DNA of 64,000 nt from Candidatus Polarisedimenticolaceae bacterium. GTDB lineage: Bacteria; Acidobacteriota; Polarisedimenticolia; Polarisedimenticolales; DASRJG01. This document shows positions 1-64,000 of the stretch, in pieces; position 1 is the stretch's first letter, and each line of letters opens with the position of its first letter. The stretch spans positions 372,001 to 436,000 of the forward strand of contig DASUCV010000022.1 in NCBI GenBank assembly GCA_036275915.1, written 5' to 3'. Under the pieces are notes generated by a model, which ran no database searches, was not told where the DNA came from, and saw only the letters and a list, made by a program, of their open reading frames with translations. The position numbers and the translations under genes are program-made.

Positions 1-2
1 CG

Positions 3-122
3 CGGTGGCTCAACACGTTGCTCTACCGCAGCCTCGTGACGCCGGCGTGCTGGGAATGGCCGCGACAGCCGATCGGCGTCGCGCTGATCGCCGTCCTCAA
101 GAAGAGGGCGCACACCCGCTGA
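3..122 (+). CDS. C-terminal fragment of an unidentified protein
   Basis: An open frame enters the window at its left edge and stops with TGA at 120-122, giving about 39 residues with balanced, protein-like composition (Trp, Leu and Ile rich, basic tail). It ends 37 nt before the next gene and uses GC-rich third positions like its neighbours. It is too short to assign to a family. A competing frame also runs through here but is Arg/Ser-rich and continues into the next gene as a shadow. Confidence 0.35.
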   Translation, partial: RWLNTLLYRSLVTPACWEWPRQPIGVALIAVLKKRAHTR

Positions 123-159
123 CCTGGCCGTATACCATCCGGACCGGGGGGTATTCCAC

Positions 160-3100
160 ATGCCGCGATGGCTCCATCTCGTCCTCGTGCCCGTCACGCT
201 CCTCCTCGCCACCGCGCAATCCAAGCCGGCCCCGCGCATCGAGGACACCAAGCTCGATGAAGAGGAGCGGATCCAGCGGCGTCACGACTGGTTCTTCTCC
301 ACGCGACGCGCGGGGGTGGCGTCCGCCGCCGAGATGGCGGCGCTCCGGGCGGCGGCGGTCCTCGACACGCATCGCGCGCTCCGGGCCCAGGCGACCCGCC
401 GCGAACGGGGGGTCGAGGCCGCACAGAACTTCTGGGTCGCAAAGGGGCCGTCTCCGTCGACCTTCGGTGGATGGACCTTCGGCAACGTGGCGGGGCGCAT
501 CGCGTCCTTGGCCAAGGACCCCGTCACCGGCCGGCTCTGGGTCGGGACGGCATCCGGCGGCGTGTGGCGCTCGGACAACGACGGGCTCTCGTGGACGAGC
601 GCGTTCGACTCGGCGGGAACGATGACGGTCGGCACGGTCGCCATCGATCCTCACGACTCGAACGTGGTCTGGGTCGGGACCGGAGAGAACAACCAGGGGT
701 GCGAGTCGTACTTCGGCATCGGCCTCCTGCGCTCGACGGACGGCGGGCTCACGTGGGAGGCGCGGAACGGCAGCGGCGCCTCGACGCTGCAAGATCTTTC
801 GTCGTTCGCGAACGTGGTCGTGGATCCCCGCGACTCCGCGCACCTCGTCACCGGAGGCAGGATCGCCGGATGCACTTCGGGAACCGAGGGCAACGGCGCG
901 ATCTACACCTCGGGCGATGCCGGACTCACGTGGACGCAGCGCCTCGCGAACACGTCCGTTTACGAGATCGAGCAAGACCCGACGGTCCAGAGCACGTTCT
1001 GGGCGGCGACCTCGCGCGGTATCTACAAGTCCATCGATAACGCCGTGACGTGGGTCCTCCAGACCGCATCGGGGCTTCCGAACGGCTCGACCGGGACGAC
1101 GGAGCTGGCGATCGCGCCGTCCGCGTCGGGCACCGTCTACGCCCTGTTCGGAAGTCCGAACGCGTTGTGGAGGACGACCGACGGCGGCGCCACGTGGGCC
1201 GTGCGCTCGACGGGCAGCAACGCCTGCGACGGACAGTGCGACTACAACATGGTCCTCCGCGTTCATCGCACGAACCCGAACATCGTGCTCCGCGGCACGA
1301 TCAAGATCTGGAAGTCCACCGACGGCGCGCTCACATGGTCCGACATGAGCAACGGTTGGGGCTCGTCTCAGAAGGTGCACCAGGACATGCACGAGCTGCT
1401 CATGGACGCCGCCGATCCCAATACCTTCTATGCCGGCGGCGACGGCGGTCTCTGGAAGACGAGCGACCTCGGGGCGACCTTCACCAACAAGAACGGCAAC
1501 ATGAACATCACGCAGTTCTACGCCGTGGGCGTCGACGCCTCGAATACGGACGTGATCTGCGGCGGCGCGCAGGACAACTCCTCGCTCGTGCGCACGTCGA
1601 GCGACGTCTGGGATCTCCAGGCCGTCACCGGCGACGGCTTCGTGTGCCACATCGACCCGTTCCAGTCGAACGTCGCCTACATCACGTCGTATCCGAGCGG
1701 CGGCTACCCGAGCGTGTCGCGCTCGACGACCGGTGTCCTCGGCAGCTATGCGGGGATCACGGGCGCCGGCAGCGGCATCATCGGCGGCGACCGTATCAAC
1801 TGGGTGACGCCCTACATCGTCGACCCGCTCCAGCCCCAGCGGCTCTTCCTCGGCACCCACCGCGTCTACCGGTCGGACGATCGCGGCACGACCTGGACGC
1901 AGGTGGGGCCGGCCGATCTGACCGGTGGCTCGGGGACGATTCTGACGGTCGAGGTCAACAGGATCCACGACGAGGTCGTCTATTCCGGTAGCGATTCGGG
2001 GCGCGTCTGGCGTTCCGCCGACGCCGGCCTGACCTGGACCGACCTCAGCTCCGGTCTTCCCGGCCGCTCGATCAACGACCTCGGCGCCGACCCGAGCGAC
2101 CCGGGTCGCGTGCTCGCCACGCTCGGAGGCTTCAACGGACCTCACCTCTACGAGTGGCGATCCGGGATCGGCTGGACGTCGACGGGGAGCGGGCTCCCGA
2201 ACGTGCCCGCGAACACGGTACTCCTCCTCACGGCAAGCGACGTCCTCGTCGGAACCGACGTCGGAATTTTTCGCAGCGCGGACGGCGGCGCCACGTTCGT
2301 TCCCTACATGAACGGCTTGCCCGAGGGCCTCGTCGTGACCGACCTCGAGTACAACGCCAGCCAGAGCGTCGTCACCGCGGCGACCTACGGCCGCGGCGCG
2401 TGGCAGGTCGCCGTCGAGTCGTTCGGCCCGATCGTCCTCTACGACTCCGTCGCCCTGCCGTACGTTCAGGTCGACGGCGACGGTGACGCCTATGTCGAGC
2501 CCGGCGAGACCTGGGCCGTGTCGCCGCGCTTGAGGAACGCCGGCAGCGCGATCGCGTCCGGCGTGACGGCGCGGATCGTGCCCACGACGCCGGGCATCGT
2601 GCTGCTCGATCCCTCCCCGCGAACGTTCGGCGACATCGCTCCCGGTGCCACTGCCGCCGCGTCCGTCGCATTCACCGTCGACCCCGCGACCTCCTGCGGG
2701 AGCGTCGCGCATTTCGACGTGGTCGACATCGCGACGACGAATCCACAGAGCGATCAGGGCGACAAGATCGACGCGTTCCAGGTCGGCGTGAACAGCGAGA
2801 CGCCTCCCCCGATCCACACGGTGTTGCTCGACGAGCGATTCGACAGCCCCAACCCGCCGAACTGGTCCCATCGCGTCCTGGACGACGGGATCGCCGGATG
2901 CAACAAGACGACGAAGGACCAGTGGCACCTCGCGACCAAAGATGCCACCCGCGGGACGTCTTACGACTGCGGCAACGGCCCGGGAACCGTCTACGACACG
3001 AACAACTTCGCGTGGCTTCACTACGGCGGGCTCGATTCCTCGGGCGGATCCGGGCTCGTCATTCCGGCGAGCGCGCAGGTGGCGACACTCACGATCGAGC

Positions 3101-3780
3101 ACTGGTATCAGACGACGATCGCGGGAGACGGCGGGAGCGTGCTCATCGACGCCGTCGACGACGGTCAGGACGTCTTCTCGGTGTTGAGCCCGGCCGGCGG
3201 CTATCCCTCCGGGGTGATCTCGCCGGCCGTCTGCAACGGCCTTGCCGGGAAGCGCGCGTTCCAGGGGGATTCGGGCGGCTGGGTCACGAGCACGTTCGAT
3301 CTGACCCCCTACCGCGGCAGCACCGTATGGATCGCGCTCGTCTTCGGCTCCGACAGCAGCCGGCAAGGCGACGGCGAAGGCTGGTACGTGGATCGGTTCA
3401 AGGTCGAGATCGAGACCGCTGCGCCGCTCGTGTGCGACGTCATCCCCTGGCCCGGCTCGGTCCCCGACGGCTCGCTGACGATCGACAAGACGGCGGGCTC
3501 CGACCTCCTCGCGTCGTGGGGAGCGTCGTGCAACGCGGCGAGCGTTCCCGGCCAGACTTACGCGGTCCACGCCGGCGATCTCGCGGCGCTGCGCGCGACG
3601 GGCGCCTACGTCGATGCACCGATCGCGGGACGGTGCGATCGAAGCTCGCCGGCGACGTTCACGCCCGGCGACGGCGACGAGTACTACCTCGTCGCGCCCG
3701 TTCTATCGGGATACGAAGGAAGGCTGGGGAGCGACGGCGCGGGCACATGCGGCCTCCCGCGGCTCGCGACTTGTCCCTAG
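160..3780 (+). CDS. Secreted Asp-box (BNR/sortilin-like) beta-propeller protein
   Basis: This 1206-residue exported protein starts with a Sec signal peptide (hydrophobic stretch about residues 5-20). The region from about residue 120 to 720 carries about ten Asp-box motifs of the form S-x-D-x-G-x-T-W, for example RSDNDGLSW near 135, RSTDGGLTW near 192, RSADAGLTW near 625 and RSADGGATF near 712. Such motifs cap blades of beta-propellers in sortilin/VPS10 and YCF48-like proteins. After the propeller come a CARDB-like beta domain (about 755-870), a jelly-roll-like domain (about 885-1095) and a small C-terminal FN3-like domain ending in Cys-Pro. No catalytic residues of a sialidase or glycosidase are evident, so a binding or surface-adhesion role is more likely than enzymatic. 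The product is probably released or surface-attached. The exact ligand is unknown. Confidence 0.85.
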   Translation: MPRWLHLVLVPVTLLLATAQSKPAPRIEDTKLDEEERIQRRHDWFFSTRRAGVASAAEMAALRAAAVLDTHRALRAQATRRERGVEAAQNFWVAKGPSPSTFGGWTFGNVAGRIASLAKDPVTGRLWVGTASGGVWRSDNDGLSWTSAFDSAGTMTVGTVAIDPHDSNVVWVGTGENNQGCESYFGIGLLRSTDGGLTWEARNGSGASTLQDLSSFANVVVDPRDSAHLVTGGRIAGCTSGTEGNGAIYTSGDAGLTWTQRLANTSVYEIEQDPTVQSTFWAATSRGIYKSIDNAVTWVLQTASGLPNGSTGTTELAIAPSASGTVYALFGSPNALWRTTDGGATWAVRSTGSNACDGQCDYNMVLRVHRTNPNIVLRGTIKIWKSTDGALTWSDMSNGWGSSQKVHQDMHELLMDAADPNTFYAGGDGGLWKTSDLGATFTNKNGNMNITQFYAVGVDASNTDVICGGAQDNSSLVRTSSDVWDLQAVTGDGFVCHIDPFQSNVAYITSYPSGGYPSVSRSTTGVLGSYAGITGAGSGIIGGDRINWVTPYIVDPLQPQRLFLGTHRVYRSDDRGTTWTQVGPADLTGGSGTILTVEVNRIHDEVVYSGSDSGRVWRSADAGLTWTDLSSGLPGRSINDLGADPSDPGRVLATLGGFNGPHLYEWRSGIGWTSTGSGLPNVPANTVLLLTASDVLVGTDVGIFRSADGGATFVPYMNGLPEGLVVTDLEYNASQSVVTAATYGRGAWQVAVESFGPIVLYDSVALPYVQVDGDGDAYVEPGETWAVSPRLRNAGSAIASGVTARIVPTTPGIVLLDPSPRTFGDIAPGATAAASVAFTVDPATSCGSVAHFDVVDIATTNPQSDQGDKIDAFQVGVNSETPPPIHTVLLDERFDSPNPPNWSHRVLDDGIAGCNKTTKDQWHLATKDATRGTSYDCGNGPGTVYDTNNFAWLHYGGLDSSGGSGLVIPASAQVATLTIEHWYQTTIAGDGGSVLIDAVDDGQDVFSVLSPAGGYPSGVISPAVCNGLAGKRAFQGDSGGWVTSTFDLTPYRGSTVWIALVFGSDSSRQGDGEGWYVDRFKVEIETAAPLVCDVIPWPGSVPDGSLTIDKTAGSDLLASWGASCNAASVPGQTYAVHAGDLAALRATGAYVDAPIAGRCDRSSPATFTPGDGDEYYLVAPVLSGYEGRLGSDGAGTCGLPRLATCP

Positions 3781-3818
3781 AAAAAGACGGGTGCGCCACC
3801 CCGATGGGTGACGCACCC
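3781..3818 (-). terminator. Intrinsic terminator for the cysteine-repeat gene
   Basis: Arms GGGTGCG-C-CACCC (3789-3801) and GGGTG-A-CGCACCC (3806-3818) form a 12-pair stem with one internal mismatch and a 4-nt loop. Read on the minus strand the hairpin follows the stop at 3841 and runs into GTCTTTTT, a standard rho-independent arrangement. The same hairpin lies just after the plus-strand stop at 3780 but has no T-run in that direction. Confidence 0.85.
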
Positions 3819-3840
3819 GCTGAGGACGGAAGACCCTACC

Positions 3841-6369
3841 TTACGGCAAGCTGTCGGTGTGGCACTTTGTTTCGTTCGGGCCCACGACCATGCAGGCCGT
3901 CCCGTTCGCCTCGTTGCAAGCGTTCGAGCTGCCGGCCGGGCCGGGCGGCTCGAAGTTGAGGCCGAGCGATTCGTTCACGAGCACGCGGTTGTGGCAGTTG
4001 TCGGTTCCGCCTCCGGAGCAGCGGCCGTTCTGGAACTGGCCGCCGTTGTTGAGGCAGTCGAGCTCACCGATGCACGCCGAGAGCTCGGCCTTTGAGGCCG
4101 TGCCGCTGGCGCACGCGGCGTTGCAGCTTGTGAACACCTCGGTGTAGAGCGGCGTGCCGGCGCAGTCCCCGCCGCCACCGCTGATGAGGCAGTTCAGCGC
4201 GCCGGCGGTGAGCTGCCGGGCGAGCTGAGCGGTCGGCGAGCCCTGGACCGCGACGCACATCGCCTCGGTGGACGATGCGGCGTCGTTGACGTCCGTCGTG
4301 CCGTCCGCTGGGTTCGTGTCGGGGCTGTCGATCTTCTGGCCGCAGATCGTGATGAAGTCGGCGGCGGTGTGATCGGCGCAATTCCCGTCGGCGCAGTCGA
4401 GGACGGCAGCGGTGATGTTGACGCTACCCTTCTTCTCCACACCGGCGTGCGTTCCCCAGAACCCAGGCGTCCTGCAAATCGCCGGAGTGCAGCCCTCCGG
4501 CGGCGGGTTGGGAGTCGTATGGATGCAACCCTGCTCCGGATCGCAGGAATCATCCGTACAAGGGTTGTTGTCGTCGCAGAAGCTCGGTGGCTTCGGCGTG
4601 TAGACGCACCCGGTCGCCGGGTTGCACGTGTCGACCGTACAGACGTTGTTGTCGTTGCAAACCATCGGCGTGTGGACGCATCCCGTCGACGGGTTGCACG
4701 TGTCGGTCGTGCACGCGTTGCTGTCGTCGCACGAGATCGTCGTGTGGACGCAGCCTGTCGACGGGTTGCAGCTGTCGCTCGTGCACGCGTTGTGGTCGTC
4801 GCAGAAGCTCGGCGGCTCCGTGGTGTGGGTGCACCCCGTGGCCGGGTTGCAGCTGTCCGCCGTGCAGGCGTTGCCGTCGTCGCAGGACGTCGGCGTGTGG
4901 ACGCATCCCGTCGCCGGGTTGCAACTGTCGTTCGTGCACGCGTTGCTGTCGTCGCAGCTGGTCGGCGTGTGAACGCATCCCGTCGCCGGGTTGCAGCTGT
5001 CGTTCGTGCACGCGTTGCTGTCGTTGCAGCTGACGGGCGTGTGAACGCATCCCGTCGCCGGGCTACAGCTGTCGTTCGTGCACGCGTTGCCGTCGTCGCA
5101 GCCGACAGGTGTGTAAACGCACCCCGTCGCCGGATTGCAGCTGTCGCTCGTGCAGGAGTTGTTGTCGTTGCAGGTGACGGGCGTGTGAACGCATCCCGTC
5201 GCCGGGTTGCAGCTGTCGTTCGTGCAGGCGTTGTCGTCGTCACAGCTGGTCGGCGTGTGGACGCAACCTGTCGCCGGATTGCAGCTGTCGTCGGTGCACG
5301 CGTTGCTGTCGTTGCAGGTGACGGGCGTGTGAACGCACCCCGTCGCCGGGTTGCAGCTGTCGTTCGTGCAGGCGTTGTCGTCGTCACAGCTGACAGGTTT
5401 GTAGACACATCCCGTCGCGGGGTTGCAAGTGTCGTCCGTGCACGCGCTGCCGTCGTTACAGGTGATGGGCGTATGGACGCATCCCGTCGCGGGGTTGCAG
5501 CTGTCCTCCGTGCAAGCGTTGCCGTCGTCGCAGCCGACGGGCGTGTGGACGCACCCCGTCGCCGGGTTGCAGCTGTCGTTCGTGCAGGCGTTGCTGTCGT
5601 CGCAGCTGGTCGGCGTGTGGACGCAACCTGTCGCCGGGTTGCAGCTGTCGTTCGTGCAGGCATTGCCGTCGTCGCAGTTGAGCGGGGTCCCCGGAACGCA
5701 CTGCGCCGTCGACGCGTTGCAGGTCTCGATCCCGTTGCATGCGTTGCCGTCGTTGCACGGAGGGCAAGTCAGCGTGATCGCCGCCGTGCCCCCCGCCTGG
5801 GACGTCAGCGTGCTGTCACACACGCCGTCCGTGTTCGCGAGCTGGGCGATGTTGGCCGGCGTCCCGTCGCTTCCGGTCTCGGCGACCAGGACATCGAAGG
5901 AGAAGGTGCATCCCACGGTGTCGGCGAAATCGAGAGGAGGGCCGAAGCTGAACTTGATGTCGAACGGATCGGTCGTGTCGGCGGTCGGCAGCGAGGGACA
6001 GTTGGATGTCGCAAGGTTGCCGACGTATTCGATCGCCGGCGGCGCCCCCGGGACCGATCCCGGATCCGGCGTGCAGACACCGCCGGTGACGCTGGTGCAC
6101 GCGGGAAAGAAATCGACCTGTGTGAATGTTTGATTGTCCGGAGCGCCCCCGTCCTCGCTCGGTCCGTTGGTGACCGTCAGGCTCATCCTCACGGTCTGGC
6201 CGACGACGCGGTTCAAGTTGTCTCCATTGGGAAACCCGATGATCAATGTCGAGTTGCAGACGGTTTGCGCTTGCGCTGGTGTCGAGAGTGCCGCGCCGAC
6301 CGTCAAGACACAGATCACCGGCGTGGTACACGTCAGGATGCGTGCAAGCTTTGGAATAAGTCGTGCCAT
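3841..6369 (-). CDS. Secreted cysteine-rich protein with 24-residue CTDC-type repeats
   Basis: An 842-residue exported protein. I place the start at the second of two nearby ATGs (6369), because the GAGGAG ribosome-binding site sits directly against the first ATG (6375) and is correctly spaced for the second. After a signal peptide ending near AQAQ comes a beta-rich domain (to about residue 200), then one degenerate and 16 good copies of a 24-residue unit (pattern C-D-D-x-N-A-C-T-x-D-S-C-N-P-A-T-G-C-V-H-T-P). This spacing matches the Dictyostelium CTDC repeat family (Pfam PF00526). Each unit has four cysteines, so a disulfide-stapled rod is likely. The last 200 residues form a different cysteine-rich domain. 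Unrelated genes on the other strand flank it, and it has its own terminator. A surface stalk or extracellular-matrix role is inference. Confidence 0.85.
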   Translation of the reverse strand: MARLIPKLARILTCTTPVICVLTVGAALSTPAQAQTVCNSTLIIGFPNGDNLNRVVGQTVRMSLTVTNGPSEDGGAPDNQTFTQVDFFPACTSVTGGVCTPDPGSVPGAPPAIEYVGNLATSNCPSLPTADTTDPFDIKFSFGPPLDFADTVGCTFSFDVLVAETGSDGTPANIAQLANTDGVCDSTLTSQAGGTAAITLTCPPCNDGNACNGIETCNASTAQCVPGTPLNCDDGNACTNDSCNPATGCVHTPTSCDDSNACTNDSCNPATGCVHTPVGCDDGNACTEDSCNPATGCVHTPITCNDGSACTDDTCNPATGCVYKPVSCDDDNACTNDSCNPATGCVHTPVTCNDSNACTDDSCNPATGCVHTPTSCDDDNACTNDSCNPATGCVHTPVTCNDNNSCTSDSCNPATGCVYTPVGCDDGNACTNDSCSPATGCVHTPVSCNDSNACTNDSCNPATGCVHTPTSCDDSNACTNDSCNPATGCVHTPTSCDDGNACTADSCNPATGCTHTTEPPSFCDDHNACTSDSCNPSTGCVHTTISCDDSNACTTDTCNPSTGCVHTPMVCNDNNVCTVDTCNPATGCVYTPKPPSFCDDNNPCTDDSCDPEQGCIHTTPNPPPEGCTPAICRTPGFWGTHAGVEKKGSVNITAAVLDCADGNCADHTAADFITICGQKIDSPDTNPADGTTDVNDAASSTEAMCVAVQGSPTAQLARQLTAGALNCLISGGGGDCAGTPLYTEVFTSCNAACASGTASKAELSACIGELDCLNNGGQFQNGRCSGGGTDNCHNRVLVNESLGLNFEPPGPAGSSNACNEANGTACMVVGPNETKCHTDSLP
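4515..5766 (-). repeat. Tandem 72-bp coding repeat array (about 17 units)
   Basis: Within the cysteine-rich gene the DNA repeats with a 72-bp period (for example TTGCAACTGTCG at 4919 recurs as TTGCAGCTGTCG at 4991). Central copies are nearly identical at the DNA level while the ends diverge, and three copies carry a 3-residue insertion (PPSF or similar). The pattern suggests expansion by unequal recombination. It is an in-frame coding repeat, not a CRISPR. Confidence 0.9.
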
Positions 6370-6640
6370 TGACATCTCCTCGAGGTCTTAGCAGTGAGCA
6401 GAAAACGTTGTTTCGGATTCCACCCCTCGCAAAATTTGTAGACTCCTTTCTGCACACTCGTGACACCCCGGTAACGAGTTCGAGCGTGCTCGAGACAACC
6501 CTCTTCGCTCTCCGAACTTTTTCTGAAGCCGTGCTGTTCCCGATCCGCTTGCGGACGGAAAGCCAGCAGGCGACGTGCCACTCGCGTTAACACAACGACG
6601 CGATTCGTTAACGGCGTGTGACCACGCGCGATCGCGACGG
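6370..6640. other. Intergenic region, no gene seen
   Basis: This stretch is less GC-rich than its surroundings and presumably holds the promoter of the minus-strand cysteine-repeat gene. Two GTTAAC palindromes (6586-6591 and 6607-6612) lie exactly 21 bp apart. No convincing reading frame is present. Confidence 0.5.
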
Positions 6641-6795
6641 ATTAGCCGCGGTCGATGACGAGATCTCGACGCGTGCGGTGCGGTGAGCGGCGGTCAACCC
6701 GTGCACGTCGAAGCGCTCACCGCTCGCCGTGCGATGTCCCTGATGCGCCTTGCCGTGCCACGACGTGAGCACTGTCTCCGAGGAGGCCATCACGC
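6641..6795 (-). pseudogene. Decayed rlpA copy
   Basis: The minus strand here encodes a fragment (SWHGKAHQG, then GERFDVHGLTAAHRT joined directly to ARVEI) that matches the intact rlpA at 9321-9722. About 140 nt of the middle is missing, removing the core of the double-psi beta-barrel with its catalytic residues, and the signal sequence is absent. The conserved SWYGK motif reads SWHGK. The match is visible at DNA level (GCGGCGGTCAAC and GTCGAAGCGCTCACCG in both). It is a remnant of a duplication, now overlapping the upstream region of the peptidase gene. Confidence 0.75.
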
Positions 6796-6799
6796 GTGC

Positions 6800-6805
6800 T
6801 AACCT
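6800..6805 (+). promoter_or_regulatory. Candidate -10 element (TAACCT), leaderless start
   Basis: TAACCT ends 7 nt before the peptidase ATG at 6813, and no Shine-Dalgarno sequence lies between. The geometry fits transcription starting at or next to the start codon. Confidence 0.35.
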
Positions 6806-6812
6806 CCGGCTC

Positions 6813-9311
6813 ATGCGCCCTCACATCTTCGTCGTCGTCTTGCTCGTGGTCTCCGCGTCGACATCGCAACCGATCCGCTGCGGCTACGACAAGCCGCCGC
6901 AGAACGTTCTCGACGTCCTGCATGCGCCGGCGCCACCGAGCCCTCAGGTCAGCCCGCAGGCCGACCGGATCTTGCTCGTGTCATGGGTCCGATACCCGCC
7001 GATCGCGCAGGTCGCCGAGCCGTTCCTCCGTCTCGCCGGTGTGCGCGTCGAGCCGCGCACGAGACGCAAGCACGACACGCGCGGCGGGTACGGGATCGCG
7101 CCGTGCGCGCAGCAGCTCACGCTGGTCGACGTCGCCACCGGGAAAGAATCTCCGGTCGCGTTGCCGCCGGGCGGTTGCGCCGATGCGTTCACCTGGTCCG
7201 CCGACGGGAAGCGATTCGCCTTTCGGAACACCTCGACCGATGCCGTCGAGCTCTGGGTCGGCGATGCCGCGACCGCGTCCACCAAGCGTCTCGGCGATGC
7301 GCGGCTGAACCCGATGCTGGGCAGCTCGCTGCAGTGGATGCCCGACCAGGACACGTTGCTCGTCAAGCTCGTGCCGGCGGATGCTGGGCCCGCGCCCGCG
7401 GGATCGGCCGATACGGACGGTCCGAGCATTCAGGAGACGAAGGGTCAAACGGGCGAGAGCAGCACCTATGAGACGCGCGACACGCTGAACGGCAAGCACG
7501 ACGAAGATCTCTTCGATTACTACGCGACGAGCCAGCTCGCCTTCGTCGACGCGGGATCGGGAGCGGTGGTGCGGCTCGGAGCGCCGGCCATCATCTCCGG
7601 CGTCGAGCCCTCGCCCGACGGCCAGGACTTGCTCGTCACCACGGTCCACAAGCCTTACTCCTACGTGACGACTTACGTGAACTTCCCGCACGACGAAGAG
7701 CTGTGGGACCGCACCGGCAGGAAGATCAAGACGGTGGCCCGGCTGCCGCTCGCCGATCGTGTTCCGATTGCGGGCGTGCCGACGGGCCCGCGCGATCTCG
7801 GGTGGCGCCCGACCGAGCCCGCGACCCTGGTGTGGGCCGAGGCGCTCGACGGAGGCGATTGGAACGTCACCGTGCCGGCGCGCGACAAGGTCATGACGCT
7901 CGCCGCTCCGTTCAGCGCCGAGCCTCGCGAGATCCTACGGACCGAGCAGCGCTTCGTCGGCGCCGACTGGTTCGAGCAGCGCGGCAAGGCGATGATCACC
8001 GAGCACGACGAGAACAAGCACTGGCGCAAGGTCTCCGTCCTCGATGTGGATCACAAGGAGACCGCACGGTCGGTCATCTGGGACATGTCGAGCGACGAGC
8101 GTTACAAGGATCCCGGCCGCCCCATCTTCAAGATATTGCCGAACGGCCAGTGGGTCGTGCGCCAGGATGCGGGCACGATCTTTCTCAGCGGTAACGGCGC
8201 CTCGGTCGACGGGAACCGTCCTTTCCTCGACCGCTTCGATCTCGAGACGAAAACGACCGCGCGCCTGTTCCGCAGCGACAAGACGGCGCTCGAGAGGTTC
8301 CTCGCGTTCACGGACGGGACGAACCGCGCGTTCCTGACCTGGCGCCAATCGCGGACCGATCCGCCGAATGCGATGGTCAGGACGCTCGGCGATCGTGCGG
8401 CGCCGGTGCCGGGCGAGGCCACGTTCGCGTCGGCGGCGCGCGCGGTCACGCACGTTCCCGATCCGACACCCGCCGTACGCGGGATCAAGCAGCAGCTCGT
8501 CAAGTACAAACGGCGGGATGGGACTCAGCTCTCGTTCACGCTGCTGACACCGCCCGGATATGAACCGGGTACGCGCATCCCGGCAATCCTCTACGCGTAT
8601 CCGCTGGACTACGCGAGCGCGTCGACGGCCGGACAGGTCAGCGGCTCGGAGCAGGAGTTCATGGTGCTGGACGACTACCGGCTGCTCCTGCTGTCGGGCT
8701 ACGCGATCATCGACAGGGCCGCGTTCCCGGTCGTGGGCGATCCCAAGAAAGCGTACGACACCTACCTCGAGCAGCTCGAGGACGACGCGCGCGCCGCGGT
8801 CGACGCGGCGGTCGAGACGGGCGTCGTCGATCGCGATCGCATCGGCGTCACGGGGCACAGCCACGGCGCGATGATGACGGCGAATCTGATCGCGCACACC
8901 GATCTGTTCCGCGCCGGGGCGGCGACGAGCGGCGCCTACAACAAGACCCTCACGCCGTTCGGCTTCCAGAACGAGCGCCGCTCGGTCTGGAAGGGCCGCG
9001 ACGTCTACCTGAAGGTGTCGCCGTTCTTCTTCGCCGACAAGATCAAGCTGCCGCTCCTCATCGTGCACGGCACGGACGACGCCAATCCGGGGACGACGCC
9101 GCTCCAGGCCGTCACGCTCTACGAGGCGATCCGCGGCAACGGCGGCACCGCGCGGCTCGTGATGCTCCCGCACGAGCCTCACTGGTACTCGTCGATGGAA
9201 TCGAACGAGCAGCTCGCCTACGAGGAGCTGAACTGGTTCGACACGTACGTCAAGAACGCGCCGCCTCGCATCAAGACGGAGCCGCCGCCGGAGACTCGAA
9301 GCACGAACTAG
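6813..9311 (+). CDS. Exported S9 family peptidase (glutamyl endopeptidase/S9D-like)
   Basis: An 832-residue serine peptidase of the prolyl oligopeptidase clan: an N-terminal signal peptide (MRPHIFVVVLLVVSAS), a beta-propeller of about 550 residues, and a C-terminal alpha/beta-hydrolase domain. The nucleophile lies in GHSHGAMM (about residue 687), the acid in HGTDDANPG (about 755) and the histidine in PHEPHWY (about 788). The stretch DLFRAGAATSGAYNKTLTPF is characteristic of the S9D branch, which includes chloroplast glutamyl endopeptidase. It probably degrades peptides in the periplasm. An upstream in-frame ATG at 6750 would add 21 residues before the signal sequence and lies inside the rlpA remnant, so I reject it. 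The gene sits between a broken and an intact rlpA. Confidence 0.9.
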   Translation: MRPHIFVVVLLVVSASTSQPIRCGYDKPPQNVLDVLHAPAPPSPQVSPQADRILLVSWVRYPPIAQVAEPFLRLAGVRVEPRTRRKHDTRGGYGIAPCAQQLTLVDVATGKESPVALPPGGCADAFTWSADGKRFAFRNTSTDAVELWVGDAATASTKRLGDARLNPMLGSSLQWMPDQDTLLVKLVPADAGPAPAGSADTDGPSIQETKGQTGESSTYETRDTLNGKHDEDLFDYYATSQLAFVDAGSGAVVRLGAPAIISGVEPSPDGQDLLVTTVHKPYSYVTTYVNFPHDEELWDRTGRKIKTVARLPLADRVPIAGVPTGPRDLGWRPTEPATLVWAEALDGGDWNVTVPARDKVMTLAAPFSAEPREILRTEQRFVGADWFEQRGKAMITEHDENKHWRKVSVLDVDHKETARSVIWDMSSDERYKDPGRPIFKILPNGQWVVRQDAGTIFLSGNGASVDGNRPFLDRFDLETKTTARLFRSDKTALERFLAFTDGTNRAFLTWRQSRTDPPNAMVRTLGDRAAPVPGEATFASAARAVTHVPDPTPAVRGIKQQLVKYKRRDGTQLSFTLLTPPGYEPGTRIPAILYAYPLDYASASTAGQVSGSEQEFMVLDDYRLLLLSGYAIIDRAAFPVVGDPKKAYDTYLEQLEDDARAAVDAAVETGVVDRDRIGVTGHSHGAMMTANLIAHTDLFRAGAATSGAYNKTLTPFGFQNERRSVWKGRDVYLKVSPFFFADKIKLPLLIVHGTDDANPGTTPLQAVTLYEAIRGNGGTARLVMLPHEPHWYSSMESNEQLAYEELNWFDTYVKNAPPRIKTEPPPETRSTN

Positions 9312-9320
9312 GCTCGGCGA

Positions 9321-9722
9321 TCACCCGCGATCGATCACGGTGATCTCGACCCGGGCGGCGCCGCGCCGGACGAACCCGAGCTGCCTCGCGGCCTCGTAGG
9401 ACAGGTCGATGATCCGATCGTGACGGAACGGCCCGCGATCGTTGATCCGAACCTTCACCGACTTGCCGCTCTCGATGTCGGTCACCCTCACGATCGTGCC
9501 GAACGGCAACGTGCGGTGGGCGGCGGTCAACGCATGCATGTCGAAGCGCTCACCGTTCGCCGTGCGCTCGCCCTGGTGCGCCTTTCCGTACCAGGAGGCC
9601 AGTCCCTTCTCCGAGTGGCCATGCTCGATCGACGCCGGCGAGGTCGCGGGTGCTTTCTGCTGCGCGCAGGCGCCGGCGAGCACGATCGAGACGAAGACGT
9701 TCGGCAGCAGTTTCCGGCGCAT
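9321..9722 (-). CDS. rlpA: RlpA-like septal ring lipoprotein / lytic transglycosylase
   Basis: A 133-residue lipoprotein with lipobox LAGAC (Cys near residue 17) and a double-psi beta-barrel carrying GLASWYGKAHQGERTANGE, AAHRTLPFGT and INDRGPF. These are standard RlpA motifs, including the Asp of NDRGPF that is part of the active site in lytic members. RlpA cleaves glycan strands without stem peptides and acts at the division site; there is no SPOR domain here, as in many short homologues. The start at 9722 gives a compact lipoprotein signal; the longer open frame adds an Arg-rich shadow sequence. It converges on the peptidase gene with only 9 bp between stops and has a decayed copy at 6641-6795. 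Confidence 0.88.
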   Translation of the reverse strand: MRRKLLPNVFVSIVLAGACAQQKAPATSPASIEHGHSEKGLASWYGKAHQGERTANGERFDMHALTAAHRTLPFGTIVRVTDIESGKSVKVRINDRGPFRHDRIIDLSYEAARQLGFVRRGAARVEITVIDRG

Positions 9723-9774
9723 CGCATCAACGATCGGCTCCCCGGGCCGGGAAGGCAAACGGCGATGGCGCCTC

Positions 9775-11040
9775 CTACGCAAAGCGACGTCGCAGAGACG
9801 CGGCCATAGCCGGGGGCGAGACGCGACCGAGCGTGATCGTCTCGGCGCCGACGAAGGTGGCCAGCGATCGAAACGCGTCCGCGGCACCGTCGAGCGCGAG
9901 GTCGCGGTCGAGAGAACCCCAGTCGGCCGCGGGAGGTCGCTTGCCCCGAGCGAACCAGGGCTCGAAGTGGATCTGCCGGATCTCGAGGAGACGCTCGGCG
10001 CGGTGAGTCTTGGCGTCGATCCTCCCGATCAGCTGGCCGTCATGGAAGAGCGGGAGCACGTAGTAGCCGTGCACCCGCTTGTGGCCCGGGGTGTAGACCT
10101 CGACGCGGTAGTCGAAGCCGAACAGGCGCTGGGCGCGCTCGCGGTGCCACAGGAACGAATCGAACGGCGCGAGCAGTGTGGTGCCGCGCGCGGCCACGCG
10201 CCGCTGTGCGGCGGCGCGCAGCGCCGGGAGATCGTCGGCGAGGGCGAACCACGGTGTCGTGCCGTGCTCGACGGCGACCTCGACGACTTCGCCGGCCGCG
10301 AGCGCCTCGGCGAGCGCCTTGCGGCGCTCCCGGATCTCCGTCCGAGGGAAGGTGAGGTACATGCGGAGATCGGTCGCCGTCGCGGCACCCATCGCATGCA
10401 GGGACCGGCGCAGGTGCCAGCGGCGGAACTCGTCGGCGCGCGGCGGCTCGGCAGCGAGCGCCTCACCCATGACCCTTGGCGCCAGATCGAAGCGCTTCTG
10501 GAAGTGAACCCGTGAATGGATCATCGTGCGCCCGCTCATCCACAGGTAATCGAGCGCGTGCGTGGCCGGCTTCCAATTCCACCATCCGCCGCCGCGCCGC
10601 TTGCGATCGTTTCCGAAGTCGGCGTTCCCGAGCGGTCCGCGGGTCGTGATCTCGGCCTCGACCTGGGCGACGAGCGCCGCGTTCTTCCTGAGCCATTTCC
10701 CCCAAGCCCGGCTGCGGAGCGAATAGTCGAGCATCGCCCGCCGCCAGTGGCCGAAATGATCGGTCGGCACCAGGCAGGCCGCGTGAGCCCAGTACTCGAA
10801 CATCGCGCGCCGCTCGTAGACGAGACGGTCGAGGACACGACGGTCGTACGGTCCGAAGCGGCTCCACACGGTCAGGTAGTGCGCGCGGTCGATCACGTTG
10901 ATCGAGTCGAGCTGGATTCCACCCGTGTCGGAGGCGAACCGGACGAGGTTGCGCTCCGTCAGCCGCCGCCGGCGCGGGTCGCGGAGATGCTGGCGCTCGA
11001 GGAACAGCGCGGCCACGGCGCGGAGAGGAATCTTTGCCAT
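9775..11040 (-). CDS. YcaQ-like winged-helix DNA glycosylase
   Basis: A 421-residue cytoplasmic protein matching the HTH_42/YcaQ family (PF06224; formerly DUF1006). The N-terminal segment contains GGIQLDSINVIDRAHYLTVW with the QLD motif typical of the family, followed by FGPYDRRVLDRL and EYWAHAACLVP; the C-terminal part has LLAPFDSFLWHRER and GYYVLPLFHDGQLIGRIDAK. E. coli YcaQ (AlkX) unhooks interstrand DNA cross-links and alkylated bases, and the length fits. The ATG at 11040 lacks a ribosome-binding site but has TACATT 9 nt upstream. It lies upstream of rlpA in the same direction with a 52-nt gap. Substrate range in this organism is not known. Confidence 0.85.
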   Translation of the reverse strand: MAKIPLRAVAALFLERQHLRDPRRRRLTERNLVRFASDTGGIQLDSINVIDRAHYLTVWSRFGPYDRRVLDRLVYERRAMFEYWAHAACLVPTDHFGHWRRAMLDYSLRSRAWGKWLRKNAALVAQVEAEITTRGPLGNADFGNDRKRRGGGWWNWKPATHALDYLWMSGRTMIHSRVHFQKRFDLAPRVMGEALAAEPPRADEFRRWHLRRSLHAMGAATATDLRMYLTFPRTEIRERRKALAEALAAGEVVEVAVEHGTTPWFALADDLPALRAAAQRRVAARGTTLLAPFDSFLWHRERAQRLFGFDYRVEVYTPGHKRVHGYYVLPLFHDGQLIGRIDAKTHRAERLLEIRQIHFEPWFARGKRPPAADWGSLDRDLALDGAADAFRSLATFVGAETITLGRVSPPAMAASLRRRFA

Positions 11041-11047
11041 GCGCCGT

Positions 11048-12070
11048 TCAATGTAACGGCACTTTTCGCTGCGCGACCCATGTTCCGTCGGCCCGGCCTT
11101 CGACGCGCATCCGTCCCTTGGCCGAGTCGCCGTCGATCCAGAAGAACAGGAACGCGCGCACCGGACCGGGCGCCCCCTGACGGCTTCCCTTCGGCCAATC
11201 CCCGGCGAACGAGAGCTCGACGTAACCGTTCCGCCACGTTCCGGTGACGGGAAGAGCGTCGCCGAGGGAACCGGACCAGGTTCCCGTCACGACGGTCCCC
11301 TCGCGGCGCAGGTCCATGGTCCCGGTGATGGGGCCGGCGTCGCTCCCCGATTGCGCCTCCCAGGTGCCGCCCACGTCGGACCCGTTCTTCACATCTTGCG
11401 GCGGCGCGGGGACGATGCGCACATTCGAGAAGTACGCTTCTTCGTCGGTGTATCCCCACAATCCGATCGCGCCGTGGAGATCCTCGCCCTTGAGGCCGTC
11501 GACGACGAGGCTGGGCAGCGTGGAACCATTGAGGTAGAGCTTGGCGACGCGGCCGGCGACTTCGATGCGCAGCTTGAACCACGTCTCCATCGCGAGCGTG
11601 GCATTGGACTCGTACTGCGACGGCCACTCCCGGCGCAGCCGGTACCAGCCGAAGTCCGGCTCCGACACGTACTGGACCGTGTGGTTCCGCTTGGACTGAT
11701 CCGCGGCGTCCGAGTTTCCCGGGCGCACGTAGAACAGCTCGTAGTGCGACGCGTCCGCTCGCGCGCGGAAGGCGATGCCGACGAACCCGGGATATCGCAT
11801 CCCCGGCGGCGTCGTCGGTTTGAGCGCAATGTCCGCCTCGATCACCCCGTCCTGGAAGTCGGTTCCAGGCAGGAGCACGGGGCCGGCGCGGTCTTCGCCG
11901 TCGACGGTGATCTTCACGCATCGACGGCCCTTGTAGGTCACCGCCTCCGCTTTCACGCCTCGAGCCTGGAGGCCCGAGGTGTCGCGGAGCGGAAACATCT
12001 GCACGCCGGTCTGTGCGGAAGCCAAGGTCCATCCGCCCGCCAGCACCACCGCCATCCATCGTTTGCGCAT
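11048..12070 (-). CDS. Secreted jelly-roll (LamG/DUF1080-like) protein
   Basis: A 340-residue exported protein. The start at 12070 places a signal peptide (MRKRWMAVVLAGG) at the N-terminus; the longer open frame only adds a basic shadow. Residues about 40-220 look like a concanavalin-type beta-sandwich of the 3-keto-disaccharide hydrolase/LamG type (GVIEADIALKPT, GFVGIAFRARADASHYELFY, WFKLRIEVAGRVAKLYLNG, GAIGLWGYTDEEAYFSNVRI). The last 100 residues form a second beta domain (GGTWEAQSG, VVTGTWSGS). A carbohydrate-binding role is likely but not shown. It is divergent from the M13 peptidase gene with a 94-bp shared upstream region. Confidence 0.75.
   Translation of the reverse strand: MRKRWMAVVLAGGWTLASAQTGVQMFPLRDTSGLQARGVKAEAVTYKGRRCVKITVDGEDRAGPVLLPGTDFQDGVIEADIALKPTTPPGMRYPGFVGIAFRARADASHYELFYVRPGNSDAADQSKRNHTVQYVSEPDFGWYRLRREWPSQYESNATLAMETWFKLRIEVAGRVAKLYLNGSTLPSLVVDGLKGEDLHGAIGLWGYTDEEAYFSNVRIVPAPPQDVKNGSDVGGTWEAQSGSDAGPITGTMDLRREGTVVTGTWSGSLGDALPVTGTWRNGYVELSFAGDWPKGSRQGAPGPVRAFLFFWIDGDSAKGRMRVEGRADGTWVAQRKVPLH
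11050..11055 (-). promoter_or_regulatory. Candidate -10 element (TACATT), leaderless start
   Basis: On the minus strand TACATT ends 9 nt before the YcaQ-like ATG at 11040, with no Shine-Dalgarno sequence between. No good -35 hexamer is visible. Confidence 0.35.
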
Positions 12071-12141
12071 GACCTGGCGTACGGCCTGCGGCTCCCCGAG
12101 TTTCGTCACGCGCCCGCGAAACCGATCTCGTGTCCCCGCCG

Positions 12142-12147
12142 TATGAT
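12142..12147 (+). promoter_or_regulatory. Candidate -10 element (TATGAT)
   Basis: TATGAT (5 of 6 matches to TATAAT) lies 17 nt before the M13 peptidase ATG, followed by the ribosome-binding sequence GGGGGAAA. It is the best -10 in this divergent spacer; no clear -35 is seen. Confidence 0.35.
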
Positions 12148-12164
12148 GCGCAGGGGGAAATCGC

Positions 12165-14189
12165 ATGCGACTTCAACGAGCGGGGTCCATCGTCTTCGTG
12201 CTTTCGATCACGGCCACGGCCTTCGCGGCGGACCTGCGCGGCATCGAGGTCGGCGATCTCGACCGCACGGCCGATCCGTGCACCGACTTCTTTCAGTACG
12301 CGAACGGAACCTGGCGCGCGAACAATCCCATTCCGTCGTACATGGATCGCTGGAGCCGCCGCTGGGCCTCGGGAGAGATCAACAAGGATCAGCTCCACGC
12401 GATCCTCGACGACGTCAGCGCCCGCAAGGACTGGCCGGCGGGAAGCCCCGAGCAGCTCATCGGGGACATGTACGGCGCCTGCATGGATCAGGGCGCGATC
12501 GACAAGCGAGGGTTGGACCCGGCGAAACCGATGCTGGCGGAGATCGATGGAATCAAGGACCGAGCCGCGCTCGTCAAGGTCATCGGACACTTCCAGGATC
12601 TGGGCATCGCCGCGCCGTTCGGAATCGCGGCCTCCCCCGACAATCACGATCCGACGCACGTGATCGGGGACGTCTTCGCGGCCGGGCTCGGCATGCCCGA
12701 CCGGGACTACTACCTCAAGCCGGAGAAGCGCTTCGCCGAGGCCCGCGAGAAGTATCGCGAGCACGTGAAGAAGATGTTCGCGCTCGCGGGGCAGGACGCG
12801 GCCGCGGCGCAGAAGTCCTCCGACACCGTCTTCGCGTTCGAGAAGCAGCTCGCCCAGATCTCGCTCGACAACGTCGCGCTGCGCGATCCGGCCGCGACCG
12901 ACCACAAGACCGAGTTCAAGGATCTCGTCAAGATGACGCCGAGCTTCGACTGGGCGGCCTACTTCATGGGCGCGAAGATCCCCGCGGTCGCGCTCAACGT
13001 GCAGCAGCCGAAGTTCATGAAGGAGGTCGACCGGCAGCTCGCGAAGGCGCCCCTTCCCACATGGAAGACCTACCTGACCTGGCAGTTCCTCCACGCATCG
13101 TCCGGCGCGCTCTCCGCTCCGTTCGAGGAAGAGAGCTTCGCGTTCTACGGTAAGTATCTCAGCGGCGCGACGGAGATGAAGCCGCGCTGGAAGCGCTGCG
13201 TCGAGAACGTGGACGGCCTCCTCGGTGAGGCGCTCGGAAGAAAGTACGTCGAGAAGAATTTCCCTCCCGAAGCGAAGGCGCGCATGCAGGAGATGGTGAA
13301 GAACATCCTGCTCGCGCTGAAGGACAGGATCAACGGCCTTCCCTGGATGGAGGACGCGACCAAGCAGAAGGCGCTCGCCAAGCTCGCGACGTTCAACCCC
13401 AAGATCGGCTACCCGGACAAGTGGAAGACGTACGCCGGCGTCACGGTGACGCGCGACTCGTTCTGGAACGCCGTCGAGTCGGCGTCGCGATGGGGCGTTG
13501 GCGACAGCTACGCCACGATCGGCAAGCCGGTCGATCGCGGGCGCTGGGGCATGACGCCTCCCACCTCGAACGCGTACTACAACCCGCTCATGAACGAGAT
13601 CGTGTTCCCCGCCGGCATTCTCCAGCCGCCCGCGTTCTCGGTCGAAGAGACGGATGCGGTGAACTACGGCGCGATCGGCGTCGTCATCGGCCACGAGGTC
13701 AGCCACGGCTTCGACGACCAGGGAGCGCAGTACGACGCCCAGGGACAGCTCAAGAACTGGTGGACCGCGGGTGACCTCAAAAAGTTCCAAGCCCAGGGTC
13801 AGTGCGTCGTCGATCAGTTCGAGGGCTACTTCATCGAGCCCGGCATCCACCACAACGGCAGGCTGGTGCTCGGCGAGTCGATCGGCGATCTCGCCGGTGC
13901 GAAGCTCGCCTTCCTCGCGTACGAGAAGTCGCGCGAAGGGAAGCCGCCGGAGCCCACGATCGACGGCTTCACCCCCGAGCAGCAGTTCTTCATCTCGTGG
14001 GGACAGTGGCGCGGCGACGAGACGCGCCCCGAGACGCAGCGCCGCATGGTCCAGGGCGATCCGCACCCGGTCGCCAAGTACCGCGTCAACGGCCCGCTCT
14101 CGAACATCCCCGCGTTCCAGCAGGCGTTCGCGTGCAAGCAGGACGCCGCGATGGTGCGGCCGGCGGAGAAGCGCTGCGAGGTCTGGTAG
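12165..14189 (+). CDS. M13 family zinc metallopeptidase (neprilysin/PepO type)
   Basis: A 674-residue exported endopeptidase with a signal peptide (to about residue 22). Typical M13 landmarks are present: CTDFFQYANGTW near the N-terminus, NAYYNP near 470, the zinc motif HEVSH (about 509-513) within GHEVSHGFDDQGAQYD, the third ligand in GESIGDLAG (about 567), and the C-terminal Cys-x-Val-Trp end. It should hydrolyse oligopeptides on the N-terminal side of hydrophobic residues in the periplasm or outside the cell. The ribosome-binding site GGGGGAAA precedes the ATG. It is transcribed away from the jelly-roll protein gene. Confidence 0.95.
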   Translation: MRLQRAGSIVFVLSITATAFAADLRGIEVGDLDRTADPCTDFFQYANGTWRANNPIPSYMDRWSRRWASGEINKDQLHAILDDVSARKDWPAGSPEQLIGDMYGACMDQGAIDKRGLDPAKPMLAEIDGIKDRAALVKVIGHFQDLGIAAPFGIAASPDNHDPTHVIGDVFAAGLGMPDRDYYLKPEKRFAEAREKYREHVKKMFALAGQDAAAAQKSSDTVFAFEKQLAQISLDNVALRDPAATDHKTEFKDLVKMTPSFDWAAYFMGAKIPAVALNVQQPKFMKEVDRQLAKAPLPTWKTYLTWQFLHASSGALSAPFEEESFAFYGKYLSGATEMKPRWKRCVENVDGLLGEALGRKYVEKNFPPEAKARMQEMVKNILLALKDRINGLPWMEDATKQKALAKLATFNPKIGYPDKWKTYAGVTVTRDSFWNAVESASRWGVGDSYATIGKPVDRGRWGMTPPTSNAYYNPLMNEIVFPAGILQPPAFSVEETDAVNYGAIGVVIGHEVSHGFDDQGAQYDAQGQLKNWWTAGDLKKFQAQGQCVVDQFEGYFIEPGIHHNGRLVLGESIGDLAGAKLAFLAYEKSREGKPPEPTIDGFTPEQQFFISWGQWRGDETRPETQRRMVQGDPHPVAKYRVNGPLSNIPAFQQAFACKQDAAMVRPAEKRCEVW

Positions 14190-14276
14190 GCGCGGTTGCC
14201 GGGCCGGGGGTGGGGTGTTAGCCTCGCCGCGCGGCCGCGGGGGCGGACTCGCCTCGTGGTCTGCGCGGAGTCTCGG

Positions 14277-14954
14277 ATGGCCGGACCGTTCACGTTTCCG
14301 CATCCGATCGGCACGATCTTGGACGCGCTGGTCACGTCCCCGGATCCCGTTTTCGTCACCGACCGGTCGAATCGGATCGTCTGGTGGAACGCGAGCGCCG
14401 AGCATCTCCTGGGGTTCAAGGCGCACGAGGTGCTGGGACTGCCGTGCGCGGCGATGCTCCAGGGATGCGATGCCCACGGGAACCGCTATTGCTCCGACAA
14501 TTGCCCGATCACGCAGCTCGCGATGAGGCACGAGCCTGTCCGGAACTTCGAGCTGACGCTCCGCGCGAAGGGCGATCGTGAGCTCGACACGGACGTCAGC
14601 GTGCTTCATCTGGCCGCGCCGCCTCCCGACTTGTTCTTCCTCGCGCACATCGTCCGGCCTTCACGACGCCGGGAGAAGAGAGCGCCCGAGCGGTCTTCCG
14701 AGGAGACTCCCCCGCCGCGACCGACCCTTTTGACCGTCCGCGAGTCCGACGACGCGCGGGCCAGGAAGCTCACGGCGCGCGAGATCGAGGTGCTGGGCAT
14801 GCTTGCGGCCGGCAACCCCACGGCCGAGATCGCGTCGCGATTGAGCATCTCGGCGCTGACGGTCCGCAACCACGTCCAGAACATCCTCGACAAGCTCGAG
14901 CTGCACTCCAAGACCGAGGCCGTCGCCTTCGCGTTCCAAAAGCACCTGATCTAG
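14277..14954 (+). CDS. PAS-LuxR transcriptional regulator with a cysteine cluster
   Basis: A 225-residue regulator. An N-terminal PAS domain (about residues 15-125; DPVFVTDRSNRIVWWNASAE) carries four cysteines in a compact segment (PCAAMLQGC, then YCSDNC near residue 70). A linker leads to a GerE/LuxR helix-turn-helix (about 160-222; LTAREIEVLGMLAAGNPTAE and VRNHVQNILDKL). There is no receiver domain, so the PAS is presumably the sensor, and the cysteines could bind a metal or cluster or respond to redox. The start at 14277 follows GGAG; an in-frame ATG at 14196 adds only a basic shadow. It lies 95 bp upstream of the respiratory operon in the same orientation and may control it. Confidence 0.85.
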   Translation: MAGPFTFPHPIGTILDALVTSPDPVFVTDRSNRIVWWNASAEHLLGFKAHEVLGLPCAAMLQGCDAHGNRYCSDNCPITQLAMRHEPVRNFELTLRAKGDRELDTDVSVLHLAAPPPDLFFLAHIVRPSRRREKRAPERSSEETPPPRPTLLTVRESDDARARKLTAREIEVLGMLAAGNPTAEIASRLSISALTVRNHVQNILDKLELHSKTEAVAFAFQKHLI

Positions 14955-14982
14955 TGCGTTCTCACCACTGAATTTGATGCGT

Positions 14983-15001
14983 CCGCCGGATGGTGCGGCG
15001 G
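14983..15001. promoter_or_regulatory. Inverted repeat upstream of the respiratory operon
   Basis: CCGCCG (14983-14988) and CGGCGG (14996-15001) form 6-bp arms with a 7-nt spacer between the regulator stop and the operon start. It could be an operator or a weak transcript hairpin. GC-rich arms like this also arise by chance. Confidence 0.3.
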
Positions 15002-15049
15002 GCGGCTCAGGGGCGATCCTCCCTCCCGTCCAGGGAAAGGAGCGATTCG

Positions 15050-16462
15050 ATGAGCCACGCCCGACCGATCGCACGCTGTCTGACGCTCGCCATGGTCTCC
15101 TTCGCCGTCGTCCTCGGAGCGCACCGACCGGCCTCCGCGATCCCGGCATTCGCGCGCAAGTACCAGACGTCCTGTCAGACGTGCCACGTCGTGTTTCCGA
15201 AGCTGAACCCGTTCGGAGAGGCCTTCCGCCTGAACGGTTACCGCATGCCCGCCGAGACCGAGGAGGAGATCAAGGAGACGCCGGTCTCGCTCGGCTCGGA
15301 GGCCTACAAGAAGACGTGGCCTTCGATGGTCTACCCGAGCACGATCCCCGGACACGTTCCCCTCGCGATCAACATCAAGATGGCCGACGTCTACGCGTCC
15401 CAGACCGACGGGACGAACCGCACGATCACGAGGAACGACTTCCAGTTCCCCCAGGAGGTCAACCTCTTCGCCGCGGGGACGTTCGGCGACACCTTCGGCT
15501 ATCTCGCCGAGCTGACGTTCGAGAACGGGGCCGGGGTGAGCATCGAGCGCGCGCAGCTCACCGCGAACTCCCTCTTCGGCGCCGGGCACGCCGTCAACTT
15601 CAAGGTCGGCATGTTCGCGCCCGACCTGGAGGACGGCTTCCACGAGATGTGGCTGATGACGAACAACGGCATCGACTCGTTGTTCACCTACAACCCGATC
15701 GGCCCGAACGGGGGGACGGGGACCGCGGAGGAGGGGGGCGGCATCTCGCTCCCCGAGAACGTCAAGGCGATCGAGTTCTACGGGGTGGCGAAGCACCGGC
15801 TCTTCTATACGCTCGGCGTCACCGATGGGCTCGGGCAGGTCTCGACCGATCCCGGCTCCAACCCGCAGAGCACCGGCAACGACGTCCACAGCGCGAAAGA
15901 CTGGTACGCGCGCGTGGACTACAAGTTCGGCGGCATGGGTCTCGACGGCGACACGACCGGGAAGACCCTGCCGCCCGAGAACTGGCGGGAGAGCTCCGTG
16001 CGCGTCGGCCTGCTCGGCTACTACGGGACCGGAAACGACGTCGTGTTCCACGAGTTCGACGATCTCGGCAACCCGACGTTCGACGTGATCGATCGCCGCT
16101 ACGTCCGCGCCGGGCTCTACGCCTCGTGGCTCTGGCGCGATCTCAACGTCTTCGGCGTCTACCTCCACGGCAAGGACGATCTGACGACGACCGATCTCAC
16201 GACCGCCGCGGTGACCCAGCCCAACCCAACCTACGACGCCTGGTTCGTCCAGGCCGACTACGTGATCCGGCCGCCTTTCCAGGTGTCGCTCCGGTACGAG
16301 GACGTCGCGCCGGGCGACCCCTCCGCGGCGTCGATCCGCGTCGGCAATGCGAACTTCACCTATCTCATCGTCGCGAACATGAAGCTCATGCTCGAGTACC
16401 AGCGCGACCTTCACGAGTCGAAGAACTACAACGCCGCCGCCGTCCTGCGGTTCGCGTTCTAG
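15050..16462 (+). CDS. Single-heme cytochrome-porin fusion (Cyc2-like architecture)
   Basis: A 470-residue outer-membrane protein. After a signal peptide ending at ASA comes a c-type heme motif CQTCH (about residues 41-45) within a short segment (VFPKLNPFGEAFRLNGYRM). From about residue 70 to the end alternating beta-strands make a barrel finishing in RFAF, the usual C-terminal aromatic signal for outer-membrane insertion. One N-terminal heme followed by a porin is the architecture of Cyc2 iron oxidases, although membership of a true Cyc2 cluster cannot be judged by eye. The start is set by GGAAAGGAG 6 nt before the ATG at 15050. It leads the operon and lies 10 bp before the cupredoxin gene. 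It probably passes electrons across the outer membrane. The alternative is a porin with a structural heme. Confidence 0.75.
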   Translation: MSHARPIARCLTLAMVSFAVVLGAHRPASAIPAFARKYQTSCQTCHVVFPKLNPFGEAFRLNGYRMPAETEEEIKETPVSLGSEAYKKTWPSMVYPSTIPGHVPLAINIKMADVYASQTDGTNRTITRNDFQFPQEVNLFAAGTFGDTFGYLAELTFENGAGVSIERAQLTANSLFGAGHAVNFKVGMFAPDLEDGFHEMWLMTNNGIDSLFTYNPIGPNGGTGTAEEGGGISLPENVKAIEFYGVAKHRLFYTLGVTDGLGQVSTDPGSNPQSTGNDVHSAKDWYARVDYKFGGMGLDGDTTGKTLPPENWRESSVRVGLLGYYGTGNDVVFHEFDDLGNPTFDVIDRRYVRAGLYASWLWRDLNVFGVYLHGKDDLTTTDLTTAAVTQPNPTYDAWFVQADYVIRPPFQVSLRYEDVAPGDPSAASIRVGNANFTYLIVANMKLMLEYQRDLHESKNYNAAAVLRFAF

Positions 16463-16472
16463 GAGGACCATC

Positions 16473-17051
16473 GTGAGAATCCCGATCGTCACCGGCCTCG
16501 CCCTCGTGCTCACCCTCCCCGCGGTCGCGGGGGAAATCCACGGCACCGTCGCGTGCAAGGGCGTGCGCGACAGCGCGGGCGCCGTCGTCTACGTCGATGC
16601 GATTCCCGGCAAGACGTTCCCGGCACCGCAGGAGCACCAGAAGATCAACCAGCAGAATCTCGTGTTCGACCCGCACGTCCTTCCAGTGCTCGCCGGCACG
16701 ACGGTCGATTTCCTCAACTCCGACGCGGTGCAGCACAACGTCTTCTCGCCGGATGCCTGCGCCGAAAAGTTCAACCTCGGGACGTGGCCCAAAGGTCAGA
16801 CACGCAGCTACACGTTCAAGAAGGACTGCGTCGCGACGCTGCTGTGCAAGGTCCACCCTGAGATGGAGGCGTTCGTCGTCGCGGTGCCGACGCCGTACTT
16901 CGCCGTCACGAAGGCCGACGGCTCGTACAAGATCGCGGACGTTCCGGACGGCGCCTACACGCTCAAGGTGTGGCATCCCAAGCTCAAGGCGGCGACGAAG
17001 CCGGTCACGGTCGCCGGCAGCACCGACGTCGGCTTCGAGATCGCGAGGTAA
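16473..17051 (+). CDS. Periplasmic cupredoxin with C-terminal carboxypeptidase-regulatory-like domain
   Basis: A 192-residue exported protein with a signal peptide (to about residue 19). Residues 20-135 form a plastocyanin-like domain. The type-1 copper ligands are readable as His in VQHNVFS (about 90) and Cys-x2-His-x2-Met in CKVHPEM (about 124-130), the spacing found in amicyanin. Residues about 140-190 (KADGSYKIADVPDGAYTLKV) form a small beta-sandwich like the carboxypeptidase regulatory domain. GGAGG precedes the start. Lying between a heme porin and a Rieske/cytochrome b gene set, it is best read as a soluble electron shuttle across the periplasm. Confidence 0.85.
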   Translation: MRIPIVTGLALVLTLPAVAGEIHGTVACKGVRDSAGAVVYVDAIPGKTFPAPQEHQKINQQNLVFDPHVLPVLAGTTVDFLNSDAVQHNVFSPDACAEKFNLGTWPKGQTRSYTFKKDCVATLLCKVHPEMEAFVVAVPTPYFAVTKADGSYKIADVPDGAYTLKVWHPKLKAATKPVTVAGSTDVGFEIAR

Positions 17052-17057
17052 GAGGCC

Positions 17058-18893
17058 GTGGCCGAGGCCAGCCGCGAGTGGCTCGAGCGGAACTTCCCCT
17101 GCAAGTGGGCGTGTCCCGTGCACACGGAGGCGGGCAAGTACGTCGCACTGATCGCCGAGGGGAGGTTCCGCGAGGCGTACGCGGTCGCGCGCCGGCCCAA
17201 CCCCCTCGCCTCGATCTGCGGCCGGATCTGTGCCGCGCCGTGCGAAACCGTCTGCCGCCGCGGCGAGCTCGACGCGCCGATCGCGATCCGCGCGCTCAAG
17301 CGGTTCGTGACCGAGAAGTTCGGCGTCGAGAGCATGATGGACTTCTCCGTCCTCTCCGAGATCTACGGCAGGAGAACGGACCGCCACTCGGAGCGGGTCG
17401 CGGTGATCGGCTCGGGTCCGGCGGGGCTGGCCTGCGCGCACGACCTCGCGCTCCGGGGATACCCCGTCACGATCTTCGAGGGGGCCCCGGTCGCCGGCGG
17501 GATGCTGCGCCTCGGCGTCCCCGAATACCGGCTCCCGCGCGCGCTGATCCAGCTCGAGATCCACGCCATCCTCTCGCTCGGGGTCGAGCTGCGGGTTGAC
17601 GCGCGCCTCGGCAGGGACTTCACGCTCCGCGATCTGCGCCAGCAGGGGTACGCGGCCGTGTTCCTCGCAGTAGGGGCGATGCGCGGCCGCGAGCTGGCGG
17701 TGGAAGGGATGGATCTGGACGGCGTGCTCAAAGGGGTCGACTACCTCCTCAACGTCAACCTCGGCTATCGGGTGGAGATGGGGAGCCGCATCGTCGTCAT
17801 CGGAGGCGGCAACGTCGCCCTCGACGTCGCACGCACCGCGGCGCGCGGCGGCGAGCAGGAGAACCTCCAGCGCAACCTTTCGGTCGTCCAGGCGCTCGAC
17901 GTCGCCCGGAGCGCCATCCGGTTCGGGGCGCGCGAGGTCACCGTCTGCTGTCTCGAATCGGAGCGCGAGATGCCCGCCGCTCGCGAAGAGATCGAGGAGG
18001 CGAAGCGGGAAGGCATCACGTTCCTCCATCGCGTCGGCCCGAAGCGGCTCGTCGGTGAGCACGCGCGCGTGACCGGAGTCGAGCTCCTCACCGTGTCGCG
18101 GGTCTTCGACGAGCGCGGACGTTTCTCGCCCCGCTTCGTCGACGGCTCGGAGTCGATCCTGCCGGCCGACACCGTCGTCGTCGCGATCGGGCAGACGGGC
18201 GACCTCAGCTTCCTCAACGAGGAGGACGGCGTCGCGACGAGCCAGGGGAGGATCGTCGTCGACCCGGACACCCTGGCGACCACCGCCGCGGGAATCTACG
18301 CCGGCGGCGACGCCGCGTTCGGCCCGAGGATCGCGATCACCGCGGTGGCCAACGGAAAGCGCGCCGCCCGATCGATCGACGAATTTCTCCGCGGGCGCTC
18401 CCTGCCCGACGAGGACCCGGTCGTGGAGATCGACGTGGAATCGCGCTACCGCCGCACGCTCGACTACGAGTCGATCCCGCGGCAGTCCCCCCCGACGAGG
18501 CCGATCGATCGCCGCATCGGGATCGCGGAGGTCGAGGAGTGCTTCAGCGAGCCGGCGGCCAGACGCGAAGCCACGCGGTGCCTCCACTGCTGGACCAACA
18601 CGATCTTCGATCAGAGCGAGGCCGAAGGCACCGAATGCATCCTGTGCGGTGGCTGCCAGGACGTTTGTCCCGAGAGCTGCATCGAGATCCGCACCGCGGC
18701 ATCGATCCGCTCGGCGCCGGCGGGATCGCGGATGCTCGCTCCGGTCTTCGTCGCCGGCGAGCCGTGGGGCTCGATCATCCTCAAGGACGAGGAGACGTGC
18801 ATCCGCTGCGGCCTCTGCGCGCGGCGATGTCCCGCCGGCACGATCACGATGCAGAGCTTCGCGACCAAGGAGCCCGACCATGTCGTCGCGTGA
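17058..18893 (+). CDS. GltD-like NAD(P)H/FAD oxidoreductase fused to a 2[4Fe-4S] ferredoxin domain
   Basis: A 611-residue cytoplasmic flavoprotein starting at GTG 6 nt after the cupredoxin stop. The N-terminal Fer4_20 domain has cysteines in CKWACPVH and CGRICAAPCETVC (to about 65). An FAD Rossmann fold follows (VAVIGSGPAGLACAHDLA near 115-132), then GGMLRLGVPEYRLPR and a second nucleotide site (IVVIGGGNVALDVARTAARG near 246), as in NADPH-glutamate synthase small subunit and NfnB. The C-terminus carries two [4Fe-4S] sets, CILCGGCQDVCPESC and CIRCGLCARRCPAG (about 533-595). No glutamate synthase large subunit is nearby. Its position before the Rieske gene, overlapping it by 14 nt, says it serves the cytochrome b complex. 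The direction (NAD(P)H oxidation or uphill reduction) is not decided by sequence. Confidence 0.85.
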   Translation: MAEASREWLERNFPCKWACPVHTEAGKYVALIAEGRFREAYAVARRPNPLASICGRICAAPCETVCRRGELDAPIAIRALKRFVTEKFGVESMMDFSVLSEIYGRRTDRHSERVAVIGSGPAGLACAHDLALRGYPVTIFEGAPVAGGMLRLGVPEYRLPRALIQLEIHAILSLGVELRVDARLGRDFTLRDLRQQGYAAVFLAVGAMRGRELAVEGMDLDGVLKGVDYLLNVNLGYRVEMGSRIVVIGGGNVALDVARTAARGGEQENLQRNLSVVQALDVARSAIRFGAREVTVCCLESEREMPAAREEIEEAKREGITFLHRVGPKRLVGEHARVTGVELLTVSRVFDERGRFSPRFVDGSESILPADTVVVAIGQTGDLSFLNEEDGVATSQGRIVVDPDTLATTAAGIYAGGDAAFGPRIAITAVANGKRAARSIDEFLRGRSLPDEDPVVEIDVESRYRRTLDYESIPRQSPPTRPIDRRIGIAEVEECFSEPAARREATRCLHCWTNTIFDQSEAEGTECILCGGCQDVCPESCIEIRTAASIRSAPAGSRMLAPVFVAGEPWGSIILKDEETCIRCGLCARRCPAGTITMQSFATKEPDHVVA

Positions 18894-19350
18894 GAGCCGG
18901 GGGATGAAGCGCAGAGACTTCCTGACGATGGCGGGCGTCGGCGCCTGCGCGTGCGCGGCCGCGGGAGCGGGCGTCGTCACGCTCGACTTTCTCCAGCCGA
19001 AGGTGCTGTTCGAGCCGCCGACCCGCTTCGTCGCCGGAACCGCCCTCGAGTTCCCGGAGGGCACCGTCCGGTTCGACCGCGAGCATCGCGCCTACGTCAT
19101 CGGCGCTTCGGGCGGCGTCTACGCGATGACCGCGGTCTGCACGCACCTGGGTTGCATCACGCGCTTCCTCTCCGACGAGAACGTCATCGCGTGCCCCTGC
19201 CACGGGAGCCGCTTCGACCTCGAAGGCAACGTCGTGCACGGGCCGGCGCCGCGCCCCTTGCCCTGGATCGAGATCAAGCCCGACGGTGCGGGCAACCTCG
19301 TCGTCGACACGGCGTCGTTGGTCCCCGCCGGGACGATCGTGCGCGTATGA
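18880..19350 (+). CDS. Rieske [2Fe-2S] protein with Tat signal
   Basis: A 156-residue iron-sulfur subunit. The twin-arginine signal is [10 protein letters not shown] (about residues 9-19), and the uncleaved signal would anchor it in the inner membrane. Cluster ligands lie in CTHLGC (about 87-92) and CPCHGS (about 106-111), followed by the Pro loop [15 protein letters not shown] stands 7 nt before the ATG at 18880; the downstream ATG at 18904 is poorly spaced, so the 14-nt overlap with the FAD gene is probably real. It should oxidise quinol at the Qo site and reduce a c-type cytochrome. Confidence 0.95.
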
Positions 19351-20117
19351 AAGCGCCGACGGCCTCCGGCGTCTCGGCCTGGATCCGGGACACGAGCGTC
19401 TACCGCTCGATCGTGCGGCACGGAGTCGCGGACACGAACTTGAATCGGGCGCTCGTGGTCATGGAGAACCTCTTCCTCCACGTGCATCCGATCAAGGTGC
19501 GGGCCAAGACGCTCCTGACGAAGCACACGTACTGGCTCGGCGGCATCACGCTCGCATGCACCGCGATCCTTTACGCGACCGGCATCCTGCTGATGTTCTA
19601 CTACCACCCTTCCGTCCCGCAGGCCTATCGCGACATGAAGGAGCTGCAGTTCGTCGTCGACGACGGTCTCTTCCTGCGCAATCTGCATCGGTGGGGCGCC
19701 CACCTCATGGTCTTCGCGGCGTTCGCGCACATGCTGCGCGTCTTCTATCACCGCGCCTACCGCCCGCCCCGTCAGTTCAACTGGGTCGTCGGCGTCGTCC
19801 TCCTTCTCGCCACGCTGTTGCTGTCGTACACGGGCTACCTTCTGCCGTGGGACCAGCTCGCGTTTTGGGGGGTCTCGGTCGGAACGAACATGGTGCGCGC
19901 GGCGCCCTGGATCGGCGAGCCGTTCCGGTTCCTGCTCCTCGGCGGGCACGTCGTCTCGGAGAACGCGCTGCTCCGCTTCTACGTCCTCCACTGCGTCGTG
20001 CTTCCCGTGACCCTCATCCTCCTGGTCTCGGTCCACATCTGGCGCGTGCGGAAGGACGGGGGCGTCCAGGGCCCCCCCGAGCCCAGCGCCCCGCTGCGTG
20101 AGGAAGAACTTCCGTGA
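19347..20117 (+). CDS. Cytochrome b, N-terminal part (b6-like, four helices, bis-heme b)
   Basis: A 256-residue membrane protein overlapping the Rieske stop by 4 nt (ATGA). Helix B has the heme ligands 14 residues apart (LHRWGAH and [10 protein letters not shown]). Helix D has them 15 apart (LHCVVLP and SVHIWRV), the cytochrome b6 spacing rather than bc1. The segment [19 protein letters not shown] aligns closely with b6 around its Cys35, but the cysteine that binds heme ci in b6f is replaced by Trp. [12 protein letters not shown] is the usual Qo-side cd region. It forms the core of a quinol:cytochrome oxidoreductase with the next gene. Confidence 0.95.
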
Positions 20118-20824
20118 GCGATCTCCCGCCCATCGTCATCGAGGAATCGAACGATCCCCTCGCCGTGCCGCGACGCGTCGCCCTCGTCCGTCCCGACATC
20201 AGGCCCACGGTGAGGAAGGAAGACGAGAGGTTCGTCATGACGTTTCCGCACCTCGTCGTGCGGGAGATCATCCTCGTCCAAGCCGTCACGATCGTGCTCG
20301 CGATCGCGGCCCTCCTGTTCGACGCCCCCCTCCAGGGAATCGCCAACCCGACGGAGACGCCGAATCCCGCGAAGGCTCCCTGGTATTTCCTAGGCCTCCA
20401 GGAGCTGCTCCACTACTTCCCGCCCGTCGTCGCCGGCGTGCTCCTTCCGGGACTCGTCGTCGTGGCGCTCGTCGTCATCCCCTACGCCCGGGTCAATCTC
20501 GCGGCCCGCCCGTTGTGGGAGGACCGCCGGCCGCGCCGGATCGCGGGCATTCTCGTCACGCTCCTCGCCGTGACGGCCTTCGCCGTCCTCTTCGACTGCT
20601 GGCCGGTGGCCGCCGCGACGGTCGTCGTCGGTGCGCTCGTGCTGGCGGCCCGGGGAGGCGAGCGCGCCGGGGCGATCCGGAGCGCCCTGGCCCACGTCAC
20701 GCTGCCGGAGTGGATCATGACGTGGTTCGTCGTCGTGGCGAGCGTCTTGACGGTCATCGGCACCTTCTTCCGCGGCCCGGGCTGGTCGTTCGTTTGGCCC
20801 TGGGCCTCCTTCCGCTCGTGGTGA
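20114..20824 (+). CDS. Cytochrome b, C-terminal part (subunit IV-like) with APWY motif
   Basis: A 236-residue membrane protein with about five hydrophobic segments, starting at GTG that overlaps the previous stop by 4 nt. A hydrophilic N-terminus of 50 residues is followed by the first helix and then [20 protein letters not shown]. This corresponds to the Qo-site PEWY region of cytochrome b/subunit IV, but PEW is replaced by APW, so the catalytic Glu is missing. Such variants are known in menaquinol-type complexes. Two or three further helices follow, ending in a short Trp-rich tail (SFVWPWASF). It completes the split cytochrome b. Confidence 0.9.
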
Positions 20825-20834
20825 AAGGACGACC

Positions 20835-22844
20835 GTGAGCCTGAGACGGACCTTCGCGGCGACGAGCTTCCTCTTCCTCGCGGTGCTCGCGATCTCTCCC
20901 GCGAAGAACGCCTTCCGGCCGCACCGCGCCTATCAGAAAGAGTTCCGCTCGCTCGGCGTTGCGCGTGCGCGCAGCCTCAAGGAGGCCCAGCGGTACGAGA
21001 CGATGCCGATCGCGATCCGCCAGATCTGGCTCCAGCACCTCGACGACCGTGTGGACCGCTGTCCGACCTGCCATCTCGGCGCCGCCGACGCGGCGATGGC
21101 CGGGGCGCCGGAGCCGTACCGCCTCCATCCGGCGACCGCGCACACGCCGATGGAGTTCGATCGGTTCGGGTGCACCACCTGTCACGGCGGCCAAGGTCAA
21201 GCCACGAGCCGCGCCGAGGCGCATGGCACCGCGGAAGACGCGGGCCCGCCGATGCTCCCGATGGAGAACCTCGAGGCCGGATGCGGGCGCTGCCATGCCG
21301 GCGAGTCGATTGCAGGGGCGCCGGTCCTCTCCCGCGGCCGCGCCGTGATGACGCGCTACGGCTGCTACGCCTGCCATCTCGTCCGCGACCACGAGACCTT
21401 CCGCTCCGAGGCGCCCCCGCTGAGGACGATCGCGCTCAAGACCGGAGCCCCGTGGCTCCGCCTGTGGCTCAAGAATCCGAAGGCGGTCGATCCCAACACG
21501 ACGATGCCGCGGTTCGATCTCTCGGACGACGACATCGAGGAGCTGTCGCACGCGCTCTTCGCGAGGACCCCTTCGCCCGCCCTCGCCGCCGCCATCGCAT
21601 CCGCCGAGCGCGAGCCGGCGGGAGTCCCCGCTTCCGGGAAGAAGCTCTTCGCGGAGGCGCGTTGCATCAGCTGCCACACCGTCGAGGGCAAGGGACACGG
21701 GACCGCTCCCGAGCTGTCCAAGGTGGCGACTTCGGCGACGCGAGGCTGGCTCCTGGCCTTCCTGCGCGATCCGCACGCGTTCAACCCCCGCACGCGTATG
21801 CCGCAGTACGGCTTCTCGGAATCCGAGTCGCGCGACGTCGTCGCGTACCTCGAAGACGAGCTGCGCGATTTCGACGCGCCCAAGGACATCCTCGAGCCAC
21901 TCCACGTCAACCTCACCCTCGCCGAGAAGGGCGAGAAGACGTTTCGCATGCGGGGCTGCGTCGCCTGCCATCCGGCGGAGAACGCGCAGGCGGCCGAACG
22001 GTTCGGCCCCGACCTCAACGGGATCGGCGACAAGAAGGCGACGTCGCTCGATTTCGGGAAGCGAGACGACCTTCCTCGCACCGCACCGGCGTGGCTGGCG
22101 GCAAAGCTCGAGCAGCCGCATTCGTTCGCGCCGGGCCTCAAGATGCCGACGTTCGAGTTACCCGCCGACGACGTGCAGGCCGCCGTCACCGCACTCCTCT
22201 CGCTGGGCGCTCAGCCGGTCCCCGAGGCGTATCGCACGGAGGCGCACGGGACGCCGTCGCTCGTTCCCGGCGGCGACGTCGGGCGGCTCGTCGACCGCTA
22301 CCGCTGCCTGTCGTGTCACATGATCGGTAACGCAGGCGGCGACATCTCGACGGCGCCGCTGACGTTCGAGGGGAGCAAGGTCCGCCGTGCCTGGCTCGTC
22401 GACTATCTCCTCGTCTCCTATTCGATTCGCCCGATCCTCGAGGAGAGGATGCCGATCTTCCGGATGCCGCGGGCAGACGCGGAGCTCCTGGCCGGTGCGA
22501 TCACCAGCCTCTATGTCGATCCCCGCATCCCGCAGGACCCGTTCGCCGGGCGACCCGCGTCCGACGCGGACGCCGGAGAGGGACAGCGCTTGTACACGAC
22601 CCTCGGGTGCCGCGCCTGCCACATCATCGGCCCGACCGGCGGCTACGTCGGCCCACCGCTGACCGACACGCAGACGCGGCTCCAGCCCGGCTGGGTGTTC
22701 ACGTGGCTCAAGGGTCCACAGAAGTGGCGCGCCGACGTGCGCTGCCCCGACTATGGGCTCACCGACACAGACGCGCTGAGATTGACGGCCTATCTCGAGA
22801 CGCTGAAAGCACCGGCCGCCGACGCGACGGGTGCCAAACGATGA
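20835..22844 (+). CDS. Membrane-anchored octaheme cytochrome c
   Basis: A 669-residue periplasmic cytochrome with an N-terminal hydrophobic anchor or uncleaved signal (about residues 8-24). Eight CxxCH heme motifs are visible: CPTCH (about 76), CTTCH (115), CGRCH (152), CYACH (178), CISCH (278), CVACH (376), CLSCH (491) and CRACH (592). The first four are closely packed; the last four sit in separate class-I-like domains with Met-containing segments such as TMPRFD, RMPQYGF, KMPTFEL and RMPIFRM. It starts at GTG with AAAGGA upstream, 10 nt after subunit IV, and overlaps the next gene by 4 nt. It replaces cytochrome c1 or f as electron acceptor or donor for the Rieske head. Confidence 0.92.
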   Translation: MSLRRTFAATSFLFLAVLAISPAKNAFRPHRAYQKEFRSLGVARARSLKEAQRYETMPIAIRQIWLQHLDDRVDRCPTCHLGAADAAMAGAPEPYRLHPATAHTPMEFDRFGCTTCHGGQGQATSRAEAHGTAEDAGPPMLPMENLEAGCGRCHAGESIAGAPVLSRGRAVMTRYGCYACHLVRDHETFRSEAPPLRTIALKTGAPWLRLWLKNPKAVDPNTTMPRFDLSDDDIEELSHALFARTPSPALAAAIASAEREPAGVPASGKKLFAEARCISCHTVEGKGHGTAPELSKVATSATRGWLLAFLRDPHAFNPRTRMPQYGFSESESRDVVAYLEDELRDFDAPKDILEPLHVNLTLAEKGEKTFRMRGCVACHPAENAQAAERFGPDLNGIGDKKATSLDFGKRDDLPRTAPAWLAAKLEQPHSFAPGLKMPTFELPADDVQAAVTALLSLGAQPVPEAYRTEAHGTPSLVPGGDVGRLVDRYRCLSCHMIGNAGGDISTAPLTFEGSKVRRAWLVDYLLVSYSIRPILEERMPIFRMPRADAELLAGAITSLYVDPRIPQDPFAGRPASDADAGEGQRLYTTLGCRACHIIGPTGGYVGPPLTDTQTRLQPGWVFTWLKGPQKWRADVRCPDYGLTDTDALRLTAYLETLKAPAADATGAKR

Positions 22845-23239
22845 GCGCGCGGAGCCTCGTCATCGCGTTCGTGGCTCTCGGTCTCGTCGCCTGTGCGCGC
22901 AAGAGCGCGCCTCCGAAGCCCGCGGATGCCGCCGCGGCGGTGCCGCCGAGCTATGAGATGCGACTGGGACGGGACACCTACGTCCACTACTGCGCGACCT
23001 GCCACGGCGACGCCGGCGCGGGAGACGGGTTCAACGCTTACAACCTGGACCCGCATCCCCGCGACCTCTCCGACGCTGCGGTTCAGAAGAAGACCGATGC
23101 GCAGATCGCCGATGCGATCAGCCGTGGGGGCAGCGGTGTCGGGCTGTCGAGCCTCATGCCTCCGTGGGCCCACACGCTCTCCGATCGCCAAGTTGCCGAG
23201 GTGGTGCTCTACGTGCGTAGCTTGAAAAAGAGTCGGTAG
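22841..23239 (+). CDS. Class I cytochrome c lipoprotein
   Basis: A 132-residue lipoprotein (lipobox LVACAR, Cys about residue 18) with one heme motif CATCH (about 52-56) and a Met ligand candidate in SSLMPPW (about 104). The fold and length fit cytochrome c551/class I. It overlaps the octaheme gene by 4 nt (ATGA) and is the last gene of the operon. Tethered to a membrane, it could move electrons between the octaheme protein and a terminal oxidase or the porin. No strong terminator follows. Confidence 0.92.
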   Translation: MSARSLVIAFVALGLVACARKSAPPKPADAAAAVPPSYEMRLGRDTYVHYCATCHGDAGAGDGFNAYNLDPHPRDLSDAAVQKKTDAQIADAISRGGSGVGLSSLMPPWAHTLSDRQVAEVVLYVRSLKKSR

Positions 23240-23327
23240 CGGAAACGGGACCGCCGCCGAGGCCTAGCCGTCTCTGTCGAGGAGGTCGGTGCCGACGGAT
23301 CGAGCCCGTCGGTCCACCGTCCCGGCG

Positions 23328-23333
23328 TACCTT
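23328..23333 (+). promoter_or_regulatory. Candidate -10 element (TACCTT), leaderless start
   Basis: TACCTT ends 9 nt before the methyltransferase ATG at 23343, with no Shine-Dalgarno sequence between. Confidence 0.35.
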
Positions 23334-23342
23334 CATGACCGT

Positions 23343-24203
23343 ATGAACGCCTTGAAAGAAGGTCGCGCTTCCCGCACCGCGTCGCGCGTCGCCTTCCGCC
23401 GCGCCGCTCACCAAGTCCTCGACGCGCCGCTCGTCTTCTCGGATCCACTGGCGCTGCGCATCCTGAGCCGGGACGCCGTCGACGCGCTGCGACAGCATCC
23501 TCATCGAGTCGGAAATGGCCGCTACGACAAGATGATGCGCGCGTTCCTCGTCGTGAGGAGCCGGATCGCAGACGACGTGATCACGGCTCAGATCGCGAAG
23601 GGCGTGCGCCAGGTCGTGATCCTGGGAGCAGGGCTCGATACCTTCGCGTATCGTCATGGCATCGCGGACGTGCGTGTCTTCGAGATCGATCATCCTGCCA
23701 CGCAGGCCTGGAAGCGCCGGCGGCTCGCCGACGCCGGCATCGCGATCCCTGAAACGCTGACGTTCGTTCCGGTCGACTTCGCAGAACGGAACCTGCGCGA
23801 CGCGCTCAGCTCGTCGGGAGTGGACTTCGGCGCCGCGACGGTGTTTTCGTGGCTCGGCGTGTCGATGTACCTCGAGGCCGCCGCGGTATGGACGACGCTC
23901 TGTGACGTCGCAGCCGCGACGGCCCCCGGTGGCGGCGTGGTGTTCGATTACGTCGTGCCCGCCCCGCAGCTCGACTGGCGATCGCGGATCGGGCTCTGGC
24001 TGCTCGAGCGACGTGTGAGGAGGGCCGGCGAGCCGTTCCGGAGCTTCCTCGATCCCGGCGCTCTGACCCGCGGGATGCACGAGCTCGGATTCTCGACCAT
24101 CGAGGACCTCGACGGCGCCGCGCTCAACGCACGTTACTTCGCACGTCGGGCCGACGGGCTGCGGGTCGGCTCCGCAGGGCATGTGATGGTGGCATTGAGG
24201 TGA
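23343..24203 (+). CDS. SAM-dependent methyltransferase, LCMT/TIGR00027 family
   Basis: A 286-residue cytoplasmic enzyme. Family marks are SRTASRVAFRRAAH at the N-terminus, VFSDPLALRIL, R-x3-DD (SRIADDVI), the SAM-binding loop QVVILGAGLDTFAYR (about residues 88-102), FEIDHPATQAWKRRRL with the acidic residue that contacts SAM ribose, and FSWLGVSMYLE. Members related to leucine carboxyl methyltransferases often modify carboxyl or hydroxyl groups of small molecules or polyketides. No biosynthetic partners adjoin it, so the substrate is unknown. The first ATG after the TACCTT element is chosen; a GTG 54 nt upstream would add non-conserved residues. Confidence 0.88.
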   Translation: MNALKEGRASRTASRVAFRRAAHQVLDAPLVFSDPLALRILSRDAVDALRQHPHRVGNGRYDKMMRAFLVVRSRIADDVITAQIAKGVRQVVILGAGLDTFAYRHGIADVRVFEIDHPATQAWKRRRLADAGIAIPETLTFVPVDFAERNLRDALSSSGVDFGAATVFSWLGVSMYLEAAAVWTTLCDVAAATAPGGGVVFDYVVPAPQLDWRSRIGLWLLERRVRRAGEPFRSFLDPGALTRGMHELGFSTIEDLDGAALNARYFARRADGLRVGSAGHVMVALR

Positions 24204-24270
24204 ATCTCGCCCTCCGCTGGCGCGCTTCCCTGCATCACGCGCCCGTACTTCGGAGTGACACTCTCTGGCC

Positions 24271-24298
24271 TTGACCGCTCCGCGCCGGCACCTACCTT
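24271..24298 (+). promoter_or_regulatory. Candidate sigma-70-like promoter
   Basis: TTGACC (24271-24276) and TACCTT (24293-24298) are separated by 16 nt, about 45 nt upstream of the beta-barrel ATG. TTGACC matches the -35 consensus at 5 of 6 positions; the -10 is weak but resembles others in this window. Confidence 0.45.
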
Positions 24299-24343
24299 CT
24301 GCCGAGTATGCGTAACGCCCCAAGAGCTAGGGAGGATCGTGCA

Positions 24344-24892
24344 ATGAAGAAGACCGTTGCGTTCAGTCTGTTCAGCGCGCTCGTTCTCGCGCTTCCGGCG
24401 AGCGCGGAGATCGGTCAAGGAACCGGTGAGATCGGAGCCGGCGTCGGCTACACCAGCATGGATTCGAACAAGTCCGTCAGCAACACGAACGACAGCGGAA
24501 CGGCCATCGGCGTCCGAGGCGGCTACAACTTCACGAAGCTGTTCGAGCTCGAAGGTCAGATCTCGGACACTTCCGCATCGGACTCGGGTGTGGATCTCGG
24601 ACTGAACACCTACATGGTCAACGCGGTGTTCAACTTCCATCCCAAGGACTCCATCGAGCCCTACGTCCTCGGCGGCGTCGGGTATGCCAGCCTGTCGGCC
24701 AGCAGCTCGCTCGGCAGCGTCAGCGACAGCTCGAATGCGTTTCAGGTGGCCGTCGGCAGCCGTTTCTTCTTCGGCCAGAAGAAGCAGGCGGGGGTCCGCG
24801 TCGAGCTTGCGAGTCTCAATGAGAAGACGTTCAACGAGAGCTCGACTCACAACGATCTGAACGTCGGCTTCATCTGGATGTTCGGCCGGTAG
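24344..24892 (+). CDS. Outer-membrane beta-barrel protein (OmpA/OmpW-like porin fold)
   Basis: A 182-residue small barrel: signal peptide ending in ASA, then about eight amphipathic strands (IGAGVGYTSMD, AIGVRGGYNFT, LFELEGQISD, YMVNAVFNFH, PYVLGGVGYASLS, FQVAVGSRFFFG, AGVRVELASLN, LNVGFIWMFGR). The layout matches the outer-membrane protein beta-barrel domain (PF13505). GGGAGG lies 9 nt before the ATG at 24344; an in-frame ATG 36 nt upstream is less likely. It has its own promoter and a strong terminator, so it is monocistronic. Its function could be structural or small-solute diffusion. Confidence 0.85.
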   Translation: MKKTVAFSLFSALVLALPASAEIGQGTGEIGAGVGYTSMDSNKSVSNTNDSGTAIGVRGGYNFTKLFELEGQISDTSASDSGVDLGLNTYMVNAVFNFHPKDSIEPYVLGGVGYASLSASSSLGSVSDSSNAFQVAVGSRFFFGQKKQAGVRVELASLNEKTFNESSTHNDLNVGFIWMFGR

Positions 24893-24923
24893 CTCCAGGC
24901 GACCGGAATGTTGAATTCCCTGC

Positions 24924-24972
24924 GGCGCCTGGGCCGGCTCTCTCAGGAGCCGGCCCTGGCGCCGTTTTCGTT
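24924..24972 (+). terminator. Intrinsic terminator after the beta-barrel gene
   Basis: GGCGCC-T-GGGCCGGCTC, loop TCTCAG, then GAGCCGGCCC-T-GGCGCC forms a 16-pair stem with one T-T mismatch (24924-24963), followed by GTTTTCGTT. It ends transcription of the gene at 24344-24892 and may also stop the convergent gene that ends at 24981. Confidence 0.85.
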
Positions 24973-24980
24973 CCCATCCA

Positions 24981-27900
24981 TCAGTAGTGAAACCGCTGCA
25001 CCTGCACCCCTCCCGGCCCGTACGTCCACCCGGTCCGCGTCGCGGGATCGAGCTGGATCCCACGCTCGTTGCCGACGAAGCCGTTGTTGCCGAACAGCTG
25101 CGCCAGGTAGTTGAACGTCGGCAGGATGCTGATCGGGCTGCCCGAGCTGGAATTGAACACCCCGATCGCGCTCATCGCGTTGTTGTCGACCAGATAGCTG
25201 TCCTGCGCGACGAAGCCGGCGATGAAGAGGCCGTTCCTCGTATCGACGACCGGAAAGAGCGGCGAGCGCGGGCCGAGCCCGGCGAGCGGCGAGGTGTGCA
25301 GCGATCCCTGGTCGAACGTCTGGAGCTGTGCCGGAGGGAACAGCCGCGGGAACGCGAACATCGGCCCGATCGTCAGATAGCCACGCCGGCCCGCATTGTC
25401 CGCCGCGAGGCCCGAGACGCAGTTCTGGACCGTCGCGACCGGCGACGCCGACTTCTGGTCGAGATCGACCGCCCCGGCGAACGTGTCGAAGAACATGCAC
25501 AGATCGCCCCAGACCATCGAGGCCAGGAGGGCGTGGCCGGACGCCGCGTCGACGTCGAGTGTGGTGAACGTCCCGCGGTCGTCGGTGCCGGCGTCGGCGA
25601 AGATGGCCGCGTCGAGCGTTCCCGTGTCGGTGTGGAACGGGAGGACGTTGTCGGAAAAGTCGTTGCCGCTCCACGCGAGGAGCGCCGCGCGATGCCGGCT
25701 CGAGTCGACGCGTCCTCCGATGATCGAGAAATCGGTGCCGGCATCGACGGGGACGCTCGCCAGCTTGTTCCCGGTCAGCGAGTCGAACGACTCGACGTTC
25801 TGCAGCGTGCCGAACCAGTCGTACCGGATCGTCACGGTGCGGTGCAGCGACGTGTCGCTGCCGAACATGTAATAGATGGACTGGCCCGAGGGATCGTCGG
25901 CGATCGGAGCGCCGTAAAGACCTTGCCCCTGGTCGTACCGCAGGAGCGCGCTGTCGGCGAGGTTGCCGAAGGCATCGAACCCGGCGGTCGCGACGATCGA
26001 TCCGCCTCCCGGCACGACGTCGAAGTCGTTGATCGTCGCGCCGCCTGGCGTCAGACCGTCGTCGAACTCGAGGCCGGAGACCGCGGACGCTGATCCGACG
26101 ACGGCACCCTTGGCCCCGGTCGCCAGGATCCGCGCGGAGTACATGAGGGAAGACGGCAAGCCGAGCGCCGCCGCGTCGAGGGTCGTCGTTCCGGACACAC
26201 CGGGCAGCGGCCGCCAGAGTGTCGAGCCCGCGTCGACGCCGTCGTTGTCCCGGCGGTCGCCGTTCTGGTTGGTGAAGGTGTTGATCGACCCGTAGAGCGT
26301 CTGCCCCGGGGCCGAGATCTCCAGTACCGCACCCGTCGCCCCGGCGATCTTGCTCGCATCCCACTGCACGGAGAACTGCGGCGCTGCGCGTGAGACCGTC
26401 GCGTTGTAGGTAGGCGTGCCTCCTGCAACCGTCAGGATGGGAGCCGGCGGGCGCGCATCGCCCGACGCGGCCACGACGCGGATCGGGACGAACCAGCCGT
26501 AGACCCCTTCCACCGAGTCTTGCTGAATGCCGATGCCGTAGAGCCCCGCACCCCCGGTGAACGCATCGGCGGGCACCGTCACTTGCGTGTCGCTGGCGCT
26601 GATCGGGATGATCCGCTCGTTGCGGAACAGGGGCGCGGCCGCCGGGCTCCAGTGATCGACCGACGAGACGATGAGCCGCGGCTTGTTCACCTGACGGACG
26701 TGGGTCAGGTCGTACGTCACCTTGAACGGCTTCCCTGCGGTCGCCACGGCGGGCCCGACCGGCGGCAACGCATCGGAGTAGGTTCCGTCGGTCGGTCCGA
26801 AGGTGAGGGTCACGCCACGCGAAGCGGCTACGTTCTGGCCGCTGCGGATCTGGAAGTTGACCGGCACGTTCCGCGGATTCGTGGAGACGACGGGGAGCCC
26901 TGCCGCCGCGAGGATCTGCGACGGGACGAGCCGGAAGGACGGGCTCGTGCTCTTGAACGTCTGCTGCCCGATCGTCAGCACGTAGGTCGGGTTCGAGACC
27001 GCGCCTCTGGCGACGACGTCCGCCGCGATCGTGATCGGACCGGTCAGGTTCTGGCCCGACGGTGGCTCGAAGTCCATCGGCGGGCCGGCCAGATCGATGG
27101 CGCCCGGATCGGTCGCCTCGGTGAACGTGGCGCCGAGATCGCTGAGCGCCTGCCGGTGCGCGACGGACAGCCGCACGATCGACGCCGCGGCGTCGGCGCC
27201 GAGGATCGACTCGACGGCGGCGGTGACGTCGATCTGGCTGCCGACGGAGATCGGGACCACCGACTGCGGCGGGTTCGGCAAGCTCTTCCCCGTCCGCGCG
27301 AGAACGTCGCGGACCTGCGCGGGCGTCAATGGCCGGCCGGCGAGCCGCGCGCTCTGGATGGCGACGGCCGCCGCCGCGGCGACCATCGGCGTCGAGGCCG
27401 ACGTTCCACCGTTGAGGACGGGGATCACGGCGCTCGGGGGACAATCGATCCCGTCGCAGGAGTGCACGAACGCGGGGATGTTGTCGCTGGCGGCGGCGAG
27501 GTTCACGCGCGTTCCGAAGCCGCTCGAAAACCCGGTCGAGCCGTTGTAGCGGGTCGCGGGAAACTGTCCGGCCCCGCTGAAGATGTCGTCGAGCGTCGAG
27601 CCGCCGACGTCCAAGCTTCCGCTGTCGTCGAGACGCGAGGGGGCGGTCGACGCCGCGATCTGATCGACCGACGTCGGACTCGATCCCGCGGTCGGGAGAT
27701 CGGTCGGGGCGCTGCCGCCGTCGGGACCGATGGCGGCGGGCGTGAACGCACGGGTGCCGTCGTTCGCGGAGATGCAGACCACGATCCCGAGGTCATTCAC
27801 GATCGATCGCACCGCCGCGCGGACGACCGGATCGTCCTCGAGGTAGCGGGCCGGGAACCCGGTGGTATCGAAGCCGAAGCCGAGGCTGGCGGTGATCACG

Positions 27901-29159
27901 TCGGGCCGCGGCTGCTGGTGGGCGGCGGCGACGATCGCCGAGAGGATGTTCGCGATCGTCGGCTCTTCGGGAACGATCAAGCGGTACTGGGCGCCGGGCG
28001 CGATGCCGAGCAGGTCGGTCAGCCCGCTGCCCGTCGCCTCAGGACGTTGCCGGTCGTGCGGAAGCGGAGCCATCACGGCGAAATCGAGCAGCACTTCGCT
28101 CAGGAACGGGTCGACGAATTCCACCTGCGCCACGGGGTCGAGCGTTCCGTCGAGCGCCGCGCCCCACGCCGGGATGAGCGGCATCGAGGGAATGTCCAGG
28201 TAGCGCTGCCCTCCGGTCACGACGGTCGTCGGCCCGAAGTTCTGGACGTAGAAGTCCCCCGCGTCCGCCATCGACTGGTCGGTGAGATCGCCGATCGAGA
28301 CGTTCGTGACGATCACGCCGTCGCCGGGGAGCGCGCCGTAGCGGCGGCCGAGGATGTCGAACGCGCCGACCGCGTTCACGCCGCCCGCATTGAGGTGCGC
28401 CTGGAACGACGACGCGAGACCGTAGTTCACGGGAACGGTCGCCGCGCGCGGCGCGGCGAACGTCTCCGGCGGAGCGCTCGTGGAGCGAGCGCGGTCCGCG
28501 ACCCACGCAGGGATCGTGTGCGGCTCGAGCGCCATCGACGAGACGATCCAGTTCGGACCGGCGTACGCGATCCCGGGCGCACCGCGCAGCTTCTCGGCGG
28601 CGGCCTGGGGATCCGCCGCGGTCGTGCGCACGACGAAGAACCGGGAGAGATCGAGGCTCGGGCTCGCGCTCGTCTTCGTGGAATTCCCGGCGACGAGCGG
28701 CCGCGCGGAGATCGCGCCCACGCCGCGGAGGGCGTCATCGGCGGCAGGGTCGCCGGTGAGAGCGTCCACCTTGCCGGTCGCCGGATGCTCGAGCGCGACG
28801 AGCAGCTCGCCCGGCACGAACCGGCCGCGCTCCGGCAGCGAAGCGCGCTTGACGATCGATCGCGCGTCGGGCCCGAAGCCGCCCATCGCCGACCGGCCCG
28901 CCGGCCGCATCATCGTGATGGGATGCATCCGCCCGTTCGCGTCGGTGCGCGCGCCGAAGCCGTCGGCGCCCAGCGTCACGGTCGAGCCGTCGTAGAGACG
29001 GAAGGTGTCCCCGGTCGTCGCCGCGACGCCTCCGGCGCGACGGGCGACCGCCTTTTGCGCCGGGCCGCTCGGCACCGCCGCCGGTGCGGGTGCCGACGTG
29101 AGCACGAGGCCCGAGATCATAGCCAGCGAGAACACGACGCGCGGCGAGCACGTTGCCAT
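24981..29159 (-). CDS. Large secreted subtilase-like (S8 fold) protein with degenerate active site
   Basis: A 1392-residue exported protein. The start at 29159 follows a GGGGG ribosome-binding site and begins a signal peptide. Residues about 130-220 look like an inhibitor-I9-type prodomain. The S8 domain spans about 260-660: GDGVIVTNVSIGDLTD stands where subtilases have the Asp-Thr-Gly motif, ATGSGLTDLLGIAPGAQ where they have His-Gly-Thr, DVITASLGFGF near 430, and an intact serine motif NGGTSASTPMVAAAA near 595-610. The catalytic His therefore appears absent and the Asp displaced. The rest (about 690-1392) consists of beta-rich Ig-like and propeller-like segments. A protease role is doubtful; the fold may serve binding. 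It converges on the beta-barrel gene with the terminator between. Confidence 0.75.
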   Translation of the reverse strand: MATCSPRVVFSLAMISGLVLTSAPAPAAVPSGPAQKAVARRAGGVAATTGDTFRLYDGSTVTLGADGFGARTDANGRMHPITMMRPAGRSAMGGFGPDARSIVKRASLPERGRFVPGELLVALEHPATGKVDALTGDPAADDALRGVGAISARPLVAGNSTKTSASPSLDLSRFFVVRTTAADPQAAAEKLRGAPGIAYAGPNWIVSSMALEPHTIPAWVADRARSTSAPPETFAAPRAATVPVNYGLASSFQAHLNAGGVNAVGAFDILGRRYGALPGDGVIVTNVSIGDLTDQSMADAGDFYVQNFGPTTVVTGGQRYLDIPSMPLIPAWGAALDGTLDPVAQVEFVDPFLSEVLLDFAVMAPLPHDRQRPEATGSGLTDLLGIAPGAQYRLIVPEEPTIANILSAIVAAAHQQPRPDVITASLGFGFDTTGFPARYLEDDPVVRAAVRSIVNDLGIVVCISANDGTRAFTPAAIGPDGGSAPTDLPTAGSSPTSVDQIAASTAPSRLDDSGSLDVGGSTLDDIFSGAGQFPATRYNGSTGFSSGFGTRVNLAAASDNIPAFVHSCDGIDCPPSAVIPVLNGGTSASTPMVAAAAAVAIQSARLAGRPLTPAQVRDVLARTGKSLPNPPQSVVPISVGSQIDVTAAVESILGADAAASIVRLSVAHRQALSDLGATFTEATDPGAIDLAGPPMDFEPPSGQNLTGPITIAADVVARGAVSNPTYVLTIGQQTFKSTSPSFRLVPSQILAAAGLPVVSTNPRNVPVNFQIRSGQNVAASRGVTLTFGPTDGTYSDALPPVGPAVATAGKPFKVTYDLTHVRQVNKPRLIVSSVDHWSPAAAPLFRNERIIPISASDTQVTVPADAFTGGAGLYGIGIQQDSVEGVYGWFVPIRVVAASGDARPPAPILTVAGGTPTYNATVSRAAPQFSVQWDASKIAGATGAVLEISAPGQTLYGSINTFTNQNGDRRDNDGVDAGSTLWRPLPGVSGTTTLDAAALGLPSSLMYSARILATGAKGAVVGSASAVSGLEFDDGLTPGGATINDFDVVPGGGSIVATAGFDAFGNLADSALLRYDQGQGLYGAPIADDPSGQSIYYMFGSDTSLHRTVTIRYDWFGTLQNVESFDSLTGNKLASVPVDAGTDFSIIGGRVDSSRHRAALLAWSGNDFSDNVLPFHTDTGTLDAAIFADAGTDDRGTFTTLDVDAASGHALLASMVWGDLCMFFDTFAGAVDLDQKSASPVATVQNCVSGLAADNAGRRGYLTIGPMFAFPRLFPPAQLQTFDQGSLHTSPLAGLGPRSPLFPVVDTRNGLFIAGFVAQDSYLVDNNAMSAIGVFNSSSGSPISILPTFNYLAQLFGNNGFVGNERGIQLDPATRTGWTYGPGGVQVQRFHY

Positions 29160-29318
29160 GGGACGCCCCCTTGAGTCTTCGAATCGACCTTGCGCCAATG
29201 ATTACGCGCCACATGACCCGCGCGTTTCCTCAAGACTGTACGCCGGTCGCCCGCCCTCGGCCATGAGCGAACGGGACTGGGGTAGGATCTCGCGGTCCGT
29301 CATGGACGGGAGGAAACG

Positions 29319-29897
29319 ATGACCTATCGGATTGTGGCTTTCTCCGCGCTCGCCGCCGTTGCCGCCGCGGGGGGGCTCCATGCCGCCGACGCGAAGCACA
29401 CCGGCGCGTTCGAGCAGCTCGTCTCGGTCACGGCGAAGGTGGAGGCGATCGACCCGGCCAAGCGTGAGGTGACCCTGAAGGGGCCTCTCGGCAACGTCGA
29501 GACGGTCGTCGTCGACGACAGCGTGAAGCGTCTCGACGAGATCAAAGTCGGCGACGAGGTGACGGCGAAGTACTACATCGGCATCGCCGCCGAGCTGCGT
29601 GCGCCGACGGACGCGGAGAAGGCGCAGCCGTACGTCGTGATGAACGACACCGCGAAGACGCCGAAGGGCGAAGCGCCCGGCGCCGGCGTCGCGCGGACCG
29701 TGCGCGTGGTCGCGACCATCGAGGGATTGGATCGTCCTTCGCAGACGGTCACTCTCAGAGGACCCAAGGGGAGGTACCTCACCGTCCGCGTCCAGGATCC
29801 GGCCGTTCTCTTGAAGCCGCACATCGGAGACACGGTCATCGTGACCGCCGCCGAGGCTCTGGCCGTCTCCGTCGAGAAGGTTCCGCCCTCCAAGTAA
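29319..29897 (+). CDS. Periplasmic protein with two OB/DUF5666-like repeats
   Basis: A 192-residue exported protein of unknown function with signal peptide ending LHAADA. Two similar halves are visible: VTAKVEAIDPAKREVTLKGP followed by KVGDEVTAKYYIG, and VVATIEGLDRPSQTVTLRGP followed by HIGDTVIVTAAEA. This is a duplicated small beta-barrel of the type seen in DUF5666-like envelope proteins. GGGAGG precedes the start. The stop codon overlaps the ATG of the M28 peptidase by one base (TAATG), so the two are co-translated. Confidence 0.7.
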   Translation: MTYRIVAFSALAAVAAAGGLHAADAKHTGAFEQLVSVTAKVEAIDPAKREVTLKGPLGNVETVVVDDSVKRLDEIKVGDEVTAKYYIGIAAELRAPTDAEKAQPYVVMNDTAKTPKGEAPGAGVARTVRVVATIEGLDRPSQTVTLRGPKGRYLTVRVQDPAVLLKPHIGDTVIVTAAEALAVSVEKVPPSK

Positions 29898-31111
29898 TGC
29901 CGGCCACCCTTTTCCTCGCCGCGGCCCTGTCCGTTCCGACGCCCAAGGCGGACGACGTCCGAGCCATCGACGAATCGCTCGTCGCGTGCGGCACGCGCCA
30001 CACGATCTCGAGCTCGTCGGACCCCAAGCGCGGCATCGGCTGCGCGCGGGACAAGATCGCCGCGTACTTCAAGGAGTCGGCCAAGGTGGATCCCGACGCG
30101 AAAGTCGTCGTCGACCACTTCGAGACCTCGGGCGAGCGAACGGGAGGGAAGACGATCGGTCTCGACAACGTCTACCTCGTCCTTCCGGGCCACGATCCCT
30201 CTCTCAGGTCGACGGTGTTCGTGGTCTCGGGGCACTACGACTCGCGCTGCACCGACGTCATGGACGCGGCCTGCGATGCTCCCGGTGCGGACGACGACGG
30301 GTCCGGCACGACGGTCGCGATGGAGGCGGGGCGCCTCCTCGCTGGACGTCCGCGCCGCGCGACGCTCGTCCTCGCCGCGCTCGCGGGCGAGGAGCAGGGG
30401 CTCTTCGGCGGGAAGCGTCTCTTCGAGTGGGTGAAGACCGAGGGGTACACGGTCGGCGGAGTCTTGAACAACGACATCGTCGGCGCGATCAACGGTGCCT
30501 CGGACAAACGGATGCGGCTCTACTGCGGCGACGACGACAAGGCGCCCGCGCGGCAGCTCGGGGTCTGGCTCGACGAGTTTGCGGGTCGCGACCTCATCCG
30601 GCTCATCTTCCGGAAGGACCGCTTCGGACGTGGGGGCGACCACCTGCCCTTTCTCGAGGGCGGCTTTCCGGCGGTGCGCTTCACCGAGCCGCGCGAAGAC
30701 TACCGGCACGAGCACCAGAATCTTCGCGTCGAGGGCGGCGTCACGTACGGCGACAATCTCGAGTTCGTCGACTTCAAGTTCGTCGCCAGGGTCGCGCACG
30801 TGAACGCCGAATCGGCGCTGCGCCTCGCGAACGCGCCCGCGCCGCCGACCTCGGCCTACGCGACGGGGATCGTCAAGCAGGATTCGACCGTGACGTTCGA
30901 AGCACCGGACGACGCGCAGAGAGCGTCGTTCGAGGTCCTCTCGCGGGCGACGACCGACTTCCGGTGGACGGTGGTGAGCACGGTCGCGGCCGCCGGACCC
31001 GTGACGATCCCGGCCCGCACGATCGACGACGTTGAGTTCGCGGTCCGCTCGGTCGGAAAGAACGGCGAGCGCTCCATTGCGATGCCGGCTGCGGCGCGCA
31101 GCAAACCTTAG
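29897..31111 (+). CDS. M28 family zinc aminopeptidase
   Basis: A 404-residue peptidase with the complete M28 set of di-zinc ligands: His-Tyr-Asp in SGHYDSRCTD (about residue 113), Asp in GADDDGSGT (about 133), Glu-Glu in LAGEEQGLFG (about 165, catalytic base and ligand), Asp in NNDIVGAING (about 195), and the final His in YRHEHQNLRV (about 275). The N-terminus is short and hydrophobic without the usual basic start, so export is likely but not certain. A C-terminal beta domain (about 310-404) follows the catalytic domain. It is translationally coupled to the upstream periplasmic protein by a 1-nt overlap. Confidence 0.9.
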   Translation: MPATLFLAAALSVPTPKADDVRAIDESLVACGTRHTISSSSDPKRGIGCARDKIAAYFKESAKVDPDAKVVVDHFETSGERTGGKTIGLDNVYLVLPGHDPSLRSTVFVVSGHYDSRCTDVMDAACDAPGADDDGSGTTVAMEAGRLLAGRPRRATLVLAALAGEEQGLFGGKRLFEWVKTEGYTVGGVLNNDIVGAINGASDKRMRLYCGDDDKAPARQLGVWLDEFAGRDLIRLIFRKDRFGRGGDHLPFLEGGFPAVRFTEPREDYRHEHQNLRVEGGVTYGDNLEFVDFKFVARVAHVNAESALRLANAPAPPTSAYATGIVKQDSTVTFEAPDDAQRASFEVLSRATTDFRWTVVSTVAAAGPVTIPARTIDDVEFAVRSVGKNGERSIAMPAAARSKP

Positions 31112-31129
31112 GTTCGTCAGAGTAGGCGC

Positions 31130-32773
31130 ATGACCGAGCCGTCGATCGGCACCGCGCGCTCGACGTGGAGTCCTCTGACGCATCGCGTCTTCCGGGCGCT
31201 CTGGATCGCCTCGACCGCTTCGCACGTCAGCTCGTACATGTCGGACGTGGCCCAGGGGTGGCTGATGTCGTCGCTCACCCCGTCCCCGCTCGTCGTGTCC
31301 CTCCTGGTCACCGCCGAGAGCTTGCCGTTCTTCATGCTCGGCCTTCCCGCCGGCGCTCTCGCGGACATCGTCGATCGCCGCAGGCTGCTCATGGTCACGC
31401 AGCTGGCGATGGCACTCGTGATGGGCGGGCTGGCCGTCGCGACGGTGCTCGGCGCCGCGTCGCCCTGGATGATGCTGGGGTTCGCGTTCGCGCTCGGCAT
31501 CGCGACGGCGTTCAACGATCCGACCTGGTACGCGGTCGTCCCCGAGATCCTCCCCAAGGAGGAGCTCGAGGCCGGCGTCACGGTGAGCGGCGTCGGCGTC
31601 AACATCGCGCGAACGCTCGGACCCGCGCTCGGCGGGTTCGTGGTGGCCGCCTTCGGCCCGGGCGGCGTCTTCGCCCTCGACGCCCTCTCGTTCTTCGGCG
31701 TCGTGGGAGTGATCCTCGCATGGCGGCGCGAGCGGTCTCGATCGCTGCTCCCGGCGGAGCGCATGCTCGGCGCCATCCGTGCGGGGCTGCGGTTCGCGCG
31801 CTACTCGGATGCGCTGCGCCGCGTGCTCTTCGCCACGTTCCTGTTCATGGCGTGCGGCGGCGGCATCATGGGATTGATGCCGGTCCTGGGGCGCGAGACG
31901 GGACACGGCGCGATCGGATTCGGATCCCTGCTCGGCTCGCTCGGCGTCGGGGCCGTGGCCGGCGCCGCATTGCTGCCGCGGGTACGATCGCGCACCTCGT
32001 TCGCGACGCTCGTCGCCGCGGGATCCGTGACGTTCGCGGGCGTCGCCTTCACGGCCTCGATGTCCCGCACGCTCGCCGTCCTCTGCCCCGTCATGCTCCT
32101 CGGCGGTGTCGCCTGGATCTCGGTGCTCTCGACCCTCATCCTCGGAGCCCAACAAGCGGCGCCACCGTGGGTCAGAGCGCGCGCGCTCGCCGTGTACCTG
32201 ATCGTGTTTCAAGCCGGGATCGCCGGAGGAAGCGCGCTGTGGGGCTTCGTCGCGTCGCGTCGCGGATTGAGCGCCGCGTACATCGGCATCGCCGCCGGAC
32301 TTCTCCTCGGCGCGGCGGCCGCGGTCCGGCTCCGGGGCATCGCGGGAGCGGCGATCGACTTCACGCCGGCGCGGCACTGGGCCGACCCCGTCGTGGCCGG
32401 GGACCCTTCGCTCGAGGGGGGACCGGTCATGGTCCAGGTGGAGTACGTCGTCGATGCGTCGCGCACGGACGAATTCCGGTCGATCGTGGCCGAGCTCGGC
32501 CGGAGCCGGAGGCGCGACGGCGCGATCGAATGGTGGTTGTTCCAGGACACGGCAGAGCCGTCGCGCTTCGTCGAGACCTGGATCGAGGAGACCTGGGCAG
32601 ATCACCTTCGCAGTCACGAACGCGTGTCGGTCGCCCACCAGGCAGTCGAGCAGCGGGTCCGCGACCTGACCCGCGGCGGATCGGCGATCACGACGCGGCA
32701 CTTCATCACGCCCGAGTCGCCGCGATCGGCAGCGGCAGCGGTGCGCGCCGTCGAGCAGCGAACCGGATGCTGA
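31130..32773 (+). CDS. MFS exporter of the MFS_3/EntS type with C-terminal ABM-like domain
   Basis: A 547-residue inner-membrane transporter. The first 415 residues hold about 11-12 transmembrane helices with MFS loop motifs (GLPAGALADIVDRRRLL between helices 2 and 3; FNDPTWYAVVPEILPKEEL). This matches PF05977, which includes the enterobactin exporter EntS. Residues about 430-520 form a soluble alpha/beta domain (VMVQVEYVVDASRTDEF, WWLFQDTAEPSRFVETW, DHLRSHERV) resembling an antibiotic-biosynthesis-monooxygenase dimeric barrel, a fusion common in this family. The substrate is unknown; no siderophore genes adjoin it. Confidence 0.88.
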   Translation: MTEPSIGTARSTWSPLTHRVFRALWIASTASHVSSYMSDVAQGWLMSSLTPSPLVVSLLVTAESLPFFMLGLPAGALADIVDRRRLLMVTQLAMALVMGGLAVATVLGAASPWMMLGFAFALGIATAFNDPTWYAVVPEILPKEELEAGVTVSGVGVNIARTLGPALGGFVVAAFGPGGVFALDALSFFGVVGVILAWRRERSRSLLPAERMLGAIRAGLRFARYSDALRRVLFATFLFMACGGGIMGLMPVLGRETGHGAIGFGSLLGSLGVGAVAGAALLPRVRSRTSFATLVAAGSVTFAGVAFTASMSRTLAVLCPVMLLGGVAWISVLSTLILGAQQAAPPWVRARALAVYLIVFQAGIAGGSALWGFVASRRGLSAAYIGIAAGLLLGAAAAVRLRGIAGAAIDFTPARHWADPVVAGDPSLEGGPVMVQVEYVVDASRTDEFRSIVAELGRSRRRDGAIEWWLFQDTAEPSRFVETWIEETWADHLRSHERVSVAHQAVEQRVRDLTRGGSAITTRHFITPESPRSAAAAVRAVEQRTGC

Positions 32774-32898
32774 GGGCGGGTTAGATCCGCGATTTTTGGC
32801 GAAGTCGGGAACCAAGAGCCGCCGTTTTCCCGGGTTACGAATCTCGATATCGAACCGGCGCTCGATGCACCGTACATGCTTCCGAGAGAGGCCTGTGC

Positions 32899-33672
32899 GT
32901 GCGGGAGCTCAGCGACAAGCAAGTCCGAGAGTTCTTCGAAGACGGATTCGTCGTCGTGCCCCAGGTGTTCTCGGCGCGGGAAGTGGCGTACATGCAGAGC
33001 GCGTTCGATCGCCTCGAACGCCTGGCGCAGCAGCTCGCGGCGCCCACGATGCTTCGCGGCTCGCAATTCGTCGTCGAGCGAACCTCAGGGGACGTGCCGC
33101 GCGTTCGCATTCACCGGATCGTCTGGTGTGGCGCGGCCGCGCCCGTGCTCTCGTATTTCGGGTGCGACCAACGTCTCGTCCACTTCGCCGCCCAGCTGCT
33201 CGGGTCGAGCACCATGAGCCAGCTCATCAACCAGGCGCACTTCAAGCTTCCGGGCGATGGAGTCTCGTTCCCCTGGCATCAGGACAGCACCCACCGCCGG
33301 TACGGCCAGGCCGAGTGGTGCGATGTGAACGGCCGCGGCAGCTACGTTCAGATCGCGACGGCGCTCGATGACGTCACGGCGGAGAGCGGCCCGATCGAGT
33401 TCATCCGTGGCAGCGGCCGCCTGGGCCACCTCGGCCTCACGGACGGCGCACTTCCGTCGACCGTCGATCCGTCACAGGCGGTGGCGCCCACGCCGCGCGC
33501 GGGAGACGTGATCCTCTTCGGGCCGTACACGATCCACCGCAGCCTGCCCAATCGTTCGGCCCATCCGCGACGCACGTTCATCAACGGCTTCGCCTATCCG
33601 GGCGCCAACTCGCGGGTCTACCCCGGCGAAGGCGCGGGCCGGCTGCTGACCGTCGAAGGCGACGCCGCGTAA
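32899..33672 (+). CDS. Phytanoyl-CoA dioxygenase (PhyH) family protein
   Basis: A 257-residue non-heme Fe(II)/2-oxoglutarate oxygenase. The iron ligands are His and Asp in FPWHQDSTH (about residues 126-131) and the distal His in YTIHRSLPNRS (about 212), followed by RRTFINGFAYPGAN with an Arg suited to binding 2-oxoglutarate. The start is GTG at 32899 after GAGAGAGG. The substrate cannot be predicted; bacterial members hydroxylate lipids, amino acids or natural products. It converges on the PhoD gene with only 3 bp between stops. Confidence 0.88.
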   Translation: MRELSDKQVREFFEDGFVVVPQVFSAREVAYMQSAFDRLERLAQQLAAPTMLRGSQFVVERTSGDVPRVRIHRIVWCGAAAPVLSYFGCDQRLVHFAAQLLGSSTMSQLINQAHFKLPGDGVSFPWHQDSTHRRYGQAEWCDVNGRGSYVQIATALDDVTAESGPIEFIRGSGRLGHLGLTDGALPSTVDPSQAVAPTPRAGDVILFGPYTIHRSLPNRSAHPRRTFINGFAYPGANSRVYPGEGAGRLLTVEGDAA

Positions 33673-33675
33673 GCC

Positions 33676-35748
33676 TCAGATCGACAGCCCGGGATCTCCC
33701 TCGATCACGCGCTGCTCCAGGAGAGGCCGCTCGCCGGGGCGCCAAAGCTTTGCGACATGGGAGACGCGGTAGCGAAGCGGTCCGCCGTCGGGGCGGTCGC
33801 TGCGTGCGATCGGACGCGGGATGCAGACGAAATCGGTGCGCAGCTCCGCCGCGGTGAGACGAACGGTCGCATAGCCGTGACCGCCCAGGTCGACGAACGA
33901 GAGGTGCGGCGCATTGTCGGGGTTCGAGAGCGCTCGTGCCTTCGCGAGATCGCCGCTCTTGGCGTACTCCAGGCACGAGCGCACTCCGTGCAGCAGCAGC
34001 ATGTTGATCGTCGGCGCCGGCTTGTCGGCGCCGGGGCGATCGGCCAGGAAGAGAGGCCGGAGCGGCTCGTCCTTCGGGAAATTGTGCTCGTTCGCCTCGA
34101 CCCCGCCGGGGCTCGTGATCGACGCGCCGACGAACGAGAGACCGACCGGTACGAAGGGACGAGGCGGGAGCTCCTTGGCGGCATAACCCGCCCAGAAGCT
34201 GTGCTTATCGCCCGAGACGATCGCGAAGCCGGTGATGCGCTCGTCGTGGATGAGATCGTAGATCTCCCCCCGCTCGACGTAGGCGCCGCCGAAGTCGCCG
34301 CCGCCGAGGCTGGCGTAACCGGCGTCTTTGGGCCAGGGATGGGCGATGATCCCCTCGGGCAAGTTCTGCGGGTCGGCGCGCTCGTCAGGAGTGCCGATCG
34401 AGTTCCCCCAGATCTTCCACGTCGCGCGAGACCGCCTGAGGCGCTCCTTGAACCACGCCTTCTGCTCGGCCCCCAGGATGGTCTGCGGCGGAGCGTCCTT
34501 GCGCGGATTGGCGATGTGCACGTCACCGAACCGGATCTCGGCCGGCGGCTTGCCGCCGCCGTAGGTCCGGCCGGCATCCAGGATCTCTCCGGTCTCCTGC
34601 GGAAACATGTTCGGGAAGTCGACGGCGATCTTGCCCAGGTCCGGATGGGTTATCGGGTTTTCGCTGCGGTAGCTGTGCTGGTCGGTGATGAAGAGGTCGA
34701 GGTGGCGGCCGTAGCGGAACACGCGGTAGGCCGTCAGGCTACGGATGGCGATGAGGTTGTTCGGCTCGAGACCCAGTCCGTTATCGTCGAACTTCTCGAT
34801 CGCGACGTTCTCGACCTTCGGCGGGTCGAACGTCTCGAGCGAGGGACCGCTCGGCTTGATGATGCGGGCCGGCAAGTATTCGAACCAGGCCTGATTCGCG
34901 GCGACCTTGACCGTCTGGCCGGGCCGCGGCTCGGGGCCGACCTGAACGAGGCCCTGCCGGCCCTGCCAGGAGAATTCGTGGTTGTCCCACATCGCCACGA
35001 ACGGCCAGCGTGCCCGCGCGTCCTGCAGGTCGGGGTCGTGCAGGTACGCACGATAGATGGTGCGGTACCCTTCGACGTCGGTCGGGATATGGAAGTTGGA
35101 CACCTTCTCGCCGTTCGGAATGCGAAAGATGTCGTAGATCTTGCGATCGTAGTACCCCTTCGGACGGTCCTCGGGATACCAGACGAGCTCGTAGATGAAA
35201 TCGCCGAGGTGAAGCACGAAGCCGAGCTGGTCTTCCGGTGCGGCCCTCTCGTCCTCGAAGATCATCCGGCGATACGCACCCATCGAGCCCCAGGTGGGAT
35301 TCTGGCAGCTGACGAACGCGAATTTCACCGGCCTCGTGTCGGAATCCTTGGGCGCCGTGATCGTCCGCCCGATCCGGCTGCCGAGCCCGTCTGCGTCGGT
35401 GAAACGATACCAATATTCGCGCGCAGGATGAAGGCCGCCGACGAGCACGCGGCAGGTCCAGTCGGAAGCGGCCGACACGATCGCGGGTGCCCGCGCGATG
35501 ACGCGGCGGAAGGCCTGGTCCTCGGCGACCTCGACCGTGAGGGTCTGCGTGCCGCCACCCTCGAACGGTCGCCTGGTCCAGAGGATCACGCTGTCGAAGT
35601 CGGGGTCGCCCGACGCGACCCCTTCGGGATAGAGGTCGCGGCGCTCGTTCCAGCGCCATTGGGTCGCCAGCACGCGGCCGCCCCAGGCGACCGACGCGCC
35701 CATCGCCAGCGCGGCTTGATAAATGAACTCTCGGCGGCTGAGCTTCAT
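33676..35748 (-). CDS. Alkaline phosphatase D (PhoD) family phosphoesterase with Tat signal
   Basis: A 690-residue exported enzyme. The Tat signal SRREFIYQAALAMG occupies residues 4-17. The N-terminal PhoD_N domain has VASGDPDFDSVILWTR and the catalytic metallophosphatase domain has FAFVSCQN (about 130), HLGDFIYE (about 168), MWDNHEFSW (about 245), GNSIGTPDE, and SGDKHSFWAGY (about 490). These carry the Fe/Ca ligands known in Bacillus PhoD. It is longer than the Bacillus enzyme (about 580) through insertions between 280 and 400. It should hydrolyse phosphodiesters or monoesters such as teichoic acid or phospholipid products in the periplasm. GAGGG precedes the ATG. Confidence 0.92.
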   Translation of the reverse strand: MKLSRREFIYQAALAMGASVAWGGRVLATQWRWNERRDLYPEGVASGDPDFDSVILWTRRPFEGGGTQTLTVEVAEDQAFRRVIARAPAIVSAASDWTCRVLVGGLHPAREYWYRFTDADGLGSRIGRTITAPKDSDTRPVKFAFVSCQNPTWGSMGAYRRMIFEDERAAPEDQLGFVLHLGDFIYELVWYPEDRPKGYYDRKIYDIFRIPNGEKVSNFHIPTDVEGYRTIYRAYLHDPDLQDARARWPFVAMWDNHEFSWQGRQGLVQVGPEPRPGQTVKVAANQAWFEYLPARIIKPSGPSLETFDPPKVENVAIEKFDDNGLGLEPNNLIAIRSLTAYRVFRYGRHLDLFITDQHSYRSENPITHPDLGKIAVDFPNMFPQETGEILDAGRTYGGGKPPAEIRFGDVHIANPRKDAPPQTILGAEQKAWFKERLRRSRATWKIWGNSIGTPDERADPQNLPEGIIAHPWPKDAGYASLGGGDFGGAYVERGEIYDLIHDERITGFAIVSGDKHSFWAGYAAKELPPRPFVPVGLSFVGASITSPGGVEANEHNFPKDEPLRPLFLADRPGADKPAPTINMLLLHGVRSCLEYAKSGDLAKARALSNPDNAPHLSFVDLGGHGYATVRLTAAELRTDFVCIPRPIARSDRPDGGPLRYRVSHVAKLWRPGERPLLEQRVIEGDPGLSI

Positions 35749-35844
35749 GTTGTCCCTCGACTGTCACGGTGTACGAAAGTCGGGGAACAAAGTTCGACGC
35801 TTGGAAGAGTTCCAGCCGTTCCAAGTGCTACCGCGGTCGGGATT

Positions 35845-36921
35845 TCACCACGCGTAACCGAGCTTCAAGATGATGGCGTAGTTGTCGGCGTTCCCGTGGG
35901 CGTATTCGAGGCTGGCGAGGATGCGCTGCACCGGCTTGAGGATGAACTGAAACCCTCCGCCGTAGGACCCATAGAACCCTTCGCTGCTCGTCACGGCGAC
36001 TTCGCCGCCGTACAGCCAGGCCCCACCCACGAACAGCGTCGCGCCCCACCGCGTCGCGATGTGAAATCGTTCCTCGGCCTCGATCGACGACATGTCCTTC
36101 GCGAGGTACTGGCCGAACTTGTATCCGCGGAGCTGCACGGTGGCCTGCGCGGCTCCGGGCGCGTCGACGGTGAACTGATTGAACTGCCGGACGGCCAAGA
36201 CGTGGCCTTTGCCGTGCTGCCAGAACGCGCGCGTGTCAAGGCGATAGACGTCGAAGCTGTCGTCACCGCCGAGCCATTCGCGGTAGGCGACGTTGTTGAG
36301 GTTCGCGAACCAGCCGCGCGTCGGCATGTCCTGGTTGTCGCGTGAGTCGTGCATCATCACGGCGCCCACGCCCGCCGACTTGAAACCGACGACACCGAGC
36401 GTGTCGAGCGTCAGGTCGTCGGCCTCCGAGTCGCCGAACACCTGGTAGTTGGCAACTGACGCCTGCCCTCCGACGAACCAGTTGCCCGTGAACCTGTAAA
36501 GGTAACGCGTGCCGAACGCGAAGAGGTTGTCGTTCGTCTTGAGCGGTTGACCGGTGCCGAGGTAATCGTCGTAGTCGTTCTTGATGTCGCCGAACGCGAG
36601 GATCCCGATGACACGATGGTGATCCGCGCCGAACGACGCACGCGCGAAGGCGCTGGCGACGAGCGAATGCGTCGTCGTGTACTGAGCGGTCAGGCCGAAC
36701 AGCGAGACGCGCGAGTCGGCGTCGAACTTGTGCAGATACGCCGCCAGGAACCCGCCCGTGGTGCCGAGCTTGGGGTTCGACGAGACGATCGGCACCGCGA
36801 GCCAAGGAGAACGCTTGGCCGGCGTTTCGGGAGGCGGCTTTGAATCCGCCGATTCGGAGGCGATGAGTCTCGAGCACGCCAGAAGGAGCCACACGCCCGC
36901 GAAGAGCCGGAAGAGACGCAT
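35845..36921 (-). CDS. Omp85/BamA-like outer-membrane barrel without POTRA domains
   Basis: A 358-residue outer-membrane protein: signal peptide at residues 1-22 (start at 36921 rather than the 12-residue longer frame), then GGFLAAYLHKF and successive amphipathic strands ending in YAIILKLGYAW with the terminal aromatic residue. Segments such as DSRDNQDMPTRGWFANL and ATVQLRGYKFGQYL match the C-terminal surface-antigen (D15) barrel of BamA/TamA and patatin-linked barrels. There are no POTRA repeats, so it is not BamA itself. It may be an outer-membrane channel for an unknown passenger. It lies 96 bp downstream-side of phoD on the same strand. Confidence 0.75.
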   Translation of the reverse strand: MRLFRLFAGVWLLLACSRLIASESADSKPPPETPAKRSPWLAVPIVSSNPKLGTTGGFLAAYLHKFDADSRVSLFGLTAQYTTTHSLVASAFARASFGADHHRVIGILAFGDIKNDYDDYLGTGQPLKTNDNLFAFGTRYLYRFTGNWFVGGQASVANYQVFGDSEADDLTLDTLGVVGFKSAGVGAVMMHDSRDNQDMPTRGWFANLNNVAYREWLGGDDSFDVYRLDTRAFWQHGKGHVLAVRQFNQFTVDAPGAAQATVQLRGYKFGQYLAKDMSSIEAEERFHIATRWGATLFVGGAWLYGGEVAVTSSEGFYGSYGGGFQFILKPVQRILASLEYAHGNADNYAIILKLGYAW

Positions 36922-36972
36922 GGCCGTGATTCTCGCGCGAGTCCCGCGCGATACCAATGGTTTTCGGAACCG

Positions 36973-37782
36973 CTATCGCACGCGGTAGAAGCACGTCGGC
37001 CCGTCGGGGGCCACCGGATCGTCGTACGTCGTCGACGTCACCCCCGGAGCGATCACCACGGCATCGGAGAAGTCGGGCTGCGACGCGCGCTCGACGTCGT
37101 AGGGCGGCTGCCCTCCCGTCCAGGTGAGCCGCAGAGTATCGGGGCTGACGAGCCACGACACGGTGAGAGCGATGCCGTCGTCGGAGCGGCCCCGAGCCTC
37201 GATCCGGTAGTTTCCCGCCGGTCCGGAATCTTCCTGCGCCATGAACTGCCCCAATGGGATCGCCGACAGGTTCGCCGGGTCGAGCGTCTCGAACGCGCCG
37301 ACGTAGCCAAAGTACGACTGCTGCGAGTACGTCGGAGCCGTCGTGTCGAGCGGCGTGATGTAGACCGGAGCCGTCTTCGTATTCTGGAAGTAGATCGCCG
37401 CCACCAGGGTTCCGTGCACGAGCACGTGAGGCACGACGTACTGGTTGAGCGTGTCCGTGTTGCCGTTGGCGACCACGGCGTCCTGCGACCACAGCAGCGT
37501 CGCGTTCTGCGGCGAGCCGCCGTCGGGGTCTTCGTACAGCAAGATCTTCACCGGGGTGCCGTTCAACGCGCTGGGTCCGAAGACCCGCCCGTACGACGTG
37601 CGGATCAGGTCGATGTACTGTCCCGACGGGTCGACGGGAAAGGTGTTCATGTAGACCAGCGTCTCGTGCGGGTCGAGGCTCAGGACGACGTCCGCGTGGG
37701 TGTCGGCGATCACGTACTCGGCATCGGCGAGCGCGGTCATCGACCACCCGAGAATCAGGGTCGTGAAGAGTGTTGTTCGCAT
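36973..37782 (-). CDS. Secreted protein of unknown function with C-terminal FN3-like domain
   Basis: A 269-residue exported protein with signal peptide MRTTLFTTLILGWSMTALA. The region about 20-165 has a beta-rich pattern (VVLSLDPHETLVYMNTF, KILLYEDPDGGSPQNA, HGTLVAAIYFQNTK) without recognisable catalytic residues. The last 70 residues (LRLTWTGGQPPYDVERA ending TCFYRVR) look like an FN3-type module frequent in large secreted proteins of this group, comparable with the end of the Asp-box protein. The 5' end is divergent from the LytTR response regulator; the longer open frame overlaps that gene and is not credible. Confidence 0.6.
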   Translation of the reverse strand: MRTTLFTTLILGWSMTALADAEYVIADTHADVVLSLDPHETLVYMNTFPVDPSGQYIDLIRTSYGRVFGPSALNGTPVKILLYEDPDGGSPQNATLLWSQDAVVANGNTDTLNQYVVPHVLVHGTLVAAIYFQNTKTAPVYITPLDTTAPTYSQQSYFGYVGAFETLDPANLSAIPLGQFMAQEDSGPAGNYRIEARGRSDDGIALTVSWLVSPDTLRLTWTGGQPPYDVERASQPDFSDAVVIAPGVTSTTYDDPVAPDGPTCFYRVR

Positions 37783-37880
37783 GGCGAAGGGATACGCGAA
37801 AACGAGCCCGCTGCGCGTGCCGTGGGACGAGACGTGAGCCGGGCGTGACGAGCCGTGATCGCCTTCGCTCGACCGGTTGG

Positions 37881-37886
37881 TATATT
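37881..37886 (+). promoter_or_regulatory. Candidate -10 element (TATATT), short or no leader
   Basis: TATATT (5 of 6 to consensus) ends 11 nt before the response-regulator ATG at 37898. No matching -35 is visible. Only a weak purine stretch precedes the ATG. Confidence 0.4.
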
Positions 37887-37897
37887 TCCCTCCAGGC

Positions 37898-38656
37898 ATG
37901 ATTGAGCGCGTCCTCGTAGCCGACGACGAGCCCCTCGCTCGCGAGCGCGTGCGTCAGCTCGTGTCCCGCGTAGCGCCCGGCGCCACGATCTGGGACGCCG
38001 GCGACGGCGACGACGCGATCGCCCTCATTCGGGCGCACGCGCCGCAGGTCGTGTTCCTCGATATCGAGATGCCGGGGCGCCGCGGCTTCGAGGTCGTGAA
38101 CGTGATCGGGCCGGAGCGGATGCCCGCTACCGTCTTCGTGACCGCCTACGACGAGCACGCGCTCGCCGCATTCGATGCGGCCGCGCTCGACTATCTCCTC
38201 AAGCCGGTGGACGAGGCGCGCTTCCGCACGGCGTGGAGGAAGGTCGAGGATCGCATCGGGTCGCGCGAGATCCTGGGCGAAGCCGAGAGGTTGCGCGGCC
38301 TCCTCGCGTCTGCCGCCAAGAACTCACCCACCCTGGTGCTGAAGGACGCGGGCCGCTCGGTCGTCGTCCGGCTGGACGCCGTGCGATGGATCGAATCGTC
38401 GGGGAATCACGTCCTGTTCCACGCGGCGGAGGGACCGACGCGCATCCGCGGGACGCTCGCCTCGATCGAAGCACGGCTCGATCCCACGCGGTTCGCCCGC
38501 ATTCACCGTCGTTATCTCGTCGCGCTCGATGCGTTGCGAGAAGTCCGCGCGTGGTCGGGCGGCGATCAGCTGGTCGTGCTCGACGGCGGAGCCAAGCTTC
38601 CGGTCAGCCGCAATCATCGCGACGAGCTCGAAGCGCGCCTACGGGAGCGGCGATGA
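37898..38656 (+). CDS. LytTR-family response regulator
   Basis: A 252-residue two-component regulator. The receiver domain (residues 1-120) has the acidic pair in VLVADDEPLARER, the phosphoacceptor in VVFLDIEMPG (Asp about 53), Thr/Ser in VFVTAYDEHA and Lys in YLLKPVDE. The LytTR DNA-binding domain (about 150-250) has VRWIESSGNHVLFH, RGTLASIEARLDPTRFARIH and LPVSRNHRDEL. Phosphorylation by the kinase encoded next, overlapping by 4 nt (ATGA), is expected. LytTR proteins usually control cell-surface or signalling genes through direct repeats; no such repeats were recognised nearby. Confidence 0.95.
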   Translation: MIERVLVADDEPLARERVRQLVSRVAPGATIWDAGDGDDAIALIRAHAPQVVFLDIEMPGRRGFEVVNVIGPERMPATVFVTAYDEHALAAFDAAALDYLLKPVDEARFRTAWRKVEDRIGSREILGEAERLRGLLASAAKNSPTLVLKDAGRSVVVRLDAVRWIESSGNHVLFHAAEGPTRIRGTLASIEARLDPTRFARIHRRYLVALDALREVRAWSGGDQLVVLDGGAKLPVSRNHRDELEARLRERR

Positions 38657-39714
38657 CGCGCTGGGCGCGCTTCGGCTTGATCTCGTTCTGGGCGGTGCCC
38701 GCCGCCGTCGCGACGCTCGGCATGCAGCTCGTGCCCTCCCGTGTCCGTCCCGACATGACCGCCGGCGAGATCCTCCTCATCCAGCTCGCGCTCTGGCTGC
38801 CGTGGGGGCTCTCGACGCTCCTGATCTTCGCCGTCGGCGATCGATTCCCCTTCGAGCGCGGCAAAGTCGGGCGGGCGCTCGCGGTCCACATCCCGTTGTG
38901 CGCGATCGTCGTCGTGCTGCAGATCCTCGCGATGACCGGCGTGGAGGTCGTCAGCGGCCTCCGAGAGCCGATGCCCCTCGGCAGCACGATTGCCGTGGGC
39001 GTCCGCCTGTGGGGCGATCTGTTCACCGTGATCTATTGCGGCATCGTGGTCGCTCACGGCGCGATCCGCTGGAGCGCCGCATACCGCGCGCAGCAGCTCG
39101 CGGCGGCGAGCTTGGGCCGGGACCTCGTCGAGGCGCAGCTTCGCGCGCTGCAAGGGCAGCTCCGGCCGCACTTCCTGTTCAACACCCTGAACTCGATCGT
39201 CGCGATGATCGACCGTGATCCCGAAGCCGCGCAGCGGATGATCATCCAGCTCGCCGAGCTGCTCCGCGCGGCGCTCCGCACGGCCGACACCCAGGAGATC
39301 CCGCTCGCGCAGGAGCTCGAGCTCACGCGGCTCTACGTGGACATCGAGAAGGTGAGGTTCTCCGATCGTCTCGAGGTCCTGTGGCGCGTCGACGTCGATC
39401 CGGAAAGGCTCGTGCCGGCACTCGTCCTCCAGCCGCTGGTCGAGAACGCCATCGTCCACGGCATCGCGCGCAAGAGCGGGCCCGGGCGCATCGTGGTCGA
39501 GGTGGCCGAGCGCGACCGCGGCCTTTCGGTGCGCGTCGTGGACGACGGCGTAGGGCTAAGTGAAGGGCGCGCCTCCGCCCCCGGCGGGATCGGCCTCGCG
39601 AACCTGAGGGCGCGATTGCAGCGTCTCTACGGCGCGGCCGGAACACTCGAGCTCGCGCCCTGCGCGGGCGGCGGAACCGAGGCGACCCTGCTGATTCCGC
39701 GCCGAGCCATCTAG
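38653..39714 (+). CDS. LytS/YehU-type sensor histidine kinase
   Basis: A 353-residue membrane kinase. Four transmembrane helices lie in residues 5-140 without a recognised sensor domain. The His_kinase domain (PF06580) begins LRALQGQLRPHFLFNTLNSI (phospho-acceptor His about 173), and the HATPase part has VLQPLVENAIVHGI and VVDDGVGLS with GGIGLANLRARL. It partners the overlapping LytTR regulator. The signal sensed is unknown; four-helix LytS-like sensors often respond to membrane state or small ligands. Its TAG stop lies in the palindrome CTAG shared with the convergent ClC gene stop. Confidence 0.95.
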   Translation: MTRWARFGLISFWAVPAAVATLGMQLVPSRVRPDMTAGEILLIQLALWLPWGLSTLLIFAVGDRFPFERGKVGRALAVHIPLCAIVVVLQILAMTGVEVVSGLREPMPLGSTIAVGVRLWGDLFTVIYCGIVVAHGAIRWSAAYRAQQLAAASLGRDLVEAQLRALQGQLRPHFLFNTLNSIVAMIDRDPEAAQRMIIQLAELLRAALRTADTQEIPLAQELELTRLYVDIEKVRFSDRLEVLWRVDVDPERLVPALVLQPLVENAIVHGIARKSGPGRIVVEVAERDRGLSVRVVDDGVGLSEGRASAPGGIGLANLRARLQRLYGAAGTLELAPCAGGGTEATLLIPRRAI

Positions 39715-41483
39715 CCGAGCGCGAACGGCCCCTTCTCGCGAACTTCCTCGGCTTCGTGGTGGCGTTGCCGCGCGCCGAGGATCCCGGCGCGGCCCAGATA
39801 GCCGACGGCGCGCTCCGGCGCGCCGCGATCGACGACGGGAAGGCGGCCGACGTCGTGCCGAAGCATCTTCGAGATCGCGTCGTGCACGGGCTCGTCGGGA
39901 AACGTCACGATCAGGTCGCGCTTGCCGGCTTCGAGCACGGTCATGGCGCCGGCCGGGTCCACGCGGAGCGCTCGCACGATGTCGCCTCGCGTGATGATGC
40001 CGCAGAGCCTCCCGTCTCCGTCGAGGAGGAGGGTCCCCTGGCGCTTGGCCACCGCCGGATCGTTCTTTCCGATCCGCTCGGAGAGCTCCGCGACCGTCGT
40101 TCCCGCGAGGACCGCCGGCACGTCCTCGTCCATGACGTCGCCCACGCGGGTCAGCTCGAAGAGGTCGACGCTGTACTCGCGGGCGATGTGCTGCCCCCGC
40201 CGCGCGAGCTTCTCCGTGAGGATCGATCGCCGCATCAGGAGCACGGTGACCGCCGTCGCCGCCGCGGCGGCGAGAAGCAACGCCGGAAGCGCGCTGACGT
40301 CGTTCGTGAGCTCGAGCAGGAACACGGTGCCGGTGAGCGGCGAGCGCATCGTGCCGCCCATCATCGCGGCCATGCCGAGGGCCGCTCCGAGTCCCGCGCC
40401 TCCCGCTGGGATGTGCCCGCCGAGCAGCGCGCCGAGCGCGCCGCCGATGATCAGAAGCGGCGCGAGCACGCCGCCCGAGGTCCCCGATCCGAGCGCGACC
40501 GACCAGACCACCGCTTTGAGGATGAGAAGCGTGACGAGCGCCGTGCCGAGGACCTGCCCCAGGAGGAGCGCGTGGATCGAGTCGTATCCGACGCCGAGCA
40601 CGCGCGGGTCCATCCACCCCGCTAGGCCCACCGCGAGCGCGCCGATCGCCGGCCACCACATCCAGTGAATCGGCAGCCGCTCGAAACTGCCCTCGCATGC
40701 GTACACCATCATCGTCAGGAGGCCCGAGACCAGGCCCGCGCCGAGACCGATGCCGAGCGCCCAACCCAGATCGATCGGGCCGAGACCCGTGTGCGGAGGG
40801 ATGGGGAAGATCGGACCCGACCCGAGCATCGGCACGCGGAGAAGGCCGGCGACGACCGACGCGATCGCGACCGGGATGAAGCTGCGAGGCTTCCACTCGA
40901 AGAGGAGCAGCTCGACGGCCAGCAGGACGGCCGCCACCGGAGTGGCGAAGATCGCCGACATCCCTCCCGCGGCTCCGGCCACGAGCAGCGTCTTCCGCTC
41001 GGCGGCCGTGAGGCGGAAGAGCTGCGCGAAGATCGAGCCGAACGCACCGCCGGTCATGATGATCGGACCTTCGGCGCCGAACGGCCCGCCGGTTCCGATC
41101 GAGATCGCGGACGACACGGGCTTGAGGACGGCGACCTTCGGATCCATGACGCTGCGGCCGAGCAGGATGGCCTCGAGCGCCTCAGGGATGCCGTGCCCGC
41201 GGATCCGCTCCGATCCGTACCGCGCCATGAGGCCGATGGCGAGACCGCCGAGAACGGGCACGAGGACGACACCGGCGCCCAGATGATGGCCCTGAGGGAC
41301 CGCCGGGGACGTCGACAGCCGCTGGAAGAACGCGAGGTTCGTGATGAGCGCGATGAGCCAGAGCAAGGCGCGCGCGATGGCGGCGCTCAGCGCACCGACG
41401 GGAACCGCGAGCAGCGACAAGAGCATGAGCCGCCGGTCGACGCGGAAATCGGACTGTCGATCCTCGCCCCCCACTCGATTCAT
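39711..41483 (-). CDS. ClC-family chloride channel/antiporter with two CBS domains
   Basis: A 590-residue membrane protein with about ten or more helices. ClC signature regions are GHGIPEALEAIL (ion-selectivity region), GTGGPFGAEGPII with the gating glutamate, and GSGTSGGVLAPLL. These differ slightly from GSGIP, GREGP and GxFxP but keep the Glu. Two C-terminal CBS domains (about 445-500 and 510-575; VGDVMDEDVPAVLAG, IITRGDIVRAL, GRLPVVDRG) could bind adenine nucleotides and regulate gating. Chloride transport is likely, with channel or proton-coupled mechanism undecided. The ATG lies inside a palindromic operator shared with the divergent MarR gene. Its 3' end overlaps the kinase stop by 4 bp. 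Confidence 0.93.
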   Translation of the reverse strand: MNRVGGEDRQSDFRVDRRLMLLSLLAVPVGALSAAIARALLWLIALITNLAFFQRLSTSPAVPQGHHLGAGVVLVPVLGGLAIGLMARYGSERIRGHGIPEALEAILLGRSVMDPKVAVLKPVSSAISIGTGGPFGAEGPIIMTGGAFGSIFAQLFRLTAAERKTLLVAGAAGGMSAIFATPVAAVLLAVELLLFEWKPRSFIPVAIASVVAGLLRVPMLGSGPIFPIPPHTGLGPIDLGWALGIGLGAGLVSGLLTMMVYACEGSFERLPIHWMWWPAIGALAVGLAGWMDPRVLGVGYDSIHALLLGQVLGTALVTLLILKAVVWSVALGSGTSGGVLAPLLIIGGALGALLGGHIPAGGAGLGAALGMAAMMGGTMRSPLTGTVFLLELTNDVSALPALLLAAAAATAVTVLLMRRSILTEKLARRGQHIAREYSVDLFELTRVGDVMDEDVPAVLAGTTVAELSERIGKNDPAVAKRQGTLLLDGDGRLCGIITRGDIVRALRVDPAGAMTVLEAGKRDLIVTFPDEPVHDAISKMLRHDVGRLPVVDRGAPERAVGYLGRAGILGARQRHHEAEEVREKGPFALG

Positions 41484-41500
41484 ATCGCGTTACGATATGA
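41480..41500. promoter_or_regulatory. Palindromic operator between ClC and MarR genes
   Basis: TCATATCG (41480-41487) and CGATATGA (41493-41500) are perfect 8-bp arms around CGTTA. The left arm contains the ClC start codon (41481-41483, minus strand), and the right arm contains the minus-strand -10-like TATCGT that ends 8 nt before that ATG. The opposite strand carries TACGAT upstream of the MarR gene. A dimeric MarR protein bound here would block both genes, so autoregulation plus ClC repression is the natural reading. Confidence 0.75.
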
Positions 41501-41513
41501 TTCGCGACGGCGA

Positions 41514-41957
41514 TTGGCAAGTGCAGCCGCGGAGGACGCCACGGGCATCACGCGCTCCGAATACGAGAGGCTCGCGGGCTTCCGGCACGCGCTCCGGGCC
41601 TTCCTCAGATTCAGCGAGAACGCGGCGGCCGAAGCGGGGCTCTCGGCCCGCCAGCATCAGGCCCTCATCGCCATCAAGGGGTTCCCCGGCGACGGGATCA
41701 CGATCGGCGCGCTCGCCGAGAGCCTACAGCTCCGGCATCACAGCGTCGTCGGGCTCGTGGATCGCATGGCCGGAAAGCGCCTCGTCATCCGGAGGCGCGG
41801 TGCCGACGACGGCCGCCGCGTCGAGCTGGTGTTGACCCGTCGCGGCGAGGCGTTGCTCGAGAGGCTCGCCCTGTCGCACCGGGACGAGCTACGGCGCCTC
41901 GCACCTCAGATCGAGCTCCTGCTCGCCGATCTCCGGCCGAGGAAGCGCGGTCGCTGA
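41514..41957 (+). CDS. MarR-family transcriptional regulator
   Basis: A winged-helix repressor of about 147 residues. The recognisable body begins ITRSEYERLAGFRHALRAFL and continues with GLSARQHQALIAIKGFPG, then the DNA-binding helix-turn-helix (GALAESLQLRHHSVVGLVDR) and the wing (RRRGADDGRRVELVLT). No in-frame ATG or GTG stands near the expected N-terminus; TTG at 41514 is the only canonical-type start and gives typical length. A GGAGG at 41531 points to ATC at 41547, so the start is uncertain. It is divergent from the ClC gene, with the operator between. Confidence 0.85.
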   Translation: MASAAAEDATGITRSEYERLAGFRHALRAFLRFSENAAAEAGLSARQHQALIAIKGFPGDGITIGALAESLQLRHHSVVGLVDRMAGKRLVIRRRGADDGRRVELVLTRRGEALLERLALSHRDELRRLAPQIELLLADLRPRKRGR

Positions 41958-41977
41958 GGCGGTGCCGGCCGGGCCGG

Positions 41978-42436
41978 TCAGGGGTGCGACGGCGATTTAT
42001 CACCCTGATGATCGTTGTTCTGTCCCTGGTTGTTGTTGTTCTGTCCCTGACTGTTCCCGTTCACCTGGTACACGATTCCATGACCGTCGACCGCGGCACC
42101 CTTCAGCTGCTGGCCGAACACCGCCGAGAAGACCGTCAGCTCCTGTTCGCCGAACGGCTGCGACGGGCGCTGCGTCGTGACGTGGATTCCCATGGCGTTC
42201 GAAATCCCGATGACGTCGCCTTCGGTCAACGCCTTGTTCAACGCGAGCGCGGGCAGCTTGAACCCCGCCGCGCGCAAGCCGGCTTCGACGGACGAGGCGT
42301 CGACCGCCGGCATGTGCCTGATCTTCGCGATCTCCGAGTAGAAGTGGCCGACGGTCAGATCGCTCGCAAACACCGGTGCCAGGAGTGTCGCGACCGCCAG
42401 CAGCGCGAACGCTCGAAGCCGATTGTTTCGAATCAT
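41978..42436 (-). CDS. Secreted protein of unknown function with Gln/Asn-rich tail
   Basis: A 152-residue exported protein (start 42436 after GGGGG; signal peptide ending VFASDL). The body (about residues 25-125; TVGHFYSEIAKIRHMPAVDA, VEAGLRAAGFKLPAL, DVIGISNAMGIHVTTQ) resembles no family I know. The last 27 residues are low-complexity (GNSQGQ, NNNNQGQ, NNDHQGD), encoded by a short CTGTCCCTG-type repeat near 42018-42055. It converges on the MarR gene with 20 bp between stops. Confidence 0.6.
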   Translation of the reverse strand: MIRNNRLRAFALLAVATLLAPVFASDLTVGHFYSEIAKIRHMPAVDASSVEAGLRAAGFKLPALALNKALTEGDVIGISNAMGIHVTTQRPSQPFGEQELTVFSAVFGQQLKGAAVDGHGIVYQVNGNSQGQNNNNQGQNNDHQGDKSPSHP

Positions 42437-42492
42437 GGAAGCCCCCGTATGGAGATCTCTGGAGTTTGCCACGACCACTCCCGAGAACCCTA

Positions 42493-42520
42493 CCTTTACC
42501 GCCAATTGCAAAATGGTCAA
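42493..42520 (-). promoter_or_regulatory. Candidate promoter for the Gln/Asn-tailed protein gene
   Basis: On the minus strand TTGACC (42520-42515) and TAAAGG (42498-42493) are 16 nt apart, about 57 nt before the ATG at 42436, in a locally AT-richer stretch. Confidence 0.3.
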
Positions 42521-42665
42521 GGCGTTTCCGCGGCCGCCACGATCACGACGCCCTGGGATTATTGATGAGTCGGCGCGGGAGCGGCGGCAACGTAAAGCTT
42601 CTCTCGCGCGGGGTCGTGGGAGTAGAGTCTGCGGCCTGTCGGACCCAACTCACTCGGAGGAATGG

Positions 42666-43142
42666 ATGCATCCAAGCACTCTCGCGATCTTGCTCGCCGC
42701 GCCTTTTCTGCTCGCGGCCGGCGCGACTCCCCCGCCGCCCAAGCCCGCTGCGGCCCCTGAGCCCGCGGCCGCGGCCGGCAAAGAGCCCGACCACATCACG
42801 ATTCAGCACGTGCTGATCGGGTTCATCGGCAGCGTCCCCGGCAAGAACATCACCCGAACGCAGGACGAGGCGAAGAAGCTGGCGGAGGACATCCTGGCTC
42901 GCGCGAAGAAGGGCGAGAACTTCGACGCCCTCGTCAAGCAGTACACCGACGATTCGCCGCCCGGGATCTACTCGATGGCGAACAACGGCGTGACGCCGGC
43001 TTCCGGCGAGTATGCCCGCGGGCGCATGGTTGCCGCGTTCGGCGACGCGGGCTTCCCGCTCCAGGTCGGAGAAATCGGCATGGCGTCATACGACAAGGCG
43101 CGGTCGCCTTACGGCTGGCACATCGTCAAGCGCTTGAAGTAG
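42666..43142 (+). CDS. Exported parvulin-type peptidyl-prolyl isomerase
   Basis: A 158-residue protein with a signal peptide (MHPSTLAILLAAPFLLAAG), a Pro/Ala-rich linker and one parvulin domain (about 45-158): ITIQHVLIGF with the first active-site His, AKKLAEDILARAKKGENFDAL, a shortened QYTDDSP segment, FPLQVGEIG and SPYGWHIVKRLK. It should assist folding of exported or outer-membrane proteins. GGAGGAATGG before 42666 fixes the start. The long frame upstream is non-conserved. A hairpin follows the stop. Confidence 0.88.
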   Translation: MHPSTLAILLAAPFLLAAGATPPPPKPAAAPEPAAAAGKEPDHITIQHVLIGFIGSVPGKNITRTQDEAKKLAEDILARAKKGENFDALVKQYTDDSPPGIYSMANNGVTPASGEYARGRMVAAFGDAGFPLQVGEIGMASYDKARSPYGWHIVKRLK

Positions 43143-43161
43143 CTCGTCCAGGGTCGTGGTG

Positions 43162-43187
43162 GAGGCGGCGGGCTTCGCCGCCGCCTC
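43162..43187. terminator. Bidirectional hairpin between convergent genes
   Basis: GAGGCGGCGG, loop GCTTCG, CCGCCGCCTC forms a perfect 10-bp stem between the stops at 43142 (plus) and 43195 (minus). There is no T-run on either side, so it is a probable rather than classical terminator. Confidence 0.6.
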
Positions 43188-43194
43188 ATCATCC

Positions 43195-44406
43195 CTAGTT
43201 CTGCGGGCGAGATTCGAGCACTCTCCCGCCCTTCATCACGAACACCACCTTCTCGAGCGCGCCGATGTCTTCGAGGGGATCGCCCTGCACGGCGATGACA
43301 TCCGCGTCGTAGCCCGGCGCCAGGCTGCCGATCCGGTCGCCCAGGCGAAGCGATTCCGCGGCGAGGGAGGTGGCGGAGGTGATGGCGTCCATCGGGGACT
43401 GCCCTCCCGTGCGCACGCGGTACTCGAGCTCCTGGAAGTTGCGGCCGTGCGAGCCCGCCAGCGCGTCGGTCCCGAAGACGATCTTCAGGCCTTTCGTTCG
43501 AATCGCCTTCTTGAACATCTCGAGGACGCGCGGCACCGCCTTCTCCATCGCCGCGAAGCCTTCTTCGGTGTAGCCCGGAGTCCCCAGGAACTGGCTCTTG
43601 TGCTCGAAGTAGTTCCGGAAGACGAGATCGGTGTTGGGATCGAAGTAGACGCCGTGCTCCGCCATCAGGTCGAGCGTCGCCTGATCGACGAGCGCTCCAT
43701 GCTCGATGGAAGTGCACCCGGCGCGGACTGCGCGCGAGACGCTCTCGATGCCGTGCGCGTGCACGGCGACGCGGAGCCCGCGCTGCTTCGCCTCACCGCA
43801 GATGGCGTCCATCTGCTCTTGCGACATCGTCGGGCCGCCGCCCGTGCGGATGCTCTCGGATGCGAAGACCTTGATCACGTCCGCACCTGCTTCCGCCGCC
43901 TTGTCCACCTGCGCACGGAGCGCATCCACGGTGAGCTTCTCGTCGGACAGAGGGTCGATGGCCGTGAGGATGCGCGGGCCGGGAAGGACACCGCGTGCGA
44001 TGGCGTCGCGGAGCGGCTTGTCGACCGGCGCACCGAGGGACTGCACGGTGGTGACGCCGCCCATCAGCGTGGCGTATGCGTTCTCGGCCGCGTAGAGGAC
44101 GCTCTCTTCGGGCGTCTCCTTGCGATCCGTCTCGTCGCCGGAATGGGAGCGGCCGTCGGCGTCGAAGTGCCAGCCGATGTGCACGTGGGTGTCGATCCCG
44201 CCCGGCATGAGGGTCGCGTGCGCCAGATCGATGTCCGCCTTCTTCGGATGGGCATCGACCCGGACGATCTTCCCGCCGTCCACGACGATGGCGGCGTTCC
44301 GCAGCACGTGCCCGCGCCCGTCGATCACCCGCGGCGCGCGGATGACGATCGGGTCCGCGAAAGCGGCGGTGGTGCATAGAAATAGAAGGGCGGCGACGTG
44401 GCGCAT
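43195..44406 (-). CDS. Exported amidohydrolase (imidazolonepropionase/prolidase-like)
   Basis: A 403-residue enzyme with signal peptide (to about residue 17). It is of the amidohydrolase superfamily: metal motif GIDTHVHIG (about 70-78), the Lys in DVIKVFAS (about 178), His in VAVHAHGIES (about 213) and IEHGALVD (about 235), and the catalytic Asp in FGTDALAGSHG (about 315). The composite beta-sandwich is seen in VIDGRGHVLRNAAIVVDGG and LAPGYDADVIAVQGDPL. Related exported enzymes cleave Xaa-Pro dipeptides or cyclic amides. TAGACT 6 nt before the ATG replaces a ribosome-binding site. Confidence 0.9.
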   Translation of the reverse strand: MRHVAALLFLCTTAAFADPIVIRAPRVIDGRGHVLRNAAIVVDGGKIVRVDAHPKKADIDLAHATLMPGGIDTHVHIGWHFDADGRSHSGDETDRKETPEESVLYAAENAYATLMGGVTTVQSLGAPVDKPLRDAIARGVLPGPRILTAIDPLSDEKLTVDALRAQVDKAAEAGADVIKVFASESIRTGGGPTMSQEQMDAICGEAKQRGLRVAVHAHGIESVSRAVRAGCTSIEHGALVDQATLDLMAEHGVYFDPNTDLVFRNYFEHKSQFLGTPGYTEEGFAAMEKAVPRVLEMFKKAIRTKGLKIVFGTDALAGSHGRNFQELEYRVRTGGQSPMDAITSATSLAAESLRLGDRIGSLAPGYDADVIAVQGDPLEDIGALEKVVFVMKGGRVLESRPQN

Positions 44407-44412
44407 GCGCGG

Positions 44413-44418
44413 AGTCTA
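44413..44418 (-). promoter_or_regulatory. Candidate -10 element (TAGACT), leaderless start
   Basis: On the minus strand TAGACT ends 6 nt before the amidohydrolase ATG at 44406, with no Shine-Dalgarno sequence between. Confidence 0.35.
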
Positions 44419-44477
44419 AGCCTGGGTCCAACTCTCATCGATGAAACCATGACGGTTGGTTGTTCGCATACCTTCCT

Positions 44478-45881
44478 ATGCGCGTGATCCTCGCTGCGTT
44501 CCTCTCGCTGGGCCTGCCCGCGGCGGCGGCTCCCCCGGAGATTCCGTCCACTCCGGCCGGGAAGGTCTTCGCCGGTTATCTCGAAGCGATGAATTCCGGT
44601 GCCAAGGACAAGCTCGAGCCGTTCATCAAGGCGCACCGGCCGGACCGTCCCGACGCTCTCGATCGCATGCTCGATCTCCGGTGGAACACCGGCGGGCTCG
44701 ATCTCTATGCGATCGAATCCTCGCAGCCGCTGACCATTCAAGCCGTGGTCCACGAACGCGAAGGCAACGGCAGATACGACCGCGCGACGGTGACCGTGAG
44801 CGACGGCGAACCGGCGGTCATCACGAGCTTCAAGCTGGTGCTGATCCCCCCTCCCGCCGGCGCGCCGGTTCCCGGGCGGCTCACCCAGCAGGCGGCGGTC
44901 GCGGCGTGGAAAGCCGAGATCGACGAGGCCGCATCCGACGGAAAGTTCTCGGGCGTCTGGTTGTGGGCCCGGAAAGGCAAAGTGATCACGTCGGGCGCCG
45001 CGGGCAAGGCGGATCGCGAACGTGGGATCGACAACACGCTCGACACGCGGTTCCGCATCGGCTCGATGAACAAGATGTTCACGGCGGTCGCGACCCTTCA
45101 GCTCGTCGAGCGCGGCAAGCTCTCGCTTGACGATACGATCGGGAAGATCCTGCCCGACTATCCGAACGCCGGCGTGGCGTCGAAGGTGAAGGTCCGCCAT
45201 CTGTTGTCGCACACCGGCGGCACGGGCGACATCTTCGGCCCCGAGTTCGACGCGCATCGGCTCGAGCTCAAGACGCTTCAGGACTACGTGAAGCTCTACG
45301 GTGCGCGCGACCTCGAATTCGAGCCCGGCACCAGGTGGGACTACTCCAACTATGGCTTCCTGCTGCTCGGCGTGATGATCGAGAAGGTCACCGGGAAGTC
45401 GTACTACGACTACGTCGCCGAGAACATCTACAAGCCCGCGGGCATGACCCACTCGGGGTCCGAGCCGGAAAGCGTGAAGGTCGCCAACCGGAGCAAGGGC
45501 TACATGAGAGACCGGTACGACATGGTCGGGAACGAACCGACGCTGCCCTGGCGGGGAACTTCAGCCGGCGGCGGCACCACGACGGCGGCCGATCTGATGA
45601 AGTTCGCCGACGCGCTGATGTCGAACAAGCTCCTGAAGGCCGCGACGCTCGCCGAGGCCACGCGCCCGCAGTTCACGACCGGCGACTACGGCTACGGCTT
45701 CCAGCTTTGGCGTTCGGACGATGCGCGCACCTACGGCCACGGCGGCGGCGCGCCGGGAATGAACGCGATCCTTCGCGTGTACCCGGAGTCGGGCCAGTCG
45801 GTGATCGTGCTTTGCAACCTCGACGGCCCTTCGGCATCGCGCATCGGAGATTGGCTCGACGCCCGCATACCGCTCGAGTAG
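44478..45881 (+). CDS. Exported serine hydrolase of the class C beta-lactamase/AmpH fold
   Basis: A 467-residue protein: signal peptide (MRVILAAFLSLGLPAAAA), an N-terminal alpha/beta domain of about 110 residues with a nuclear-transport-factor-2-like flavour (FAGYLEAMNSGAKDKLEPFI), then a beta-lactamase domain with SxxK in GSMNKMF (about 197), YxN in YSNYGF (about 291) and HGG in YGHGGGAPG (about 425). Such enzymes act as esterases or D-peptidases rather than antibiotic resistance proteins in most cases. The next gene, 17 nt downstream, encodes a penicillin-binding protein, suggesting a peptidoglycan or D-amino-acid context. Confidence 0.88.
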   Translation: MRVILAAFLSLGLPAAAAPPEIPSTPAGKVFAGYLEAMNSGAKDKLEPFIKAHRPDRPDALDRMLDLRWNTGGLDLYAIESSQPLTIQAVVHEREGNGRYDRATVTVSDGEPAVITSFKLVLIPPPAGAPVPGRLTQQAAVAAWKAEIDEAASDGKFSGVWLWARKGKVITSGAAGKADRERGIDNTLDTRFRIGSMNKMFTAVATLQLVERGKLSLDDTIGKILPDYPNAGVASKVKVRHLLSHTGGTGDIFGPEFDAHRLELKTLQDYVKLYGARDLEFEPGTRWDYSNYGFLLLGVMIEKVTGKSYYDYVAENIYKPAGMTHSGSEPESVKVANRSKGYMRDRYDMVGNEPTLPWRGTSAGGGTTTAADLMKFADALMSNKLLKAATLAEATRPQFTTGDYGYGFQLWRSDDARTYGHGGGAPGMNAILRVYPESGQSVIVLCNLDGPSASRIGDWLDARIPLE

Positions 45882-45886
45882 TTCGG

Positions 45887-45892
45887 TATGCT
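45887..45892 (+). promoter_or_regulatory. Candidate -10 element (TATGCT), leaderless start
   Basis: TATGCT ends 6 nt before the dacB-like ATG at 45899 and follows the previous stop by 5 nt. No Shine-Dalgarno sequence is present, although read-through from the upstream gene is possible. Confidence 0.35.
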
Positions 45893-45898
45893 CCCGCC

Positions 45899-47464
45899 AT
45901 GACTCCTCTGAACCGCGTCACGATCGCGCTCGCGTTGGTCCTCCCGTGGTCACTCCTGCAGGCTCAGGCGGCGTCGCCGCTGTCCAAACGCCTGCAACGC
46001 ATCACGGACCGGCCGGCCCTCGCGCACGCCACGTTCGGCATGGAGGTGCTTGCGATCGACACCGGCAAGGTCCTCCTGGCCATCAACGCCGACAAGCTGT
46101 TCACGCCGGGATCGACCACCAAGCTGCTCACGGAGGGAGCGGCCCTCGAGCTTCTCGGGCCGGACCACCGTTTCGTGACGAGGCTCTATCGGACCGGCCC
46201 GATCGGCGCCGACGGGACGCTCGACGGGAACCTCGTCTGGGTCGCCAGCGGCGATCCCAACATCTCGGGAAGGATTCGCCCCGACGGCACGCTGGCGTAC
46301 GAGAACTTCGACCACTCGTATGCCGGAGTCGTGCCGGCTGCGCGCGTGGTCGCGGGCGATCCGCTGGCCGTCGTTCGCGACCTTGCGCGACAGGTCGTCG
46401 CGAAGGGCGTGAAGCGCATCCGCGGCAACGTGCTCGTCGATGTCGGCCTCTTCCCCGAGGGTGAGGCGGAAGCCGGCACCGGTGCGGTGATCTCTCCCGT
46501 CGTCGTGAACGACAACATCGTGGACGTCACGCTCGAGTCCGGCGGCGCTGCGGGCGCACCGGCCGTCCTGAAGGCGTCTCCCGCGAGCCGGTACGTCCGC
46601 TTCACGAACCAGGTGACGACCGGCGCGTCGGACTCGAAGAGCGACATCGGCTTCACCGCGGACGTCGCCGGCGACGACGGCATCCGCACGGTCACGGTGG
46701 CGGGAAGCGTTCCGGCAGGAGCGGACGCCAAGCTCCTCGCCTACAAAGTCCCGCAACCGAGCCGCTTCGCGCAGGACGTGCTCGCTTCAGCGCTGGAAGA
46801 GCTGGGGGTCTCGATCGACGCGGCGTCTGTGCCGGCCACCCCGGATGCGTACACCGCCGACCGTGCGGTCGCCGAGCACCGCTCCCTGCCGCTCGCGGAG
46901 GAGATCAAGGTCACGCTGAAGGTGAGCCAGAACCTCCACGCCTCGATGACGCCTTACATCGTGGGTGCCACGCTGCGGCCGAAGAGCGAGGACCTCTACC
47001 AAGCGGGCTTCGACGTCGAGCGGGAGTTTCTCGTGAAGGCCGGCCTCGACCTGTCTTCCGCCTCGCAGGCAGACGGCGCGGGCGGGCCGGGTGCCGCGTT
47101 CACGCCCGATTTCATGTGCCGCTATCTGGCCTTCATGGCGCGGTCACGATCCTCCACCGTGTTCGCGCAAGCGCTCCCCGTCCTCGGACGCGACGGCACC
47201 CTGTCGACCGAGATGAAAGATTCACCCGCCGCCGGCCACGTCGCGGCGAAGACCGGCACCGCCAGGCTCTATGACGCGCTGAACCGCAGCTCGCTTCTCG
47301 CCGGCAAGGGCCTCGCCGGGTACATCACCACGCGGAGCGGGAAGAAGCTCGCGTTCGCGGCGTTCATCAACAACGCACCGATCGGGTCGGACATCGCCGC
47401 GGCGCAGGCGGTCGGCGGCGCCTTGGCGGAGGCGGCGGAGGCGGTGTTCGAAGAGGTGCCGTGA
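45899..47464 (+). CDS. dacB: PBP4-type D-alanyl-D-alanine carboxypeptidase/endopeptidase
   Basis: A 521-residue periplasmic S13 peptidase with a signal peptide (to about residue 24). The active-site triad motifs are SxxK in TPGSTTKLLTEG (about 66), SxN in KVSQNLHAS (about 345) and KTG in AAKTGTARL (about 446), with the large insertion between the first two that defines PBP4. It trims or cleaves peptidoglycan peptides. It follows the class C hydrolase gene by 17 nt and converges on a cytochrome c gene with 3 bp between stops. The longer open frame runs back into the upstream gene and is a shadow. Confidence 0.93.
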   Translation: MTPLNRVTIALALVLPWSLLQAQAASPLSKRLQRITDRPALAHATFGMEVLAIDTGKVLLAINADKLFTPGSTTKLLTEGAALELLGPDHRFVTRLYRTGPIGADGTLDGNLVWVASGDPNISGRIRPDGTLAYENFDHSYAGVVPAARVVAGDPLAVVRDLARQVVAKGVKRIRGNVLVDVGLFPEGEAEAGTGAVISPVVVNDNIVDVTLESGGAAGAPAVLKASPASRYVRFTNQVTTGASDSKSDIGFTADVAGDDGIRTVTVAGSVPAGADAKLLAYKVPQPSRFAQDVLASALEELGVSIDAASVPATPDAYTADRAVAEHRSLPLAEEIKVTLKVSQNLHASMTPYIVGATLRPKSEDLYQAGFDVEREFLVKAGLDLSSASQADGAGGPGAAFTPDFMCRYLAFMARSRSSTVFAQALPVLGRDGTLSTEMKDSPAAGHVAAKTGTARLYDALNRSSLLAGKGLAGYITTRSGKKLAFAAFINNAPIGSDIAAAQAVGGALAEAAEAVFEEVP

Positions 47465-47467
47465 GCG

Positions 47468-47779
47468 CTACTTCAGCGTCCTCACGTGGGCGACGATCGC
47501 GTGCGCGTCCTGCGCCGACATCTTGATCGCCTTCATCTTGCCCTTGCCCTTCGTGATCGCGCTCTCGATGTCGGCGTCCGCGACCTTTCCCTCCCAGGCC
47601 GGATCGTTGAAGTTCGCCGATCCTTTCCCCGCCGGCTTCGCGACGCCGTTCGCGCCGTGGCACATGGCGCACTTCTTCTCGTAGAGAGCCTTCCCGTCCG
47701 GGGCGGGAGCGTCCGCGGCCATCGCGAGAGGCGCGGCGATCAGGATCGAGGCGGCGACGAGTGCAAGACGAGGGCGCAT
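47468..47779 (-). CDS. Small soluble cytochrome c
   Basis: A 103-residue periplasmic class I cytochrome: signal peptide ending AMAADA, heme motif CAMCH (about residues 37-41) and Met ligand in GKGKMKAIKM (about 81-88). AGGGAGA lies upstream of the ATG, with a TATATG -10-like element at about 47810. It stands alone, convergent with dacB, and could be a mobile partner of the Rieske/cytochrome b complex encoded at 15-23 kb, though nothing in the sequence links them. Confidence 0.9.
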   Translation of the reverse strand: MRPRLALVAASILIAAPLAMAADAPAPDGKALYEKKCAMCHGANGVAKPAGKGSANFNDPAWEGKVADADIESAITKGKGKMKAIKMSAQDAHAIVAHVRTLK

Positions 47780-47880
47780 GGTGTGTCTCCCTTGGAATGG
47801 GTGCTGAGCATATAACCGTTGGCAGGAAAGGTGGGAACATTGTCATTGTCACCGCCCCCGCACGGGGTCATCCTCTTTCC

Positions 47881-48891
47881 ATGCCGGAGAAACGAGGGAC
47901 GCTGCGTGTCGCGATGCTGGCTTATCCCGGCGTCCAGATGCTGGACGTCATGGGCCCGCTCGAGGTCTTCTCGCGGACCTCGCGCTGGCTCAAGGACAAC
48001 GGCCGGCGAGCGGACGACGCCTACGGCGTCGAGATCGTCGGCCTGACGCGAGGACCGCTTCGAGCGTCGTCGGGCTTGCGTTTCTACGCCGACCGCTCGG
48101 TCTCCGAGGTGGGTCGCGGCGTCGACACACTGATGATCGCAGGAGGAATGGGAACGGAGCGTTACCGCTCAAATCCCGAGCTGCTGCGCTTCATCCGCCG
48201 CCAGGCTCGTTCGGTGAGACGCCTGGCCTCGGTCTGCACGGGAGCGTTCTTCCTCGCCGAAGCCGGGTTGTTGAAGGGCCGGCGCGCGACGACGCACTGG
48301 GGGTCCTGCGAGGAGCTGGCGCGCTCGTATCCGGGTGTACGCGTCGAGTCGGACACGATCTTCGTGCAGGACGGCGCGGTCTACACGTCCGCCGGTGTGA
48401 CGGCCGGCATGGACCTCGCCTTGGCCTTGGTGGAAGAAGATCAAGGGCGCGAAACGGCGCTCGCGGTCGCGCGCGCGCTCGTCATGTTCCTCCGGCGTCC
48501 TGGAGGCCAAGCTCAGTTCAGCGCGCAGCTTTCGGTGCAGCAGGCGGAGCGCGAGCCGATTCGCGATCTCCAGACGTTTGTCCTCGAGCACCCCGGCGGG
48601 GATCTCTCGGTGGAGAGGCTCGCGCGCCGCGTCGCGATGAGCCCCCGCAACTTCGCGAGGGTCTTCACGCGCGAGGTCGGAACGACGCCGGCCCGCTACG
48701 TCAACTCCGTGCGCGTCGAGACGGCGCGGCGGCTCCTCGAGGAGACGTCGGATGACCTGGAGACGATCTGCGCGATGAGCGGTCTCTCCACCCCGGAGGC
48801 GATGCGGAGGGCGTTCCTGCGCGTCGTCGGCGTTCCCCCCGGCCATTATCGGGAGCGGTTCAACCGTCACGGAAAGCGGAGGCTCGCATGA
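47881..48891 (+). CDS. GlxA-type AraC regulator with DJ-1/PfpI domain
   Basis: A 336-residue regulator. The N-terminal DJ-1/PfpI-like domain (about 8-190) has VAMLAYPGVQMLDVMGPLEV and a cysteine elbow in LASVCTGAFFLAEAG (Cys about 120), with THWGSCEELA following. The C-terminal AraC double helix-turn-helix (about 230-330) has LSVERLARRVAMSPRNFARV and LETICAMSGLSTPEAMRRAF. GlxA-like regulators sense small molecules through the DJ-1 fold, for example in quaternary-amine catabolism. Its stop overlaps the ATG of the next gene, also DJ-1-fold, by 4 nt. The ATG at 47881 is preferred; no clear ribosome-binding site exists. Confidence 0.9.
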   Translation: MPEKRGTLRVAMLAYPGVQMLDVMGPLEVFSRTSRWLKDNGRRADDAYGVEIVGLTRGPLRASSGLRFYADRSVSEVGRGVDTLMIAGGMGTERYRSNPELLRFIRRQARSVRRLASVCTGAFFLAEAGLLKGRRATTHWGSCEELARSYPGVRVESDTIFVQDGAVYTSAGVTAGMDLALALVEEDQGRETALAVARALVMFLRRPGGQAQFSAQLSVQQAEREPIRDLQTFVLEHPGGDLSVERLARRVAMSPRNFARVFTREVGTTPARYVNSVRVETARRLLEETSDDLETICAMSGLSTPEAMRRAFLRVVGVPPGHYRERFNRHGKRRLA

Positions 48892-49988
48892 GAATCACGA
48901 TCGTTCTCGCGTCCGTCGTTCTCGCCGCCGCGCTCTCTCACGGGGAGACGGCGAAGCCCAAGCACTACGTCTGTCCTCCGTGCGGCCTGCCGTGCGATGC
49001 CGAGGTCTCGGACAAGCCGGGGTCGTGCCCCAAGTGCGGCATGGCGCTCATCGACCAGGACGAAGCCAAGGCGCAGGCCGCCGCCAAGAAGAAGGTCGGC
49101 ATCTTGATCTTCAACGGCGTCCAGATCATCGACTACACCGGCCCGTACGAGATCTTCCAAGGGGCGGGATTCGACGTTTATACGGTCGCCGAGACGAAGG
49201 ACCCGATCACCACGGTCGCGGGGATGACGGTGGTCCCGAAGTACACGTTCGCGGATGCGCCCTTGCCCGAGATCCTGGTCGTTCCCGGTGGCGGCGTCGC
49301 CGGCACGCTGGGGAACGCCGCGACCCTGAAGTGGGTCAAGGAGACGACCGCGAAGACGCAGCACACGATGTCGGTGTGCAACGGCGCGTTCATCCTTGCG
49401 AAGGCCGGCCTGCTGGACGGCCTCACCGCGACGACGACGCACGGGAACGTCTCCAGGCTCGCCGCCGAGTATCCCAAGACGAAGGTCGTGGACGACCAGC
49501 GCTTCGTGGACAACGGCAAGATCATCACCACCGGTGGACTCACCGCGGGCATCGACGGCGCGCTCCACGTCGTCGCGCTCACGCTCGGCAAAGGCCAGGC
49601 GCAGCAGGTCGCGCTCGGAGAGGAGTACGACTGGCGCGCCGACGGCGGCCTCGCCCGCGGCACGCTCGCCGACACGCAGATCGAAACCTGGATCGACGCG
49701 TCGCTGGACGGAACGGGCGACTGGGAGATCGTCAGCACGCAGGGCGGGACCGATCGCTGGGAGGTCGTCGCCAAGGGGACCTCGCGCCTCAGCGCCGCCG
49801 AGCTATCGGATCACTTCGGGAAGGTCTGCACCAAGGAAGGGAAGTGGACGAGCGTTCCCGGGAGCACGAGCCGCTGGAAATTCACGGGGCGCGACGGAAA
49901 GCCCTGGGGCGGCACGCTGCTCGTCGAGTCACTGCCCGGCGCCGCGGGGAAATACTCCGTCAAGCTGACGATCGTCCGAGAGGGTTGA
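48888..49988 (+). CDS. Exported DJ-1/PfpI protein fused to a heavy-metal-binding domain
   Basis: A 366-residue protein with three parts. A signal peptide is followed by a heavy-metal-binding-type zinc ribbon (about 24-50; YVCPPCGLPCD and GSCPKCGMAL) of the kind found at the start of CopA/CusB proteins. A DJ-1 domain follows (about 66-250; VGILIFNGVQIIDYTGPYEI, VPGGGVAGTLGN, SVCNGAFILAKAGL with the conserved Cys about 163). The third part is a C-terminal domain of about 110 residues (IETWIDASLDGTGDWEI, GKPWGGTLLVESLPG) that I do not recognise. Periplasmic DJ-1 proteins are rare. It is co-translated with the GlxA-type regulator (4-nt overlap), and its 3' end overlaps the convergent hydrolase gene by 60 bp. 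Confidence 0.8.
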   Translation: MRITIVLASVVLAAALSHGETAKPKHYVCPPCGLPCDAEVSDKPGSCPKCGMALIDQDEAKAQAAAKKKVGILIFNGVQIIDYTGPYEIFQGAGFDVYTVAETKDPITTVAGMTVVPKYTFADAPLPEILVVPGGGVAGTLGNAATLKWVKETTAKTQHTMSVCNGAFILAKAGLLDGLTATTTHGNVSRLAAEYPKTKVVDDQRFVDNGKIITTGGLTAGIDGALHVVALTLGKGQAQQVALGEEYDWRADGGLARGTLADTQIETWIDASLDGTGDWEIVSTQGGTDRWEVVAKGTSRLSAAELSDHFGKVCTKEGKWTSVPGSTSRWKFTGRDGKPWGGTLLVESLPGAAGKYSVKLTIVREG

Positions 49989-51731
49989 AGCGCGCTCTGC
50001 ACGCAGCCGCTCCGGGCCGTCGCCGACCACGATGGCGTCTCGCCCGGAGTGGACCGGCAGGGTACGGTCCGTGAACCAGTCGTACATGATGAGCTCCGCC
50101 GGAGCCGTCGCCGCGAGCGGAACGCTCTGAGGCTCGGGAACGTCGTCGGAAGACATCGTTTGAACGAGCTCCTCGCCGCGCCACTCCCACGTGACCGCGA
50201 TCTGACCACGCGCGAAGTGCAACACGGTGTAGCTCATCGACGAGTCCTTGGACCAGGTCAAAGGCGCAACGCCTTCGAGCGCGGCACGCTCGAACGGACC
50301 GAGGCTGTCGATCAAGTCGCAGAACATCCCGCTCCATCCCGAGCGGGTCGCGACGCAGGGCGTGGAACGCAGCGTGTCGATGGTTTCGAGCGTGCGACGC
50401 GCGACGGACTCCTGGAGCGTCGCCCGCTCGCGGTCCGGCCGCCAGATGGCGTCGAACGCTCTTTGCCCATGGGGGGCGAGCCAGAGCCGGTTCGGCGGTG
50501 TGACCCAGAGATGGAAACCGGCGCCGGGGACGGCCTCGTAGGTCCCTGCGAACGAGGCGAGCGCGCGGGAGGGAAGATCGATCGTCGGAGGCGCCATGGC
50601 GACCTCCTTGCCGAGCATCAAGTTGCGCAACGCGTTCCCCACTTCGTCCGCGCGGTCGCCCGAGTCCTGCTGCCGGGCGTTCGTCGCGACGATCACGACC
50701 GCGTCGTCTTTCGGGTAGCGCCTCACCGTGGTCCGAAAGTTGTCGTACGTTCCGTTGTGAAAGATGAGGCCGACCGTTCCATCCGCTCTCGTCCGCACCT
50801 CCCATCCGTACGCGTAATGCGCATCCGGGCCTCGCCCCTCGGCGCCGGCCCCGTCCCAGCGAGCGCGAGGGGTGAAGAGCTTCCGCTGCGCGTCCTCGGG
50901 AAGCACCCGTCCGGCGTCGAGCGCCCGCAGCCAGCGAAACAGCTCTTCCGGCGACGAGACCATCTCGCCCGCTCCGAGCGTCGCCCCACGGAGGGGCCAA
51001 TCCCGCGGCGATCCCGAGTCGTACAGTCCCCACGCTCCCCGGGCTACCTGGTCCGGCGCCCAGAGCGCCCGGTCACCGTGCCATCCGGTCCGCATCACGC
51101 CTGCCGGTCTCAGGAGATGATCGGTGACGTAGCGCTCGTAGGGCTCGTGCGTCACCCGCTCGATCGCAAGACGGACGAGCGCGTATCCGGCATTCGAGTA
51201 GCGAAAGGTCGTCCCCGGAGCCGACTCGAGCGGGAGGGCGAGGAGCCGGGCCGCCAGCTTGGGATCGTCCGGGGCCGTCACGCGCGCGTCACCGGTCTCC
51301 AAGTCTCCGGGCAATCCCGAGGTGTGCGTCAGAAGCTCGTCGATCGTGATCGCTCGCTTGTCCGGTGGAGCGTCCGGGAAGTAACGCTCCAGCGGATCGT
51401 CGGTGCGCATGTGTCCGTCGATCTCGAGCCGCAGGACGGCGGCCGCAGCGAACTGCTTGGCGACCGATCCGATGTCGAACACCGTCGCGCGCGTCACGGG
51501 GATCCCGCGCCGCCGATCCGCGAGGCCGTAACCGCCGTCCAGGAGCACGGTGTCGCCGCGCGCCACGAGCGCGCTACCACTAAAGGCGCCCAGCCGTGCG
51601 AGCCGATCGAGATACTCGTGGAGCGCGCCGCCCCCCGGCTCCACGCGCGGCCTGGGTCTCGCGCTCGAACAGGCCACGCCAAGCAGCATCACGAGGCTGA
51701 TTCGGTAGAATCGGACGCGATCGGCGGCCAT
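49929..51731 (-). CDS. Lipoprotein serine hydrolase of the class C beta-lactamase fold
   Basis: A 600-residue lipoprotein (lipobox LGVAC, Cys about 19). The beta-lactamase domain (about 30-370) carries SxxK in IGSVAKQFAA (about 83), YxN in RYSNAGYALV (about 173) and a His-x-Gly variant FHNGTYDNF (about 313). A C-terminal beta-barrel-like domain of about 200 residues follows (ALASFAGTYEAVPG, FHLWVTPPNRLWL), similar to DUF3471-type extensions. It probably hydrolyses esters or D-peptides at the inner face of the outer membrane. The start at 51731 has TATCCT 8 nt upstream. It is divergent from an AraC regulator with 66 bp between starts, which suggests control by that regulator. Confidence 0.85.
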   Translation of the reverse strand: MAADRVRFYRISLVMLLGVACSSARPRPRVEPGGGALHEYLDRLARLGAFSGSALVARGDTVLLDGGYGLADRRRGIPVTRATVFDIGSVAKQFAAAAVLRLEIDGHMRTDDPLERYFPDAPPDKRAITIDELLTHTSGLPGDLETGDARVTAPDDPKLAARLLALPLESAPGTTFRYSNAGYALVRLAIERVTHEPYERYVTDHLLRPAGVMRTGWHGDRALWAPDQVARGAWGLYDSGSPRDWPLRGATLGAGEMVSSPEELFRWLRALDAGRVLPEDAQRKLFTPRARWDGAGAEGRGPDAHYAYGWEVRTRADGTVGLIFHNGTYDNFRTTVRRYPKDDAVVIVATNARQQDSGDRADEVGNALRNLMLGKEVAMAPPTIDLPSRALASFAGTYEAVPGAGFHLWVTPPNRLWLAPHGQRAFDAIWRPDRERATLQESVARRTLETIDTLRSTPCVATRSGWSGMFCDLIDSLGPFERAALEGVAPLTWSKDSSMSYTVLHFARGQIAVTWEWRGEELVQTMSSDDVPEPQSVPLAATAPAELIMYDWFTDRTLPVHSGRDAIVVGDGPERLRAERASTLSDDRQLDGVFPRGAGQ

Positions 51732-51739
51732 CGGCAGAA

Positions 51740-51745
51740 AGGATA
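51740..51745 (-). promoter_or_regulatory. Candidate -10 element (TATCCT), leaderless start
   Basis: On the minus strand TATCCT ends 8 nt before the lipoprotein hydrolase ATG at 51731, with no Shine-Dalgarno sequence between. Confidence 0.35.
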
Positions 51746-51797
51746 GGCGGGGCCGCCGGCGCTCCGCTGTCGAAATCGTGCTCGTTGGAGAACACGG

Positions 51798-52637
51798 ATG
51801 GCTCGCCTCGGGACCCGCGTCTTGTTCGAGCTCGACGAGCTCCAGGTCGTCGCGACGCACTGGCACCGCGACGAGCACCCCTCGACGTCGAGCGCGGAAG
51901 CGCCGATGGCGATCATCGAGCTGCTCGAGCACGGGAGCTTCGTGAAGCACCGGTCGCGGGAACCCGAGTGCGTCGATCGCAATGCGATCGCCTACTTCAA
52001 TCCCGGAGAGCGCTTCCGCATCGAGCATCCGCTCGGCGCGGACAACGCAGGGTTGTGGATTCAGATCGGCGCCGGCTGGTGGGAAACGAACGCAATGGAA
52101 GTGGACCCCGAGCTGCCGTTCCGGCGATCGACGTCCGCCTCGAGCTTTGCGGCCGACCTCATGCGACGGCGGCTCGCGAAACGACTCGGCGACGGCCCGC
52201 GGGCGGACCCCTTGGGAGTGGAGGAAGCCCTTCACGAGGTGATCGCTCACGCTCTGTGCGCACACGAAGGTGCCTCGCGATCGCACCTCGACCGGCGCCG
52301 GCCGTCCGGCCGGATGACCCAGCGCGTCGCGGCCGCGCGCGCGTTCCTCGCCGAGACCTTCCGCCGCAAGCTCAGTCTCACCGACGTCGCCTCGGTCGTC
52401 GGCGGATCGTCCTTCGCGCTCTGTCGGGCCTTCGCCGCGCTCACGGGAGGGAGCATTCATCAGCACATCGTCTCGCTTCGTTTGCGCGCCGCTCTCGATG
52501 AGATCGAAGACGGCTGCCACGACCTCACCGCTCTCGCCCTCCGCTGCGGCTTCGCGAGCCACGCTCATTTCACGGCAAGCTTCCGTGCCGCCTACGGCCG
52601 GACTCCCAGCGGCACACGCCGAGAGTCTCGAGCGTGA
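51798..52637 (+). CDS. AraC-family transcriptional regulator
   Basis: A 279-residue regulator: N-terminal cupin-like ligand-binding half (about 1-170; WHRDEHPSTSS, NAIAYFNPGERFRIEHP) and C-terminal AraC helix-turn-helix pair (about 180-275; LSLTDVASVVGGSSFALCRA and DLTALALRCGFASHAHFTAS ending GRTPSGTRR). GGAG stands before the ATG. It is divergent from the lipoprotein hydrolase gene and overlaps the following alpha/beta hydrolase gene by 4 nt (GTGA). It therefore probably controls both. Confidence 0.9.
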   Translation: MARLGTRVLFELDELQVVATHWHRDEHPSTSSAEAPMAIIELLEHGSFVKHRSREPECVDRNAIAYFNPGERFRIEHPLGADNAGLWIQIGAGWWETNAMEVDPELPFRRSTSASSFAADLMRRRLAKRLGDGPRADPLGVEEALHEVIAHALCAHEGASRSHLDRRRPSGRMTQRVAAARAFLAETFRRKLSLTDVASVVGGSSFALCRAFAALTGGSIHQHIVSLRLRAALDEIEDGCHDLTALALRCGFASHAHFTASFRAAYGRTPSGTRRESRA

Positions 52638-53908
52638 GGCGACTCCTTCCGATCCTCGTGGCCGTCCTTCTGGCCTACGCCGGACCGGTGCGGGCCGACG
52701 ACGCGCTCGCGGCCGAAGCCGACACGCGCAACGATCTGCTGGTCAAGGAAGGCTTCAACCTCACCCAGCGCATGACGTTTTCTTCGTCGCCCCGGTCGGT
52801 CGAGCTGCTCGTGGCGCCGTCCCACGGCGATGAGACCACCACCGTCGTCTTGTGGTTCGCCGCTCCGGAGGGCGAGGTCTCCGTGCGCATGACCGGACCC
52901 GGCGGCGAGGCAATCGCCGGTTGGAAGGGCCGGAGCGGCGAGCAGCGCTTCGTGCGCGCGCTGGCGCCCGGGAAATACGTCATCGAGGTCGGCGGCGCCG
53001 CGGGCCACGGTCTCATCGGCGTCAAGGGCTCGGTCGTCGGGCGCTGCCAGGTCGATGCGTCCCGGCTCTCCGAGCACGCTCCGGCATCGGGATTCTCGTG
53101 GCCCTACCTGCTCCTGGCACCGCGATCGGCGGACGCGACGACGCTGCTCGTCATTCCCAACAACACCGGCTTCCTCTCCGAGGACCTCGAGCTCCTGCGC
53201 GCATCGGCCACATGCGAGCTGGCGGGGGCCGTCGCCATGGCCGACCGCCTCGGCGTGGCCGTGCTCGTGCCGATGTTCCCGCGAACGCCGGAGGTTTACA
53301 CGCACGCCCTTTCGCGCGATGCGCTCACGACGAAGACGCCTTCGGTCGCGCGCGTCGATCTCCAGCTCATCGCGATGATCGATCATGCGCGATCGCTCCT
53401 CGGCAAGAAGATCGGACCCCGGGTGCTGATGAGCGGCTTCTCGGCCTCGGGAAGCTTCACCGGCCGGTTTGCGATGCTCCACCCCGAGCGCGTGCTCGCC
53501 GCGGCGATCGGCTCTCCGGGCGGTTGGCCGATCGCGCCGAGCACCGCGTGGACCTATCCGGTCGGCATCGCCGACGTGGCGGACTTGACCGGCGCCAAGG
53601 TCGATCTCGGAGCACTGCGCAAGGTCAGCTTGTTCCTATTCATGGGCGACCAGGACGCGAACGACTCGGTCCCCTTCCGCGACAGCTTCACGGCCGACGA
53701 CGAGGCCCTCGTCATGAAGGCGTTCGGGAAGACGCCGGTCGCGCGCTGGGATGAGGCGCGCAGCCTCTACGAGGCGGCGAAGCTCCGGGCGACGTTCAAG
53801 ATGTATCCCGGCGTCGCGCACGAGGTGTCGCCGGAGATGGCACGGGACGTCGAAGCCGCCTTCGCCGCCGCGATGATTCACGGCGCCCAGTCCACCTCGA
53901 ACCACTAG
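52634..53908 (+). CDS. Exported alpha/beta-hydrolase fold protein
   Basis: A 424-residue protein starting at GTG inside the AraC stop codon context. A signal peptide ends VRADDA; residues about 30-135 form a beta domain (VELLVAPSHGDETTTVVLWF, GGEAIAGWKGRSGEQRFV). The hydrolase core has VLMSGFSASGSFTGRFAM (nucleophile Ser about 275), LFLFMGDQDANDS (acid about 337) and PGVAHEVSPE (His about 395), a plausible complete triad of the esterase D/dienelactone hydrolase kind. The substrate is unknown. Its TAG stop shares the CTAG palindrome with the convergent helicase gene. Confidence 0.8.
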   Translation: MRRLLPILVAVLLAYAGPVRADDALAAEADTRNDLLVKEGFNLTQRMTFSSSPRSVELLVAPSHGDETTTVVLWFAAPEGEVSVRMTGPGGEAIAGWKGRSGEQRFVRALAPGKYVIEVGGAAGHGLIGVKGSVVGRCQVDASRLSEHAPASGFSWPYLLLAPRSADATTLLVIPNNTGFLSEDLELLRASATCELAGAVAMADRLGVAVLVPMFPRTPEVYTHALSRDALTTKTPSVARVDLQLIAMIDHARSLLGKKIGPRVLMSGFSASGSFTGRFAMLHPERVLAAAIGSPGGWPIAPSTAWTYPVGIADVADLTGAKVDLGALRKVSLFLFMGDQDANDSVPFRDSFTADDEALVMKAFGKTPVARWDEARSLYEAAKLRATFKMYPGVAHEVSPEMARDVEAAFAAAMIHGAQSTSNH

Positions 53909-55545
53909 GCGTTCGCGAGCGCGATGCGCAGCGGACGCCCCTTCACGCGCACCTTCTTCAGGTGACGCAGCAGATCACGGGGAATCGCCGGCAACTCGAT
54001 CGTGGTGTCGGTCCGGTGGATCGTGATGTCGCCGATGTGACGGCGCTCGACCCCGGTCTCGGTAACGATGATGTCCACGAGCAGCTTGGGCGAGATGCCG
54101 TGCTCACGCCCGACTTCGAGGCGGTAGAGAAGTCTCCCGGGCCGCGGCGCACGCGGCTTGGCCGGTTTCGCCTTCTCGACGGGGGCGCTCACGGCCTGAG
54201 GCTCTTCTTCCTTCGGCCGCGCGGGAACGAACGGCCGCTGGCGCTGCGCCAGGTACGTGAGCGCGACGGCGACGTCGCGCCACTCGATGCCCTGCTCTTC
54301 GCGGTACTCGTCGATCACACGGGCGTAGAGGTCGAGATCCTCCGACGCGAGGATCGACGAGATTCCCGCCTTGAACTGCGCGATCCGGCGATCGGCGATG
54401 TCCTTCGGCGTCGGAAGACGTAGCGCGGCGATCTTCTGACCGGTCGCTCGTTCAATGGCGTGCAGAAGGAAACGCTCGCGGGGCGACACGAACAGGATCG
54501 CCTGCCCTTCCTTTCCGGCGCGCGCCGTACGTCCGATCCGGTGCACGTAGGCTTCCGGGTCCTGCGGCACGTCGTAGTTCACGACGTGGCTGATGCGCTC
54601 GACGTGCAGGCCGCGCGCCGCGATGTCCGTGGCCACGACGATGTCGAGGGCGCCCTGCTTGAGCCGCTCCACGGTGCGCTCGCGCAGCGACTGCGCCATG
54701 TCGCCGTTCAGTGGCGCACAGGGGAAGCCGCGCGCTTCGAGCTTCTCCGAGAGCTCGACGGTGGCGTTCTTCGTGCGCACGAAGATCAGCATGGCGTCGA
54801 TGTCTTCCGCGTCGAGGATCCGGGTCAGCGCCGTCAGCTTGTGGACCCCCGTCACCTCCCAGTAGCGCTGGGTCACGGTCGCCACGGTCGTGGTCCGGGT
54901 GGCGATGCGGACGACCACGGGCTCCCGCAGGTACTTCTCCGCGACCTTGCGAATCGAGGGAGGCATCGTCGCGGAGAAGAGCGCGATCTGACGCGTGGAG
55001 GGGGCCTGCTCGAGGATCGTCGTCACGTCGTCGATGAAGCCCATGCGCAGCATCTCGTCGGCTTCGTCGAGCACCGCGGCCGAGAGGCGATCCAGCTTGA
55101 GCGTGCCACGGCGCAGGTGGTCGAGGATGCGTCCGGGCGTTCCTGCCACCGCGTGCACACCGCGCGCGAGATGCCGGATCTGCGTCTCCATGCTCTGGCC
55201 ACCGTAGATCGGCAGGACGTGAAAGCCCGAAAGGTGGCGCGCGTAGGTTTGCATCGCTTCGGCGACCTGGATCGCGAGCTCGCGCGTGGGCGTGAGCACG
55301 AGGACCTGCGGAGAGGCGAGCGACAGATCCAGCCGGCTCAACAGAGGAAGAGCGAAGGCAGCGGTCTTGCCGGTGCCGGTCTGCGCCTGACCCAGCAGAT
55401 CGTTTCCCGCGAGGAGCGGAGGGATGGCCGACGCCTGGATCGAGGTCGGCGCTTCGTACCCGATCTCCTGAAGCGCGCGAAGAAGCGGACCCGAGAGGCC
55501 GAGAGCCTCGAACCGCGGTGGAGTGACGTCGTCGTCTGAGTTCAT
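53905..55545 (-). CDS. deaD: DEAD-box RNA helicase with C-terminal DbpA-type RNA-binding domain
   Basis: A 546-residue helicase with all standard motifs: Q motif (F near 12 and PTSIQASAIP), I AQTGTGKT (about 54), Ia PTRELA, Ib GTPGR, II DEAD (about 160), III SAT, IV LIFVRT, V ATDIAARGLHV and VI HRIGRTARAG (about 340). A charged linker (KEEEPQAVSAPVEKAKPAKP) leads to a DbpA/CsdA RNA-binding domain (about 470-546; YRLEVGREHGISPKLLVDII). It should unwind structured RNA in ribosome assembly or at low temperature. AAGG precedes the ATG; the 237-bp upstream spacer may hold a regulated leader. Confidence 0.95.
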   Translation of the reverse strand: MNSDDDVTPPRFEALGLSGPLLRALQEIGYEAPTSIQASAIPPLLAGNDLLGQAQTGTGKTAAFALPLLSRLDLSLASPQVLVLTPTRELAIQVAEAMQTYARHLSGFHVLPIYGGQSMETQIRHLARGVHAVAGTPGRILDHLRRGTLKLDRLSAAVLDEADEMLRMGFIDDVTTILEQAPSTRQIALFSATMPPSIRKVAEKYLREPVVVRIATRTTTVATVTQRYWEVTGVHKLTALTRILDAEDIDAMLIFVRTKNATVELSEKLEARGFPCAPLNGDMAQSLRERTVERLKQGALDIVVATDIAARGLHVERISHVVNYDVPQDPEAYVHRIGRTARAGKEGQAILFVSPRERFLLHAIERATGQKIAALRLPTPKDIADRRIAQFKAGISSILASEDLDLYARVIDEYREEQGIEWRDVAVALTYLAQRQRPFVPARPKEEEPQAVSAPVEKAKPAKPRAPRPGRLLYRLEVGREHGISPKLLVDIIVTETGVERRHIGDITIHRTDTTIELPAIPRDLLRHLKKVRVKGRPLRIALANA

Positions 55546-55646
55546 GTGGACCTTTCGATGTAGGACTTACACGCTACAACACCGCGGCTCTTCGTCTCGC
55601 TTGCGCCGAACCAGGCGCAGTTTGCTTGAGCTTTCGTGGACGAGTC

Positions 55647-55667
55647 CCGGAAAAATTCAAATTCCGG
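55647..55667. promoter_or_regulatory. Inverted repeat in the deaD/glsB-like divergent spacer
   Basis: CCGGAA (55647-55652) and TTCCGG (55662-55667) face each other across a 9-nt AT-rich spacer, about 115 bp before the GlsB-like gene and 100 bp before deaD. It could be an operator for either gene. Confidence 0.4.
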
Positions 55668-55782
55668 TCGTCGGCACGCGCATCGCAACATCCGATGCAC
55701 GACGATCGATTTCCCGAGTCGCCGGACCGACACACCGGCGCGCTTCAGCGGGAATGCGATCACTCCCTGAATGGAGGGTCCG

Positions 55783-56028
55783 ATGTACGTCGTGTGGTGG
55801 ATCGTTGTTGGACTGATGGCCGGCTGGGCGACCGGGAAGATCATGAGAGGTGCCGGGTACGGCGTGCTCATGGACATCGGCCTCGGCATCATCGGAGCGG
55901 TCGTCGGAGGGATGCTCATGCGATCCCTCGGATTCACGACTTCCGGGGGACTCATCCCCGCCATTCTCGTCGCCATTCTCGGAGCGGTCGTGGTCGTGGC
56001 ACTCGTGCGGCTGCTCAGGAAAGTTTGA
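55783..56028 (+). CDS. GlsB/YeaQ/YmgE family small membrane protein
   Basis: An 81-residue inner-membrane protein with three hydrophobic helices and the glycine patterns of the transglycosylase-associated/YeaQ family: VVWWIVVGLMAGWATGKIMR, then IGLGIIGAVVGGMLM, then IPAILVAILGAVVVVALVRL. In Gram-positives GlsB belongs to a stress operon; in enterobacteria YeaQ/YmgE are stress-induced. GGAGGG is well spaced for the ATG at 55783; an in-frame ATG at 55771 would put that site inside the coding region. It heads a four-gene cluster reading the same way. Confidence 0.88.
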   Translation: MYVVWWIVVGLMAGWATGKIMRGAGYGVLMDIGLGIIGAVVGGMLMRSLGFTTSGGLIPAILVAILGAVVVVALVRLLRKV

Positions 56029-56041
56029 GAGGAGGAACGCG

Positions 56042-56584
56042 ATGACCCATCGAAAAGTGTCATGGCTCGCGCCAATCGCGGCAGTCCTTCTGACCGCGGC
56101 GTGCGCTCACACGGACGTGGGCATCACGACGAAGGTCAAGACCAAGATCGCCGTGGACGACACCGTTCGAGACTCCAAGATCGTGGTCACGACCGAAAAC
56201 GGCGTCGTCACACTCACGGGGAACATCGACAGCGCCGATGCGAAGGCGCGCGCGCTCGCGCTTGCGCGGGAAACCAAGGGCGTCGTCGAGGTCAGGGACA
56301 TGATCGAGGTCAGGACGGCGTCGACCCGCGGCGAAGCCCCCGAGCCCGATCGTACGATCGGCGTCACGATCGACGACGCCGGAACGACGATCCGCGTGAA
56401 GACCCGCCTCATGGACGACCCGCTGGTCAAGGCGCACAAGATCGACGTCGACACGCGCGACGGCGTCGTTTTCCTCACGGGAAGCGTCGGCAGCGAGAAG
56501 GAGAAGGATCAGGCGATCAAGCTGACGCGCGAGACGAAGGGCGTCAAGGATGTCCAGGCGAACCTGACGATCAAAGGAGCCTAG
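56042..56584 (+). CDS. Lipoprotein with two BON domains
   Basis: A 180-residue lipoprotein (lipobox LTAACAH, Cys about 21). Two BON domains follow (about 25-90 and 108-180), each with the pattern of a helix, then DSKIVVTTENGVVTLTGNI or KIDVDTRDGVVFLTGSV, then an alternating helix ending in GVVEVRDMI or GVKDVQANL. BON proteins such as OsmY and DolP bind phospholipid membranes and act in envelope stress. GAGGAGG lies upstream; 13 bp separate it from the GlsB-like gene. Confidence 0.92.
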   Translation: MTHRKVSWLAPIAAVLLTAACAHTDVGITTKVKTKIAVDDTVRDSKIVVTTENGVVTLTGNIDSADAKARALALARETKGVVEVRDMIEVRTASTRGEAPEPDRTIGVTIDDAGTTIRVKTRLMDDPLVKAHKIDVDTRDGVVFLTGSVGSEKEKDQAIKLTRETKGVKDVQANLTIKGA

Positions 56585-56586
56585 TC

Positions 56587-57150
56587 ATGACGACGAAAGA
56601 GACAGGACTGGTCGAGTCGGTGAAGAACGGCGTCATGGGAACCGTCAAGGGGACCGGTGACGTCGCCAAGGCGACGATCGACTCCGTCAGCGGCGCGCTT
56701 TCCACGGCGCTCACGGATGCAGGCCGTGTGGGCCATTCGGCGACGACGGCCATCGGCCACGTCGCCGGAGGCGCGATCCAAGGGGCGTCCGAAATCGGCG
56801 CCCACATGGGCGAAGCCGCGAAGGGAACGATGGTCGGCGTGCTGCGCGGCACCAAGCACGTCGGCACCGAAGCTATGGACACCATCGGCCACACGGCCGA
56901 GGCGGTGATCCATCACACCGCCGCCGCGGGCGGCGCGCTCGAGCTCGCGGCGACCGGACTGGTGGAAGGCGCCATTCATTCCGCCAAGGGCATCGGCGTG
57001 AGCGCGGAGCAAGCCGCCTCGGCCGCAGCGGATGGAGCGCTGAAGGCGGCCGATAGGGTCGGCTCGGCCGCCGTGGCCACCGTCCGTCACGCGCTGACCC
57101 AGACGATCTCCGGCGTCAAGGTCGTGGTCAAGGCGCCGTTCAAGGCTTGA
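56587..57150 (+). CDS. Ala/Gly-rich amphipathic protein of unknown function
   Basis: A 187-residue protein without signal peptide, dominated by Ala, Gly, Thr, Val and His in a loose 11-residue rhythm (VKNGVMGTVKGTGDVAKATI, IGHVAGGAIQGASEIGAHMG, SAKGIGVSAEQAASAAADGA). The composition recalls LEA-like or phasin-like helical proteins that coat membranes or granules, but no family match is certain. It begins 2 nt after the BON gene stop, with AAAGGAG 8 nt before the ATG, so it belongs to the same transcript and probably the same stress response. Confidence 0.7.
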   Translation: MTTKETGLVESVKNGVMGTVKGTGDVAKATIDSVSGALSTALTDAGRVGHSATTAIGHVAGGAIQGASEIGAHMGEAAKGTMVGVLRGTKHVGTEAMDTIGHTAEAVIHHTAAAGGALELAATGLVEGAIHSAKGIGVSAEQAASAAADGALKAADRVGSAAVATVRHALTQTISGVKVVVKAPFKA

Positions 57151-57194
57151 GTCTTCGTCCCGCTCATTTATCCAAGAAAGGAAGGGTCCCAACC

Positions 57195-57650
57195 ATGAAT
57201 CGAAATCTCATTCGATCCATCATGACGGCAACGACGGCCTCGTTCCTCTTCGTCCTTGCCCCGGCCGCCTGGTCGGCCGATGCACCGAAGAAGGACTGCG
57301 ACATGACGTACTCCCTCAAGGGCTGGTCGGCGATGTACAAGACGGCCAAGGGAGAGGGCTCCATCACCTGCAGCAACGGCGAGACCGCGCAAGTGGCGAT
57401 CAGCGTGAAGGGCGGTGGCGTCACATTCGGCAAGACCGAGATCTACAACGGCAAGGCCGAGATCTCGGGCGTTCACTCGATGAACGACATCTACGGCTCG
57501 TACGCGATGGGCTCGGCCCATGCCGGCGTCGTCAAGGCCGGACAGGTGGCCGTGATGACCAAGGGTACCGTCTCGATCGCTCTCTCCGGTGCCGGCGAAG
57601 GCATGGACGTCGGGATCGACTTCTCGGACTTCAAGATCGAGAAGAGGTAA
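57195..57650 (+). CDS. Small secreted protein, EipA/SYLF-like glycine pattern, function unknown
   Basis: A 151-residue exported protein with signal peptide (MNRNLIRSIMTATTASFLFV, cleavage near WSADA). The mature part has two cysteines (CDMTYSLKG and ITCSNGETAQ) and glycine-bracketed strands (VAISVKGGGVTFGKTEIYNG, YGSYAMGSAHAGVVKAGQVA). They vaguely recall periplasmic lipid-binding folds such as EipA or Ysc84, which I cannot confirm. AGGAAGGG precedes the ATG. It ends the stress-like cluster and is followed by a long hairpin. Confidence 0.65.
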   Translation: MNRNLIRSIMTATTASFLFVLAPAAWSADAPKKDCDMTYSLKGWSAMYKTAKGEGSITCSNGETAQVAISVKGGGVTFGKTEIYNGKAEISGVHSMNDIYGSYAMGSAHAGVVKAGQVAVMTKGTVSIALSGAGEGMDVGIDFSDFKIEKR

Positions 57651-57654
57651 GCGG

Positions 57655-57698
57655 GAGCGATTGCGGGTCGCGCCCGAAGGCGCGGCCCGCAATCGCTC
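57655..57698 (+). terminator. 20-bp stem hairpin after the stress-like cluster
   Basis: GAGCGATTGCGGGTCGCGCC (57655-57674), loop CGAA, and the complementary arm to 57698 form a 20-bp stem with one G-U wobble. It starts 5 nt after the stop codon. Only a short T-run follows (GTTTG). It is a probable terminator or 3' stabilising structure. Confidence 0.75.
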
Positions 57699-57759
57699 GG
57701 GCACCGTTTGACTCTCCCCCGTTGACGAGAGCACAGTAGGGCGCGCGGAGGGCCTCATC

Positions 57760-58422
57760 ATCGCGAACCCATCGTCACCGGAGCCACTGAGGCTCCTCGT
57801 ATTCGCAGCAGCCCTCCGCGACGAATCGCTGAACCGGAAAATGGCCGGGCTGGCCTCGCGCATGGCGCGTGAGTTCGGTGCGAGCGTCGACTTTGCATCG
57901 ATGCGCGACTTCGACGTGCCCCTCTACGACGGCGACATCGACACGGCGCACGGGATCCCCGCGGGGGCGAAGGCGCTCCGTGACCGACTTGTCGCGAGCG
58001 ATGCCTTCATCATCTCGTCCCCCGAGTACAACGCCTCCATGCCCGGCACGATCAAGAACTTGATCGATTGGACTTCGCGCTTTCGGCCGCAGCCGTTCGA
58101 CGGCAAGCACGGACTCCTGATGTCCGCCTCGCCATCTCTCGCCGGAGGCAATCGCGGCCTGTGGGCGCTGCGGATGCCGCTCGAGCATCTGGGTGCGCGC
58201 ATCTTCCCGGACATGTTCTCGCTCGCGATGGCACACAAGGCGTTCGTGGGTGACGACATCGCCGACGAGGCATTGCGCGTGCGCTTCGGGAAGAATCTCC
58301 ACGCATTCCTCTCGCTCGCCGAGGCCGCCAAGAACTACCCGTGCATCAAGAGAGCATGGGTCGAGTTCCTCGGTGAGCCTCCGGGCGCCGGCGCCGATCG
58401 CGTGGATCCGGTGCAGAGCTGA
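57760..58422 (+). CDS. NADPH-dependent FMN reductase family protein
   Basis: A flavodoxin-fold oxidoreductase of up to 220 residues. The family's FMN-phosphate loop is encoded as LRLLVFAAALRDESLNRKMA at about 57790-57850, and the second flavin segment is SSPEYNASMPGTIKNLIDW; later SASPSLAGGNRGLWALRMPL. The first standard start is ATG at 57841, which would remove the FMN loop. No in-frame ATG, GTG or TTG lies between that ATG and the stop at 57709. GGAGGG at 57747-57752 is ideally spaced for ATC at 57760, so I place the start there tentatively. It is co-translated with the MBL gene by a 1-nt overlap (TGATG). It reduces quinones or flavins with NADPH. Confidence 0.82.
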   Translation: MANPSSPEPLRLLVFAAALRDESLNRKMAGLASRMAREFGASVDFASMRDFDVPLYDGDIDTAHGIPAGAKALRDRLVASDAFIISSPEYNASMPGTIKNLIDWTSRFRPQPFDGKHGLLMSASPSLAGGNRGLWALRMPLEHLGARIFPDMFSLAMAHKAFVGDDIADEALRVRFGKNLHAFLSLAEAAKNYPCIKRAWVEFLGEPPGAGADRVDPVQS

Positions 58423-59453
58423 TGCTCCCGGTCGACTCGGCGCTCGATGCGCTGGACTTGCTCGTCGTCGTGGACAACGAGAGCGACACGCTCTCCAGCG
58501 TGGATCAGGGCGTTCCGCAATCCCCCGAGCTCAGACAGCTGATCGCGCGTCTACCTCATCGCGCGCCCATCGACGGCCACGATTGCGTCGAGCCATGGGA
58601 TCACGTGTGCCTCGCCTGCCACGGCTTCTCGGCGCTGGTCACGGGGCGGCGCGGCTCCGAAGAGCGCTCGGTCCTCTTCGACGTCGGACCCTCCGCCGAT
58701 GTCTGGCTGGAGAACGCGCGTCGACTGGACGTCCGGCTCGCGTCCATCGAAGCCGTGTGCCTCTCGCACTGGCACGCGGATCACAGCGGCGGATTTCCGG
58801 ACGTGGTGGCGGCCATCGCCCGGTCGCGCCGCGAAGAAGGGCTCCCGCCGCCGATGATCGATCTTCACAGAGACCGGCCCGAGCAGCGCGGCTTCATGAC
58901 CCCGAACGGGACGCTCGTGTTGCTCAACCCGGAGCCGACGTTCGAGGCGCTCGAGCGTGCCGGTGGGCGCATCGCGAAACACGCGGAGGCGCACGCGCTT
59001 GCCGAGTTTTTCTTCGTCAGCGGCGAGATCATGCGCGTGACGCCGTACGAGGCGGGATTCGTCGGACACCACACGATACGCGACGGACACGCCGTGCCGG
59101 ATCCCCTGATCCTCGACGAGCGCTTCCTCGCGGCGCGCGTGCGCGGTCGCGGCGTCAGCGTGCTCTCGTCGTGCTCGCACGCCGGCGTCGTCAACGCAGC
59201 GCTCGGAGCGCAGAGCGCGTTTCCGGGCGAGCCGATCGACGTCATCCTCGGCGGCTATCACCTGGCGGGCCCCGGCATGGAGCCGCGGATCGAGGCGACC
59301 GTCCACGATCTCGCCCATCGGATCAAGCCGCGGGTCGTCGCGCCGGGGCACTGCACCGGGTGGCGTGCGAAGGCGGCACTCGCAAGGGCATTCGCGCCAG
59401 GACACTACGGGCCCAGCGTCGTCGGATCGCTCTACGCTCTGCGCGCGACGTGA
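58422..59453 (+). CDS. MBL-fold metallohydrolase (COG1237 family)
   Basis: A 343-residue metallo-beta-lactamase-fold protein with motif HxHxDH in LSHWHADHSGG (about 111-119), His in SSCSHAGVVN (about 252), His in GGYHLAGPG (about 286) and PGHCTGW (about 311). The arrangement, including HGFSALV near 65, fits the COG1237 dihydropterin-phosphate synthase-like branch of metal-dependent hydrolases. In that branch a CxxCH-like stretch (CLACH) is part of the fold and not a heme site. Substrate unknown. It is paired with the FMN reductase by a 1-nt overlap. Confidence 0.88.
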   Translation: MLPVDSALDALDLLVVVDNESDTLSSVDQGVPQSPELRQLIARLPHRAPIDGHDCVEPWDHVCLACHGFSALVTGRRGSEERSVLFDVGPSADVWLENARRLDVRLASIEAVCLSHWHADHSGGFPDVVAAIARSRREEGLPPPMIDLHRDRPEQRGFMTPNGTLVLLNPEPTFEALERAGGRIAKHAEAHALAEFFFVSGEIMRVTPYEAGFVGHHTIRDGHAVPDPLILDERFLAARVRGRGVSVLSSCSHAGVVNAALGAQSAFPGEPIDVILGGYHLAGPGMEPRIEATVHDLAHRIKPRVVAPGHCTGWRAKAALARAFAPGHYGPSVVGSLYALRAT

Positions 59454-59467
59454 GGTGTGGACTGGCG

Positions 59468-60484
59468 TCAGGGGCGCGGCTTCGAAGGCAGCGCCACCGC
59501 CGCCTTGTACGCATCGCTGTACAAGCGGAACGCCTGCTTGAAGTGGCCTAGCTTGACCTGGTCGTCGCCCGCCGCGAGCTTCTCGGTCGCCTGATTCGCC
59601 GACTCGCCTGACCGGACGACGTTTCCGATCGTCTCGTCCACGATGGCCCGCACGGTCTCGAGCCGGCCGCCGTTCGCCGCGGGAAGATAGAGCGAACCGT
59701 ACGGCGTCCCCTGCTGCAAGGCCTTTTCGATCTCGAGGCGGACGGTGAGATCTCCGAGCTGCTTCGTCTGCAGCGACGACACGTCGATCATCTGGCCCGC
59801 AACCACGGTCATGGCCTGGGTCATCTCGCTCTTCACCGATTTCACGCTGGCCTGGACGCCGGCTTGCACCCCGGCCAGCTCGACGCTCAGCTTCTCGAAG
59901 CGAGCGGCATCGGCGCTCGCGTGCGTCAGCGACGGATCGCAGGCGACGATCAGGTCTTGCATCGATCGTGCGGCGAGGAGGCCGAGGCTCGTCGCGACGC
60001 ACGCCTCCGAGAGGCTTCCTTCCGTTCCCTGCTCGGACGAGAGCTTCTCGCAGATCTTCGCCTGGACCTGTCCCTGGCCGTCGACGTCGAGCACGTCGAG
60101 GAACAGCAGGAACAGATCCCTCTTGCGTGACGGATCGCAGATGTCGACGGGTGTCTGGAGCGTGCTGACGCGACTTTCCATCCTCGCCAGCGTCTCGGTG
60201 AGGTTGGAGACGTACGGGTCGAACTCGGCCAAGGGCGCGAGATCGCTCTCCTTCGCCGCAGCCAAGCGGTCCTGGACCCGGTCGAGCACGGTGAGGAAGG
60301 ACGATTCGTTCGGCATCCATCGCGCGAGCGCTCTCGTGTGGTCGACGAGAGCGAGGAGCTGGGTCTTCTGCTTGTCCTTCGGGGTCGTTCCCGACGACGG
60401 CTTGACCGGCTCGGCCTGAGCACGAACGGCTGGGGCCGAAAGCACCGCGGTCAGCGCGAGGATCGAAGCGAACGTTCGACGCAT
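59468..60484 (-). CDS. Secreted helical protein of unknown function
   Basis: A 338-residue exported protein: signal peptide ending VRAQAEP (start at 60484 after GGAG). The mature part is almost entirely helical with heptad-like runs (NLTETLARMESRVSTLQ, FEKLSVELAGVQAGVQASVK, MTQAMTVVAGQMIDVSS) and four cysteines (DICDPSR, AKICEKL, EACVATS, VACDPS) that could form two disulfides. The C-terminal 60 residues (EKLAAGDDQVKLGHFKQAFR, LYSDAYKAAV) resemble a TPR-like pair. No enzymatic motif is visible. It converges on the MBL gene with a 14-bp gap. Confidence 0.65.
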   Translation of the reverse strand: MRRTFASILALTAVLSAPAVRAQAEPVKPSSGTTPKDKQKTQLLALVDHTRALARWMPNESSFLTVLDRVQDRLAAAKESDLAPLAEFDPYVSNLTETLARMESRVSTLQTPVDICDPSRKRDLFLLFLDVLDVDGQGQVQAKICEKLSSEQGTEGSLSEACVATSLGLLAARSMQDLIVACDPSLTHASADAARFEKLSVELAGVQAGVQASVKSVKSEMTQAMTVVAGQMIDVSSLQTKQLGDLTVRLEIEKALQQGTPYGSLYLPAANGGRLETVRAIVDETIGNVVRSGESANQATEKLAAGDDQVKLGHFKQAFRLYSDAYKAAVALPSKPRP

Positions 60485-60520
60485 GAGAGCTCCACGGAAT
60501 CCCCGGAAGCGGAGCCAATG

Positions 60521-60526
60521 AGTATA
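60521..60526 (-). promoter_or_regulatory. Candidate -10 element (TATACT)
   Basis: On the minus strand TATACT (5 of 6 to consensus) lies 36 nt before the ATG at 60484, leaving a leader with GGAG. No matching -35 is evident. Confidence 0.4.
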
Positions 60527-60665
60527 CGACCGACGCCGTAACGATTTCGAAACCGAGCGAGCCAAGATCGTGCTTGGCCTGCTCGATGAGCGAGCTCCTT
60601 CGAGTCGCAGAACGGTTTCCGCCCGGGCACGTGGCTTGCTGCGAGGCGTCTTGAAAAGAGGGCGT

Positions 60666-61709
60666 ATGGGAAGCGAGGGCATCACTTCGCCATCGCGGCG
60701 TGACGGCGTGACGCCGCTCGGCGACCAGCTTCGAGCCGAGCGGGAGCGCCGCGGTCAGGTGCTCCGGCAGGTGGCCGACGCCACCAAGATCCGAACGACC
60801 TATCTGGAAGCCATCGAGGCCCACGACTGGAAGGCCCTCCCCGCCGACGTGTTCACGCGCGGCTACGTTCGCAGCTACGCCGAGTACCTCGGGCTGGATC
60901 ACGAGCATCTGCTCAAGGCGTACGCGAGGGAACGACGGATCGCCGGCGCGGGCGATGTTCTCGACGACGACGCCAAGGCCATCCTCAAGAGGCTCGCCCG
61001 GACTCATGGAGTCAAGACGGGCGGGATCGGAACGAGGACCAAGTGGATCGTGCTGGGCCTGAGCGGAGCCGGCCTCGCAGCGGTCGCGGTCTGGGCGTTC
61101 CTCTTTCCTGGGGCCACTGTCCAAGCTCGGAATGCGCCGGCCACCGTCGGCGCGCCGAAGCACGCAGAGCGAATTGCAGTGGCCGCCCCGGCCGCCCCGC
61201 CCCCGCCGAAGGATGTCTCCGATGTCGCCACCATGGCGAAGCCCTTGCCGGCGTCTCCAGCCGAGCCGATCGCCGTCGAAGCACCGAAGCACGCGGAGCG
61301 GAATGCGCGGGTCTCCGATGTCGCCAGCGCCGCGAAGCGCTTGCCCGCGCCTCCGGTCGAGGCGGAGTCATCGAGCTCGGGCCCGATGAAGGTCGAGGAC
61401 TCCGGCGTGGGAACGGACGTCGTCGCCCATCACCTCGTGGGTCGCGCGGACCGGTTTCGCGAAGGGACGGTCGTATCGTTCTGGACGAGCGTGACCGGCG
61501 GCCGACCTGGGGACAAGATTCGACATGTGTGGTTGCACGGCGGCCGGTCGGTCGCCGTCACGGAGCTCAACGTCAACGGCGCGCACTGGCGCACGCAGAG
61601 CCGCCGGCCGCTTCCGGAAGGATCGACCGGCGATTGGACCGTGGAAGCGCGCGATCCAGAAGGACACGTGATCGCGAGTGCCGCTTTCACCTGCGTGGCA
61701 GCCGACTGA
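60666..61709 (+). CDS. RodZ-like HTH membrane protein with DUF2914 domain
   Basis: A 347-residue bitopic protein. A cytoplasmic HTH_25 domain as in RodZ (about 17-85; GDQLRAERERRGQVLRQVAD, YLEAIEAHDWKALPADVFTR, YVRSYAEYLGLD) is followed by a basic stretch, one transmembrane helix (about 125-145; WIVLGLSGAGLAAVAVWAFL), an Ala/Pro linker with repeated APKHAERx units (about 155-240), and a periplasmic DUF2914 domain (about 260-345; FREGTVVSFWTSVTGGRPGD, GDWTVEARDPEGHVI). RodZ links cytoskeleton to envelope; DUF2914 is a beta domain of unknown role. AGAGGG before 60666 sets the start. No MreB gene is nearby. Confidence 0.85.
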   Translation: MGSEGITSPSRRDGVTPLGDQLRAERERRGQVLRQVADATKIRTTYLEAIEAHDWKALPADVFTRGYVRSYAEYLGLDHEHLLKAYARERRIAGAGDVLDDDAKAILKRLARTHGVKTGGIGTRTKWIVLGLSGAGLAAVAVWAFLFPGATVQARNAPATVGAPKHAERIAVAAPAAPPPPKDVSDVATMAKPLPASPAEPIAVEAPKHAERNARVSDVASAAKRLPAPPVEAESSSSGPMKVEDSGVGTDVVAHHLVGRADRFREGTVVSFWTSVTGGRPGDKIRHVWLHGGRSVAVTELNVNGAHWRTQSRRPLPEGSTGDWTVEARDPEGHVIASAAFTCVAAD

Positions 61710-61834
61710 AGGCTCCTGATCCTGAAAGCGCCGCGTAGCGGCAACAATCCTGCGGGTTCAGGCGCGCGACTTTCTCGCGAAGGGTCTGAGGGGGGTCCGT
61801 AGTAGGATCCCGCTCAATCCCTGAGGAGAAAGCG

Positions 61835-63958
61835 ATGATCCGTATGATCTCCCTGCCGCTGGCGGCGACCCTCCTGCTCGCCGCCGCTCCCGCCGACGTC
61901 GAGCTGAAGCCGCCGGTTGCCGCCCAGAAGCCCCACGACGTCGTGTCGCCGAACGGGACGCGCAACGATCCTTATTACTGGCTGCGCGACGATACGCGCT
62001 CGAAGCCGGACGTCCTGAAGTACCTCAGGGACGAGAACGCCTATTACGCCGCCGAGAGCGCCCCGTACAAGGACCTCACCGAGAAGCTGTCGAAGGAGTT
62101 CATCGGCCGGCTGAAGCAGGACGACAGCAGCGTCCCGTCGAAGTGGAAGGACTACATTTATTACTCGCGCTTCGAGCCGGGCAAGGAGTACCCGATCCAG
62201 GCGCGGCACGCGGTCGGCTCGGACAAGGAGCAGATCCTCGTCGACGGCAACAAGCAGGCGGAGGGGAAGCCGTTCTACGCGCTCGGCGGCCGCGCGATCA
62301 GCATGAACCAGGCGCTCGTCGCCTACCTCGAGGACACCGCCGGCCGGCGCCAGTACACGCTCAAGGTCCGCGATATCGCCACCGGCAAGGATCGCCCCGA
62401 GGCGATCAAGGGGCTGAGCCCGGCCGCCGTCTGGGCCAACGACGACAAGACGATCTTCTATGTCGAGAACGATCCGACGACGCTCTTGTCGACGCGCGTC
62501 AAGCGGCACGTGCTGGGGACCGACCCGAAGACCGACCCGCTGGTGTACGAGGAGAAGGACCACGCCTACTACCTCGGGATCGACAAGTCGGGGGACGACA
62601 AGTTCGTCTTGATCCGGCTGGGAAGCACGGTCGCGGATGAGCTTCTGTTCATCGACGCCGCCGCGCCGGCGGCGGCGCCCAAGCTCCTCGCGAAGCGGAC
62701 GAAGGATCATCTCTACGGCGCGGATCACATCGCCGGCCGCTGGATCATCCGCACCAACCTGAACGCCCAGAACTACAAGCTGATGGCGGTCGCCGACAAG
62801 GACGTGACCGGCGGGGTGGAGAAGTGGAGCGACGTCCTGCCGTACGACAAGGACGTCTTCATCGAGGACTTCGCGCTCTTCCGTGACTACCTGGTCGTCA
62901 ACGAGCGCAGCGAGGGGCTGCTGCGCATTCGCGTGAGGCCGTGGTCCGATCTCGCCTCATCGACGGTCATCCGCTCCGACGAGCCGGCCTACGCCGAGGA
63001 GCTCGGCGTCAACCTCGAGCAGGACACCGATCTCCTGCGCTACACGCACGACTCGCTGGTCACACCGACGCGCACCTTCGAGACCAACATGAAGACGGGC
63101 GAGCGCAAGCTCCTCAAGGAGCAGCCGGTCCTCGGGGGGTTCGACGCGTCGAACTACGTGACCGAGCGCGTGTGGGCGACGGCGCGCGACGGCACGAAGG
63201 TGCCGGTGTCGCTCGCCTACCGCAAGGGATTCAAGAAGGACGGCACCGCGCCGATGTACCAGACCGCCTACGGATCGTACGGGGCGTCGTCGGATCCGGC
63301 GCTGCGCATCTCGTCCATCTCGCTCATGGACCGCGGCTTCGTCTACGCGCTCGCGCACATCCGCGGCGGGCAGGAGATGGGCCGGCAGTGGTACGACGAC
63401 GGACACCTGCTCCACAAGAAGAACACCTTCACCGACTTCATCGACGTGACCGACTACCTCGTGAAGGAGAAGTACGCCGCCCCCGACAAGGTGTTCGCCA
63501 TGGGCGGCAGCGCCGGCGGCCTGCTGATGGGCGCGGTCGCCAACATGGCCGGCGAGAAGTACCGCGCCATCGTCGCGCACGTGCCGTTCGTCGATGCAGT
63601 GACGACCATGCTCGACGACTCGATCCCGCTCACGTCGAACGAGTTCGACGAATGGGGCAACCCGGCGCAGAAGCCGTACTACGACTACATGCTCTCGTAT
63701 TCGCCCTACGACAACGTGCAGGCGAAGGCGTACCCGGCTCTCTACGTCACCACCGGCCTCAACGACTCGCAGGTCCAGTACTACGAGCCGGCGAAGTGGG
63801 TCGCGAAGCTGCGCGCCATGAAGACAGACGCCAACCCGCTCCTCTTCAAGATCAACATGGAGGCGGGGCACGGCGGCAAGTCGGGCCGCTTCGCACGCCT
63901 GCAGGAGACGGCGGAGGAGTACGCGTTCCTGCTGAACCTCATCGGCCGCCGCAGCTAG
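61835..63958 (+). CDS. ptrB: Exported S9A oligopeptidase B-like serine peptidase
   Basis: A 707-residue peptidase: signal peptide (MIRMISLPLAATLLLAAAPA), propeller domain (about 40-430; NDPYYWLRDDTR is the usual opening) and hydrolase domain with nucleophile in GGSAGGLLMG (about 556), NEFDEWGNP, acid in TTGLNDSQV (about 641) and His in MEAGHGGKSGRF (about 676). These are oligopeptidase B features, an enzyme cleaving after Arg/Lys in short peptides. Typical oligopeptidase B is cytoplasmic; this one appears periplasmic. GAGGAGAAA precedes the ATG. Forty-two bases remain after the stop with no recognisable gene. Confidence 0.92.
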   Translation: MIRMISLPLAATLLLAAAPADVELKPPVAAQKPHDVVSPNGTRNDPYYWLRDDTRSKPDVLKYLRDENAYYAAESAPYKDLTEKLSKEFIGRLKQDDSSVPSKWKDYIYYSRFEPGKEYPIQARHAVGSDKEQILVDGNKQAEGKPFYALGGRAISMNQALVAYLEDTAGRRQYTLKVRDIATGKDRPEAIKGLSPAAVWANDDKTIFYVENDPTTLLSTRVKRHVLGTDPKTDPLVYEEKDHAYYLGIDKSGDDKFVLIRLGSTVADELLFIDAAAPAAAPKLLAKRTKDHLYGADHIAGRWIIRTNLNAQNYKLMAVADKDVTGGVEKWSDVLPYDKDVFIEDFALFRDYLVVNERSEGLLRIRVRPWSDLASSTVIRSDEPAYAEELGVNLEQDTDLLRYTHDSLVTPTRTFETNMKTGERKLLKEQPVLGGFDASNYVTERVWATARDGTKVPVSLAYRKGFKKDGTAPMYQTAYGSYGASSDPALRISSISLMDRGFVYALAHIRGGQEMGRQWYDDGHLLHKKNTFTDFIDVTDYLVKEKYAAPDKVFAMGGSAGGLLMGAVANMAGEKYRAIVAHVPFVDAVTTMLDDSIPLTSNEFDEWGNPAQKPYYDYMLSYSPYDNVQAKAYPALYVTTGLNDSQVQYYEPAKWVAKLRAMKTDANPLLFKINMEAGHGGKSGRFARLQETAEEYAFLLNLIGRRS

Positions 63959-64000
63959 AGGCGAGGCCACGGACGATCGTCTCCTGATGGATCCTACCGG

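Follow-up and report, generated by a model that had tools for sequence, protein, structure and literature searches.

The question raised by this locus is whether the open reading frame at 15050-16462 (+), which lies directly upstream of genes for a Rieske/cytochrome b complex, encodes a porin of the Cyc2 type, and in which direction electrons would pass through it. The frame is exact over these coordinates, starts with an ATG preceded by AAAGGAG, and encodes 470 amino acids within the 64-kb stretch of DNA analysed (the window). Motif, alignment, AlphaFold2 model and profile comparison point to a Cyc2-type fused monohaem cytochrome-porin.

Sequence, predicted fold and relation to Cyc2

The protein opens with a predicted signal peptide of 30 residues (15050..15139, +) ending in ASA, for which the AxA rule predicts cleavage before I31. 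The sequence AIPAFARKY (15137..15163, +) matches the Cyc2-defining motif, and is followed by the haem c site CQTCH (residues 42-46; 15173..15187, +), invariant in the family alignment, and by PKL (15197..15205, +), a PXL motif with its proline four residues after CxxCH. The N-terminal segment containing the sole CxxCH of the protein reads AIPAFARKYQTSCQTCHVVFPKLNPFGEAFRLNGYRMP, while the region following the signal peptide is IPAFARKYQTSCQTCHVVFPKLNPFGEAFRLNGYRMP, after which a beta-rich part extends to the terminal RFAF. A six-frame search of the window gives a single occurrence, at 15137, of the combined pattern A.P.[FW][AS]R[QK][TYF]...C..CH...P.L.

When short peptides of the protein were searched against 84,980 species genomes, 22 loci were recovered, all from Acidobacteriota and at 47-60% identity, one of which is cut by a contig end; three named Geothrix strains are among them. 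Since CxxCH, P32, F34 and R36 are invariant in the alignment of these close relatives, the family and its motif are, on sequence grounds, far beyond chance. It was found that the whole cytochrome-porin matches no family in Pfam or NCBIfam (the latter to E 1), and that the haem domain by itself has a sub-threshold Cytochrom_C hit as its sole Pfam match. Neither the protein nor its family profile found a relative in a sequence search of the PDB, and none was present in the viral contigs searched.

The remainder of the protein (residues 105-470; 15362..16459, +) is predicted to form a 16-strand outer-membrane barrel. An AlphaFold2 model (m3e53b8a6322d) built from 22 alignment rows has 16 long strands, counted as those of at least 9 residues, with a mean pLDDT of 62. 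Values for the barrel are mostly 50-88 (~70-88 in the C-terminal half), while the haem domain (residues 25-101) is at ~30. A second run with the mature protein gave a poorer model with a haem domain that was no better (again ~30). The top VIA-align match was OprP (2o4v; Z 19.5, rmsd 3.5, 260 residues), with OprO (4rjw) at Z 18.4 and the other Foldseek/VIA-align matches being general 16-strand porins. The model and the single CxxCH hence bear out what the initial annotation had described, one N-terminal CQTCH followed by a barrel ending in RFAF; it had also looked to an AlphaFold model for a haem plug inside a 16-strand barrel, and neither run positions the haem domain.

Cyc2 proteins have been defined by AXPXFAR[Q/K][T/Y] upstream of CXXCH, PXL downstream and a length of at least 365 amino acids, with a 16-strand barrel modelled on OprO/OprP and a poorly conserved porin part (Keffer et al., PMC8406198). 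Here, AIPAFARKY conforms to the first motif, with KYQTS supplying the five-residue spacing between R and C; the stretch CQTCH-VVF-PKL combines the single CXXCH with a PXL four residues downstream; the length of 470 residues exceeds the minimum; and a 16-strand OprP/OprO-like porin is provided by a model of moderate confidence.

The published criteria also ask for sequence similarity to Cyc2 at E 1e-5 or better, and the comparison here was with Cyc2-like proteins. Uncharacterised proteobacterial ones, which carry the haem motif, align with the cytochrome-porin by BLASTP (E 6e-15) and hhalign (E 3e-15, 189 columns), as does an equally uncharacterised, haem motif-containing protein of a Methylocystis plasmid by tblastn (5e-8). 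The aligning plasmid proteins derive from Methylocystis, Ideonella, Acidiphilium, Caballeronia and Paraburkholderia, and two of the five have a one-residue departure in the haem motif. Their genes adjoin those of c-type cytochromes and, in one case, of a HiPIP. With the haem domain removed, the signal to these proteins drops to E 0.0046 (probability 7.6). As judged by these comparisons, the haem domain is homologous to that of the proteobacterial proteins, whereas the value obtained without it leaves homology of the barrel to Cyc2 no more than suggested. The weak barrel signal agrees with the poor conservation of the porin part stated in PMC8406198.

The exact motif, haem-domain homology and OprP/OprO-like barrel together indicate that, by the criteria of PMC8406198, the predicted cytochrome-porin belongs to the Cyc2 superfamily as a distinct Acidobacteriota clade. 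In a maximum-likelihood tree it falls inside a supported 27-row clade, from which the five plasmid-borne proteobacterial proteins are set apart as a group with a long branch. Assignment to cluster 3 is likely, given that Acidobacteriota Cyc2 were placed there in PMC9671151; Leptospirillum Cyt572 also groups with Acidobacteria and Nitrospira homologues. The role of cluster 3 homologues has been deemed the most uncertain. The one-haem-plus-barrel Cyc2 plan proposed in the initial annotation is thus upheld by the motif, the homologous haem domain, the OprP-like barrel and the electron-carrier neighbours. Its suggestion of a wholly new clade is not, as cluster 3 homologues had already been reported in Acidobacteriota (PMC9671151), and Cyc2 homologues outside known iron oxidisers were already known as well.

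The conserved motif has a second possible meaning. In all 72 Acidobacteriota and proteobacterial rows, the residue preceding X-P-X-F (position -1) is A, G or S, usually as part of AxA; X1 is hydrophobic (I, V, L, F or Y) and is followed by P at +2 and by F or W at +4; the first haem cysteine invariably lies 11 residues from X1. Besides the CxxCH histidine, no His or Met conserved between the tiers of the family was found. In PDB entries of cytochrome f the chain opens with YPIFAQ, and the amine of its Tyr1 ligates the haem. A tentative reading is that AXPXFAR comprises a signal-peptidase site and the new N-terminus, with the free N-terminal amine serving, in the manner of cytochrome f, as sixth ligand of the haem. 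Cytochrome f was rejected as a homologue, since its spacing is 20 residues, unlike the 11 of the Cyc2-type rows, and the profile search gave no cytochrome f match; any likeness would hence be convergence, not homology.

The operon and its conservation in Acidobacteriota

Downstream of the cytochrome-porin, all on the + strand, are genes for a secreted type-1 copper (cupredoxin) protein with a carboxypeptidase-regulatory-like tail (16473..17051; Pfam Copper-bind over the cut-off) and a GltD-like FAD/NAD(P) oxidoreductase with an N-terminal Fer4_20 domain and two C-terminal 4Fe-4S motifs (17058..18893; Pfam Pyr_redox_2, Fer4_20 and Fer4; NCBIfam NF009410 at 446 bits, under the cut-off of 516). 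These are followed by a Rieske 2Fe-2S protein (18904..19350; Pfam Rieske, with CTHLGC...CPCHG in its sequence), a b6-like cytochrome b (19347..20117; Pfam Cytochrome_B; ExtP NF040969 at 255 bits, under the cut-off of 290) and an ExtQ-like membrane protein resembling subunit IV (20114..20824; Pfam Cytochrom_B_C; ExtQ NF040970 at 59 bits, under the cut-off of 150). An octahaem c-type cytochrome with eight CxxCH (20835..22844; Pfam Cytochrom_C) and a small monohaem cytochrome c that may carry a lipoprotein signal, LVAC (22841..23239; Pfam Cytochrome_CBB3), complete the set. The gaps are, in order, 10, 6, 10, -4, -4, 10 and -4 nt, and no promoter or terminator above chance was found around the operon. 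The cupredoxin has the ligand pattern HNVF...CKVHPEM, and H...C..H..M is present in all neighbouring cupredoxins listed; the eight CxxCH are kept in every full-length octahaem orthologue.

A PAS-LuxR (GerE) regulator (14196..14954, +; Pfam PAS and GerE) lies upstream, separated from the cytochrome-porin by 95 nt. Its PAS domain contains CAAMLQGCDAHGNRYCSDNC, with the cysteine pattern CxxxxxxCDxxGNRYCxxxC. Orthologues adjoin most close-clade operons, with the Cys motif kept in most, and the regulator could be a redox or metal sensor. Elsewhere in the window, the frame at 9775-11040 (-) resembles, by eye, a YcaQ-type winged-helix DNA glycosylase.

A profile search with the cytochrome-porin gave matches in 109 of 396 Acidobacteriota genomes. 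Scores exceed 700 bits in a close clade and range over ~100-430 bits in a mid tier, while in a third, far tier the match is chiefly to the haem domain. Three of the far-tier haem-motif matches (L097 5777-8596, L096 6622-9324 and L095 7214-9169) lie in very long frames of 650-940 amino acids. The complete eight-gene order is present in ten of the close-clade loci retrieved, others being cut by contig ends. Mid-tier loci of several families also keep it, and the order persists across classes, down to ~30% identity. Variation is seen in the membrane complex, with cytochrome b and subunit IV seemingly fused (one frame matching both) in L017, L072, L081, L060 and L063, and the NAD(P) subunit missing from L060, L063 and L071, in which Rieske, b and octahaem genes are present. 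One genome (G005) holds two operon copies (L063 and L064), of which just one includes the GltD-like subunit. In L017 (4486-17125), L076, L077 and L073, the cytochrome-porin is surrounded by two or three cupredoxin genes.

A full-length octahaem protein was found in 37 of the 396 genomes, at 39 loci, and at 33 of these a Cyc2-type match lies on the same contig within 8 kb. Cyc2-type matches occur in 35 of the 37 octahaem genomes compared to 109 of 396 overall (P ~1e-19), a value that overstates the linkage because it takes no account of relatedness and because members of the operon went into the octahaem profile. The association with bc operons that the initial annotation had entertained is strong and phylum-wide. 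While the clade is not wholly new, no description of a Cyc2-type protein with a cupredoxin and NAD(P)-linked Rieske/b operon was found in the open-access literature.

Comparison with known systems

The cytochrome-porin shares its signal peptide, motifs, spacing, single haem and 16-strand OprP-like barrel with Cyc2 of Acidithiobacillus and Mariprofundus, and with cluster 3 including Leptospirillum Cyt572; cupredoxin or c-type cytochrome partners are common to both. It differs in forming a deep separate Acidobacteriota clade, as compared with published criteria and uncharacterised Cyc2-like proteins, in a barrel sequence that is not confidently alignable, and in belonging to a Rieske/b and not a rus/cox operon. 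The Acidithiobacillus ferrooxidans uphill chain of Cyc2, rusticyanin, Cyc1 and pet (bc1) likewise combines an outer-membrane monohaem Cyc2, blue copper protein, c cytochromes and a bc complex towards NAD. There, however, rus and pet form separate operons and cox genes accompany cyc2, whereas here a single operon holds the bc complex together with its own NAD(P) oxidoreductase.

The Geobacter ext operon (ExtHIJKLMNOPQS), which serves selenite/tellurite reduction, similarly combines an outer-membrane porin with a Rieske protein, an ExtP-like cytochrome b, an ExtQ-like subunit and multihaem cytochromes. It contains a rhodanese and other multihaem cytochromes, with no cupredoxin reported, and ExtI is reported to be haem-less; the haem motif thus sets the cytochrome-porin apart from the ExtI class of porins without a cofactor motif. 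Kuenenia stuttgartiensis Kustd1480-1485 and Kuste4569-4574 have in common the b6-like cytochrome b, subunit IV, Rieske protein, hexa/octahaem cytochrome c and an NAD(P) oxidoreductase with 4Fe-4S clusters, a likeness of parts list only; these complexes have an anammoxosome setting, and no outer-membrane cytochrome-porin or cupredoxin is reported for them. In MtrB/PioB/MtoB a large barrel sheathes a separate multihaem cytochrome, unlike the 16 strands, fused monohaem domain and lack of any NCBIfam match found here. An MtrB/PioB-like barrel gene elsewhere in the genome (G000:C20:29219-31219; 174 bits, under the model's cut-off) may provide a second outer-membrane conduit.

Direction of electron flow and alternative roles

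A Cyc2-type porin most likely relays electrons between an extracellular partner and the NAD(P)-linked Rieske/b complex. Our leading account, which we believe about as much as we doubt, infers for the cytochrome-porin an outer-membrane location, a haem plug, redox partners, a substrate and an inward direction of flow, as follows. The 16-strand barrel would reside in the outer membrane with the N-terminal c-haem domain facing the periplasm, and the haem would exchange single electrons with a small redox partner that is extracellular or enters the pore, dissolved Fe(II) being the best guess. Electrons would pass from the porin to the cupredoxin and c-type cytochromes of the operon, which would connect to the Rieske/cytochrome b complex with its cytoplasmic FAD/4Fe-4S NAD(P) oxidoreductase. 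The likeliest direction is inward, so that electrons taken up would supply quinone and NAD(P)H. This direction is favoured because the Cyc2 proteins characterised so far are Fe(II) oxidases, and because the blue copper carrier rusticyanin stands beside Cyc2 in Acidithiobacillus. Two haem-copper oxidases are encoded in the genome, as is the assembly of cytochrome c, while no RuBisCO was found in it; an autotrophic iron oxidiser is hence not implied. The three loci that lack the NAD(P) subunit (L060, L063 and L071) count against this account.

The reverse direction is a serious rival, albeit one we hold to be rather improbable. In this case the Rieske/b complex would oxidise quinol and part the two electrons: one would reach NAD(P)+ via the FAD subunit, and the c cytochromes and the cupredoxin would carry the other to the haem in the outer membrane, which would reduce an extracellular acceptor such as Fe(III), Mn(IV) or humics. 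Generation of NAD(P)H has been proposed for the Kuenenia complexes of matching composition, the Geobacter ext operon is reductive, and the lack of RuBisCO also fits. Geothrix is a genus known for Fe(III) reduction, and the presence of the operon in these close relatives speaks for the outward direction no less than for the inward one. The inward route is more readily reconciled with the Fe(II) oxidase activity of characterised Cyc2 proteins, and a lone haem set back inside a pore of 16 strands is better matched to dissolved partners than to minerals.

It is also conceivable, if unlikely, that the protein is a porin selective for some soluble anion or metal complex, with the haem as a local reductase or sensor in an ExtI-like role that involves no respiratory extracellular transfer. 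The barrel is indeed nearest to phosphate-selective OprP/OprO, ExtP and ExtQ are the models to which cytochrome b and subunit IV of the operon score closest, and ExtI is itself a porin encoded alongside a Rieske/b complex. However, ExtI is reported to lack haem or any other cofactor motif, no NCBIfam model matched the cytochrome-porin, and the haem domain is its most conserved part. The FeGenie authors noted porin false positives at similar scores, which could suggest an ordinary porin whose CxxCH is present by chance or vestigial and has no redox role; those porins were without haem motifs, whereas here CxxCH and its flanking motif are invariant across tiers and linked phylum-wide to an electron-transfer operon. 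This reading is disfavoured, and we consider it very improbable.

Under the proposed relay between an extracellular partner and the Rieske/b complex, the operon could couple the cell surface to the supply of NAD(P)H in many Acidobacteriota that are not known to oxidise iron, thereby linking the unusual anammox-type Rieske/b complexes with the cell surface. The combination of Cyc2, cupredoxin and NAD(P)-linked Rieske/b complex constitutes a concrete, testable pathway, including in cultured genera such as Geothrix, and suggests that electron exchange through a single-haem porin belongs to the energy metabolism of many Acidobacteriota.
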